DNA of 51,579 nt from Pseudomonadota bacterium (GCA_021794385.1 JAJYQY010000051.1:1-51579), one strand, 5' to 3'. Counted from the first letter of the stretch, positions 1 through 51,579 are shown. Made by a program: numbers and translations. The notes: generated by a model from the sequence alone, not told the origin.

Positions 1-2375
1 GTAGCGGGAATGCCCTCCTGTCCTCCTGGGGGCAACAGGGGCGCGATTTTTTTGACCTGATCCTGGAAGAGGCCGATCCGGTGACGGATGAGGCCTTTGT
101 GGAACCGGCGGGGGAGGGGCTGCTGGCTGCTTTGCAGCGCGATATCTTGTACCTGCGGGACGGCCCCGGAGAGGAAGGTCCCCGTGATTTGTCGGCGGCG
201 GATGTCTCGTTGCAGGTGCACGCGGCCCATAGCCCGCTGCGCGAACTGGAAATTCTGCAGGATCGCCTGCTGGACCTCTTCCAGAAAGATGCCAGCCTGC
301 AGCCCGAAGACATCCTGGTGATGACTCCGGATTTACCCCGTTATGCGCCCCTGATCGAGGCAGTCTTCGGCACGGTGCCCGAGGCGCGCCATATCCCCTA
401 TCGCGTTGCCGATGCGCCCCTGGCGGCGGTCCCCGTGGTCAGCGCCTGGGATGCCTTCCTGACCCTGCTGGATGGTTCCTGGCCGGCGAGTGCGGTGCTG
501 GATCTGCTGGAACGACCGCCGGTGGCGGAGCGTTTCGGACTCTCTCCCGAAGACCTGGCTGTTCTGCGCGGGTGGGTCCCCATGGCGGGTATCCGCTGGG
601 GGCGGGAGGCGTGGCCCCAAGGCTGGCGAGCGGGTTTGGACCGGCTTCTCCTCGGTTGCGCGCTGCCGGCGGAATCGCCCCAGCTCTTTGCCGGGCTTCT
701 GCCCCGCGGGGCCCTGGCAGCGCCGGACCAATTGCGGCTCTTGGGCACGCTGGTGGAGGTGCTTACCCAGCTCTTTGCCGCTGCCGATGCCCTGACGGCG
801 CCACGCTCCCTCGGGCAATGGGCGCGGGATCTGGTCCCGTGGCTGGAAGGGCTTTTCGCCGCTGGCGATGATCGTGAGCGCCTGCGCGGCGAACTGGCCC
901 GCCTCGGGGAGGAGGCGGAGGGCGCCGACATGCGCAGCATGCTCCCCTTTGCCGTCCTGCGTGCTCATCTGCGCGAGCGTTTGCAACAGACGGACCCGCA
1001 GCAGCCCATGCTGGCCGGGGGGGTAACCTTTGCCGCTATGGTGCCCATGCGCAGTCTGCCGGCGCGGGTGGTGGTGCTGCTTGGCCTCAACGGCGACAGT
1101 TTTCCCCGCCAGCAGCGTCAGGCCAGCTTTGATGCCATGGCCCGGGAATGGCGGCGCGGCGACCGCTCGCGGCGCCAGGATGATCGTTATCTCTTTCTGG
1201 AGGCCTTGCTTTCGGCCCGGGATTGTCTGCTGCTGAGTTATGTGGGACGGGATATTCGCGATGATAGCGAACGTCCGCCCTCGGTCCTGCTCAGCGAACT
1301 GTTGGATTATATCGACCGCCACTGGCGGGCCCCGCCGCCCCATGACCGGGCTTCCGCCGCCGTGTGCGTGCAGCATCCCTTGCAGTCTTTCAGCCGCTCG
1401 TATTTTGCGGGTGATCCACGCCTCTCCAGTTATGCCGGGGAGCTTGCCGAGGCCCTCAACCATCGCGACGCCATGGCGCCGTCCTTTGTCTCCCAGCCCT
1501 TGCCGGGGGATGCCCGGGGCGTGGTGGAACTGGCGGATTTACTGGCTTTCTGGCAGGGTCCCAGCGCGTATTTCTGCCGCCGTCGCCTGGGGATGCAGTT
1601 GCAGATGGAGGCGGACATCCCCCAGGATCAGGAGCCCTTCGTGCTCGATGGCCTGCAGGGATGGGCCTTGGAACAGGAGATCCTGCGTCTACAGCGGCAG
1701 GGCGTAGATGCCGGACAAGCGCTGGCCATCCTGGCTCAGGGAATCCTGCCCCCGGCGGGCCTGGGTGCAGTGGCATACTGGCAGCGTGAGCCCATGGTGG
1801 CGCGCTTTGCGCAACGGCTGGCGGAAACCTTGCCGGCGGCAACGCAGGCGGCGGATCTGGACCTGCTGCTGGGTGGCTACCGGCTGCAGGGAACGCTGGC
1901 CGGGATCGGCCCGGCCGGCTTGGTGCTGTGGCAACTGAGTGGGCTCAAGGCGGAGCTTTGGCTGCGTTTCTGGATCCTGCATCTGCTGGCGCAGCGGGGG
2001 GTGGGACCGAGCCGGAGCCGCTTCCTGCACCGCGATGGCTGCAGCGTGCTGCCGGCCCTGGACGCTGCGGCGGCCGAGGCCACCCTCGCTACTCTCCTGG
2101 ACTATTTTACGCAGGGACAAGGCCTCCCTTTACCCTTTTTCCCGCGCACGGCCATGGCCTATGCGGAACAGGCCTTGCAGGGTTCGCCCCCCGATCCGGC
2201 GGCCCTCCCGGCCTGGCGGGGGAATGGCCGGTCGGGGAACGGCCCGCCGGGAGAGGCCGAATCGCCTGCAGTGCGCCTGGCCTTCCGCGGCCGTGATCCG
2301 CTGCAGGATCCCTTTGCCGAGATTGCCCTGGCCGTGTGGGGGCCGCTCCTGGCCCTACGGGAGCAGCCGGAATGA
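1..2375 (+). CDS. recC: Exodeoxyribonuclease V subunit gamma (RecC), 5' truncated by window edge
   Basis: Open from nt 3 (SGNALLSSWGQQGRDFFDLILEEA...); RecC-like sequence; overlaps recB by ATGA. Confidence 0.9.
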   Translation, partial: SGNALLSSWGQQGRDFFDLILEEADPVTDEAFVEPAGEGLLAALQRDILYLRDGPGEEGPRDLSAADVSLQVHAAHSPLRELEILQDRLLDLFQKDASLQPEDILVMTPDLPRYAPLIEAVFGTVPEARHIPYRVADAPLAAVPVVSAWDAFLTLLDGSWPASAVLDLLERPPVAERFGLSPEDLAVLRGWVPMAGIRWGREAWPQGWRAGLDRLLLGCALPAESPQLFAGLLPRGALAAPDQLRLLGTLVEVLTQLFAAADALTAPRSLGQWARDLVPWLEGLFAAGDDRERLRGELARLGEEAEGADMRSMLPFAVLRAHLRERLQQTDPQQPMLAGGVTFAAMVPMRSLPARVVVLLGLNGDSFPRQQRQASFDAMAREWRRGDRSRRQDDRYLFLEALLSARDCLLLSYVGRDIRDDSERPPSVLLSELLDYIDRHWRAPPPHDRASAAVCVQHPLQSFSRSYFAGDPRLSSYAGELAEALNHRDAMAPSFVSQPLPGDARGVVELADLLAFWQGPSAYFCRRRLGMQLQMEADIPQDQEPFVLDGLQGWALEQEILRLQRQGVDAGQALAILAQGILPPAGLGAVAYWQREPMVARFAQRLAETLPAATQAADLDLLLGGYRLQGTLAGIGPAGLVLWQLSGLKAELWLRFWILHLLAQRGVGPSRSRFLHRDGCSVLPALDAAAAEATLATLLDYFTQGQGLPLPFFPRTAMAYAEQALQGSPPDPAALPAWRGNGRSGNGPPGEAESPAVRLAFRGRDPLQDPFAEIALAVWGPLLALREQPE

Positions 2376-5300
2376 GCTTTGATCCGTTGCAGGTGCCCCT
2401 GGGCGGCACCCAGCTCATCGAGGCCAGCGCCGGTACGGGCAAGACCTGGACGGTGGCCATGCTGTATTTGCGCCTGCTCCTGGAGCAGCAACGGCGTCCC
2501 GAGCAGATCCTGGTGCTGACCTTTACCCGCGCCGCCACGGCGGAGCTGCGCGAGCGCATTCGCCGACGGCTGGTGGAAGCCCTGGCGGTGGCGCGGGGGG
2601 GAGAGGCCCCGGCGGATTTCCCGGCGGCCCTCCGCAGCACCCTGCAGGAAGCAGGGGCGCAAACCATCCTGCAGTCGGCCCTGGCCGGATTTGACGGCGC
2701 GGCCATCTTCACCATTCATGCCTTTTGTCAGCGGGTCTTGCAGGATCACGCCCTGGAGGCCATGTCTCCCCTGGCGGTGGATCTCGTCGCCGATGATGGG
2801 GAACTGCGGGAGGCCCTGGCAGCGGAGTTTTACCGCCGGGAAATTGCCGAGGCCAGCCCGGCATGGAGCGCCTGGCTGGCGCACCGGCACCTGGACCCAG
2901 CGGCCCTGCTGGCCCCCCTGCGCCGCCTCCTGGGGCGTGCCCAGGCCAGGCTGCTGGCCCCCGCCGAGCCCGGCGATGGCGCGGCGGAGGAGCAGTGCTT
3001 CGTGGCCGCCATGGAAGCGGCACAGGCGTTATGGCAGCAGGGCGGGGCGGCGCGCTTGCAGGATCTTTTGGCGCCGTTGGCGGCGGCGGAAGATTTCAAG
3101 GGCAATATGTGGGATGCGAAAAAATTTTCCGGCTGGCAGCGGGAGCTGGATGCCTATCTGCATACACCCATGCCGGCCCTGCAGGATCCGCGCCTCCCGG
3201 ACGGGGTACGGCGCCTTGCCCTTTCGGGGCTGGAGGGGGCGCTAAAAAAGGGCCGCCGCATCCCGCCGCAGCCACTGCCCCTTGCCTTGGATGAACTGGT
3301 GCAGGCGGCGGACGCCCTGGCGGAACAGTATGAGCGCCGGACGGCCTGGCTGTCCTTGCGCCTGCTCGCCCATCTGCAGGAGGCGTTGCCGGCGGCCAAG
3401 GCCCTGCGCGCCGAGCGCAGTTTTGACGATGTGCTGCTGGCCCTGCGGGATGCCCTGCGGCGCGAGCCGACGGGGCCGGCCCTTGCTGCCGCCCTGCGCC
3501 AGCAGTATCCGGCGGCCCTCATCGATGAATTCCAGGACACCGATGCCGCCCAGTACCAGATCTTCCGGGCCATTTATGCTGCCGGGGAGGGGCCGGTGTT
3601 TTATGTGGGCGACCCCAAGCAGGCCATTTACCGTTTTCGCGATGCCGATATTTTTGCCTACCTCAGCGCCGCTCGGACGGCTGATCGGCGGCATACGCTC
3701 ACGCAAAACTTCCGTTCGGCCCCGGGCCTGGTGCAGGGGGTCAATGCCCTATTTGGACGGGCGGAGCGACCCTTTTTGCTGGAGCAGATCCGGTTTCAGC
3801 CGGTGCTGGCCACCGCGGGGCGCGGCGAGGAGGCGCATTTTCCGGGATTGGCTGCGCCTTGGCGTTGCGCGCTTTTGCCCAAAACGGAGGGCACGGGCAA
3901 GAAGGCCGGAGCAGAACAGGCCATCGCCCGCCATCTGGCTGCCGAGGTGGTCGAATTGCTGCAATGGGGGCGGGCAGGGCGAGCCGAGCTGCACGGCCAG
4001 CCGGTGGCGGGGCGGCACATCGCCGTTCTGGTGCAGAAACACGAGCAGGGGCGACTGATTCAGGAAAGCCTGCGCGCTGTCGGGGTGGCCAGTGCGCGGC
4101 AGGGTCAGGACAGCGTTTTTGGCAGCGCGGAGGCCGAAGATCTGGAACGTATCCTCCTCGCCATCGCCGAACCGGGTAACAGCGGTCGCCTGCATGCGGC
4201 CTTGGCGACCCCCTTATGGGGGAAGGATGCCCGGGATCTGGAGGACATGCGTCTGAACGACACCCTGGAGACGGCCGTCTGGGAGCGCGTGGACGCCTAT
4301 CGACGGCGCTGGGAACGGGATGGCTGCATGGCCATGTTCCGCCAATGGCTGCAGGGCGAGCAGGTCATGGGCCGCATGCTGCTGGGGAGCGACGGCGAGC
4401 GCCGTCTGACCAATCTCCTCCATCTGGCGGAACTCCTGCATCAGGAAGAGCAGGCACAGGGTCTGGGACGGGAGGCCCTGTTACGCTGGTTTGCCCGGCA
4501 ACGACAGGCACCGGCGGGCAGCGAGGAACACCTGCTGCGCCTGGAGAGTGACGCCGATCTGGTACAGATCCTCACCATTCACAGCGCCAAGGGTCTGCAA
4601 TTTCCCATCGTCTTTTGTCCCTTCCTGTGGTCCGACGAGCCGGGACGCAAGGATGCGGGTCCGGTCATCTGCCATGATCCCGACGACCCCCTGACCGTCC
4701 TGGCAGACTTTGGGTCGCCCCGTCAGGAGGCTTTGCGCCAGATCGCCCGGGAGGAGGAGGCCGCCGAGCGCCGGCGACTCTTGTATGTGGCCCTCACCCG
4801 CGCCCAGTATCGGCTGGTGCTGCATCTGCCCGAGGGTCTGGGCCAGCAGTCGCCCCTGGCCGGCTTGCTGGGCGGGGGTGGCAAGGATTTTTCCTGGAGG
4901 GCCGCGCTGGAGGGTCTTGCCGCCGCTGCGGTCGCCGCCGTGGCCCTCATTCCCCTGGATACCCGCGCTGATGCGCCCCGCTGGACCGGCAACACCGCTC
5001 CGCAAAACGCCTGGGCGGCGTCTTTCACCCGGCATCTGAGCATGGGCTGGCGGGTCGGTAGTTTTACGGCACTGAGCAGTGGCGGACGCGGCGAGCGCGC
5101 GGACCACGATGATGCCGCGCCCCCACCCGATCCCCTCAGCGGACCCGGCCCCGTGGCCTTTCCCCGGGGCGCCCAGGCCGGCATCTGTCTGCACAGCATC
5201 CTCCAGCGCTGGAACCCGCAACGGGGAGAAGAGGACCTGCTCGTTCATATTGATGCGGCCCTGCAGCGCTACGGTTTTGCCGGTCAGTGGCGGCAGGATT

Positions 5301-5848
5301 TGCGGCAATGGCTTCCTGCCGTAACGGCGACGCCGCTGTGGCAGGGCGGACCCGCCCTGGCCGAGATACCGCGCGTCGCGCGGTTGGCGGAGTGGGAATT
5401 TACCTTTCCCGTGAGCCGTCTGGACCCGCGGGCGCTGGCGGCCCATCTCCAGGCCGCAGGCCTCCCCTGGCAGGGCAGCGAGGAGACCCTACGCGGTTAT
5501 CTGCGCGGTTTTGTCGATCTCCTCTTTGTCCATGAGGGCCGCTATTATCTGGTGGACTACAAGTCCAATGACTTGGGTCCCCTGGAGGCCTATGGGGCCA
5601 ATGGCCTGGCGGCGGCCATGAGCGCCGGTGGCTACCATTTGCAATACCTCCTCTACACCCTGGCGGTGCAGCGATTCTTGCGCAACCGCCTGCCCGATTA
5701 TGACTATGAGCGCCACTTTGGCGGGGTCTATTACCTCTTTTTGCGCGGCATGTCGCCCCACTACCGGCCCGGCTGGGGCATCTACGCCACGCGCCCCGGC
5801 GCCGCGCTCCTGGCGGAGCTGGAGCAGATGATGGAGGGTCGGTCATGA
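2372..5848 (+). CDS. recB: Exodeoxyribonuclease V subunit beta (RecB)
   Basis: MSFDPLQVPLGGTQLIEASAGTGKTWT Walker A, UvrD-like helicase motifs, C-terminal nuclease motif GFVDLLF...YLVDYKSN...YHLQYLLY. Confidence 0.95.
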   Translation: MSFDPLQVPLGGTQLIEASAGTGKTWTVAMLYLRLLLEQQRRPEQILVLTFTRAATAELRERIRRRLVEALAVARGGEAPADFPAALRSTLQEAGAQTILQSALAGFDGAAIFTIHAFCQRVLQDHALEAMSPLAVDLVADDGELREALAAEFYRREIAEASPAWSAWLAHRHLDPAALLAPLRRLLGRAQARLLAPAEPGDGAAEEQCFVAAMEAAQALWQQGGAARLQDLLAPLAAAEDFKGNMWDAKKFSGWQRELDAYLHTPMPALQDPRLPDGVRRLALSGLEGALKKGRRIPPQPLPLALDELVQAADALAEQYERRTAWLSLRLLAHLQEALPAAKALRAERSFDDVLLALRDALRREPTGPALAAALRQQYPAALIDEFQDTDAAQYQIFRAIYAAGEGPVFYVGDPKQAIYRFRDADIFAYLSAARTADRRHTLTQNFRSAPGLVQGVNALFGRAERPFLLEQIRFQPVLATAGRGEEAHFPGLAAPWRCALLPKTEGTGKKAGAEQAIARHLAAEVVELLQWGRAGRAELHGQPVAGRHIAVLVQKHEQGRLIQESLRAVGVASARQGQDSVFGSAEAEDLERILLAIAEPGNSGRLHAALATPLWGKDARDLEDMRLNDTLETAVWERVDAYRRRWERDGCMAMFRQWLQGEQVMGRMLLGSDGERRLTNLLHLAELLHQEEQAQGLGREALLRWFARQRQAPAGSEEHLLRLESDADLVQILTIHSAKGLQFPIVFCPFLWSDEPGRKDAGPVICHDPDDPLTVLADFGSPRQEALRQIAREEEAAERRRLLYVALTRAQYRLVLHLPEGLGQQSPLAGLLGGGGKDFSWRAALEGLAAAAVAAVALIPLDTRADAPRWTGNTAPQNAWAASFTRHLSMGWRVGSFTALSSGGRGERADHDDAAPPPDPLSGPGPVAFPRGAQAGICLHSILQRWNPQRGEEDLLVHIDAALQRYGFAGQWRQDLRQWLPAVTATPLWQGGPALAEIPRVARLAEWEFTFPVSRLDPRALAAHLQAAGLPWQGSEETLRGYLRGFVDLLFVHEGRYYLVDYKSNDLGPLEAYGANGLAAAMSAGGYHLQYLLYTLAVQRFLRNRLPDYDYERHFGGVYYLFLRGMSPHYRPGWGIYATRPGAALLAELEQMMEGRS

Positions 5849-7581
5849 TCAGCCCCGATGGGGCACAGGATTTTCCCCTGGCGCGGCATTTCGCGGAGCT
5901 GCTGGGCCGTTTGGGGGCGACGGCGGTCGTACAGGACCTCGCCGCTATCCTCATGGCGCGCAGCGCGGCCGGGCATAGCTGTTTGCCTCTGGAGGCGGCG
6001 CTGCTCGCCCCCGAGGCGCAGATATCCCTGTCCCGGAGCCCGGTGCTGGGGGCGCCCGGCGACTTCCGTCCCCTCATTCTCGATGGGCAGCGCCTCTATC
6101 TCTACCGTTTTTGGGAATATGAAACCCGCCTCGCCACGGCCCTGCTGAACCGTGCCGCAGACCTGCCGGAAGTGGATGAAGGGCTGCTGCGCGCCGGCCT
6201 GCTGCGGCACTTCCCCCTGCCTGCCGGGGACCGGCAGGCAGGACTGGGGGACCAGCGTCTGGCCGCGGCGGTGGCGGTGTTGCGCCGGCTGGCCGTCATC
6301 TCCGGTGGGCCGGGGACCGGCAAGACCAGCACCGTGTTGCGCATTCTCGCCCTGTTGCTGGAACAGGACCCCCAGCGACCGCCGCGTATCGCCCTGGCGG
6401 CCCCCACCGGCAAGGCTGCCACCCGGCTGGCCGACGCCCTGCGCGCGGGCCGTCATCACCTCGATCTGCCCCCGCTGCTTGCCGCGGCCATCCCCGATGA
6501 GGCGCAAACCCTGCACCGTCTCCTGGCTTATCATCCCGAACGGGGCTTCGCCCACGACGCCGATCACCCGCTGCCCGTGGATGTAGTGGTGGTGGACGAG
6601 GCGTCCATGGTCGGGCTGGCCCTCATGGAGGCCCTCCTGCGGGCCCTGCCGGCCCATGCCCGGCTGATCCTGCTGGGGGATCGGGACCAGTTGGCTTCGG
6701 TGGAAGCAGGGGCAGTGCTGGCCGAGATCTGCGCCACGCCGGCAGGTCCTCGGCCCGATTTTGCGGCGCGTCTGAGCACGCTGACGGCGCTGCCGGTGAA
6801 CGGCGCGGGTGAGAGCCCCCTGGCCGACTGTATGGTGCATCTTCGCCATAGCTACCGTTTTGCCGCCGGCGGGAGCATCGGCCGGCTGGCCCGCGCCCTG
6901 CAGCAGGGCGCTGTCGAAGCCGCCCTGAGCATCCTGGAGGCCGAGGCCATCTGGCAGCCCTTGCCTGCAGAACAAGGCTTGGCCAGCGCATTGCTGGAGG
7001 TGGTCAGAGCTGGCTGGAAGGAGTATTTCCGGGCCTTGCAGCGGGAGGCGGAGCCCGCCCGCATCCATGCCGCCTGGGAACGCTTTCGCCTGCTCAGCGC
7101 CCTGCGCCAGGGGCCGTGGGGTGCCGAAGTGCTCAACGCCGTTCTGGACGCCCGGCTGGCCCGAGCCCCGCGGCGTGGGGCGCATTATCACGGTCGGCCG
7201 GTGATCATCCGTCAGAATGACAGCGCCCTCGGTCTTTTTAACGGCGACGTCGGCCTCACCCTGGCGCGCCAGGGACGGCTGCAGGTCTTTTTCCCGGGCC
7301 GTGAAGGATTCCGCAGCTTTGCCCCCGAACGCCTGCCCGCCCATGAGAGCGCCTGGGTGATGACCGTCCATCAATCCCAGGGCAGCGAGTTTGACGACAT
7401 CCTTCTGCTCCTGCCCGACGCCGACAACCCCGTCCTCAGCCGGGAACTCCTCTATACCGCCGTCACCCGCGCCCGCCAAGGGATCCTGCTCTGGGGTGCG
7501 GAGGCGGCCCTACGGGGCGCCCTGGCGCGGCGCATGGCGCGGGATAGCGGGCTGGAGGCGCGCCTGTGGGGTCGTTCCTAG
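5845..7581 (+). CDS. recD: Exodeoxyribonuclease V subunit alpha (RecD)
   Basis: SGGPGTGKTST Walker A, VVVVDEASMV, TVHQSQGSEFDDILLLLP; ATGA overlap with recB. Confidence 0.95.
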   Translation: MISPDGAQDFPLARHFAELLGRLGATAVVQDLAAILMARSAAGHSCLPLEAALLAPEAQISLSRSPVLGAPGDFRPLILDGQRLYLYRFWEYETRLATALLNRAADLPEVDEGLLRAGLLRHFPLPAGDRQAGLGDQRLAAAVAVLRRLAVISGGPGTGKTSTVLRILALLLEQDPQRPPRIALAAPTGKAATRLADALRAGRHHLDLPPLLAAAIPDEAQTLHRLLAYHPERGFAHDADHPLPVDVVVVDEASMVGLALMEALLRALPAHARLILLGDRDQLASVEAGAVLAEICATPAGPRPDFAARLSTLTALPVNGAGESPLADCMVHLRHSYRFAAGGSIGRLARALQQGAVEAALSILEAEAIWQPLPAEQGLASALLEVVRAGWKEYFRALQREAEPARIHAAWERFRLLSALRQGPWGAEVLNAVLDARLARAPRRGAHYHGRPVIIRQNDSALGLFNGDVGLTLARQGRLQVFFPGREGFRSFAPERLPAHESAWVMTVHQSQGSEFDDILLLLPDADNPVLSRELLYTAVTRARQGILLWGAEAALRGALARRMARDSGLEARLWGRS

Positions 7582-7631
7582 ATGGCCTCCAGGTCGTGGC
7601 CCCTGCCAAGCCTGTGGTCCAGCCGCGCACG

Positions 7632-8759
7632 CTATTTATAACGCAGCAAATACCGCCACTCGAAGGCCCGTTTGACGGTGTGCCAGAGAGGGTTGGGGAG
7701 AACGCTGGCGCGTTTGCTGTCGCGGTAGACCATGATGCCGCTGTCGAGGGTGTCGATGATGCAGACCAGCTCTTCCTTGAAGGGCTGGTCCGGGGCCTTG
7801 CCGTGCATCTGGGCGATGAGGCTGGCCACGGCGGTTTCGGCCTGCAGGTCGGCGGCGTGCCCTTGCTTGGGCAGCCAGTCGGCGGTGCCGGCGTAGCTGC
7901 CGTTATCACCGGCCACAAAGACCCCCGGGTGGTCCTGCACCTGGCAGTAGCGGTCGGCCTGGATGAAACCGCCGGGGGACAGGGGCAGGCCGCTGTTGGC
8001 CAGCCACTCGGGGCCGGTCACGCCGGGCATGAAGAGGATGAGATCGGCGTCGATGTCGCCGCCTTCGGTCTGGACCTTTTTGGTCTCGAAGCCGGTGATC
8101 TTGTGGCCGAGGTGGGCGCGGATGCCGCGTTTTTCCATTTCTCCCAGGATGCCCGTCACGGCCTTGGGCCCCAGGCGATTGCCGGGTTCCTGCATGGGGT
8201 TGAAGAAGACCAGGTCTATCTGCTGGCGCTTGCCCAGGCGCTTGAGGTGGGTGTCCAGACCGAAGAGGAGCTCGAAGATGGGACCGCCACGCACGGCGGG
8301 CGCTTCGAGGGGGTTGCCGCCAAAGCCCAGGGCGACGGTCCCTTTATCCAGGAGCGCCAGCCGATCGCGTATGGCTTCGGCGGCCTCTATGCCGTCGCAG
8401 ATGGCGATGCTGTGCTCGATGCCCGGGAGCTTTTTGATGCCACGCCCGCCACTGGCAATGATGAGGGCGTCATTGCGGACTTCGCCCGTATCGGTGACGA
8501 CGGTACGTCCGCCATCCTTGAGGCCGGTGACGCGGCCCTGGTGAAACTGTACTTTCTTGCGTGCAAAAAAGCGTTCCAGGGGGATGCGCAGATCCTCGCC
8601 GCGGCGCAGGCCGACGGGGATCCAGATGAGGCTGGGGTAGTAAATGAATTCGGCCTTGGGGGCGATCAGCGTGATTTCGGCATCCGGCAACTGCCGGCGC
8701 AGGGCGCGAACGGCGGTAAGGCCGCCGAAACCGGCGCCGATGATGGTGATTTTTGCCAT
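7632..8759 (-). CDS. Sulfide:quinone reductase-like FAD/NAD(P)-dependent oxidoreductase
   Basis: N-terminal GAGFGGL dinucleotide-binding motif; SQR/NDH-2-like organisation with GVFVAGDN motif. Confidence 0.8.
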   Translation of the reverse strand: MAKITIIGAGFGGLTAVRALRRQLPDAEITLIAPKAEFIYYPSLIWIPVGLRRGEDLRIPLERFFARKKVQFHQGRVTGLKDGGRTVVTDTGEVRNDALIIASGGRGIKKLPGIEHSIAICDGIEAAEAIRDRLALLDKGTVALGFGGNPLEAPAVRGGPIFELLFGLDTHLKRLGKRQQIDLVFFNPMQEPGNRLGPKAVTGILGEMEKRGIRAHLGHKITGFETKKVQTEGGDIDADLILFMPGVTGPEWLANSGLPLSPGGFIQADRYCQVQDHPGVFVAGDNGSYAGTADWLPKQGHAADLQAETAVASLIAQMHGKAPDQPFKEELVCIIDTLDSGIMVYRDSKRASVLPNPLWHTVKRAFEWRYLLRYK

Positions 8760-8863
8760 GTTCTTCCTCCCGGCTACAGGTCATGGAAGGACGCCCCATC
8801 GTTCTGCGACGGGCCGCCCGGGACAAGCGTCGTAACCATCCTACGCAATGGCAAGAGGCAGGG

Positions 8864-9547
8864 CTATCCCCGCCGCCGGTAAACCAGATCAAAGCTGCGA
8901 TGGCCGAGTCGTTCACCGCGCCGCTCGAAGCGGGTGGGGATGCGGTTGGCGGGGCGGGGGGCGAAGTGACCGGGGTCGGCCGTGTTGACGAGATTTGGCT
9001 CGGCATCAAGTACCGAGAGCATGTGCTGGGCGTAAGCCTCCCAGTCGGTGGCGAGCTGTAGTTCACCGCCGGCGGCGAGCACGCGCGCCAGGGTGGCGGC
9101 AAAGGCAGGCTGGATGAGGCGGCGTTTGTGATGGCGTTTTTTCGGCCAGGGGTCGGGGAACTGGATGATAATGGCCTGCAGACAGCCATCGGGCAGGGTA
9201 GCGAGCCATGGCGCCGCGTCGTCCTTGAGGATGCGGAGGTTGTGCACTTCCTCATCGCGCATGCGCAGCAGCAGGGCCCCCACCCCCGGACCGTGGACCT
9301 CGGCGCCGATGCAGCCCCAGTCGGGGCGGCTGGCGGCCAGGGCGGCCAGATGTTCGCCGTTGCCAAAGCCGATTTCCAGCGCCAGAGGCCGCCCATCGCC
9401 CCAAGGATGAGTCCAGGGGGTTGCCGGATCGACCCGATAGCGAGGCAGGAGCGTCTGCAATAGGCCACCCTGAGCGTTGGTAAGACGACCCTGGCGCAGC
9501 ACAAAGCTGCGCATGGGACGATGCGGACTATTGAGGACATGGCTCAT
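8864..9547 (-). CDS. trmB: tRNA (guanine-N7-)-methyltransferase
   Basis: LEIGFGNGEHLA, FPDPWPKKRHHKRRL, TDWEAYAQHML motifs. Confidence 0.95.
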   Translation of the reverse strand: MSHVLNSPHRPMRSFVLRQGRLTNAQGGLLQTLLPRYRVDPATPWTHPWGDGRPLALEIGFGNGEHLAALAASRPDWGCIGAEVHGPGVGALLLRMRDEEVHNLRILKDDAAPWLATLPDGCLQAIIIQFPDPWPKKRHHKRRLIQPAFAATLARVLAAGGELQLATDWEAYAQHMLSVLDAEPNLVNTADPGHFAPRPANRIPTRFERRGERLGHRSFDLVYRRRG

Positions 9548-9562
9548 GGCAGGCGTTATAGC
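9539..9562 (+). repeat. Left flanking direct repeat of trmB-purE island
   Basis: ATGGCTCATGGCAGGCGTTATAGC; 23/24 identical to 11953-11976. Confidence 0.85.
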
Positions 9563-9583
9563 ATTGGGAAAACGTAAACAAAA

Positions 9584-9597
9584 ACAATGTACATTGT
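9584..9597. promoter_or_regulatory. Perfect 14-bp palindrome ACAATGTACATTGT
   Basis: Read directly; ~20 bp inside the left island repeat and upstream of trmB. Confidence 0.45.
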
Positions 9598-9865
9598 ATC
9601 GACCTCCTGGCCGTTGTCACCAATCCGTCACACTGCGTGTAAAAACGTGCTTCACCAAAGAAAGCCCCATCATACGCTGACGGGGTCTTGTCCATCCGGT
9701 AATCGCGCAACAGTTCGCCACTTACCTTGCCGTGGCGTTGATATAATCCATCAACTGCCGTGTCAGTTCCAGCCGGTCCTCCGCACGCCCTGGTGCCCGG
9801 TCCTCTCCAGGAACTTCCGGGCCGCGTCCGCATCGACTTCCAGCAAAATACGGCTGCGTGACCAG

Positions 9866-9894
9866 TTGCTCACCTATACCCATATAGGTATAAT
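9866..9894 (+). promoter_or_regulatory. Candidate sigma-70 promoter with embedded operator for the toxin-antitoxin module
   Basis: TTGCTC - 17 bp - TATAAT, with inverted repeat ACCTATA-CCCA-TATAGGT (9872-9889) in the spacer. Confidence 0.6.
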
Positions 9895-9900
9895 CCTGCC

Positions 9901-10263
9901 ATGGGCTCCGGCAGGAAAAAACTGGAATGGGTAGGGTCTGCGAAAAAAAGACCTCAAGGCTTTGCCGGAAGCCGTGCAGGATATTTTTGGCTATGCGCTG
10001 TTTCTGGCCCAGGCTGGCGGCAAGCACCATCAGGCCAAGCCTCCAGGGCTTTGGGTCCCTGGCGTGCTCGAAGTGGTTGAGGAGTTCGATAAGGACACCT
10101 TATAGACCCGTGTATACGGTGAGCTTTGCCAACGCCGTGGATGTGCTGCACTGCTTCAAGTAAGAAGTCCACGCAGGGCAAAGAGACGCCGAAGCCGGAT
10201 ATGGATTTGATACGCACCCGTTTGCAGGCGGCGGCAAGGCACGCCAAGGATCAGCGAAAATGA
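9901..10263 (+). pseudogene. Decayed HigB/RelE-like (Gp49/DUF891-type) toxin
   Basis: Joining frames gives MGSGRKKLEWVGSAKK/DLKALPEAVQDIFGYALFLAQAGGKHHQAKP/LQGFG/GVLEVVEEFDKDT/YRPVYTVSFANAVDVLHCFK/KKSTQGKETPKPDMDLIRTRLQAAARHAKDQRK; several indels. Confidence 0.75.
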
Positions 10264-10571
10264 GCATTGAAATCGAAGAAGGTACAGGCAACGTCTATGC
10301 GGACCTTGGACTGCCCGATGCCGAGGAAATGTTGCTCAAGGCACAACTGGCTAACAGGATAGGGACTCTTTTGCGTGAAAAAGGCTGGTCCCAGCAGCAC
10401 GCCGCGGAGGTCTTGGGCATCCCGCAACCAAAGCTCTCCATGCTGTTGCGCGGCCGGTTTCGCGGAATCAGCGAGGCCAAGATGCTCGAATGCCTGTCAC
10501 GGTTGGGTCGAGACGTGCAGATTGTCATTGGACCCGAGCGGCAGGGGCATGGGCAGGTTCACGTTGTATGA
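10260..10571 (+). CDS. XRE/HigA-like helix-turn-helix antitoxin
   Basis: KAQLANRIGTLLREKGWSQQHAAEVLGIPQPKLSMLLRGRFRGIS HTH; directly downstream of toxin remnant. Confidence 0.85.
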   Translation: MSIEIEEGTGNVYADLGLPDAEEMLLKAQLANRIGTLLREKGWSQQHAAEVLGIPQPKLSMLLRGRFRGISEAKMLECLSRLGRDVQIVIGPERQGHGQVHVV

Positions 10572-10672
10572 AATGGGCCTGATCGATGGCTGACATGCAG
10601 TTGGGGATTTTTTGCAGACGTAACGCTTTGCCGCGTTGATCTGCTGGAAACCGAGGGACAGGTAGGGACGCA

Positions 10673-11731
10673 ATGACCAGGAAGCCGAAGGATCCGAAAA
10701 CGACACGTAAACAGTCAACAGGCAACGGCGAGAGGCTTGCCGACCTGGCTTACAGTTTTATTCATAACGGCGACGTGCATGCCGAAGTCCCCATGGTCAC
10801 GGCGATTCGTGAAGCTTTGGCGCAAGGAAACCGGGATGCCATTACCATGGCGGTGATGGCGCTCATGATCAAAGACCCGGATATCGCTATGGAGTTTGTC
10901 GCCATTTGTATCCGGCACGCCTGTATGCGCTTTGAGAACCACTACCCATCCGTCAGCCATGTCATGGGGATACCCATTGCCGAATCCGAGCCGATCACCT
11001 TTGCCAAGAGCCGACTCAGGCAACTGCACGAGGTGGTTGTGGCGTCGGGATTGGCATGCCCGGATGCGGACATCCATTTCCATCCCACCACGGTAGACCT
11101 GGAAAACCTGGTGACCGCGCATCCCTGCGAAATCGCCAGCTTGCATGATCAGATACCTGCCCACAAAGCACTACCCCGCCACCTCATTAAAAAACTGAAC
11201 GAACTGGAAGATCCGGATGATCGTCTGCAGGTGCTTTTAATGGTGATCGCGGTGCCGAAAGACCAAGAGACTTGCCTGGACCTGGAATCTTTTGACACGG
11301 AACGGCAGGCGGCCCTTGCACAATCGGTATCCCAATTGCTTTTCGGTGGTCAAACCATAGTAGCCCCACCAGATATCTTGTCCAACATCCTCTGTGGTGA
11401 TACGGACGAGGAGGATGGGCAAGCCGATCTGGAGCAAGAGTTTTCGGATGCATTGATGCACGCCATTGCCGAACTGGGAACATCGGACCTGGAGGCGAGT
11501 ATCGAGGAACCAGATGAAATGACCTTGCAGATCACGTTATGCGAATCCCCGGAAAACTGCTGGAATGTCCAAGTCGAGTATGGCAAGGCGGACTGGTCCC
11601 GGTCGGATGCGTTCATGATGGTCTATGATGTCATGAAGGATGCGGGGATCGTCGCCATATTGCTGAACGATGCGGAGGATGAGGCGGAAATCGTTGATGG
11701 GAGGCCGCCAGACGAGGTGGTGCGGCATTGA
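10673..11731 (+). CDS. Hypothetical protein, 352 aa, inside island
   Basis: Long intact ORF with acidic C-terminal half; no family recognised. Confidence 0.65.
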   Translation: MTRKPKDPKTTRKQSTGNGERLADLAYSFIHNGDVHAEVPMVTAIREALAQGNRDAITMAVMALMIKDPDIAMEFVAICIRHACMRFENHYPSVSHVMGIPIAESEPITFAKSRLRQLHEVVVASGLACPDADIHFHPTTVDLENLVTAHPCEIASLHDQIPAHKALPRHLIKKLNELEDPDDRLQVLLMVIAVPKDQETCLDLESFDTERQAALAQSVSQLLFGGQTIVAPPDILSNILCGDTDEEDGQADLEQEFSDALMHAIAELGTSDLEASIEEPDEMTLQITLCESPENCWNVQVEYGKADWSRSDAFMMVYDVMKDAGIVAILLNDAEDEAEIVDGRPPDEVVRH

Positions 11732-11952
11732 TGACCGCTTCCTAGGAATTCCTAGAAAGCGGTATCCTTCATGAAGATCTGGTTCAACTGAAAACAGCCA
11801 AGTCCTTATCCTCACCAGCAACGACTGCCCCGGCATATGTGGTCCGTGTCAATATAAACAATGGGTTACAAAATTCCGTCCCAGCGGGACATGTCATGTT
11901 TTCATAAGTAAATGAAAATAAAGGTGAAACAATGATTTTGGCAGGGGCAAAA

Positions 11953-11976
11953 ATGGCTCATGGCAGGCATTATAGC
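11953..11976 (+). repeat. Right flanking direct repeat of island
   Basis: ATGGCTCATGGCAGGCATTATAGC. Confidence 0.85.
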
Positions 11977-12010
11977 CGGTTTCCTGCCGCGGCCTAGAGA
12001 GGAGAGAGGC

Positions 12011-12505
12011 ATGGTGCAGTCATTGGTTGGTGTGGTGATGGGCAGTAACAGCGATTGGGAAGTGATGCGGCACGCTGCGGCGCAGCTTCGCGTCCTGGAG
12101 GTGCCTTTTGAACTGCGGGTGGTGTCGGCCCATCGCACCCCGGATCTCTTGTTTCAATACGCCGAAACGGCTGCTTCCAGGGGGCTGCGCTGCATCATTG
12201 CTGGCGCCGGCGGCGCGGCGCACCTGCCGGGGATGTTGGCGGCCAAGACCCCGTTACCCGTCTTGGGGGTGCCGGTACCCTCGCGCTATCTCAAGGGCAT
12301 GGACTCCCTGCTGTCCATCGTCCAGATGCCCAAGGGGGTGCCGGTGGCCACCTTCGCCATCGGTGAGGCCGGCGCCGCCAATGCGGCTTTGTTTGCCGCC
12401 GCGCTGCTGGCGGCGGGGGATGCAGCGTTGGCGGCCCGTCTCCAGGCCTTCCGGGCGGAGCAGGAAGCGGCGGTGCTGGCCATGACCATCCCGGAGGAGG
12501 AGTGA
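12011..12505 (+). CDS. purE: 5-(carboxyamino)imidazole ribonucleotide mutase
   Basis: [38 protein letters not shown] motifs. Confidence 0.95.
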
Positions 12506-13638
12506 TCCTCCCCGGCGCCACCCTGGGGATCCTTGGCGGCGGGCAATTGGGGCAAATGTTCAGCCTGGCGGCCCTGCGCCTGGGTTACCGGGTCCTGGTC
12601 CTCGACCCCGACCCCCACTGTCCCGCAGCGGCGGTGGCCAGCCGCCATCTCTGTGCGGATTACGATGACCCCGCGGCCCTGGCCGATCTGGCGCGCACCT
12701 GCGCCGCCGTGAGTACCGAATTTGAAAACGTATCGGCAGCCGCCCTGGAGGTTCTGGCCCAGCACCTGCCGGTGCGCCCGGCACCCGATGCCGTGGCCAT
12801 CGTGCAGGACCGTATTCGGGAAAAGGGCTTTTTGCGCGATCTGGATTTGGCCACGGCACCCTTCGCGGTCATCCATGCCGAAGGCGATCTGCATGCCGCC
12901 TGGCGGAGCGTGGGCCGGCCGGCCATTCTGAAACGGGCGCGTTTCGGTTACGACGGCAAGGGCCAGGCCGGCGTAGACGATGGGGATGCCCTGGCCTCGG
13001 CCTGGGCCGCCATGGGGCAGGCACCTGCCGTCCTCGAAGCCCGCATCGCCCTCCGCCAGGAGTTGTCGGTGGTACTGGCCCGGGGCGGAGACGGGATGAT
13101 GGTCTTCTATCCCGTCGCGGAAAACATCCACCGGAATGGCATTCTCGACCTCAGCATCGTCCCCGCCCGCTGCCCCGCGGCGCTCCAGCAGGAGGCGCGG
13201 CAGATGGCCGCCCGCATCGCCACGGCCCTCGATTATGTGGGCACCATGGCAGTGGAGTACTTTGTGGATGAGACAGGGCGCCTCCTCGTGAATGAGATTG
13301 CCCCGCGTCCCCATAACAGCGGGCATTTCAGTATCGACGCCTGCGTGCAGAGCCAGTTCGACCAGCAGGTGCGCGCCCTCTGCGGCCTGCCCCTGGGCGA
13401 CACCCGCCTGCTGAGTCCCGTGGTGATGATGAATCTCCTGGGCGATCTCTGGGGGGAGGGCGAACCGGACTGGTCCGCCCTCTTTCGCCATCCGCAGCTC
13501 AAGCTCCACCTCTACGGCAAGGCCGAGGCCCGCCCCGGGCGCAAGATGGGGCATGTGCATGCCTTGGCCGCCGACAGCGCCCAGGCCATCGCCGTGCTGG
13601 AAGCCCTGCGCGCCGACTGGGGATGGCCGAAGATCTGA
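12502..13638 (+). CDS. purK: 5-(carboxyamino)imidazole ribonucleotide synthase (GTG start)
   Basis: [16 protein letters not shown]-grasp, [18 protein letters not shown]; 4-bp overlap with purE. Confidence 0.95.
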
Positions 13639-13660
13639 GGGCAGGGGTGCTGGGCGTTGT

Positions 13661-13702
13661 CCTAGATCCGGCGGTTGGCAGGAGCATTTTGCCGTTTTTC
13701 GT
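13661..13702 (-). repeat. MITE/REP-like palindromic repeat, copy A (partial)
   Basis: CCTAGATCCGGCGGTTGGCAGGAGCATTTTGCCGTTTTTC, similar to terminus of the 20682-20879 copy. Confidence 0.55.
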
Positions 13703-13790
13703 GTTGTGCATTCGCCGGCCCCCCTGCATGCTGACCATCCGGTCGGCACTGTGGTAGACTGGGTTGCAATGGCAAAAAACGAGGGCAGTC

Positions 13791-15893
13791 ATGGGTCGAG
13801 TACGCATTCCCACCCTTCTCCTGGACGGTACTGATGCGGAGGCCAAGCGGGAAGAGATCCGCCGCACTTTCCATCAGACCTCCCTGCTCTATGAACAACT
13901 CTTCGATCATCTGGCCAGCCCCGAGGCCTGGTATCATAAGGCCATTGCCCTGCGTCATCCCCTCATTTTCTACTTTGGTCACACCGCGGTCTTTTTTGTG
14001 AACAAGCTGCAGGTGGCAGGGCTGATTCGGCAGCGGTTGGACCCGGACTTTGAATCCATCTTTGCCGTGGGCGTGGACGAGATGTCCTGGGATGATCTGG
14101 ATGAAACCCATTACGACTGGCCCAGCCTAGAGGCAGTGCGGGCCTATCGGGCCGAGTTGCGGGAGCTGGTGGACGGCGTAATCCGCACCTTGCCGCTGAC
14201 CCTGCCTATCACCTGGGACTCGCCCTGGTGGGCCATTCTCATGGCTATCGAGCACGAAAATATTCACCTGGAAACCAGTTCCGTGCTCATGCGTCAGCTC
14301 CCCCTGTCCTTGCTGCGGCTGGTAGCGGGTTGGGAGCCTTGGCTGGAAAGCGGCATCCCCCCGGAAAACGCCCTGCTGCCCGTGGCGGGAGGGCGGGTGC
14401 GCCTCGGCAAGGCGCGCGATGCTCGACTCTATGGCTGGGACAACGAATATGGTGAGCATGAGGTGGAGCTCAAGGATTTTGCCGCCGGGCGATATCTGGT
14501 GAGCAATGGCGAATTTCTGCCCTTTGTGGAGGCCGGGGGCTATACCGATCCCCGCTGGTGGACGGCGGAGGGGGATAACTGGCGGCGCTTTGCTCGCCCG
14601 GAGCATCCGAGCTTCTGGGTGGCGGTTGCCGGCGGCTGGAAACTACGGCTGATCGCTGCCGAGCGGCCCATGCCCTGGGACTGGCCGGTGGAGGTGAACT
14701 GCCTGGAGGCCGAGGCCTTCTGCACCTGGAAATCTGCGCAAAGCGGAGTCCGTGTACGCCTGCCCAGTGAAGACGAATGGCGCCGCCTGCGTGATCTTTC
14801 CGGCATTCCCGACGTGGACAAATGGCTGGAAGCACCCGCCAATATCGGCTTGGCTTACGGGGTTTCGCCGTGCCCGGTGCAGCATTTTCGCCACGGGGAT
14901 TTTTATGATGTCATCGGTAACGTCTGGCAGTGGACCGCGACTCCCATCTATCCCTTCAGCGGTTTTGCCGTGCACCCCTATTATGATGATTTTACCACCC
15001 CGACCTTTGATCAGCAGCATAATCTGATCAAGGGCGGCTCGTTCATTGCTTTGGGCAACGAAATGCAGCAGGAAGCGCGCTATGCCTTTCGCCGTCATTT
15101 TTTCCAGCATGCGGGCTTTCGTTATGTGCGTTCCGCTAATCCTTTGCCCGAAGTGCCGGTCTATGAAAGCGATGCGGCTATTTCCCAGTATTGCGATTTT
15201 CACTATGGGCCCGAGCACTTTGGCGTAGAGAATTTCCCCGCAGCATTGGCAGAGTTGGCGGTAAAGGCCATGGCCGGGCGGCCCCTGCGGCGGGCGTTGG
15301 ACATCGGTTGCGCCGTCGGGCGGAGCAGTTTTACGCTGGCGCGCCATTGTCCCGAGGTGACGGGGCTGGATTTTTCTGCCCGTTTCATCCAGGTGGGGGT
15401 GCGGCTGCGGGACCAGGGGAGTTTTTCCTACACCCTGGTGGAAGAAGGGGATCTGCTGAGTTATCACACAGCGCGCCTGGCGGATCTGGATCTGGCCGCT
15501 ACCGCGGGGCGGGTGCAGTTTGTTCAGGCCGATGCCTGCAATCTCAAGCCGCTGTACAAGAATTACGATTTGGTCATCGCCGCCAATCTCATCGACCGCC
15601 TGTACCAGCCGCGCAAATTCCTCCAAGAAATCCCCAACCGGATCGTTTCCGGCGGTATTCTCGTGCTGAGCTCGCCCTACACCTGGCTGGCGGAACACAC
15701 GCCCAGGGAAGAATGGCTGGGCGGCTTCAAGCGCAACGGCGAGAACTTCACCACCCTGGATGCCCTGCGCGAGCTCCTGGCACCCCATTTCCGCCTGCTC
15801 CAAGGGCCTTTTGATCAGCCCTTCGTCATCCGCGAGACGGCCCGCAAGTATCAGCACAGCCTGGCCCAGGTCACGCTCTGGGAGCGCTTGTGA
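13791..15893 (+). CDS. ovoA: 5-histidylcysteine sulfoxide synthase / putative 4-mercaptohistidine N1-methyltransferase (OvoA)
   Basis: DinB-like N-terminus, FGE-sulfatase domain (GNVWQWTATPIYPFSGFAVHPYYDDFTTPTFD...LIKGGSFIALGNEMQ...HAGFRYVRS), C-terminal SAM methyltransferase (ALDIGCAVGRSSFTLA). Confidence 0.9.
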   Translation: MGRVRIPTLLLDGTDAEAKREEIRRTFHQTSLLYEQLFDHLASPEAWYHKAIALRHPLIFYFGHTAVFFVNKLQVAGLIRQRLDPDFESIFAVGVDEMSWDDLDETHYDWPSLEAVRAYRAELRELVDGVIRTLPLTLPITWDSPWWAILMAIEHENIHLETSSVLMRQLPLSLLRLVAGWEPWLESGIPPENALLPVAGGRVRLGKARDARLYGWDNEYGEHEVELKDFAAGRYLVSNGEFLPFVEAGGYTDPRWWTAEGDNWRRFARPEHPSFWVAVAGGWKLRLIAAERPMPWDWPVEVNCLEAEAFCTWKSAQSGVRVRLPSEDEWRRLRDLSGIPDVDKWLEAPANIGLAYGVSPCPVQHFRHGDFYDVIGNVWQWTATPIYPFSGFAVHPYYDDFTTPTFDQQHNLIKGGSFIALGNEMQQEARYAFRRHFFQHAGFRYVRSANPLPEVPVYESDAAISQYCDFHYGPEHFGVENFPAALAELAVKAMAGRPLRRALDIGCAVGRSSFTLARHCPEVTGLDFSARFIQVGVRLRDQGSFSYTLVEEGDLLSYHTARLADLDLAATAGRVQFVQADACNLKPLYKNYDLVIAANLIDRLYQPRKFLQEIPNRIVSGGILVLSSPYTWLAEHTPREEWLGGFKRNGENFTTLDALRELLAPHFRLLQGPFDQPFVIRETARKYQHSLAQVTLWERL

Positions 15894-17041
15894 TGGATTT
15901 CGATCAGGTCATCCCGCGTTTGGGGACGGGTGCGCTCAAGTGGGATGGGGCGGCTGCCCGCTTTGGCAAGGAAGTGCTGCCCATGTGGGTGGCGGACATG
16001 GATTTTGCCGCGCCGGCGGCGGTGCAAGCCGCCCTGGCGGAACGGGTGGCCCACCCCATTTACGGTTACCCCTGCGGTGGCACGGCGGTGTTGGCAGCGG
16101 GCGCGAACTGGATGGAACGGCGCCACGGCTGGCGCCCCGATCCCGCTCATATGCTCCTGGTCAGCGGCGTGGTGCCGGGGCTTTTCGCCGCGGTACGGGC
16201 CTTCAGCGAGGCGGGCGATGGTGTCATCATCATGCCACCCATTTACCCGCCCTTCCTCGCGGCGGTCCAGGAACAGGGGCGGGAACTCCTGATGGCGCCC
16301 CTGCAGCAGGATCGGAACGGCCACTATCAGATGGATTGGGAACGTCTCGAAGCCCTCCTGCCCCATGCCCGGATGCTGCTCCTCTGCTCCCCCCACAACC
16401 CCTCCGGTCGGGTCTGGGGGCAGGCGGAATTGCAGCATCTCGGGGAACTCGCCCGGCGCCAGGGCGTGCTGGTGGTCAGCGATGAGATCCATGCCGATCT
16501 GGCCTATGCCGATCACCCCCACATCCCTTTTCCCCGCCTCTTTCCCGACAGCCTGCTCCTCAGCTCCGCGGGCAAGAGCTTTAACATCGCCGGCATCGGT
16601 GGTGCCGTAGCCGTGCTGGCCGATGAGCGTCAACGTCATCACTATGCCGCCGAACTGCGACGCAGTCAGATCCACGAAATCAATCTTTTTGCCCTCATCG
16701 CGATGATCGCTGCCTGGGAAGAGGGGGGCGCCTGGCAGGAGGGCGTGCGGGCTTACCTGGCCGCCAATGCCCACCATCTCGGCCAGCGTCTGGCGGCGGA
16801 ACTGCCCGCCTTCGGGTATCGGGTGCCCGAGTTCGGCTACCTCGCCTGGCTCGATCTGCGCGCCCTGGGTCTGGACGACGCGGCCATTGCCCAGCGCCTG
16901 TGCGATGCGGGTCTGGGCCTGAACCCTGGCCCGAGCTTCGGTCCCGGTGGCGCGGGCTTTGTGCGCCTCAATTTCGGGACGCCGCGGGCCCTGGTGGATG
17001 AGGGGGTGGCGCGTCTGTGCCGGGCTTTTGGCGGAAAATGA
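15890..17041 (+). CDS. MalY/PatB-family PLP-dependent C-S lyase, probable OvoB
   Basis: LPMWVADMDFAAP, SPHNPSGRVW, SAGKSFNIAGIGGA (PLP Lys); 4-bp overlap with ovoA. Confidence 0.88.
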   Translation: MMDFDQVIPRLGTGALKWDGAAARFGKEVLPMWVADMDFAAPAAVQAALAERVAHPIYGYPCGGTAVLAAGANWMERRHGWRPDPAHMLLVSGVVPGLFAAVRAFSEAGDGVIIMPPIYPPFLAAVQEQGRELLMAPLQQDRNGHYQMDWERLEALLPHARMLLLCSPHNPSGRVWGQAELQHLGELARRQGVLVVSDEIHADLAYADHPHIPFPRLFPDSLLLSSAGKSFNIAGIGGAVAVLADERQRHHYAAELRRSQIHEINLFALIAMIAAWEEGGAWQEGVRAYLAANAHHLGQRLAAELPAFGYRVPEFGYLAWLDLRALGLDDAAIAQRLCDAGLGLNPGPSFGPGGAGFVRLNFGTPRALVDEGVARLCRAFGGK

Positions 17042-17201
17042 GTCTGCTGACGCGCCGACTGCAGCACCGAGCCTGGAACGATTGGTGGATGGTCAGGCCC
17101 GGGTCCGGCGGCGACGTAGCGTGGGAAGGGTCCGCTCGTAATTAATGACTGACCCGCGGTAGCCGGTTAACAAGCAAGGATGACGAAAAAGGAGAACGCC
17201 C

Positions 17202-17774
17202 ATGGCAACAACTGCAAAAGACCTGCCCCTCGGTAGTCCCATCCCCGATTTTTGCCTGCCCGTGGGCGGCCGGGCGGAACGCTGGTGTCTGGCCGATCAT
17301 CGTGGGCAACCGACACTGGTGATCTTCATCTGCAACCACTGTCCCTATGTGCTGCACATCAGCCGCAAGCTCGGAGAGCTGACGGCCCAATGGATGACCC
17401 AGGGCCTGGCGGTGGTGGGGATCAACAGCAACGACCCGGAGCAATATCCCGATGATGCACCGGAAAAAATGCCCGCCGAGGCGACCCGCGCCGGCTATGC
17501 CTTCCCCTATCTTTTCGATGCCGAACAGGGGGTGGCCAAGGCCTTCCATGCCGTTTGCACCCCGGACATCTTTCTTTTTGACAAGGCGGGACGTCTCGCC
17601 TACCACGGACAGTTTGATGACAGCCGCCCGAAAAACGAACTGCCCACCGATGGCAAGGATCTCCGTGCCGCGGTAGCTGCCGTTCTGGCCGGCCGGCTTC
17701 CGCCGGCAGAGCAGAAACCCGGTATCGGCTGCAGTATCAAGTGGCGACCGGGCAATGCGCCGGAGGACCTGTGA
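17202..17774 (+). CDS. Thioredoxin-family protein (NxCPY type)
   Basis: FICNHCPYVLHISRKL, TPDIFLFDKAGRLAYHGQFD. Confidence 0.85.
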   Translation: MATTAKDLPLGSPIPDFCLPVGGRAERWCLADHRGQPTLVIFICNHCPYVLHISRKLGELTAQWMTQGLAVVGINSNDPEQYPDDAPEKMPAEATRAGYAFPYLFDAEQGVAKAFHAVCTPDIFLFDKAGRLAYHGQFDDSRPKNELPTDGKDLRAAVAAVLAGRLPPAEQKPGIGCSIKWRPGNAPEDL

Positions 17775-17920
17775 TGGCGGATTCGCGCAAGAGTCCGCCA
17801 AAAGTCGCCGTGATCACCGGCGCATCATCAGGGATCGGCGCGGCTACGACGCAGATGCTCGCCGCCTCGACCGTGTGCAGGAAGTGGCCAAAAGCTGCGG
17901 CGGCCCGCGCCTTCGCCTAG
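17774..17920 (+). pseudogene. Truncated short-chain dehydrogenase/reductase N-terminus
   Basis: MADSRKSPPKVAVITGASSGIGAATTQMLA then frame-shifted RRLDRVQEVA; stop lies in repeat copy B; ATGA overlap with upstream gene. Confidence 0.75.
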
Positions 17921-17980
17921 AACAACGACGGCTTGGGCCAGGTGTGCGCAACACACCTGCGCCAACTGCCGTTTTTAGCT
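17901..17980 (+). repeat. MITE/REP-like palindromic repeat, copy B (internally deleted)
   Basis: CGCCTTCGCCTAGAACAACGACGG...GGTGTGCGCAACACACCTGCGCCAACTGCCGTTTTTAGC resembles both ends of the 20682-20879 copy. Confidence 0.65.
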
Positions 17981-17988
17981 TTGTTCCG

Positions 17989-18342
17989 TCAGGGTTTGGG
18001 TGGCCCGAAACGCTGATAGAGTACCTCGGCGATGTGGTCGATTTGATTTGCGGGGATGGGTGCACCGAAGGCCTTTTCCATCTTGCTTACCTCTATCTTC
18101 CAGGTGGCCAAGGGTACGGCGGGTTGTTCGTTGACAAAATCCGCCGAGTGGCACATGAGGCAATAGGTATTGAGAACTTGCCCGCCCGGGCCGGAGAAGG
18201 TGAGATCGCTGGTGGGCAGGGTAATATGTTCCGACTTCCAATGGATTTTGGGGGGGGTTGCTGCCCCCGCCGCTGCCGTGGAAGCAAGACCGAAAGCCAG
18301 GAGCAGAGTGCAGCCTGCGCTGAAGATGCCGTGCCGGTTCAT
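17989..18342 (-). CDS. c-type cytochrome, SorB-like
   Basis: Signal peptide, CLMCH heme motif, adjacent to sulfite dehydrogenase-like gene. Confidence 0.8.
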   Translation of the reverse strand: MNRHGIFSAGCTLLLAFGLASTAAAGAATPPKIHWKSEHITLPTSDLTFSGPGGQVLNTYCLMCHSADFVNEQPAVPLATWKIEVSKMEKAFGAPIPANQIDHIAEVLYQRFGPPKP

Positions 18343-18353
18343 GGGAATCCTCC

Positions 18354-19622
18354 TTACACCGCTTGCAGCGGCAGATGTTCAATGGCGTTGTACATGAAGC
18401 CGCCGGGGTTCCAGCCTCCCTGCAATGGCTGCTCTTCGCCTTTGCGGTTGACTGCCTTCACCATCAGGGTATGGGTGCCCGCCTTCTCGGGGGTGAAGGA
18501 TGCCTGCCAGGCGCGGAAGCTGTAAGGACCGTAGTCATGGCCGAGGCTGGCCTTTTGCCAGTGGGTACCCCCATCCGCGGAAAAAAGCACCCTTTCGAGG
18601 GCCGTGGAGCCGCCCATGGCAATACCGCCCACCTTCACCGGATGGCCCTTGGCGACCCGAGCACCGGCCCCGGGCTCGGTGAAGAAGCTACGCGGTTTCA
18701 TGCGGTTGATGGGAACCATTTTGACGCCCTTTTCTCCGGGGGTCATGTAACCCGTGGGGGTGTCGGGAATGAGATAGGCCTTGGTCATCCAGAAACCGGT
18801 GCCGGGGTGATCCATGACCTCGATTTCCGTCAGCATTTTTACCCAGTAGGTGGAATACCAGCCGGGTACCACGAGCCGCACCGGAAAGCCGTTGAGCAAA
18901 GGCATGGTGGCGCCGTTCATGGCATAGGCGAGCATGACCTCGCCGTCATTGCCGTGTTCCAGATCGAGCACCTTTTCAAAATGCGTATCTGCGGGGAGGG
19001 GTGCCATGCCCTTCTCCAGGCTGCGGAAGGCCAGGTGGGTAGCGCCTTTTTTCACCCCTGCCCGCTGCAAGAGCTCGCGCAGGGCCACCCCCGCCCAGAC
19101 GGCATTGCCCATGGCCCCGTTGGCCCACTGGGCGCCATTGACCCGGGGATTCACAAAGCCGCGGCTGTTGCCGGAGCACTGGTTCACCGCCGCCATCTCC
19201 CGTACCGGAAAATCGTGGAGGAGTTCTTCCAAGGAAATCTCCAGGGGCTTTTTCACCAATCCGGTCACGCGAATACGGTAGCTCTTTACGTCCACATGAT
19301 CGGGGAAGTCGGGCATATGCCAGCGCACATAAAATTGATCGTTGGGGGTGAAAATGTGGCGATCGAAGACCGACCAGGGTGTTTCCAGCAAAGGCGGGCG
19401 GACCCGCTGGAGAATCATCTCTCCCTTCTGGGGAAAGGTGCCGGCGGGAATGAGCTTGCGCTCCCCATTGACAAAGGGGAGGTCTATCATCGCGGCCGCC
19501 CGGGCGGAAAGGCTGTGACCGGCAAAAAGACCTGCCGCCCCCAGCAACGCCGACATCTTGAGAAATTCGCGCCGCCCCCATTGCGGCACGGTTACTTCGT
19601 CTGTAGAAAAGTCCTCCCACAT
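18354..19622 (-). CDS. Molybdopterin-dependent sulfite oxidase-family protein, SorA/SoxC-like
   Basis: Tat-like RREFLKMSALLGAAGL; MAAVNQCSGNSRGF (Mo-Cys motif); C-terminal SUOX dimerisation-type domain. Confidence 0.85.
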   Translation of the reverse strand: MWEDFSTDEVTVPQWGRREFLKMSALLGAAGLFAGHSLSARAAAMIDLPFVNGERKLIPAGTFPQKGEMILQRVRPPLLETPWSVFDRHIFTPNDQFYVRWHMPDFPDHVDVKSYRIRVTGLVKKPLEISLEELLHDFPVREMAAVNQCSGNSRGFVNPRVNGAQWANGAMGNAVWAGVALRELLQRAGVKKGATHLAFRSLEKGMAPLPADTHFEKVLDLEHGNDGEVMLAYAMNGATMPLLNGFPVRLVVPGWYSTYWVKMLTEIEVMDHPGTGFWMTKAYLIPDTPTGYMTPGEKGVKMVPINRMKPRSFFTEPGAGARVAKGHPVKVGGIAMGGSTALERVLFSADGGTHWQKASLGHDYGPYSFRAWQASFTPEKAGTHTLMVKAVNRKGEEQPLQGGWNPGGFMYNAIEHLPLQAV

Positions 19623-19831
19623 GGCACCCTCCTTATGCTGGTTTATCCATGAATAACGGTATAGCACAGAATTTTGCAGGCGCAAGGAATTTGCATGCAA
19701 TATGATGATCATAAAATGATAAACCATTTTTCATAATATATGATCGGATATACCGATGAGGATTTATATGGTCCGCGGAAAAGGGGGCTCCGTAACCGGT
19801 TTTGGCAAATTCCTGCGACGGATTCGGGACG

Positions 19832-19944
19832 CTCTTATTTCTACGCCGGGGTCTGTGGTCATCCGCTGCGGGTTCCCTCTCCAGGGTAGCATCTTTGCCG
19901 TTTTCCGCAGCGCCCTCCCTACCGCTGCAAGCCGGAAATAAGAG
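19832..19944. repeat. Perfect 10-bp inverted repeat pair bounding ~113 bp
   Basis: CTCTTATTTC (19832-19841) and GAAATAAGAG (19935-19944) in intergenic DNA. Confidence 0.5.
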
Positions 19945-20066
19945 AGTGGGCGCCGGGCGAGATCCGGCAGAACGCGCTGACCCATGCCTGGCATGGCTCG
20001 GGATGACGAATACCCGCTGCCGTTTTCCTGTTCCCATGCTAATCTTGGGCCTGATCGGGGGAAGGA

Positions 20067-20681
20067 ATGTCACCAGTGAGCCATATTTCAGAAAAGCAGC
20101 GACTGGGGCAGATCCTCGTCGCGCGGGGCTTTATTAGCCAAGAGCAACTGGAGCGAGCCCTGCTCCGGCAGCACGCCACGCAGGAAAAGATCGGCAAACT
20201 CCTCATTGCCGATGGGGTGGTGGAAGAGCATACCCTGCAGCTCACCCTCACTGCTCAGGCCCGTCTGCGCCATGAGGATCGCCAGGCGCAGGGCGCCCGG
20301 CTGCTGGCGGCGGTGGCGGAAAAGCTCCGCGCCGACCTGGAAAAGCTCAGCCTGGATCTGCTCAAGGAGTGGCAGCAGCGCATTATCCGGCTGCCCGATC
20401 GGGAAGGTGGGGAGCGCAAACGCCGGGAGGCGGCCCTGCGTTTGGCCATGGATTTCCCACGGGCGCTGACGGCGGCCCAGGAGCGCATCGAAGCCCGCAA
20501 ACGCGCCAAGGAAGGGACGCGCTTGCGCCGCATCCTGAGCGCACTACAAATGATCGAAAAGGATTTTGTGGCCTTCCGGAACAGTATCGCCAGCGTTTCG
20601 CCCTATCCGGTGAACGACTGGGCCGCGCGCTGGCAAACCTTGGGGGATTTTGCCAAAGAACTCCAGCGGGCGATCGCTTGA
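20067..20681 (+). CDS. Stand-alone MshEN-like domain protein (candidate c-di-GMP binder)
   Basis: Tandem RLGQILVARGFISQEQLERALLRQ and KIGKLLIADGVVEEHTLQLTLTAQ; then helical C-terminus, no ATPase. Confidence 0.7.
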   Translation: MSPVSHISEKQRLGQILVARGFISQEQLERALLRQHATQEKIGKLLIADGVVEEHTLQLTLTAQARLRHEDRQAQGARLLAAVAEKLRADLEKLSLDLLKEWQQRIIRLPDREGGERKRREAALRLAMDFPRALTAAQERIEARKRAKEGTRLRRILSALQMIEKDFVAFRNSIASVSPYPVNDWAARWQTLGDFAKELQRAIA

Positions 20682-20879
20682 TCCTAAAAACGGCAGTTGG
20701 CGGAGGTGTTTTGCGCACGCCTGGCCAGAGCCGTTGTTGTTCTTGGTGAAATCCCGCGTCCGGCAGGCGAACTGTTCGAGCCCGAAGGGTGAGTTTTCGC
20801 CTGCCAGCGGGATGAGCCCTAGAACAACAGGCGAAGGCCGCCGGAGCAAAAAACACCTCCGCCAACTGCCGGATCTAGC
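20682..20879. repeat. MITE/REP-like palindromic element, full-length copy C
   Basis: Terminal inverted repeats CGGCAGTTGGCGGAGGTGTTTTG (20691-) / CAAAAAACACCTCCGCCAACTGCCG (20847-20871); inner arms GGCAGGCGAA (20762-20771) / TTCGCCTGCC (20796-20805). Confidence 0.8.
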
Positions 20880-21011
20880 TTGATAGACGGGGGATGGGCG
20901 AATGCGGCGGGGAGTGTGGGGCAATGGCCTATCCCGCGATCTTGCCGGACAAGTTACCCTGATGGAGTTGTTACGGCGTGGCCCGCATCCGGCGGGGGTG
21001 TAACGGGGGTC

Positions 21012-21302
21012 TTAGTCGGGCCGATCCTGGCGGTTGAGATGGGCGCGCACTACCGTCAGGGCTGCGTCTACGGCTTCTGCCACCGCGGTCTGCATCAGCT
21101 CGATTTCTTTCATTGGCGTGTAGAAAAAGAGATTCACCGAGTCCTTGACATAGCGTGGAGGGAGGCGGTTGAGCGCGACACAGGCCACGTCCTCCAGAAA
21201 ATCCGGGTAACCTGCGGGGATATCTTTCACCACCATGAGCCTGGCATAGACCAGGTGTTCATAATAATTGTGTGATTTCCGGAAATATTTTTCTTCTGCC
21301 AT
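21012..21302 (-). CDS. Late competence development ComFB-family protein
   Basis: NYYEHLVYARL...FLEDVACVALNRLPPRYVKD matches ComFB DVxxxALNxLPPRYV signature. Confidence 0.8.
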   Translation of the reverse strand: MAEEKYFRKSHNYYEHLVYARLMVVKDIPAGYPDFLEDVACVALNRLPPRYVKDSVNLFFYTPMKEIELMQTAVAEAVDAALTVVRAHLNRQDRPD

Positions 21303-21506
21303 AGGACTTGCCTTGTGGAGCGGCCAAAATACGAGGCCACGGAGATGCCCCTTCTCGGGAAACTATGGCACAGTTCCCGGGTCGGAGAAAGCGCTGACGA
21401 GGCGCTGGGGCGGGGGCGATTGAAGGGAGATATGGCTACAACCACCGGCCTCTCCATAGCCGCCAGCGCTGGAGTCAGGGGCTATTTCCTTTCTGCCGCG
21501 CCAGCA

Positions 21507-21716
21507 CTACGCAAAAATCCCCCTGATCAGGTGCTGTTGCATTTGCACGACATGAAGGGCGCGCCGTTGCAGGCTGCGTTGCCGGCGAACCCGCAACAGG
21601 CGTTTTTGTAATTCGCGCTTGATGCGAAGACGCTCGTTTTGCGCCATGAAGGAGCTGTAGGCAGGAAAACTACGCACTCGGCGCAGGGCGGCCAATAGGG
21701 TTTGGGTGTTGTCCAT
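21507..21716 (-). CDS. Small basic hypothetical protein (69 aa)
   Basis: ORF preceded by AGGAGATCCCC ribosome-binding site; Arg-rich. Confidence 0.45.
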   Translation of the reverse strand: MDNTQTLLAALRRVRSFPAYSSFMAQNERLRIKRELQKRLLRVRRQRSLQRRALHVVQMQQHLIRGIFA

Positions 21717-21898
21717 GGGGATCTCCTGGGTTCATTGGCTTTCCAGGAGACGAGCAATACTCGTGCCATAAGCATGATCCATTGTTAAAACAATGGGATG
21801 TCTCTATGGTCCAGGCCATTCTGGTGAGTTTCTGTCACCGCCGGACGACAATCCGGCGAGCAGGGTGGTCCTTACACGCCGTTTTTTCGCCGCACTCC

Positions 21899-22357
21899 CT
21901 AGCGTTTGCGAAAGGCGTCCACGATGAGCATGACGGCGCCGATGCTGATGGCACTGTCGGCGATGTTGAAGTAGGGCCAATAGAGGCTGCCCCAGTGGGC
22001 GCCGATGAAGTCGATGACGTAGCCCAGGCGGATGCGGTCCAGGAGGTTGCCCACGGCGCCGCCGAGGATGAGGGCGAGGGCGATGGCGGTCCAGGTGGCA
22101 CCGGGTTTGAGGCGCTTGAGCAGGGCGACGATGATCACGATCACCAGCAAGGCGACGCCGATGAGGGCCCAGCGCTGCCAGCCCCCGGCCCTGGCGAGGA
22201 AGCTGAAGGCGGCGCCGGTGTTGTGGATCAGGCGCAGGTTCAATAGCCCCGGAATGATGACCACTCCTTGGCCGACCCGCCAGATATGCGTGAGCCAGAG
22301 CTTGACCGCCTGATCCAGGAAAACCACCGCGAAGGATAACCAGAGGTAGCGCAACAT
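21899..22357 (-). CDS. lspA: Lipoprotein signal peptidase
   Basis: [46 protein letters not shown] motifs. Confidence 0.95.
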
Positions 22358-25170
22358 CAGCAGATCTCCCGCGTTTCGCCGGGTTCGGCGAGATTTTCGA
22401 TACAACGGCCACAGAGGAGGGGGTGTTCCGCGTGTCGGCCTACGTCCGGCCGGCGGTGCCAGCAGCGCGCACATTTGGCAGCAGCGCTGGCCTCTACCGT
22501 CATGGCCAGGCCCGGCAGGCTGTCGAGACAAGCGGCGGGGCGTTCGGCGTAGGGGTGCAGGTGGAGCCCGGAACTGAGCAGCAAAAAGCGCAGTTCGCCG
22601 GCATAGGGAGTGAGGAATTCCTGCCAATCGCTGTTGGCATAGAGATGCAGTTCGGCGTCGAGGAAGGCACCGATGGTACCGGCCTTGCGCTGGGCCTCCA
22701 GAGTCTGGTTGGCGACCGTGCGCAGGGCAAGGAGACGTTCCCAGCCGGCCATGAGGGCTTCGCCGTCGGCGGGCAGGGACAAGGCTTTATATTCGGCAAA
22801 GAGAACGCCTGGTACCGGCTGCGGACCCATGAAGGTCCAGATTTCTTCGGCGGTGAAGCTCAGGATGGGGGACATCCAGCGCACCATGCCTTCGAGGATC
22901 TGCCAAAGCACGGTCTGTGCCGAACGCCGGGCGCGGGATTTTTGTGGCGTGGTATAGAGACGGTCCTTGAGGACGTCGAGATAAAGGCCACCGAGCTCCA
23001 CGGAGCAGAAATGATGGAGGCGCTGTTGGACGCGATGGAACTGGAACTCGCCATAGGCAACGCGAATCTCTTCCTGAAGCAGGGCGGTGCGCGCCAGCAT
23101 CCAGCGGTCCATTTCCAGCAACCGTTCCGTGGGCAGGGCGTCTGCGACCGGATCGAAGTCGTGGCAGTTACCGAGAATATAGCGGGCGGTGTTGCGGATG
23201 CGCCGATAGGATTCGCCGAGACGCTTGAGGATGTCGTCGGAAATGGGGATCTCGCCGCGGTAGTCCTCGGAGGCGACCCAGAGGCGGAGGATGTCCGCGC
23301 CCCATTGGTCGATCACCTTTTGCGGGGCGATGACATTGCCCAGGGACTTGCTCATCTTGCGCCCTTCGCCATCGACGGTGAAGCCGTGGGTAAGGACCGC
23401 CTGGTAGGGCGCGCGCCCCCGGCTGGCGACACTTTCCAGGAGCGATGACTGGAACCAGCCGCGATGCTGGTCGGAGCCCTCCAGATAGAGGTCGGCGGGG
23501 CTGTCCAGTTCCGGCCGGCGTTCCAGGACGAAGGCGTGGGTGGAACCGGAGTCGAACCAGACATCGAGGATGTCGGTCACCTTGGTGAACTGGTTGTGGC
23601 CGCAGGTCGCGCAACGGGCGTCGGTGCCGAGGAAATCGCTGTCGGGATGGTCGAACCAGGCATCCACGCCGGCGGCCTCGATGGCCTGGGCGATGCGTTC
23701 AAAGGTGCCGGCATCGCGCAGGGGTTCGCCGCAGTGGGCGCAGGCGAAGATGGCCACGGGCACGCCCCAGGCGCGCTGGCGGGAGATGCACCAGTCGGGA
23801 CGCTGGGCCACCATGCCGGCGATGCGCTCCTGGCCCCATTCGGGGATCCAGCGCGTTTCCGCGATGGCCGCCAGTGCCTTGGCGCGTAGCCCATGGCGTT
23901 CCATGCCGATGAACCACTGCGGCGTTGCGCGAAAGAGCAGCGGCGTCTTGTGCCGCCAGCAATGGGGGTAGCTGTGGCGGATCTTCTCGAAGTGCAGCAG
24001 GGCGCCGCGTTCCTTGAGGAGGGCCACCAGGCTGTCATTGGCGGCAGCGACCGTCTGCCCGCCGACGCCGGGCGTGTCGGCGCGGAAGCGGCCGTTGCCT
24101 TCCACCGGGCTTTCCACGGGCAGGTGATAGCGGAGCCCGGCCTCATAGTCTTCCTGGCCGTGGGCAGGGGCGGTGTGGACGCAGCCGGTACCGGCATCGA
24201 GGGTGACATGGTGACCGAGGATGACGGGCACCTGCCGTTCCAGAAAAGGGTGTTGCAAGAGCAAGCCTTCCAGGGCGGCACCGGGAAACTCGGCCAGGAG
24301 TTCGGCGTCGGGGTGGCCGTAGCGGGCCAGGGCGGCGGCGGCGAGTTCGGCGGCGAGGATGAGCGTGTGCGGCCCGGTACGCAGGAGTTGGTAACGGTAG
24401 TCCGGGTGCACGGCCACCGCCTGATTGGCGGGCAAGGTCCAGGGGGTGGTGGTCCAGATGACCAGGCTGGCCGCGACGGTCTGCTGCGCCAGACCCAGAC
24501 GACGGCGCAGTTCGTCGGCATCGACCACGGCAAAGGCTACGTCCACCGAGGGATCGGTACGATCCTGATACTCCACTTCGGCCTCGGCCAGGGCGCTGCC
24601 GCAATCCACACACCAGTGCACCGGTTTGGCGCCACGATAGACGCTGCCATTGACGGTGAGGCGGCCCAGTTCGCGAACGATGTCGGCCTCGGCCTGAAAG
24701 TGCATGGTGAGGTAGGGATGCTGCCAGTCGCCGACGATGCCCAGCCGCTCGAAATCCTGGCGCTGCCCGGCTACCTGGCCTTCGGCATAGCGGCGGCAGG
24801 CCTCGCGAAAGACGCGCGGCGATACCTTCTCGCCCGGACGACCCAGTTCCTTTTCCACCTGGATCTCGATGGGTAGCCCATGGCAGTCCCAACCCGGCAC
24901 ATAGGGGACTTGAAAGCCTTCCAGCAGTTTGGACTTGTTGATGATGTCCTTGAGGACCTTGTTGACGGCATGGCCGATGTGGATCTGGCCGTTGGCGTAA
25001 GGGGGGCCATCGTGAAGGATATAGCGCGGCCGATCAGCCCGGGCCTGGAGGAGTTGCTGGTAGAGATCCGCTTCCTGCCAGCGGCGCAGGGTGAGGGGCT
25101 CTTGCTGGGGCAGTTTGCCTTGCATGGGAAAGTCGGTCTTAGGCAGATTGAGGGTGCTTTTGTAGTCCAT
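22357..25170 (-). CDS. ileS: Isoleucyl-tRNA synthetase
   Basis: [27 protein letters not shown]-terminal zinc-finger CARCWHRR...LCGRC. Confidence 0.97.
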
Positions 25171-26128
25171 AGTCATCCGTAGAGTGCGGGCGCTCAGCAA
25201 AAAAGGCGCGGGTGGCCAAGACATCCTGGGCGATGGCGGCCTTGAGGGTGTCGAGATCGGGATATTTGATTTCGTCCCGGAGTTTCTGGTGCAGCTCGAC
25301 TTCGGCACGCTGGCCGTAGAGATCGGGGGATGCGTCCAGGGCGTGGGCCTCCAGCATGAGTTCGCGGCCCTGCACCGTGGGGCGCATACCGATGCTCACG
25401 GCGGCGGGCCAGGATCGGGCAGCGACGCGCAGGATGCCGGCAAAGATTCCGCGCAGGGCTACCGGGCGGCGGCACAGGGGGATATTGGCGGTGGGAAAGC
25501 CCAATTCGCGGCCCAGATGCTCGCCATGGACCACCCGGCCGCAGAGGCTGTAGGGACGGCCCAGCCACGCTGCGGCCCGGTCCATGGCCCCCGCCTGCAA
25601 AAAGGTACGAATCCCGGTACTGCTCACCCGCTGGCCATCCAGCAGAAAGGGGATTTGCTCGTGGACCGTGAAACCCAGTTCGCGGCCCATGCGTTGCAGC
25701 AACTCGAAATCCCCGGCGCGGCCCGCACCGAAACGAAAATCATGGCCCACATAGAGCGCCCGGGTGTGCAGGCCGTGGACCAGAATGTCGCGCACAAAGT
25801 CGGCGGCGGGCAGTTGTGCCAGGGCACTGCGGAAGGGCAGACAGAGCACCTGATTCACGCCCTGTCGGCGGAGCAGAACGACTTTTTCGCGCAGGCTGGT
25901 GAGCCGTGGCGGTGCTTCGCGTCCCTGGAAATACTCCCGCGGCAGGGGCTCAAAGGTCAGCACCGCACGCGGCAGCCCGCTCTCCTTCATGGCGCCGAGC
26001 AGGGCTTGGTGACCCCGGTGGACACCATCAAAGTTACCAATCGTCACCGCCAGTCCCTCTGCGGGCGCGGCGCGAGGACTGCGATGTATGGCGAAAGCTG
26101 CAGACATGCGAACAAGGACCATGGCCAA
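25139..26128 (-). CDS. ribF: Bifunctional riboflavin kinase/FAD synthetase (start could be ~26107)
   Basis: VTIGNFDGVHRGHQALL, VGHDFRFGAGRAGD, ELGFPTANI. Confidence 0.95.
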   Translation of the reverse strand: MAMVLVRMSAAFAIHRSPRAAPAEGLAVTIGNFDGVHRGHQALLGAMKESGLPRAVLTFEPLPREYFQGREAPPRLTSLREKVVLLRRQGVNQVLCLPFRSALAQLPAADFVRDILVHGLHTRALYVGHDFRFGAGRAGDFELLQRMGRELGFTVHEQIPFLLDGQRVSSTGIRTFLQAGAMDRAAAWLGRPYSLCGRVVHGEHLGRELGFPTANIPLCRRPVALRGIFAGILRVAARSWPAAVSIGMRPTVQGRELMLEAHALDASPDLYGQRAEVELHQKLRDEIKYPDLDTLKAAIAQDVLATRAFFAERPHSTDDYGLQKHPQSA

Positions 26129-26228
26129 AACCTGAACACTTTACCGAGGGGAGTTGCTCGGGTCTAGGGGGGATCCATTATCTTTCGGTATACTGAAAGC
26201 CGATGACCATGCCGCAACGGAGCGACGC

Positions 26229-26849
26229 ATGAAAAAACTGTGCAGTTTTTTTGACCGGGATATCTACCACGTGGAAGGGGGGCAGGAGCGCCCTGCCGTG
26301 TATTTCATTGCCGACAAGGACGCTGGCGGTATTTTGGTAAATGCTCCCGGATACAGTCCGGAACTGGCAACGGCATTGGGTGGCATCGCCCCCTTGCGGG
26401 TGCTTTTCCTGCCGAGTCGCCTGGGGGCCCGGGATCTGGCTCTCTGGCAGGAAGCGGGGTGCAAATTGATTGCCCAGCCCGCCGAGGGGGCCGCCCTGGG
26501 TGTCCTTCTGGATGTGCCCCTCGACAGTAAACTGCGCTTGTCGCGGACCATTGAATTCATCGCCATGTCCGGGCGCACCGCGGGCAGTTGCGCCATGCGC
26601 TTGCGCAACAAGCCCGGCGCCACCTTTTTCGGTCCCATCCTGGAGCCCGATGCGGCCGACGCCTGGCCCACCCTCGTTCCCCATGACGACGATGTCTCCT
26701 GGGAAAACCGGCTCTTTGGCAGCCTGGGTTTGCAGGACATCGGCTACGAATACGCCTTCACCGATAGCTTTGTGCCCGATGTGACCCCGATCGGCCCCGG
26801 AGCCGCCGCCGCCATTCAAGGCCGTCTCCGGGCAGTCATTGACGACTGA
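26229..26849 (+). CDS. Hypothetical protein, possible degenerate metallo-beta-lactamase-like fold
   Basis: VYFIADKDAGGILVNAP...LFLPSRLGARDLALWQEAGCKLIAQPAEG parallels MBL topology without HxHxDH. Confidence 0.55.
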   Translation: MKKLCSFFDRDIYHVEGGQERPAVYFIADKDAGGILVNAPGYSPELATALGGIAPLRVLFLPSRLGARDLALWQEAGCKLIAQPAEGAALGVLLDVPLDSKLRLSRTIEFIAMSGRTAGSCAMRLRNKPGATFFGPILEPDAADAWPTLVPHDDDVSWENRLFGSLGLQDIGYEYAFTDSFVPDVTPIGPGAAAAIQGRLRAVIDD

Positions 26850-26850
26850 G

Positions 26851-26895
26851 CAGGCCGCCGGAGCAAAACACCTTTGCCAACTGCCGGATCCAGGT
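26851..26895 (+). repeat. MITE/REP-like palindromic repeat, copy D (half element)
   Basis: CAGGCCGCCGGAGCAAAACACCTTTGCCAACTGCCGGATCCAGG; nearly identical to right end of copy C. Confidence 0.75.
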
Positions 26896-27004
26896 TGATG
26901 CCGAGGCGCTGCAGAATCCCCATAAATAGCGTATAGTGAGAGCTGAATCCGATTTTCTGCCATGCCGGCAGCCAGCGGACATTTTTTCTTGCACAGGTTT
27001 TCTT

Positions 27005-28858
27005 ATGTCCCAAGTAGCCCAAGCCCCCGATGCCCTTTTTTCCGACTTTGCCCTGGCCGACCCCATCCGCCGCGCCGTAGAAGAGATCGGCTATGAGCAG
27101 CCGTCGCCGATCCAGGCGCAGTGTATTCCGCCCTTGCTGGCCGGGCGCGATGTGATCGGTGTGGCGCAGACCGGCACCGGCAAGACTGCAGCCTTTGCGT
27201 TGCCCCTCCTGAGCCGCATCGACCTGTCCTTGCGCGTACCGCAATTGCTGGTCTTGGCGCCGACCCGCGAGCTGGCCATCCAGGTGGCGGAGGCCATGCA
27301 AACCTATGCCCGGCATCTGCCGGGTTTTCACATCCTGCCCATTTACGGTGGACAGTCCATGGGGCTGCAGCTCAAGCAACTGCAGCGGGGTGTGCATGTG
27401 GTGGTGGGTACGCCGGGCCGCATTCAGGATCACCTGCGGCGCAAGACCCTGCAGCTCGACGCCCTCCGGGTGGTGGTGCTGGATGAGGCCGACGAGATGC
27501 TGCGCATGGGCTTCATCGATGCCGTGGAAGACATCCTCCAGCATACTCCGTCGGGCCGGCAGGTGGCGCTTTTTTCCGCCACCATGCCCGATGCCATTCG
27601 CCGCATTGCCCGCACCTATCTGCAGGATCCGCTGGAGATTCGCATCAAGAGCGCGACTACGACGGTGTCGGCCATTCACCAGCGTTACTGGCAGGTCAGC
27701 GGGGTCCACAAGCTCGATGCCCTGACCCGCATCCTGGAGGTGGAGGAGAGCAACGCCTGGATCATCTTCGTGCGCACCAAGACGGCCACCGTGGAGCTGG
27801 CGGAAAAGTTGGAGGCACGGGGCTACGCCTGCGCCGCTCTCAATGGCGACCTCAACCAGGCCTTGCGCGAACAGACCATCGAGCGCCTGAAATCCGGGGC
27901 CCTGGATATTGTCGTTGCCACCGATGTGGCGGCCCGCGGCCTGGACGTGGAGCGCATCAGTCACGTCATCAACTACGATATTCCCAACGATACCGAGGCC
28001 TACGTGCATCGTATCGGGCGCACCGGACGGGCCGGGCGCAAGGGTGATGCCATTCTCTTCGTGGCTCCCCGTGAACGTCACCTGCTGCGCGCCATCGAAC
28101 GGGCCACCGGTCAGTCCATCACCCCTATGCAATTGCCGAGCTTGGAGGCCGTGGCGGATCGGCGTATGGCGCAGTTCAAGGATCAGATCACCGAGGTGCT
28201 GGATGCCGAGGATCTCAGCCCCTTTGAAACCCTCATCGCCGACTACCAGCGCGAGCATGATGTGGGGCTCAGCGAAATAGCCGCAGCCTTGGCCTTCCTC
28301 GTGCAAAAAGAGCGCCCCCTCGTGCCGAAGCCCAGCGAGCCGTCGGCGGCCATGGCGTCGGATCGTCCGGTGGGCCGTTTCCGCAGTGAAGAAGGCCGGC
28401 GGCGCGAGCCGGCGGCGCGGCGCCCCGCGCGCAGCGAGGGGGCGGAAGGGCCCGCCATGAAGCGCTACCGCCTGGAGGTGGGGGAGGTGCACGGGGCACA
28501 GGTGAAGAACATTGTCGGGGCCATTGCCAACGAGGCGGGGATGGAGAGCCGCAATATCCGCAAAGTGAGTATTCATGAGGACTATAGCACGGTGGAACTG
28601 CCTGCCGACATGCCGCCGGACGTGCTCCAGCACCTGAAAAAGGTCTGGGTATGCGGCCGTCCCCTGCAGATCAGCGCCAGTGATGGTGGTGCCGGTACGC
28701 CGCCACGGCGGAAAACCGAGCGCGCTCATGAGGAACCCAAGTCCTTTGATGGACCGCGCAAAACCCTGTCGGCGGGGCCCCGCTCCGAGACCAAGGCAAG
28801 GAAGAAGCCTGCGGGGAGCAGCGCGGCTCCCGCCAAGCGCAAGGTACGCCGGGACTAG
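27005..28858 (+). CDS. deaD: DEAD-box ATP-dependent RNA helicase with DbpA-type RNA-binding domain
   Basis: AQTGTGKT, DEAD, SAT, HRIGRTGRAGR motifs; C-terminal KNIVGAIANEAGMESRNIRKVSIHEDYSTVELP. Confidence 0.93.
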   Translation: MSQVAQAPDALFSDFALADPIRRAVEEIGYEQPSPIQAQCIPPLLAGRDVIGVAQTGTGKTAAFALPLLSRIDLSLRVPQLLVLAPTRELAIQVAEAMQTYARHLPGFHILPIYGGQSMGLQLKQLQRGVHVVVGTPGRIQDHLRRKTLQLDALRVVVLDEADEMLRMGFIDAVEDILQHTPSGRQVALFSATMPDAIRRIARTYLQDPLEIRIKSATTTVSAIHQRYWQVSGVHKLDALTRILEVEESNAWIIFVRTKTATVELAEKLEARGYACAALNGDLNQALREQTIERLKSGALDIVVATDVAARGLDVERISHVINYDIPNDTEAYVHRIGRTGRAGRKGDAILFVAPRERHLLRAIERATGQSITPMQLPSLEAVADRRMAQFKDQITEVLDAEDLSPFETLIADYQREHDVGLSEIAAALAFLVQKERPLVPKPSEPSAAMASDRPVGRFRSEEGRRREPAARRPARSEGAEGPAMKRYRLEVGEVHGAQVKNIVGAIANEAGMESRNIRKVSIHEDYSTVELPADMPPDVLQHLKKVWVCGRPLQISASDGGAGTPPRRKTERAHEEPKSFDGPRKTLSAGPRSETKARKKPAGSSAAPAKRKVRRD

Positions 28859-28870
28859 GCAAGCTCGCCC

Positions 28871-29323
28871 ATGCAGATTTGGGTAGATGCCGATGCCTGT
28901 CCCAAGGTGATCAAGGAAATCCTCTTTCGCAGCGCAAGGCGCTTGCCGGTCGCCCTGACGCTGGTGGCCAACCGACCCCTGGCCATACCACCTTCGCCAC
29001 GCATCCGCAGCCTGGTGGTAGCATCCGGCTTCGATGTGGCGGATCAAGCCATTGTGGCGCAACTCTGCGCCGGCGATCTGGTGATTACTGCCGATATCCC
29101 CCTGGCGGCGGAAGTCCTCGCCAAAGGCGGTCATGCCCTGAGCCCCCGGGGCGAGCGCTTTACCCCCGACAGTATCGGCGAGCGTCTGGCCGTCCGCGAC
29201 TGGATGGAGCAGTTACGCGCCAGCGGCGTACATTCGGGCGGCCCGCCCACCCTTGCCCTGACCGACCGCCAGGCCTTTGCCAACCAGCTCGACCGCTTTC
29301 TGCAGCAGGCATTGCGCGCTTGA
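28871..29323 (+). CDS. YaiI/YqxD family (DUF188) protein
   Basis: [32 protein letters not shown]. Confidence 0.92.
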
Positions 29324-29329
29324 ACCCCA

Positions 29330-29536
29330 GCCGGCGCCTTTCAGGATGATGGCGTAATCAAAGATCGGTGAGGGTGGCATTGGGCAAGCCCAGATGCTCC
29401 CGATGTGCATCCCGATCCAGCCGTAGCGCAGGGAATGTCCGGCGGGCTGGCCTGCGGTGAGATCCAGGGCATAGCGGATCACATTGACGATATCGGCGAG
29501 CCGCAGGGCAGGCCTCGCCACGGCATCCGAATTCAT
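29330..29536 (-). pseudogene. Remnant of an HD-domain (HD-GYP-like) phosphohydrolase N-terminus
   Basis: MNSDAVARPALRLADIVNVIRYALDLTAGQPAGHSLRYGWIGMHIG / EHLGLPNATLTDL (shifted frame) / YAIILKGAG. Confidence 0.65.
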
Positions 29537-29683
29537 GCCCATTGGCGGGAACATCCCGTGCAATGAATACCTTCGCTACTCTAGACCATCCGCCATATCC
29601 TCGCCCGCCCGCCATTTGCTTATCGCATGAAATTATTGGGATACTTTGTTAAATAAATCGAATAACCGCAAAAGGCCCCCCCT

Positions 29684-32600
29684 ATGGAAGCGTCTTCCCA
29701 GGCCTCTCGCCTCTTTTGGCGCTTGCTAGCCGCCAATGCGATTTTGGCTGCTGGATATGCGGCTCTCGCTGCCGGAGCGGCGGGATTGCAGCGCATGTAC
29801 CATCATGCGGCGGTCATGCCGTTCTGGCCGTTCGCCGGACTTGCAGCCTTTGCGGTGCTCGTCTTGGGTTGGCGGATAGCACCGGGGATTTTTGTCGGTT
29901 CCTACCTGGCCAATATGGCCTTGTTCGGATGGAGTGTACCGGGCGCCTTGGCGGTATCGCTAGGGAATACCGTGGCGCCGCTGATCGGCCTTGGGGTGCT
30001 GCAGCGTGGTCGACCCTCCTGGAGCAATTTTTTCTGCGTTGGGGATGTTGGCTGGTATCTGCTTACCATGAGCCTGCTCAATGCCGGCATCAGTACCCTC
30101 TTTGGAGTAGTCGGCAACCCTGCCTTTCACTGGGGTTCGGCGTTTCCGGCGAATTTCTGGGCCTCGTGGATGATTGCATACGCCAGTAGCACCATTCTCT
30201 TTGGGCCTTTGTTCTATTTGTGGTGGCGGCAGTCTCCGATAACCGTTATGCACGAATTTTCTTTTGAAGCTGTGGTCTTGAGTTTTCTCACCGCTGTCAG
30301 CACGGCCTTGATCTTTTTGCTGCCGATACCGGTCGGGGGCGTTGCCTGGGGGGCGAGCACTCTCTTGCTCTTGACCCTGGTTTGGGCCGCTTTGCGTCTG
30401 GTTCCGCAAATGGCCTTCACTTTGGCGGTGGGCAGCTATGTCATTGCGGTCATCGGTACCTCCCTTGGCCTGGGGCCTTATGTGTTGCGGGCGGCACAAG
30501 ATCGGATCGACGGCCTGGAAATCCGCTATATCGGGCTGGCCGTGGCCATCCTGATGGTGATGGCGCTGGTAAATGAACGCCGGGGAGCGTTGCTGGCCCT
30601 GCAGGGGATGAACAGCCATCTGCAGGGACGTATTGAGGAACGCACCCACCTGCTGAAAGACAGCCTGGAGCAGCTCCATGCCCGCGAAACCTTTTATCGG
30701 GCCATCACGCAGACACACCATCTGCTGGCACCCGATGATGATGCCGGCAAGGGCCCGCTGGGTGACAGGCTGGATGAGGTGGCGCGCTCTCTTGCCGATG
30801 TGCTTGATGCGCGTTTGGTGTGGATCGCCGCGCGAACACCCGATGCCCAGGAGCTGCGTCTACTGGCAATGGCTGGATCGGCCGCAGGCGTTGGCGAAAT
30901 GTTCTTTGCAAATACCGAGTTTGTTGGCCCTGATGGACCCGTGGCAAGAGCTGCCCGCACGGGTCTTCCCGCCATGGGGGATTGTGCAGAGGCGGGTTGT
31001 GCGTCGTCGCGCGTATTAACGGAGCAGTATGGCATTGGCGGTTATGTCGTTGCCCCATTTACCTATGCGGACGGCGAGGGGTTTCTGGCCATCTATCGCT
31101 CGGATCGGTTGATCTTCTCCGATGATCTTATCGATCTGATCCAGCATCTAGCCAAGGACCTGGGCGCTTACTGTGCACGCAGGCTAACCGATATGGCCTT
31201 GCGGCGCGTGCGCCGCCTCTATCAGGCCCTGATTTCCGTGGGGGATATTGCCCTTACCGCCGAGGACGAAAACAGCCTCATGGTGAGCACCTGCCAGCAA
31301 CTCATTGATAGTGGCCTATTTACGGCCGCCTGGATCGCCAGGCCCGACACCGATGGCTATTTCTACCCCTTGGCCGCCGCGGGAGGGAGTGCCGCCCGCG
31401 CGTTCCCCCATCGCTGGCCAGCCATAGCGGATGTCCCCGAGGGGCAAACGGTAGGTGCGCGGGCCTGGCGCAGCGGCAAACTCCTCTATGTGCAGGATTA
31501 TATCGAGGATCCATACGTTGCCCCATGGCGCGATTTTGCCATCGAGGCCGGATGGCGATCGGTGGCGGGGGTTCCGGTTTTGCGTAATCAGGAGCAATGG
31601 GGTGTGTTGGTAGTCATTGGTGATCAGGTCGGCATTTTTTCTGAAGAAATGCTGGATCTTCTCGCCCGCGTAGCGCGACTGGTAGGCCATGGGCTCGATG
31701 AGATCGCCCTCAAGGCCGCGTTGCATCAGGAGCGTGAGCAGCAATCCCAACTCGCGGTTTCCGACCCCCTGACGGGTTTACCCAATCGCCGCGGCTTGGA
31801 CGAGCACTTGGCCCAGGCCATGGCCCGCAGCGTTCGTCACCAGAAGCTTCTCGCTGTGGGCATGCTGGACCTCGACAACTTCAAGCCCATTAACGATATC
31901 CACGGACATGAAGTGGGCGATCAACTCTTGCAAGCCCTGGCAGAACGCTTGCAACAGGGCTTGCGGCATACGGATTTTGTTGCCCGGCTCGGCGGGGACG
32001 AGTTTGTATTGGTCTGCGAGGACCTGGGCAGCATGGCGGACCTAGACCCGCTGATCGGCAAAGTTCAGGAGATATTTGAATCCCCCTTCATCCTCGCTGA
32101 CGGCATTGTTATCCACATGGCGGGCAGCCTGGGCCTGGCGCTTTATCCTGACAGCGATGCCCGGATTGATGCCGACCTCCTTTTGCGCCATGCGGATCAG
32201 GCCCTCTATGCCCTCAAGGATGCCAAAGCCATTAGACATCGTTTTTGGGCGACTTATCCAGTGTCCGTGGACGACATTCGCGCGGCATCCCATGTACCCG
32301 TACAAAAACTCCTGCGCCAAGGTGCGCTGCGCGTGTTCTACCAACCCATTCTCGATGCAGCGACCCATCGCATTGTGGGTATCGAGGCCCTGGCGCGGCT
32401 GGCCGACGCCGAGATGATCCTATGTCCGGCAGAATTCCTGCCTCACCTCGATAACAATGACCACGAATTATTGACCCGCTTTGTACTCACCCAAGCCCTC
32501 GATGACCTGACTCGCCTCGATGCCCAGGGATTATCGCTCTGGGTGTCGGTGAACATCAGCGCGGAGACCCTGCAACGAGCTACCTCCCGAGGGTGGTTGC

Positions 32601-33391
32601 ACAACATCCTTAAAGCGAGCGACATAGCGGCCGGGCGTCTGATCCTGGAGATCCTGGAGGGTACAGACATGCTAGCGCAAGGAGAAATCAAAGATCATAT
32701 CGCCGCAATTAAAGGGATGGGGGTGCGGATTGCCCTGGATGACATGGGCACCGCCTATTCCTCACTCCTTTGCCTGAAGGAATTGCCTGTCGATGAAATC
32801 AAGCTGGATCAGGGGCTGGTACGCACCTTGGCCAACCGTCCGGAAGGGGTGCATTTTGTGAACGCCGTTCTGGACCTGGCTATGGGCCTGAATGTGCAGA
32901 TGGTGGTGGAAGGCGCCGAAACACTAGCGATCCTGGATGCTTTGGTAACCCTCGGCGTACCCCTGATCCAGGGCTTTGCCATTGCCCCACCCATGGACTT
33001 CAACAGCCTCAGTGCCTGGATGATTGCCCGGACGGGAGAGGTAAAGGTCCATCCCCATAGTCTGCTGGGCCTCTATGCGGCGCAAATGAGCCGCGATAGC
33101 ATCTTGCGCAAATGCATTCGCCAGAATGCCGCCCCCATCGACTATATGATGCTGGCCGATGCCGAGTCATCCTCCCTTCATGACGATATCGTACGCATGG
33201 GTTTGCTGGATACGGCCATCGATCACGCCCACCGTCGTTACCACCGCGCCTGTGCCTTGGTAGGCGCGACTCATGAGATCCTGCGTGATGCGCCCGACTG
33301 GGGCGCCGTTGATGCCGCCCAGGATTATTTCTTTGCGGAGATTCGCCGGGCCATGACGGGGCTCGCCGCTAGCGATTCTCGGGACGCCTAG
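29684..33391 (+). CDS. MASE1-GAF-GGDEF-EAL membrane protein with extra C-terminal helical region
   Basis: MASE1-like multi-TM N-terminus, RLGGDEFVLV, IEALARL, ALDDMGTAYSSL, EGAET. Confidence 0.9.
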   Translation: MEASSQASRLFWRLLAANAILAAGYAALAAGAAGLQRMYHHAAVMPFWPFAGLAAFAVLVLGWRIAPGIFVGSYLANMALFGWSVPGALAVSLGNTVAPLIGLGVLQRGRPSWSNFFCVGDVGWYLLTMSLLNAGISTLFGVVGNPAFHWGSAFPANFWASWMIAYASSTILFGPLFYLWWRQSPITVMHEFSFEAVVLSFLTAVSTALIFLLPIPVGGVAWGASTLLLLTLVWAALRLVPQMAFTLAVGSYVIAVIGTSLGLGPYVLRAAQDRIDGLEIRYIGLAVAILMVMALVNERRGALLALQGMNSHLQGRIEERTHLLKDSLEQLHARETFYRAITQTHHLLAPDDDAGKGPLGDRLDEVARSLADVLDARLVWIAARTPDAQELRLLAMAGSAAGVGEMFFANTEFVGPDGPVARAARTGLPAMGDCAEAGCASSRVLTEQYGIGGYVVAPFTYADGEGFLAIYRSDRLIFSDDLIDLIQHLAKDLGAYCARRLTDMALRRVRRLYQALISVGDIALTAEDENSLMVSTCQQLIDSGLFTAAWIARPDTDGYFYPLAAAGGSAARAFPHRWPAIADVPEGQTVGARAWRSGKLLYVQDYIEDPYVAPWRDFAIEAGWRSVAGVPVLRNQEQWGVLVVIGDQVGIFSEEMLDLLARVARLVGHGLDEIALKAALHQEREQQSQLAVSDPLTGLPNRRGLDEHLAQAMARSVRHQKLLAVGMLDLDNFKPINDIHGHEVGDQLLQALAERLQQGLRHTDFVARLGGDEFVLVCEDLGSMADLDPLIGKVQEIFESPFILADGIVIHMAGSLGLALYPDSDARIDADLLLRHADQALYALKDAKAIRHRFWATYPVSVDDIRAASHVPVQKLLRQGALRVFYQPILDAATHRIVGIEALARLADAEMILCPAEFLPHLDNNDHELLTRFVLTQALDDLTRLDAQGLSLWVSVNISAETLQRATSRGWLHNILKASDIAAGRLILEILEGTDMLAQGEIKDHIAAIKGMGVRIALDDMGTAYSSLLCLKELPVDEIKLDQGLVRTLANRPEGVHFVNAVLDLAMGLNVQMVVEGAETLAILDALVTLGVPLIQGFAIAPPMDFNSLSAWMIARTGEVKVHPHSLLGLYAAQMSRDSILRKCIRQNAAPIDYMMLADAESSSLHDDIVRMGLLDTAIDHAHRRYHRACALVGATHEILRDAPDWGAVDAAQDYFFAEIRRAMTGLAASDSRDA

Positions 33392-33479
33392 ATGTGCTTT
33401 AGGCAGAGCAATGGATTATCCTTGCACTTCGGAATCTAGTGTTGGTACCCAATCGTGCTTTTCCAGGTAAGGGCGGACC

Positions 33480-33980
33480 ATGGCAGAAGAAAAAAAAGGC
33501 GGTAAGGGAAAGTTGATCCTCATTGTCCTGGTTGTAGTGGCGATATTGGCCATTGCTGGCGGCGCGGCGTGGTGGTTCCTGCTCAGGCCCCAGGCGGCAC
33601 CCAGCGCCGCCGAGGTTGCCCAGAAAAAATTGCAAGATACCAAGTTTATTGATCTGGGCTCTTTGGTAACCAATCTCCAGACGACCGACGGCAGCACCCA
33701 CTACATTCAGGTGGAGATCCAGCTCAAGACCTTCGACCCCAAGGTAGCCGAGGAGGTCAAGACCTTCATGCCCGAGATTCGCAACGCCATCCTCACGCTG
33801 CTGGCCAGCCAGCAGGCGGACAAGGTGAGTGAACCAGCGGTTCGCGAGCAGTTGCGCCAGCAGATTCGGGAGGCCGTCAACCGTATCCTGGAGACGAGCG
33901 GCGGCGCCCTGAAAACGCCCGTAAAAACGGCAGCCCCGCCCATTGCCGCCGTCTATTTTGCGAGTTTTGTGGTGCAGTAG
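33480..33980 (+). CDS. fliL: Flagellar basal body-associated protein FliL
   Basis: Single N-terminal TM, DLGSLVTNL..., C-terminal VYFASFVVQ. Confidence 0.85.
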   Translation: MAEEKKGGKGKLILIVLVVVAILAIAGGAAWWFLLRPQAAPSAAEVAQKKLQDTKFIDLGSLVTNLQTTDGSTHYIQVEIQLKTFDPKVAEEVKTFMPEIRNAILTLLASQQADKVSEPAVREQLRQQIREAVNRILETSGGALKTPVKTAAPPIAAVYFASFVVQ

Positions 33981-34136
33981 GATGGTTTCAGGACCCGTAG
34001 CGGGGCAAGAAACACCCGGACCGGGGGGATGCGCGGCGGGTCGCGCCGGGCGTCCGCGTCCCACCCCGGCCCCGATGAATACCTCATGGGGTGATTCGCG
34101 CTGCCGTTCTCCAGCAGCCCCGGTCAGGGAGTGGCA

Positions 34137-34898
34137 GTGAGCGAGTCTTTTCAGGAAATTGCCGATACGCTTTTCTCCGATAGGTTTCGGGTCAGCTCTG
34201 CCCTGCAGGGAGAGCGTCTCCTCGCCACCCTGCACGGCGAACGCAGCTTTTGCACGTTGATCTTCAAGAAAGGCAGCCGCACCTTTACTTCCCTCATGCT
34301 GGAGGTGGCGCGACAGAAAGGCTATCTGCTCATGGACGCGCCGCATCCCGATTTCGGCCGCTGGCAGCCGGTGAAAGGCGAGCCCCTCCTGGTGTTTGGC
34401 CGTGCCAATAATATTGCCACGGGCTTTGAGTCCACTTTTTCGGAATATATCCATACGCCCGGCGAGGAAGGGATCCGTCTGGCCTATCCAGGGCAGATCT
34501 ATCAATTGCAGCGTCGGCAGTTTTTCCGCGTCCCGCCCGCCCCGGACGATCCGGACCTGGTGGAATTGCGGCGTAATGGCGCCGAGACGATACGGGGGCG
34601 CTTGCAAAACATCAGCGGGGGCGGCCTGAGTGTTCTGGTACCACCGCCAGCGGATTACCCATTTCAGGCCGGAGAGCGGATACCGCAGGTCATGTTCACC
34701 TTGCGCGGCGGCCAGACCTTCGGTGTGGCGGCGGAATTGCGCAGCGTGGGCCCTGTGCAACTCCTCCATCATGAGCACGTCTGCGCGCTGGGCTTGCAGT
34801 TTGCGGGGATCACGCCAATGCTGAGTGAGCAGGTGCTGCGTTATGCCCAGTGGCGGGATCGGGAAATGCTCAGTGCCACGCGCCGTGGTTTTTTGTGA
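34137..34898 (+). CDS. ycgR: YcgR-like flagellar brake protein with PilZ domain (GTG start)
   Basis: YcgR N-domain; QRRQFFR and NISGGG PilZ motifs. Confidence 0.88.
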   Translation: MSESFQEIADTLFSDRFRVSSALQGERLLATLHGERSFCTLIFKKGSRTFTSLMLEVARQKGYLLMDAPHPDFGRWQPVKGEPLLVFGRANNIATGFESTFSEYIHTPGEEGIRLAYPGQIYQLQRRQFFRVPPAPDDPDLVELRRNGAETIRGRLQNISGGGLSVLVPPPADYPFQAGERIPQVMFTLRGGQTFGVAAELRSVGPVQLLHHEHVCALGLQFAGITPMLSEQVLRYAQWRDREMLSATRRGFL

Positions 34899-34959
34899 AT
34901 CATGCTTCTAATTAGACTCATATGCTTCCATTCATCGCCCATCCGCAAAGGATAACGAG

Positions 34960-35820
34960 ATGTTCCTGATGATCGGCTATGTCATCGCCCTGGGTGCCAT
35001 CTTTGGCGGTTTTGCCCTGGAAGGGGGGCAGTTGATGGCGCTCATGCAGCCTTATGAACTATTGATGATTGCCGGGGGTGCCCTGGGGACCTTTTTTGCC
35101 TCCACTTTCCCCAAATCCTTCAAGGCCACCCTCAAGGCCTTTCCCCAGGCACTCAAGGGCTCAAAATATACCAAAAGCGCGTATCTGGAACTCCTTTCCC
35201 TGCTCAATGAACTCTTTACCCGGATCCGCCAGGGTGGGCTCATGTCGGTGGAAGGCGATGTCGACGACCCCCAATCCAGCGAGCTGTTCAAAAAGTATCC
35301 TCGCATTCTTGGAGATGATCATATATTGGAATTCATCACCGATTATCTGCGCCTGATGGTGGGGGGCAATCTCGGTGCCTTTGAGATGGAAAATCTCATG
35401 GATGTGGATATTGAAACCCATCATCGCGAACAGGAAATCCCTATCCATGCCCTGACCCGTGCCGCTGATGGGATGCCCGCCTTCGGGATCGTGGCGGCCG
35501 TGATGGGGGTGGTCCACACCATGGCTTCGGTCGACAAGCCGCCGTCGGTATTGGGTGAGCTCATTGCCGCGGCGCTGGTGGGTACCTTCCTGGGTATTCT
35601 GCTTGGTTACGCGGTGGTAGCGCCGGTGGCTGCCCGCTTGGAGGAACGCGCCGAGGAAAGCAGCAAGATGCTGGAATGCGTCAAGGTGGCGCTGCTGGCG
35701 ACCATGAATGCCTACCCGCCGCAGGTGGCTATCGAATTCGGGCGTAAGGTGCTGTTTTCCACCGAGCGCCCGAGCTTCCAGGAAATGGACACCCATCTGC
35801 GCGAAATGAAAGGGAAATGA
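34960..35820 (+). CDS. motA: Flagellar motor stator protein MotA
   Basis: MotA/ExbB-type TM; TRAADGMPAFGIVAAVMGVVHTM, FLGILLGYAVVAP. Confidence 0.95.
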   Translation: MFLMIGYVIALGAIFGGFALEGGQLMALMQPYELLMIAGGALGTFFASTFPKSFKATLKAFPQALKGSKYTKSAYLELLSLLNELFTRIRQGGLMSVEGDVDDPQSSELFKKYPRILGDDHILEFITDYLRLMVGGNLGAFEMENLMDVDIETHHREQEIPIHALTRAADGMPAFGIVAAVMGVVHTMASVDKPPSVLGELIAAALVGTFLGILLGYAVVAPVAARLEERAEESSKMLECVKVALLATMNAYPPQVAIEFGRKVLFSTERPSFQEMDTHLREMKGK

Positions 35821-35826
35821 TCCGGC

Positions 35827-36744
35827 ATGGCGAGTGACGATAAAACCCAGCCTATGGTCATCAAGCGGATCAAAAAATCCGCCGGTGGCCATGGCGGGGC
35901 ATGGAAGATCGCCTATGCCGACTTTGTCACCGCGCTGATGGCCTTTTTTCTACTGATGTGGCTGCTGGGCTCAACGACCAAGGCGCAGCTCCAAGGCATT
36001 GCCCAATGGTTTAGAAATCCCGAGCGGGTTTCCCTCATGGGCGGTCCGGGCAGTGGTTCCTCCAACTCCATATTGCCGGGCGGCGGCAGCAATTTGACCA
36101 AGACCGTGGGTGAAGAACAGCGCGGAGCAAAGCCCAACAGCACGCAGCCTGCCCGGTCGGCAGCCGCGGTAGCCGTTGACCGGAAGAATCTGGAAAACCT
36201 GCAAAAAGTCCTTGATCAGCAGATCGTCAGTAACCCGGTGCTCAATGCCTTTCGTCATCAATTATTGGTGAACATTACCAACGAGGGCTTGCGGATTCAG
36301 GTGGTCGATAGTGCGAAAAGACCCATGTTCGCCTTGGGCAGCACCGATCTGGAATCCTACGCACGCAGCATTTTCCAGGCCATTGCCCCATCGCTGAATC
36401 GATTGCCCAACCAGATCAGCATTACCGGGCACACCGATGCCTTGCATTATCAAAACGGGGGCAAGGGCTATAGCAACTATAATCTTTCGGCGGGGCGTGC
36501 CAATGCCGTGCGGCAAGTGCTGATCCAGGGGGGGCTGGACGAAAGCAAGGTATTGCGCGTGGTCGGGATGGGCTCGGCAGTGCTTTATGATCCCAAAAAC
36601 CCGGATTCACCCCTGAACCGGCGCGTCAGTATCGTGGTCCTGAGCCGGGAAGCGGCCACAAAAATCGTGCACAACCAACAAGCGGAGCAGTCCGTGGCCG
36701 GCGCGGCCGCAGCCGCCCGGACGATTTCCGTGGCAGCACCTTGA
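35827..36744 (+). CDS. motB: Flagellar motor protein MotB
   Basis: GGAWKIAYADFVTALMAFFLLMWLL; OmpA-like ISITGHTDALHY...NLSAGRANAVRQVL. Confidence 0.95.
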   Translation: MASDDKTQPMVIKRIKKSAGGHGGAWKIAYADFVTALMAFFLLMWLLGSTTKAQLQGIAQWFRNPERVSLMGGPGSGSSNSILPGGGSNLTKTVGEEQRGAKPNSTQPARSAAAVAVDRKNLENLQKVLDQQIVSNPVLNAFRHQLLVNITNEGLRIQVVDSAKRPMFALGSTDLESYARSIFQAIAPSLNRLPNQISITGHTDALHYQNGGKGYSNYNLSAGRANAVRQVLIQGGLDESKVLRVVGMGSAVLYDPKNPDSPLNRRVSIVVLSREAATKIVHNQQAEQSVAGAAAAARTISVAAP

Positions 36745-36810
36745 GCGGGAGGATCTTCCCGGGCTGATGGCGCTTCTCTTGCTCTGCCAGGAGAGATCTT
36801 TGGGGACTCT

Positions 36811-36864
36811 GGCCTGCGCGGCCAAGCAAAAATCACCCTAGATCCGGCAGTTGCCGTTTTTAGG
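36811..36864 (-). repeat. MITE/REP-like palindromic repeat, copy E (rearranged/partial)
   Basis: GGCCTGCGCGGCCAAGCAAAAATCACCCTAGATCCGGCAGTTGCCGTTTTTAGGAT. Confidence 0.6.
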
Positions 36865-36898
36865 ATAAATCGGGCCGATCGCCACAAAGGAGGAGATA

Positions 36899-37339
36899 AT
36901 GTATCAAAAGATCTTGTTGGCTACCGACGGCAGCGTACCCTCGGAGGCCGCCCTGGACGCGGCCACGCAACTGGCGGCAGAGCAGGGGGCGGCGCTGCTC
37001 ATTCTCCATGTGGTCGATATTTATGGCTATTATCTGGCAGGCGGCGGGGTGCTCGATCTGCTTCGCGCGCAGGGACAGGAGATCCTGGGCCAAGCCGCCG
37101 CGCGGGCCGAGTCCTTGGGCGTGTCATTCACCAGCCGTCTCCTGGAAACCGGAGTAGGAGGGCATCGGGTGGCAGAGCTGATCATTCAGGAAGGGCGAAG
37201 CTGGGATGCGGACTTGATCGTTCTGGGAACCCACGGTCGCCGCGGCGTGGATCATTTGCTCTTTGGCAGTGTGGCCGAGGGGGTTGCACGTCTGGCAGAG
37301 GCTTCGGTCTTGCTGGCGCGCAGCAAGGCTTCACGCTAA
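36899..37339 (+). CDS. Universal stress protein (UspA family)
   Basis: KILLATDGSVPSEAAL; LIVLGTHGRRGVDHLLFGSVAEGVARLAEASVLLAR. Confidence 0.93.
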   Translation: MYQKILLATDGSVPSEAALDAATQLAAEQGAALLILHVVDIYGYYLAGGGVLDLLRAQGQEILGQAAARAESLGVSFTSRLLETGVGGHRVAELIIQEGRSWDADLIVLGTHGRRGVDHLLFGSVAEGVARLAEASVLLARSKASR

Positions 37340-37444
37340 GGGGATAGAATCTACCCTTGCAGCCGCAACAAAGAAAAACCGGAATCGCAAAGGCCAAACC
37401 GGTGTAAAATACGGTGTGTTATACTACTTTGTCCCCGCAAGGGG

Positions 37445-37467
37445 AGGGTGGCTGAAAAGGCCACCCT
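37445..37467 (-). terminator. Hairpin downstream of cold-shock gene
   Basis: AGGGTGGC-TGAAAAG-GCCACCCT; no clear U-run. Confidence 0.4.
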
Positions 37468-37474
37468 GAGGGCA

Positions 37475-37678
37475 TTACGCCCGGCGAACCTTTTCGGCCT
37501 GCAGGCCCTTCGGGCCGCGGGTCACTTCAAAGGTTACGCGCTCGCCTTCGGCGAGGGACTTGAAGCCGCTTCCTTCGATGGCGGAGTGATGCACGAATAC
37601 ATCTTCCTTGCCATCTTCCGGCGTAATGAACCCAAACCCTTTGCTGTCATTGAACCACTTTACAGTACCGACTGCCAT
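37475..37678 (-). CDS. Cold-shock protein (CspA family)
   Basis: [42 protein letters not shown]. Confidence 0.97.
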
Positions 37679-37775
37679 GTTACACCCCAAATTAAAGAAA
37701 TAGCCGAACTGGCCACTTCCGAGATTAGCACATCCACGGGAGGATGCAAATCTTCCCCCGATTTCAGCAGGGTGC

Positions 37776-39128
37776 TCAGACGTCAATGGCATACTTCTCC
37801 ATGAGCCGATACAGCGTGATGCGGGTGACGTCGAGGGCACGCGCCGCCGCAGAGATGTTTTTGCCAGAGGCGTGAATGGCCGCGATGATGGCCTGCCGGT
37901 CGGCTTTTTCCCGTGCCTTGTCCAGGCGTGTCAGGGATTCCAGATCCGATGCCGGGATGCCCAGGTCATCAATGGAGATTTGCGCATGTTCCCCCATCAC
38001 CATGGCGCGACGTATGCGGTTGACCAATTCGCGGACGTTCCCTGGCCAGGAATAGCTGCTCATGGCATCCAGGGCAGCCTGGCTGATCCCCTTGATGGCG
38101 GGATTTTTCTCGTGGGCGAAGCGCTGAAAAAAGTACTGGGCGAGGAGGGGAACGTCGCCTTCCCGTTCCCGTAGGGCCGGTACCTGAAGACGCAATACAT
38201 TGATGCGATAATATAAATCTTCCCGGAATGTGCCCGCCTTGACGGCTGCTTCCAGGTCGACATGGGTCGCGGCTACGATGCGCACGTCCGAGCGTAGGCT
38301 TTGGGTGGCTCCAACGCGCTCGAACTGCTGCTCTTGCAGGAAGCGTAACAGATTGACTTGCATGGGAAAGGGGAGGTCGCCGATTTCGTCGAGAAAAAGG
38401 GTCCCCCCTGCCGCTGCCTCGATTTTACCGATTTTACGCTCATGAGCTCCGGTAAAGGCCCCCTTCTCGTGACCAAAGAGTTCGGATTGCATGAGTTGCT
38501 CGGGGATGGCGCCGCAGTTGAGGGCGACAAAGGGCTGGCCGGCGCGGCGCGAATGCTCGTGGATGGCCAGTGCGGTGAGCTCTTTGCCGGTGCCGGTTTC
38601 CCCGGTGATGAGCACAGGTGCATCCACGGCGGCGGTGCGGTGGACTTGCCGGAATAGTTCCAGCATGGCCTTGCTGGCGCCCATGAGGCTGTCCACAGGA
38701 TGGGGATCAGCACTGCCGTTGGCAATGGTCGCTACGCCATAGGCATGGCCCAGGCTATAAAAGAGGCGCGGCAGTTGGAGGGGAAAGGTATGGTAATCGA
38801 AACAGCATTGGGCAACGAAGCGGCGTAGACGCGGGTTGCGCAAGCTGTCGCGATGGACGATGGCGACCAGTTGGGCATGGGCGGCAGATCGGCAAAAGAC
38901 TGCTTCCATCTGGCGTAGCGATTTTTCTTCCCCGTCCAGATAGACCAACACCGTGTGCAAGGAATTGTGCCGTAGTTGCCACTCCAGATCTTGCTCGGTA
39001 CTGACCCAACTGGGTTCCCAGCCGTCGCTGCGCAGCCGGGCCGCAGACAGATCAGGGATGGGGGTTGGGCTGAATACAAGTAAGGGTCGTACCGAGACCA
39101 AGCTTTGGGCGACGGGCGTATGGGACAT
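37776..39128 (-). CDS. Sigma-54-dependent activator, VpsR-like
   Basis: GETGTGKEL, intact [29 protein letters not shown]-terminal Fis-type HTH; receiver-like N-terminus. Confidence 0.85.
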
Positions 39129-39371
39129 CAGGGAATTCTCCTAATTATTCCGGCAAAGTGTAATATGGCTGCTTGGCATCTCGTTGGCCGTTGCTTTCCT
39201 GAAACATGGTGAATCTTCATAAGAATACCAAGGAATCCGACGCATGCGATATTCCTCGGGATGTGCTGCCAAAGATTGTCACAATAGCGTTACATAAGGA
39301 AGTGGTAAAAACTCCTTATGGCTCTCTGTGGAGCCTTGTCAGGGGGGCATTTCTGGCCGTCAGACCACTCA

Positions 39372-39387
39372 TGGCATGAGTCTTGCT
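39372..39387 (+). promoter_or_regulatory. Sigma-54 promoter match TGGCATG-AGTC-TTGCT
   Basis: GG-N10-GC spacing and near-consensus -24/-12; upstream of degenerate GGDEF gene, divergent from the VpsR-like gene. Confidence 0.8.
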
Positions 39388-39496
39388 GAATTCCAATACA
39401 TGCTAGCCTACTGACGACGAACCGCCGTTTTCTGGGTTCTCATTTTCTCGAATAAAACCCGCATGAGGGAAGTGCTGCAGCGGCTACTGCTTCCCT

Positions 39497-40051
39497 GTGG
39501 GTGACGGAAGAGCGGGAGTGACGATTATGCCCTTGGTGGCTGATGATCAAATGGACCAGAATTTTCTGCAACTGCGTATCGCCTGGGCGATACGTCATGC
39601 TCAGAAGACCGGTGACGGTTTTGCGCTGATGCTGATCCGCCCTGGCTACCTCACCCCGGCCTATGCTAGAAAGGGCGTCATGGTGCATCCCGGCCTGCTG
39701 CATCAACTCATAGACCATATATTGCCCTGGGTGCGCCGCATCGATAGCGTTGTTCCGTTGGACAGGCAGTGCATCGCCCTTTTGGCAGAGGAGGTGCGAG
39801 GTTCTGGTGATGCCCTTTCTTTGGCGCGGCGTTTGCACGCCCTGCTCGATGGGCCGATATTCATGGCGGGGGCCTACCCGGCCATCGATTCGGATATGGG
39901 TATTGTCCTATATCCCCTACATGGTTCTACGACCCAGGACTTGATCGACCATGCCCATCTGGCCCTGGCCCAGACCCGGCAGCCGGGAGGAACGGATATG
40001 GAGTTATACCGTCGAGGTAGTGGAAAGCTTAACGATGCAGAGGAGGAGTAG
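39497..40051 (+). CDS. Degenerate GGDEF-domain protein (start may be 39527)
   Basis: RRIDSVVPLDRQCIALLAEEV occupies the position of VARLGGDEFVVLLEEV; DMGIVLYPLHGSTTQDLIDHAHLALAQTR resembles GGDEF C-terminal half. Confidence 0.7.
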   Translation: MGDGRAGVTIMPLVADDQMDQNFLQLRIAWAIRHAQKTGDGFALMLIRPGYLTPAYARKGVMVHPGLLHQLIDHILPWVRRIDSVVPLDRQCIALLAEEVRGSGDALSLARRLHALLDGPIFMAGAYPAIDSDMGIVLYPLHGSTTQDLIDHAHLALAQTRQPGGTDMELYRRGSGKLNDAEEE

Positions 40052-40280
40052 TAGGGTCCAAGATTTTGGATGGAGCGGGGCAGATCTACTTTGATCAGGA
40101 ATGACGGATCTAAGGGGATTGCTCACGGCTCAGAGCCCGTCGCAAGGCAAGATTTCGCAGGGATTGATCCTGAACGAGAGCTCTGGGTGGTCGGTAGAGA
40201 AGCTCGCCGCGCTCTGCATGCGGCGCAATCGGAGTGGCCAGAGCATTTTTGCCAATTCTTAATAAAAAAGGAGAGCCTCC

Positions 40281-43200
40281 GTGTCCGCCGTTTCCATTGC
40301 ATCAGACCTATTGCCCATCTTCCTTGCTCCGGAGCCGGAGGACGAGGCTTTGCTGCGACGGTATGGTCCCGCGATCGCTCTGCGGGGGAGGGATTTTGCC
40401 GAACGCTGGGTGGCGTTGCTGAGAGGGGATCCTGGTCTGCAATCCATCCTGAATGAAGCATTTTTGTCACGAGCGCAGACGATGATGGAGGCGCATTATG
40501 CGGCCATCCTCTGCGCAGATTACGACGTAGCACGTCGGCGAGTGCTGCACGAAGCAGGGGCTGTTCATCAACGGATGGCTATACCCATACAATGGATGGC
40601 ATCCATCTATGGATTGCTGGCCGAAGATTTTCAGCAAGGGGTAGAGGCCCTAGGGCTGCCGGAGGAGGAGACGAGAAAGCTCCGGCATGCCCTCGGTTGG
40701 CGTCTCCAGCTCGATGCTTTCTGGCTGGAGGAGGGTTTTCAGCAGGCAGCAGCCCAGCGGAGAGCATCCCGCGAGGCATTTTATCTTGCTATCACGCAAG
40801 TCAATCGTTTGCTGACCTACCCGCAAACCGAGGCTTCGGAGGAGCACATCCTCTCCCAGGTGGTCACGCTCCTCGCGGAAACTTTGGCGGCGCCCATGGT
40901 CTGGATCGGCATAGTCCGCTGCGGTGAGACGGAATTGTCCCTTACCGCTGGGGCCGGCCCGGCTGCCCAGCCTTTTGTTGGCATCCGCCTCTCCGTTGAT
41001 CCTGCCAAGCCCGAGGGCAATGGTCCGAGCGGCCAGGCCATCCGTTCGGGGCGCCCTTACATCTGCCACCGGGATGATCCGATCATGGCACCCTGGCGGG
41101 AGTTGGCCATGGCCAACGGCATTGAGGGCTTCGCCGGTGCACCTTTCTACTTTGGCGATGGCGACCGGGGTATCCTCTCCATTTACCGGCGCGATGGGGA
41201 GACTTTCCCCGAGGATCTCATCGATCTAATTTCCCGACTGGCGGAAGACCTGGGAGCCTTTTTTGGCCGACGGCAAACGGCGCTGGAATTGTTGCGTTTG
41301 CGCCATTACCAAAAAGTCGTGGAAATCCTGCATCAGGAAATGCTCCGTCAGCCACCCCCGGAGATACTTTATCAACGCTTGGCGCAACTGCTTTTGGAGT
41401 ACACCGATGCCCTCGCGGTTGTGGTATGGATGGTGATACCGGGTGATGACTGGCTGCGGCAGGTGGCGGTAGAGGCGCGCGACCCGGAGCGCGCGGAGGC
41501 CCTGGCGCAACTGAAAGTTTCCCTGAATCCGGAACATTATCCCCACGGCAGGATGGCGACCGCCCGTACTTATCACGCGGGTGCCCCTATCATCATAGAA
41601 GACGTGTGGAAAGATCCGGATGTCCAATTGGGTTGGGGGGCATCATCCCTTTGGCAGGGGGTGCGCAGCCTCGGCGGATGGCCCATCTTTGCGGGAACAG
41701 GGACGATGCCGGTGGCCGTCCTCATGGTGGAATCGGCCGAGACCCGTTATTTCAGTCCGGAGTTGCAGAGCCTGCTCAATCAACTGGTGGGTAGTATTCA
41801 TATTGCACTGGATGAATACCACAGCCGCCAGCAACTGGCGGCTGAGCGCGAGTCACATGCCTGGCAGGCCCATCACGACTACCTCACCGGTCTGCCCAAT
41901 CGCTTGGGTCTCTCCCGGCGCCTGGGCGATGCCATGGCGCGGGCGTTGCGCCACGGGCGGCTCCTTGGGGTAGGCATCCTGGATCTCGACGACTTCAAGG
42001 CCATCAACGACACCCATGGGCATGCCACGGGCGACCGTCTGTTGATGGCCTTGGCGGGGCGCCTGAGCCAGGTCTTGCGGCATACGGACTTTGCGGCGCG
42101 CCTCGGGGGCGATGAGTTTGTGCTGGTTCTGGAGGATCTGCGTGACCTGGGAGACCTTGAAACCATCATTAGCAAAGTGGGTCAGATTATCGAAGCACCT
42201 TTCGATCTTGCCGAAGGCCTCAATCTCCAGGTGCGCGGCAGTATAGGCCTCACCATCTATCCATTGGATGACAGCGATGCCGACTTGCTCCTTCGCCATA
42301 GCGATCAAGCGCTTTATGCAAAAAAGGCAGAAAAAGGGCAGCGCGATCGCTTCTGGGGCTATTACAGCGACTCCCTGGATCAATACCATAAAGCCGGGAG
42401 AACACCACGGTCCTTGCTGGGAAGTGGTGGCCTGCGGGTTTTTTACCAGCCTATCCTGGATCTGACCAGTAATCGTGTCGTCAGGATAGAAGCCCTGGCC
42501 CGGCTGGAAAATAGTGAAGGTGTCATTCTCCTGCCAAAGGAATTTTTGCCCCAATTCAACCTTGAAGACCAGCGAACGCTGACGCAGTTAATGCTCACCC
42601 AGGCGATTACCGATCTCGCAGAACTGGATAATAGCGCCCATTCCCTCCGGCTATCGGTCAATGTTACGCCGGAATTGCTGCTTTCTGGTACCTGTCTGCG
42701 CTGTTTGGAGAACATTCTGCCGTCTAGCGGTATTAAGGCGGGGCGTATCACCCTGGAGATCCTGGAGGGTTGCAATTCCCTCTCCTTGGAGGAGGCCCGG
42801 GAGCGGATCCGCGAGGTGAAGGAACTTGGTCTGCGGGTCGCCTTGGATGATATCGGCAGCGCCTATTCTTCCCTGCTGCGACTGAAAGAGTTGCCTATCG
42901 ACGAAATCAAGCTGGGCCAGGATTTTGTCCATACCCTGAAAACCAACCCCAATGGCTTTCATTTTATCGCCACGCTGCTGGACCTGAGTCGTAGCCTGCG
43001 CGTAGATTTCGTGGCCGAAGGATGCGAAACGGGTGATGTGCTTGATGCGCTGAAGGTTTTGAATGTCCCCATGGTCCAAGGCTACGCTATTGCCCCTGCC
43101 ATGTCCTTCGATGTGCTCCGTGACTGGCTGTTACAGGCCCGACCTCTGCGCGAGGATTCCCTCCATAGCCTACTGGGTATTTATGCCTATCATCTTTCCA

Positions 43201-43490
43201 ATTTCAGCCTGCTTCAGGGCATGGCATTGAAAAATCCTCAATGGCTGGCAGAAATACCGATGCAGGCGATACCATCATTCCCCATCAATCGTATCATTGC
43301 CTCTCGGGGTTTGACCGGTACCGCCATAGACGTCGCTCATCACACGTATCACCGGGCCCTGGAGGCGACGATCAATACCTTCAAAGCAGAGGGGATGGTG
43401 GATTGGACGGCGGCTGAGGATGCTGCGACCTTCTTTCAACAAAGCCTGCTAGAGGCAATTCGTGAGAAAAACGGCGATGGGAGTGCATAA
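40281..43490 (+). CDS. Globin-coupled sensor GAF-GGDEF-EAL protein (GTG start)
   Basis: Globin-sensor-like N-terminus (VHQRMAIPIQWMASIYG), RLGGDEFVLVLEDL, IEALARL, ALDDIGSAYSSLLRLKELPIDEIKLGQD. Confidence 0.85.
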   Translation: MSAVSIASDLLPIFLAPEPEDEALLRRYGPAIALRGRDFAERWVALLRGDPGLQSILNEAFLSRAQTMMEAHYAAILCADYDVARRRVLHEAGAVHQRMAIPIQWMASIYGLLAEDFQQGVEALGLPEEETRKLRHALGWRLQLDAFWLEEGFQQAAAQRRASREAFYLAITQVNRLLTYPQTEASEEHILSQVVTLLAETLAAPMVWIGIVRCGETELSLTAGAGPAAQPFVGIRLSVDPAKPEGNGPSGQAIRSGRPYICHRDDPIMAPWRELAMANGIEGFAGAPFYFGDGDRGILSIYRRDGETFPEDLIDLISRLAEDLGAFFGRRQTALELLRLRHYQKVVEILHQEMLRQPPPEILYQRLAQLLLEYTDALAVVVWMVIPGDDWLRQVAVEARDPERAEALAQLKVSLNPEHYPHGRMATARTYHAGAPIIIEDVWKDPDVQLGWGASSLWQGVRSLGGWPIFAGTGTMPVAVLMVESAETRYFSPELQSLLNQLVGSIHIALDEYHSRQQLAAERESHAWQAHHDYLTGLPNRLGLSRRLGDAMARALRHGRLLGVGILDLDDFKAINDTHGHATGDRLLMALAGRLSQVLRHTDFAARLGGDEFVLVLEDLRDLGDLETIISKVGQIIEAPFDLAEGLNLQVRGSIGLTIYPLDDSDADLLLRHSDQALYAKKAEKGQRDRFWGYYSDSLDQYHKAGRTPRSLLGSGGLRVFYQPILDLTSNRVVRIEALARLENSEGVILLPKEFLPQFNLEDQRTLTQLMLTQAITDLAELDNSAHSLRLSVNVTPELLLSGTCLRCLENILPSSGIKAGRITLEILEGCNSLSLEEARERIREVKELGLRVALDDIGSAYSSLLRLKELPIDEIKLGQDFVHTLKTNPNGFHFIATLLDLSRSLRVDFVAEGCETGDVLDALKVLNVPMVQGYAIAPAMSFDVLRDWLLQARPLREDSLHSLLGIYAYHLSNFSLLQGMALKNPQWLAEIPMQAIPSFPINRIIASRGLTGTAIDVAHHTYHRALEATINTFKAEGMVDWTAAEDAATFFQQSLLEAIREKNGDGSA

Positions 43491-43503
43491 CCATAACAAC
43501 GCC

Positions 43504-43526
43504 CGTGCCAAGTGCCGAATCCAGGA
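43504..43526 (+). repeat. MITE/REP-like repeat remnant, copy F
   Basis: GCCAAGTGCCGAATCCAGG vs copy D GCCAACTGCCGGATCCAGG. Confidence 0.4.
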
Positions 43527-43532
43527 TAAGCG

Positions 43533-45698
43533 CTATAGGGCAGCACTTTCTGCGGTATGATACATATAGACTGGGGCTATTGAGCTTCCTACGGGATCCC
43601 CGAATTCTTCCTTGATACGCACCAATTGGCGCTGATATTTCCCTTGGATCATCATCTGTATATCGGCTATAGGCCCTAGGGTATCGTAGGTGAGGAAAAA
43701 GCGTGGGCCACCATTGGCGTCAACCGAAATTAGTCCGATCCCTTGTTGCATGGTGGCCGGTACATCCGCGCGATGGTAAAGCACTGGAATCCAGTGTTGC
43801 GCTCCCAATTCATGAAATCCTTGCCCGGTCAACCAGACGTGTAGATTTTCCAATGGCGTACGTATCCGATCGGAAAGTCCCAGAATCCGCCATTGCAGGT
43901 CGGAGCCGTAGAGGAAAAGGCCCAGGCGATCCTTGCTGGCTTCATCCGTCCACAGAAAACGGCAACCAATGGCATGTGCTTTGTTCGATTTCTTGTGATC
44001 TTCCGCGATGATTTTTGCGGAAAACGGGATTTCCTGATTGGGTAAGATGATCGTACCGGTAATGATGCTATGGGCCGCTATCTTTTGTACGAGCCGCGAG
44101 TATATGCGAAAACCGGACAGGGAAATGTTCTCGGCGACCGCCAACTCGGAAGAGGCCAAAGGAACATCAATACGCACGGCCATGGGTACCGGGAAACGAT
44201 AATCATTGCGCCGATGTCGGCGGAATATGGTGGTGACGATTACCAGTGTGGCCAGACCAAGATTGATGCAGGCCCAGAAAACGTTACCAATCAGCGCCCA
44301 GGCCGGAAGCGGAGCGTGCCCGGATAACCTCAAAACACCCACGGGAATGGCAATAGCATTGACCGCGAATATGGCATATTGGGGAATCATATAATGATGA
44401 TCTCCATGCGCATGAGAGGACTCTTTGGGAGTCACGTGGAACCTGATCGTTCTTCTCAAAAATCCTGTGGTGGAGACGATCAGTGCCCAGAATCGCGCCA
44501 TGTTGAACTGTTCTGTTTGCAGTATTCTGCCATAACCGCGATTAATTTCTTCAAAAGCAATAAACGTCAACAAGTAGTAAGGCAAGAAGTGCCAAAGAAA
44601 CTGGCGCATACCGATATCTACGATGGGTAACCACCCCAAGAAAAGAACGACGCCCGGGGCGATATAAAAAATGGCTTTCTGCCAACCATCAAAATAGGTG
44701 ATGGCCGATGCCAGATAATTCAGTCGCTGGGGGATGGTCAGACCGCGGGTAAGGAGGATGCCTTCCTTGCGCCAAACCTGCATCGCCCCCTGCCCCCAAC
44801 GTATGCGCTGGGTCAGATACGGGCCAATGGCCAGGGGTGCCAGGCCATAAGCCAGAGGCTGGGCATGATACACGGACGCGTAGCCTTTTTTATGCAAGCG
44901 AAGGGAGGTATGAAGGTCTTCCGTGACCGTGCCGGTGGCAAAACCACCAATGGCATCCAGGGCAGATCGGCGGATAACGGCACAGCTACCGCAAAAAAAA
45001 GCGGAATTCCAGTAATCCTTGCCCCGTTGTATGACCCGGAAAAAGAGCGACTGTTCAGACCAGATACTATGACTTTTGGGGAGCTTCAGGTGTTGATAGG
45101 AGTCCAGATTGTAGAAATCCTGCGGTGTTTGCACAAAAGCCACGTTTTTATCATTGAAATAGCCCAAAGTTTTGGTGAGAAATTCCTTTGACGGCACATG
45201 ATCCGCATCGAAAATTGCCAGGTAATCGGCATCTACCTGTTGGAGAGCGTTGTTTAAGGTACCGGCTTTGGCATGACTATTGTCCACACGGGTGATACAA
45301 GTGCAACCCAAGTCATGCGCAAGATGCTGCATTTCCGGGCGACGACCGTCGTCCAGAAGATAGGTCTGGTGCGGATAATCCATGTGGATGGCGCCGAGCA
45401 GGGTTTGGCGTACAATCGATAATGGTTCATTTAGGCTGGGGACCAGGACGGCTACCCGGAGGCCGGACGGCGCCGGCGGGGAATTGCGTATGGTCAGGCG
45501 CCAGGTCATAAATAGATGCAGCATAATGGTAAAAAAACTAAATAGCTCTGCTCCATATAAAATAATGGAAAATATCATATGGTTCTCATTCAATATTCCG
45601 GCGCGCCACGGGAGATACCATAACGCTGTCAATAAGAACAGGAGCACTATTATCCATGTTCCTTTGCTGAGGGATTCATAAGAAACCTGCTTATCCAT
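43533..45698 (-). CDS. BcsA-like processive glycosyltransferase with PilZ domain
   Basis: LLDDGRRPEM, FDADHVP, TEDLHTSL, QRIRWGQG; RRNDYR and NISLSG PilZ motifs. Confidence 0.88.
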   Translation of the reverse strand: MDKQVSYESLSKGTWIIVLLFLLTALWYLPWRAGILNENHMIFSIILYGAELFSFFTIMLHLFMTWRLTIRNSPPAPSGLRVAVLVPSLNEPLSIVRQTLLGAIHMDYPHQTYLLDDGRRPEMQHLAHDLGCTCITRVDNSHAKAGTLNNALQQVDADYLAIFDADHVPSKEFLTKTLGYFNDKNVAFVQTPQDFYNLDSYQHLKLPKSHSIWSEQSLFFRVIQRGKDYWNSAFFCGSCAVIRRSALDAIGGFATGTVTEDLHTSLRLHKKGYASVYHAQPLAYGLAPLAIGPYLTQRIRWGQGAMQVWRKEGILLTRGLTIPQRLNYLASAITYFDGWQKAIFYIAPGVVLFLGWLPIVDIGMRQFLWHFLPYYLLTFIAFEEINRGYGRILQTEQFNMARFWALIVSTTGFLRRTIRFHVTPKESSHAHGDHHYMIPQYAIFAVNAIAIPVGVLRLSGHAPLPAWALIGNVFWACINLGLATLVIVTTIFRRHRRNDYRFPVPMAVRIDVPLASSELAVAENISLSGFRIYSRLVQKIAAHSIITGTIILPNQEIPFSAKIIAEDHKKSNKAHAIGCRFLWTDEASKDRLGLFLYGSDLQWRILGLSDRIRTPLENLHVWLTGQGFHELGAQHWIPVLYHRADVPATMQQGIGLISVDANGGPRFFLTYDTLGPIADIQMMIQGKYQRQLVRIKEEFGDPVGSSIAPVYMYHTAESAAL

Positions 45699-46019
45699 AA
45701 CAACCTCCTCCTACATCTTTATTTCTTGTTAGATAACAACCATGATAACGGTGATAGGCACTCTCTCGCTATGGTTGATATTCTCCACGCGCCCGATCAA
45801 CAGGAGACGCTCCATAGCCATGAACCATGAACATTGAACAAGACGATCATTACACCCGGTTCGACGCGGCGGATCATCTCTGCCCATGCTTTTATCGATG
45901 CCTTGATATCTGCATGGATATCAGGTCCATAGCGACTGCTTTACCCACTTCCGTGTACGGGATAACAAATGAAAGGGAGGATGGAAAGTCGTCCTCCTGC
46001 CCTTTTCCGAGGTTCCAAA

Positions 46020-46035
46020 TGCAATGATCGTACCA
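46020..46035 (-). promoter_or_regulatory. Sigma-54 promoter match TGGTACG-ATCA-TTGCA upstream of BcsA-like gene
   Basis: Minus strand, GG-N10-GC spacing; ~320 bp 5' of the BcsA-like start. Confidence 0.6.
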
Positions 46036-46438
46036 AACATCGGAATCCCTGCAGGATCAGGCGTCATGGGCAGGTCAAGCAGAAAAGCAAGGGGAATAGG
46101 GCACGGTATTTGTAGCAACTCTGAAACAACGATCCCAGAATTTTCCCGGAATCACCCGGTCATGCAGAAGTTTAATAATCAGATCAGAACGATGAAGTTT
46201 GTATCAGGAGAGGAACGGCAAGCCGACCAAGCCTTCAGATCCATCTGAGCGAAACCGCCCTCTACCCACAAAACCGGAACAAGCCGGCGTATTCCTGATA
46301 AATCACGGTATAACAATAAGTTAGGAGGCATTGCGAGCCATGTGCCAACGACTCAGGTTGCAAATACTTTACAGATGGCGAATGCCCATGGGTCAGCATT
46401 TTCATTACAACATGCTGATTATATGAATATTTAATAAG

Positions 46439-46454
46439 TGGCACGGGGATTGCT
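46439..46454 (+). promoter_or_regulatory. Sigma-54 promoter, perfect consensus TGGCACG-GGGA-TTGCT
   Basis: All 12 specified consensus positions match; ~110 bp upstream of the FapC-like gene. Confidence 0.9.
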
Positions 46455-46463
46455 AAAAGAAAG

Positions 46464-46489
46464 GCGTCCCCCCGAAGTCTTGGGGACGC
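46464..46489 (+). promoter_or_regulatory. 5'-leader hairpin at predicted transcript start
   Basis: GCGTCCCC-N10-GGGGACGC beginning ~11 nt after the -12 GC. Confidence 0.6.
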
Positions 46490-46563
46490 GTCAAAGCGAC
46501 GAACCAGACCGATCGGGTGATCTCTCTGGGACCTTTTGGTAACACGAATCTTTGGAGGAAGTC

Positions 46564-47604
46564 ATGAAAAAGTCAGCCATTTTAGTTTCGGCCATTTCCC
46601 TCGCCTTTGCTGGTTCTGCCTTTGCATGGACCACGCCGCCCGCCGTTCACGCCAGCAGCGACAAGACCACCACTGGTAAGGTATCGGGCAATTCGGTAAA
46701 TACGTTCAGCGGAAAGAGCCAGTTTGGCAATAGCCAAACCAATATCGGCTCTGATGCGGTCATCAATGGCAGTGCGTTCAGAAATGCTGCCGGTGTGATT
46801 TCCGGCAACCAGAACAGTGGTGCCAACAGCGAGGCATCGAACCAGACCAACCTTCAGGTAAACACGGTTGCCGGTGTACTGGATACCTCGGCCAAGACCA
46901 ATGGTTCGGGTGAGGTCAGCTCCAATACCGTTGAAGTGGGAACCATTGGCGCTACCATCAACTATGATGGTAACAGCTACATGGGTGATAATGCCTTCAG
47001 CTATGCCTCCGGCATCATCTCCGTGAACCAGAACAGCGGCGCCAACAGCCTGTTGCAGAACCAGACCAATGTGGAGGTGAATCAGTTGAGCCAAGCCTGT
47101 GCGAACGGCTCTTGTTTCGGCGGGACAGCGTATAGCTCGGCCGCGCTGAAGGGTATGGTCAAAGGTAACAGCCTTACCGTCTATACCAACCCTTCTAGCA
47201 CTTATTATTACGGTTATTACGGTCGGCCGATGACCAACTACAACGCCAATGCCACCATCAATGGCGCTGCGTTTAGTAACGCCAGCGGTATCATCTCCGC
47301 CAGCCAGAACTCCGGTGCCAACAGTCTGCTGCAGAACCAGACGGTCGTACAGGCGAGCACCTTGGGCAAGAGCACCGGCCATCTGAGCGATACCTTGGGC
47401 GGAGCGGTGACCGGCAATATGCTGAAGGTGACCGCGACGGGCAATCCCTCTAATCCCTATCAGTTCACCCAAACCAACTATGCGGCCAATGCCACCATCG
47501 GCGGCACCGCCTTCTCCAATGCTGCGGGCGTGATTTCCGTGAACCAGAACACCGGCGCCAACAGCATGCTGCAAAACCAGACCTCGATCCAGGTCAACAA
47601 GTAA
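46564..47604 (+). CDS. Secreted FapC-like repeat protein, putative functional amyloid subunit
   Basis: Signal peptide; four units of GxVxGNxLxV ... AFxNAxGIISxNQNSGANSLLQNQTxVxVN. Confidence 0.75.
   Translation: MKKSAILVSAISLAFAGSAFAWTTPPAVHASSDKTTTGKVSGNSVNTFSGKSQFGNSQTNIGSDAVINGSAFRNAAGVISGNQNSGANSEASNQTNLQVNTVAGVLDTSAKTNGSGEVSSNTVEVGTIGATINYDGNSYMGDNAFSYASGIISVNQNSGANSLLQNQTNVEVNQLSQACANGSCFGGTAYSSAALKGMVKGNSLTVYTNPSSTYYYGYYGRPMTNYNANATINGAAFSNASGIISASQNSGANSLLQNQTVVQASTLGKSTGHLSDTLGGAVTGNMLKVTATGNPSNPYQFTQTNYAANATIGGTAFSNAAGVISVNQNTGANSMLQNQTSIQVNK
46759..47598 (+). repeat. Four in-frame repeats of the amyloid-like motif
   Basis: Cores at 46759-46863, 46978-47082, 47254-47358, 47494-47598. 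Confidence 0.85.
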
Positions 47605-47679
47605 GTCACGCGATGCAAGGTGGGGGATGCCGGAGTCTCGGCATTCCTCATTTTTTCTAAGAATGTGAGGAGAGAGATC

Positions 47680-48039
47680 ATGAACATTCGCATGCGTTAC
47701 TTATTCATGACGGGTCTTTTGCTGTCCTGGGCACTCGGCGCGCAAGCGGCGGTCTTGCCCTTGGATGGCGCGTCCGCTTTGGCCGTTCTGGGTCATGCCG
47801 TAGGCACCCAGGCGTTAGTAAACTCTGCGGGCAAGGCTTTGCCCAACCAGAGTCTGTCCACTCTGGTGATGAATGGGGCCTCAGCGGGAAATACGGTAGG
47901 CAATGGGGTTGTTACCGGCAGCAACATCATCCAGGGCGGAGCCTTTGGCAATGCCTCCGGTTTTGTAACGGTCATTCAGAACTCCGGCAACAATGTTCTT
48001 ATCCAGAATGCCATGCAGATCAACCTGACTATGCATTGA
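47680..48039 (+). CDS. Secreted single-repeat FapB-like protein
   Basis: Signal peptide; GNTVGNGVVTGSNIIQGGAFGNASGFVTVIQNSGNNVLIQNAMQINL. Confidence 0.65.
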   Translation: MNIRMRYLFMTGLLLSWALGAQAAVLPLDGASALAVLGHAVGTQALVNSAGKALPNQSLSTLVMNGASAGNTVGNGVVTGSNIIQGGAFGNASGFVTVIQNSGNNVLIQNAMQINLTMH

Positions 48040-48051
48040 CGGGAGTCTTTC

Positions 48052-48765
48052 ATGTTTTATAAACGCTGGTTGTTGGCAATTACCCTATTATTGGTCACGC
48101 TGCCTCTGAGTCAGGGACGGGCCGTGGCCGATGTCTTTTTGACGACCGCCGGCGGTCAGTTCCGTATCCCCGTCAAAAGCATGAATGCCATGCGCTTTCA
48201 GTCGGTGATTCACCAGCAGTTTGATTTCAGTTGTGGATCGGCAGCCGTGGCCACGTTACTCACCTATAGCTATGACGATCCCACCAAAGAGATGAAAGTC
48301 TTCAAGTGGATGTGGGATCACGGTGATAAGCCAGTCATTGAGAAGGAGGGGTTCTCCCTTCTCGACATGAAAAACTATCTGGAAGCCCACGGCTTTGCCG
48401 CCAACGGCTTCCGGACCTCTTTAAGCAATCTGGTCAAGGTGAATTTGCCCGCCATTGCGCTCATCGATTTCAATGGTTACATGCATTTTGTGGTGGTCAA
48501 AGGGGTCGACCGGGAGGATGTGCTGGTCGGCGATCCGGCTTTGGGTCTACGCCTCATTCCCCGGAAATATTTTGATGCCATGTGGAAAAAAAATGGGATT
48601 CTTTTTGTCATTACCAGTGGGCCAGGCATCAAGATGGCCAAGGATACGTTTAACAATATTGCCGAATGGGACAAGGTACCACGGGCACCGCTGGCGGCGG
48701 CCATGCAGCAGCAACCACCCCTGGGTTCCTTTCTTCTGCTTCTGCCGCGGGCAGGGAGTTTTTGA
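48052..48765 (+). CDS. C39-family cysteine peptidase, FapD-like
   Basis: QQFDFSCGSAAVATLLTYSYDD (Q, C), YMHFVVVKG (H), VGDPALG (D); N-terminal signal peptide. Confidence 0.85.
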   Translation: MFYKRWLLAITLLLVTLPLSQGRAVADVFLTTAGGQFRIPVKSMNAMRFQSVIHQQFDFSCGSAAVATLLTYSYDDPTKEMKVFKWMWDHGDKPVIEKEGFSLLDMKNYLEAHGFAANGFRTSLSNLVKVNLPAIALIDFNGYMHFVVVKGVDREDVLVGDPALGLRLIPRKYFDAMWKKNGILFVITSGPGIKMAKDTFNNIAEWDKVPRAPLAAAMQQQPPLGSFLLLLPRAGSF

Positions 48766-48788
48766 AACACGTTAAATATAAGGAGGAA

Positions 48789-49343
48789 ATGATCGTGATT
48801 AAGATCGCTTGCAAGTCGAATCAATCTTTCCAACGCCCACTCATAGGTATCGTGGCCATTCTTTGTATGGCAGGGCCGATCAGCGCATCGGCAATGTCTG
48901 TACTAGGGATCCCGGTCCCTAGCACGGAGTTAGCAAAATTGCGCGGTGGTTTCGATGTCGGGGGTATGGTGGTGAAGTTTGGTGTAGAGATGACCACCTA
49001 TATCAATGGGATGCTGGCATCGCGCTCAGGTATTGATAGTGGCCCGAGCGGTAATAGTATAATGGCGTCGCAGAATACCGTCATTCAGCAGACTACGGTG
49101 GCGACACAGGGAAATGGTATGCAGCAGGTGGTGCAGGTGGGAAATGCGAACCAGGTTTCCAGCAGCCTCCTCAACCAGGCTACCAGTGCCTTGGCGGTGG
49201 TACAGAACAACCTCAATAATCAGGTGATTCAACATGCGACGGTGATCAATCTGGATGTCAGCAACGGTATCCGTACCCAGCAGTTGACTCAGATCGGTCA
49301 GTCCTTGCAGCAGGGTAACATTCGAAGTTTGGCCATCCCGTAG
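48789..49343 (+). CDS. Secreted protein with double-glycine-type motif, amyloid-operon component
   Basis: Signal peptide then STELAKLRGG|FDVGGMVVKFGVEMTTYING; Gln/Asn-rich C-terminal half; strong AGGAGG RBS. Confidence 0.65.
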   Translation: MIVIKIACKSNQSFQRPLIGIVAILCMAGPISASAMSVLGIPVPSTELAKLRGGFDVGGMVVKFGVEMTTYINGMLASRSGIDSGPSGNSIMASQNTVIQQTTVATQGNGMQQVVQVGNANQVSSSLLNQATSALAVVQNNLNNQVIQHATVINLDVSNGIRTQQLTQIGQSLQQGNIRSLAIP

Positions 49344-49369
49344 GCGGATATGGCGGGAAGGGGGATGCT

Positions 49370-49786
49370 ATGTTTGAGAAGATGATACGGACGATGGTCA
49401 GTACCGGAATGGTGCTGGGGATATGGGCTTGGGCGCCGGTCATGGCGGCAGAGCCATCGGGCGATCAACCCCTTCCGGTAATGCGGCTGACAGCCTTCAA
49501 TAGCGCAGCCATTGTCAGCAATGCCGCTTTGCGACAGGCCCGGGGCGGGGAAATGCTTGTTCCTGGCTTGGCGGCCTCTGCCCGCCAAATGCGGGTGGTC
49601 ATGCTCTGGGATGAACTGCCCCCGGCCACATCCGCCAACGCCCAGGGCACGGGTGGCAGCTCCCGGGGCAACATCCAAGGTGGTGTCAGACCGATCGCGC
49701 CGCAGCCGGTGGTGCCAGCCCTGCCCAATTTGCAAAATCTGCCTGCGTCCGTGGGGCAGTCAGCGGGTTTCTTCAGCGGCAATTAA
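49370..49786 (+). CDS. Secreted hypothetical protein with double-glycine-type motif
   Basis: Signal peptide MVLGIWAWAPVMAA; SNAALRQARGG|EMLVPG. Confidence 0.6.
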   Translation: MFEKMIRTMVSTGMVLGIWAWAPVMAAEPSGDQPLPVMRLTAFNSAAIVSNAALRQARGGEMLVPGLAASARQMRVVMLWDELPPATSANAQGTGGSSRGNIQGGVRPIAPQPVVPALPNLQNLPASVGQSAGFFSGN

Positions 49787-49975
49787 ATGGCCATGGAAAA
49801 AGGGTGAGGAGCGGCAATGGCTCCTTCGTTTTTTTCGCTATGTGGCAATGAGGGATGGTAGCAGCCGATGCCAAAATCAACCCGAAGCCGTGAGGTGGAC
49901 CTGGTTCTCTTGCCCCACTCCCATGGGGACGCAGGCATCATGGCGCGTAGGACGGAATATAAGGAAAAGAGAGGA

Positions 49976-50668
49976 ATGGCAATGCGTTGTCGGATCGGCA
50001 TGGTGGTACTGGTGGGGGTGTGCATGGGAGTGGAGCCGGCCATGGCTCAATCCTTGCTGCTGGGAGGCACGCAGTTGGCGCCGGGAAACTCCTATAGCTA
50101 TCTGGGGGCGATCATGCCTTTTGCGGGTGCGCGTCTGGGATCCGGCTGGTTTGGGACGGTCTTTGCCAATTACCTGACTTATCATTACAACACTACACCG
50201 ACGGTGAGCGTCAAGGCTCCTGGTATTCAGGGTGGTTTGGGGTATGCATGGCAGGGCGCCGCCTATCAGTTGGCCCTCTCGGGCGCTTTGGGTTATCAGT
50301 ACTTTTCGCTCCATCCCGATCTCGGAGCAGGGGGGCCGGTGGGTGGCATCGTCACCTTCAGCCCCCAGATCCAGGCGAGCTACGATTTCACCCCCATGCT
50401 CTATGCCAGCACCATAGCCAGCTATTCCTTTGGCCAGCGCGCCTACTGGAGCCGGTTCCGGGGAGGGATCAGGCCGGTGTCCTGGCTGAGTTTCGGCCCC
50501 GAAGGTATCTTGCAGGGGGGGATCAATTATCGCATTCGCCAAGTAGGAGCCTTTATCTCCGTTGCCCTGGGTGATGGCTGGAGGGTGGAAGGGGAGGGTG
50601 GAGTCAACTACACCAGTGGTCTGGGCAGTACCGGATACGGAGGCTTTTCCTTCACCAAGACGCTGTAA
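49976..50668 (+). CDS. BcsS-like outer-membrane beta-barrel protein
   Basis: Signal peptide; alternating beta strands, GIQGGLGYAWQGAAYQLALSGALGYQY, FGPEGILQGGINYRIRQVGAFIS. Confidence 0.65.
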   Translation: MAMRCRIGMVVLVGVCMGVEPAMAQSLLLGGTQLAPGNSYSYLGAIMPFAGARLGSGWFGTVFANYLTYHYNTTPTVSVKAPGIQGGLGYAWQGAAYQLALSGALGYQYFSLHPDLGAGGPVGGIVTFSPQIQASYDFTPMLYASTIASYSFGQRAYWSRFRGGIRPVSWLSFGPEGILQGGINYRIRQVGAFISVALGDGWRVEGEGGVNYTSGLGSTGYGGFSFTKTL

Positions 50669-50689
50669 CCATGTCCCGGGAGGGCGGTA

Positions 50690-50719
50690 GAAAAAAACAG
50701 GGAGCCACGATGGGCTCCC
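50690..50719 (-). terminator. Rho-independent terminator for minus-strand gene
   Basis: Minus strand reads GGGAGCC-CATCGT-GGCTCCC-TG-TTTTTTT. Confidence 0.8.
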
Positions 50720-50755
50720 GTGCGCATATCCATGACGCGATATGCCGCTATACCC

Positions 50756-51579
50756 CTAGAATGTGTAAGGGACCCGCAGGGTGAGTTGCACGTCGGGCGC
50801 TTGGCGCGTGGCGCCCACGGCCAGATTCAGATTGATTGCCGTGTTTTTATTGACGGTATAGGACCAGCCCACGAGGAAAGATCCCACTTCCAGGGTGGTG
50901 GCCAGGGGCGGGGTAATGCCACCCACTTTGGGCGGACTGACGATGCTTTGGCTGTAGCCCAGGCTGACCGAGGCGCGGTCGTTCAGGGACAGGCCCGCGC
51001 CAAAACCAAAGCCGATGGCGTTGCCCGGGCTGATGTAGGTGCCAGCGGCATTGTGGCCAATGTTCCACAAGTAGCTCACATTCCCGTAAAAAACGGCCGG
51101 ATCTGAGGGATAGAGCACCGTGAGGCTGGGCTGCACACCCCAGAAACCGGTTCCGGTGGGCTGCTGTTCGAGAATGCCGGCGGGATAGCTCTGATAGGTG
51201 GGCATGCTGAACGGGCTGCTGCCTGTCATGCTTTTTACTTGCAAATTCGCAATGTAATAGGGCGAGCCATTACCCCCCTGATTGATCTGGTAATGCATGG
51301 AGAGCTCGATGTCTCCCAGACCGGATCCCGTACTGTTGAAGGCTTGCTGGACACCGTTATTGGTCAGGTTGGAGACGGACGTATTTTGTTGGGCATAGAC
51401 GAAAGGTATCCTGAGGTCCATCTGCAGGCGGTTGGTCAGCCCGTAGCGAAAAGTGAGGCCCGTATAGACGGTGTCGTTGGTGTATTGCTGGATATTGATA
51501 TTGCCAATGGCCAGCACCTGGGCCAGGACGAAGCCCTGGACAGCGGCGATGCTCGATGACGAGTGGGCGTATTGGATGA
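50756..51579 (-). CDS. Outer-membrane transporter-like beta-barrel protein, 5' end beyond window
   Basis: IQYAHSSSSIAAVQGFVLAQVLAIGNINIQQYTNDTVYTGLTFRYGLTNRLQMDLRIPF; resembles PF13557-type barrels; terminal Phe. Confidence 0.65.
   Translation of the reverse strand, partial: IQYAHSSSSIAAVQGFVLAQVLAIGNINIQQYTNDTVYTGLTFRYGLTNRLQMDLRIPFVYAQQNTSVSNLTNNGVQQAFNSTGSGLGDIELSMHYQINQGGNGSPYYIANLQVKSMTGSSPFSMPTYQSYPAGILEQQPTGTGFWGVQPSLTVLYPSDPAVFYGNVSYLWNIGHNAAGTYISPGNAIGFGFGAGLSLNDRASVSLGYSQSIVSPPKVGGITPPLATTLEVGSFLVGWSYTVNKNTAINLNLAVGATRQAPDVQLTLRVPYTF

Follow-up and report, generated by a model that had tools for sequence, protein, structure and literature searches.

A Fap amyloid locus with a predicted double-glycine FapE leader in an Acidithiobacillaceae genome

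Background

The locus described here is closest to the functional amyloid (Fap) operon of Pseudomonas, fapABCDEF. Departures from this arrangement have been recorded, the commonest being the absence of fapA, with detachment of fapF as another (PMC3792158); fapA is missing in 6 of 16 Fap genera and is not vital for fibers (PMC3792158, PMC6173800). Pairs of fapD and fapF have been reported in five further phyla (PMC6173800). Fap has also been reported from Acidithiobacillus, with 4-8 repeats in FapC and two in FapB (PMC3792158), and vesicle proteomics of F. caldus detected FapD and FapF (PMC10853474).

The C39 protease FapD is needed in Pseudomonas, in that the C38A change abolishes secretion of FapC (PMC5557850). 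FapE has been suspected as its substrate; the authors saw no canonical C39 sequence, and no peptides came from the first ~70 residues of Pseudomonas FapE (PMC5557850). A 2018 review described the substrate of FapD as yet to be determined and listed the transcription factors of Fap as still to be characterized (PMC6173800).

Results and Discussion

Gene content and family membership

The stretch of DNA analyzed (the window, 51,579 nucleotides) is the complete contig C105 of an Acidithiobacillaceae genome that is ~72% complete, and several of the genomes compared with it are also incomplete. The contig terminates inside fapF. An initial annotation had placed six same-strand genes in 46439-50668, and inspection of the ORFs found all of them there (Table 1). 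Its proposal of a Fap-like system is borne out by matches to the NCBIfam models of FapB, FapD and FapF and to the structure of FapF. Judged from these homologies, the locus is the Fap system itself, a genuine but slightly unusual member.

Table 1. Features of the fap locus and its surroundings, in window coordinates
Feature	Position	Strand	Size and evidence
GGDEF-EAL c-di-GMP enzyme	40281..43490	+	NF045675 E 6.3e-74, TIGR00254 E 6.9e-34
BcsA-like processive synthase with PilZ domain	43533..45698	-	TIGR03030 E 1.4e-127, PF07238 E 1.1e-7
Sigma-54 (-24/-12) promoter TGGCACGGGGATTGCT, ~110 bp 5' of first fap gene	46439..46454	+	exact consensus
FapC-like four-repeat fiber subunit, Sec-type signal peptide	46564..47604	+	346 aa; NF058557
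One-repeat subunit adjoining fapD, FapB-like by size, signal peptide	47680..48039	+	119 aa
FapD, periplasmic C39 cysteine protease, full catalytic set	48052..48765	+	NF058616, PF03412
Short FapE homolog (first GG-motif protein)	48789..49343	+	184 aa; alignment, hhalign
ELAKLRGG codons, predicted FapD cleavage site after second Gly	48927..48950	+	leader motif
GG2, small secreted protein, candidate second FapD substrate	49370..49786	+	138 aa, signal peptide
LRQARGG codons, second predicted double-glycine site	49529..49549	+	invariant in three GG2 proteins
BcsS-type outer-membrane barrel	49976..50668 (longest ORF from 49868)	+	PF17036
FapF outer-membrane amyloid exporter, 5' end lost at contig end	50756..51577	-	NF058560, PDB 5o65

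The FapB-type model NF058557 matches the four-repeat protein in four stretches (E 2.7e-14, NCBIfam, below the curated cut-off), and four repeats were counted along its length. FapD matches NF058616 (E 2e-39, NCBIfam, below the curated cut-off) and PF03412 (E 3e-19, Pfam). The convergent barrel, expected to be PF13557-like, is real, but it has no Pfam match at E <= 1 and its identity is FapF, as indicated by NF058560 (E 3.7e-36, NCBIfam, below the curated cut-off) and by the crystallized FapF, PDB 5o65 (E 4.6e-32). Because the FapB, FapD and FapF matches alike fall below the curated NCBIfam cut-offs, we regard the locus as a divergent Fap member.

The four-repeat protein and its one-repeat relative were both confirmed as repeat proteins of the fiber type; how the names FapB and FapC are shared between them is conventional, and here FapC denotes the four-repeat protein. 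FapC homologs are 58-59% identical in L030 and L031, the loci of an Acidithiobacillus MAG and of A. ferriphilus, and the one-repeat subunit is 89-92% identical in these two and 40-44% identical in a sister family. Most other loci with an RGG-type FapE (see below) also have a one-repeat protein before fapD. At E <= 1, Pfam gave no family for the repeat proteins or the two GG-motif proteins, and a check against the curli family accordingly found no curlin repeats in the fiber proteins. A PDB search with the FapC profile gave no match, and the AlphaFold model of FapC has very low confidence (pLDDT 37, from an alignment of 2-3 sequences). There is no candidate ORF for FapA between the promoter and fapC.

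Gene order in related genomes

Close copies of the locus occur in A. ferriphilus (L029/L031) and in the Acidithiobacillus MAG (L030/L032), with FapD 87-88% identical. The window and the MAG have the full order fapC-fapB-fapD-fapE-GG2-bcsS, with fapF convergent, and A. ferriphilus keeps fapC, fapB, fapD, fapE, GG2 and fapF and has bcsS as two short fragments only. Two genomes of the sister family carry the same core without GG2 or bcsS (FapD 50-55% identical). Most other Fap-bearing Acidithiobacillaceae have a classic locus, in which a small upstream gene takes the place of fapA, FapE is long and FapD is only ~35-39% identical to that of the window. The expected co-conservation was thus found when the neighborhoods were compared, and because gene order is kept across related genomes, the arrangement is not due to chance. 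The gene content of these relatives indicates that the Fap locus of the window is genuine, with GG2 and BcsS as local additions. The suggestion that the system may be undescribed mostly does not stand: Acidithiobacillus Fap, missing fapA and detached fapF have been published (PMC3792158), and with the F. caldus proteomics (PMC10853474) the central part of the finding was already on record.

A leader site in FapE and GG2

Both of the small secreted GG-motif proteins noticed at the outset were confirmed, one with ELAKLRGG and the other, GG2, with LRQARGG. By alignment, the first is a short FapE: hhalign pairs it with classic FapE at 96.8% probability (E 2e-10, residues 19-71), a homology that covers the N-terminal part only, that is, the leader and the FGVEM block. 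A classic FapE of the same family matches NF058559 (E 1.1e-23), and the short FapE of the window has no direct match to this NCBIfam model.

The rule for C39 leaders is known from bacteriocins, and the FapE leader of the window agrees with it fully, with L at -7, a hydrophobic residue at -4 and G at both -2 and -1. A leader site LxxhxG[G/R/K] stands directly before the conserved block in 43 of 43 FapE proteins (31/31 in the order and class, 12/12 further), with L/M at -7, I/L/M/V at -4, G at -2 in all and G/R/K at -1. As a background, the 581 other ORFs from the same loci include 36 with the loose motif (~6%). The subtype found in the window has a textbook double-glycine leader exactly where canonical FapE has RG[R/K].

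A search of the class with a short-FapE profile added 14 genomes from outside the order. Neighborhoods from twelve of these gammaproteobacterial genomes were inspected, and every FapE in them has RGG; FapD and FapF adjoin FapE in 11 of the 12, the remaining one, L134, being a contig of only 2.7 kb. In a same-sized sample of the class, the NCBIfam FapE model missed all 12 of these FapE proteins, and in G042, a genome that has both types with each FapD beside its matching FapE (L080 and L132), it found only the canonical copy. The RGG subtype could serve to detect Fap loci overlooked by current models. No published account of this subtype or of the leader site was found in the literature covered, which is incomplete.

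GG2 carries a signal peptide and is conserved in the region around LRQARGG, with the motif invariant in all three GG2 proteins, which are restricted to 3 of the 31 genomes of the order. This motif follows the C39 leader rule less fully than ELAKLRGG, having Ala at -4. No relatives of GG2 were found in viral contigs.

FapD phylogeny and the candidate substrate

The C39 peptidase had been credited with a complete Q/C/H/D set, and this holds beyond the window, since all 42 FapD homologs compared, of both the RGG and the R/K group, have Q55, C61, H145 and D161. Its nearest solved relative is a double-glycine-motif protease domain (6mpz, E 1.6e-5). In a tree of 43 sequences, which also holds one distant C39 protein (L043) that carries no FapE label, the 16 FapD proteins paired with RGG-type FapE fall on one side of a branch with support 100/98, and all 26 paired with R/K FapE fall on the other. 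The two subtypes separate at the deepest split in the FapD tree.

Because the exchange of Gly for Arg/Lys is a single change on this tree and fapD is linked to fapE, the co-variation counts as one event; it supports but does not prove recognition of FapE by FapD. Several alignment columns of FapD differ between the two groups, and among them no acidic S1-pocket residues could be assigned that would explain Arg/Lys at P1 in canonical FapD. Because the leader site is present in every FapE examined and the RGG subtype matches the deepest FapD split, FapE is the prime candidate for the FapD substrate, with a cut site predicted at the level of residues. More tentatively, the RGG loci may represent a second, hitherto unrecognized gammaproteobacterial Fap lineage, in which a free periplasmic C39 protease would mature Sec-exported substrates at double-glycine leaders (FapE and, in the clade of the window, GG2), RG[R/K] being the corresponding cut site of canonical FapD; we hold this whole proposal to be nearly, though not quite, as probable as its contrary.

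BcsS and linked polysaccharide genes

The BcsS-like barrel was recovered by the corresponding family search, well above cut-off (PF17036, 61.6 bits against 24, E 1.1e-16, Pfam), with its likely start at 49976 and not at 49868. It is 85% identical in L030 and 41-45% identical to the BcsS proteins of this order; its AlphaFold model has very low confidence (pLDDT 30, from an alignment of 2-3 sequences). Other bcsS loci in the order have a bcsB-like and/or bcsZ-like neighbor in 5 of 6 cases, the neighbors being named by their length and sequence rather than by family search. In L089, L090 and L091 (the last with a truncated upstream ORF) bcsS is preceded by a BcsB-type gene and followed by a BcsZ-type gene, L092 and L093 have the BcsZ-type gene alone, and L088 has neither. 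In the window bcsS lies outside a cellulose operon, with the BcsA-like gene ~4 kb off and no bcsB or bcsZ beside it. The BcsA-like PilZ synthase is 0.9 kb upstream of fapC, and it is linked to fap in L030/L032 too. Among classic loci, L042 carries after fapE one gene for a PgaC-like synthase (E 2e-56) and another that matches PgaA weakly (E 3e-6), and PgaC/PgaA-like genes were recognized by position and BLAST in several others. Three bcsS-bearing genomes that are nearly complete (G018, G019, G028) lack BcsC and others have it, which is only suggestive of BcsS as a stand-in for BcsC. BcsS is not the amyloid exporter (see below) and is more likely a polysaccharide or polysaccharide-export accessory that travels with fap and would serve the linked BcsA-like synthase.

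Regulation

Scanning of 41 loci, over at most 5 kb upstream of fapD, gave an exact sigma-54 site on the operon strand in 14 and on the opposite strand in none, where ~0.1 is expected. These sites are distributed as 10/15 in Acidithiobacillales, 4/16 in canonical loci and 0/10 in other RGG-type loci. A regulator lies beside fapF in L030/L031, with a VpsR domain (E 3e-19) and Sigma54_activat (E 6e-73) in L030, and homologs of this VpsR-type regulator occur in many fap neighborhoods; the contig of the window ends within fapF, before that position. The region upstream of the locus holds the GGDEF-EAL gene and another sigma-54 activator, and a gene similar in length and start, compared by these features and not by family search, is directly upstream of fapC in L030 (1854-5075) and L032. 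Rfam had no match in the 5' leader, to a c-di-GMP riboswitch or to any other RNA, and the leader folds no more strongly than its shuffles (z -0.53). The exact sigma-54 promoter and the VpsR-type activator beside fapF in relatives suggest that fap control is linked to c-di-GMP, a candidate regulatory route for Fap.

Alternative explanations

The initial annotation had a BcsS-like and/or PF13557-like barrel replace FapF, and in both the window and L030 bcsS does follow the fap genes in line. FapF is nevertheless present and convergent in the window, full-length copies of 350 aa (93-94% identical) occur in L030 and L029/L031, the loci of the sister family hold FapF but lack BcsS, and FapF also occurs in 11 further RGG-type loci. 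BcsS as the amyloid exporter is contradicted by A. ferriphilus, where bcsS is decayed to fragments alongside an intact fapF (94% identical), and we give next to no credence to a takeover of FapF's role by any other barrel. It is also very improbable that the C39 protease and the GG proteins form a maturation system of the bacteriocin or RiPP kind with no tie to amyloid. ELAKLRGG and LRQARGG are true double-glycine leaders and the C39 domain resembles the peptidases of bacteriocin transporters, but the protease stands alone, with a signal peptide of its own and no transporter attached, FapD is the model that fits it best, and Fap repeat proteins and FapF adjoin the C39 gene in all subtypes. We attach equally little weight to a Fil-like putative pilus system (FilB C39, FilC barrel): FapD does match FilB (7.9e-33) and the barrel FilC (6.4e-9), yet the FapD (2e-39) and FapF (3.7e-36) models fit better, and the Fap repeats and FapE speak against a Fil locus.

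A less remote, though still unlikely, explanation accepts the Fap system and assigns the FapE motif another task, that of an uncleaved docking or chaperone site for FapF or FapD, with FapD cutting FapF or some other target. GG/GA motifs of FapF with possible processing have been proposed in print (PMC5557850), and canonical FapE has G-Lys or G-Arg instead of GG. Against this, the FapE motif obeys the C39 leader rule at several positions and sits between signal peptide and conserved core, in the region missing from the Pseudomonas FapE peptides (PMC5557850), and the loose motif occurs in the N-terminal part of only 4 of 41 FapF proteins.

A model for the RGG-type operon

We consider it likely that the locus is a Fap operon of the RGG subtype that works by Sec export, FapD cleavage and FapF export under sigma-54 control. 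From the computed homologies, gene order, conserved leader site, promoter and bcsS decay, we infer cleavage, export, fiber formation, c-di-GMP control and a role for BcsS as follows. The four-repeat and one-repeat subunits, FapD, FapE and GG2 would enter the periplasm by Sec, where FapD would cleave FapE behind the second Gly of ELAKLRGG and, probably, GG2 behind that of LRQARGG. Cleavage of FapE, and probably of GG2, would license the subunits for passage through the FapF barrel, and their repeats would form cross-beta fibers on the cell surface. Transcription would start from the sigma-54 promoter, probably driven by a VpsR-type activator such as the one preceding fapF in relatives. BcsS would most likely partner the BcsA-like synthase, so that amyloid and polysaccharide would be laid down together.

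Comparison with described systems

The locus shares with the Pseudomonas fapABCDEF operon the repeat subunits, the C39 protease FapD, the FapF barrel, their clustering, and a FapE with the same leader and FGVEM block. It differs in having a four-repeat and a one-repeat subunit, where FapC of Pseudomonas has three repeats, in lacking fapA, in its short FapE and convergent fapF, and in its exact double-glycine leader and extra GG2 and bcsS genes. The published Acidithiobacillus loci (PMC3792158) and F. caldus Acaty_c0525-c0530 (PMC10853474) belong to the same bacterial family, with 4-8 repeats in FapC, and their descriptions also list detached fapF and missing fapA among the deviations. Unlike the window, the classic loci that we examined have a long FapE (~250 aa) and an xG[K/R] leader, and several have a PgaC-like synthase nearby, where the window instead has BcsA-like and BcsS genes. 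The barrel shares its family (PF17036) with the BcsS of cellulose operons, but here bcsS follows fap genes. With the double-glycine processing of bacteriocin, ComA and PCAT transporters, the locus shares the protease family, the catalytic residues and the leader consensus, whereas FapD is free and periplasmic, with no ABC transporter, and its substrate would arrive by Sec with a signal peptide of its own.

Fap loci in related genomes

RGG-type Fap loci, in which FapE carries an exact double-glycine leader, also occur in other gammaproteobacterial families (12 neighbourhoods, L128-L139), where they are overlooked by the NCBIfam FapE model. In some of these neighbourhoods the putative fibre protein is very large, yet a single repeat can be detected in it, as at L131 3414-5783 (789 aa). 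In A. ferriphilus, two short fragments (L031 3150-4260) are all that is left of bcsS, the BcsS-type barrel gene, and several hundred bases of unrelated sequence separate them from the gene for the second small secreted GG protein.

The fap locus L041 of genome G026 is broken: its C39 protease gene fapD lies in two pieces on either side of an ORF of 417 aa, which may be an insertion element (8850-10875). Besides its RGG-type locus (L033), genome G030 holds an additional C39 and FapF-like pair (L043 12078-14007, contig 35), only distantly related to both FapD groups.

Sigma-54 elements elsewhere in the window
Feature	Position	Strand	Basis
Second sigma-54 activator	37776-39128	-	48% identical to the fapF-adjacent activator of an Acidithiobacillus MAG (L030)
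Additional exact sigma-54 promoter match	21753-21768	-	sequence match

Comparison with classic fap loci

At the classic Acidithiobacillus locus L042, two genes adjoin fapE/fapF (9679-12581), one for a PgaC-like glycosyltransferase and one whose product weakly matches the PgaA barrel; the family search covers L042, and the counterparts in L039, L040, L041 and L046 were judged by position. Their presence beside fap represents an amyloid-polysaccharide pairing, parallel to that of BcsA-like and BcsS in the window type.
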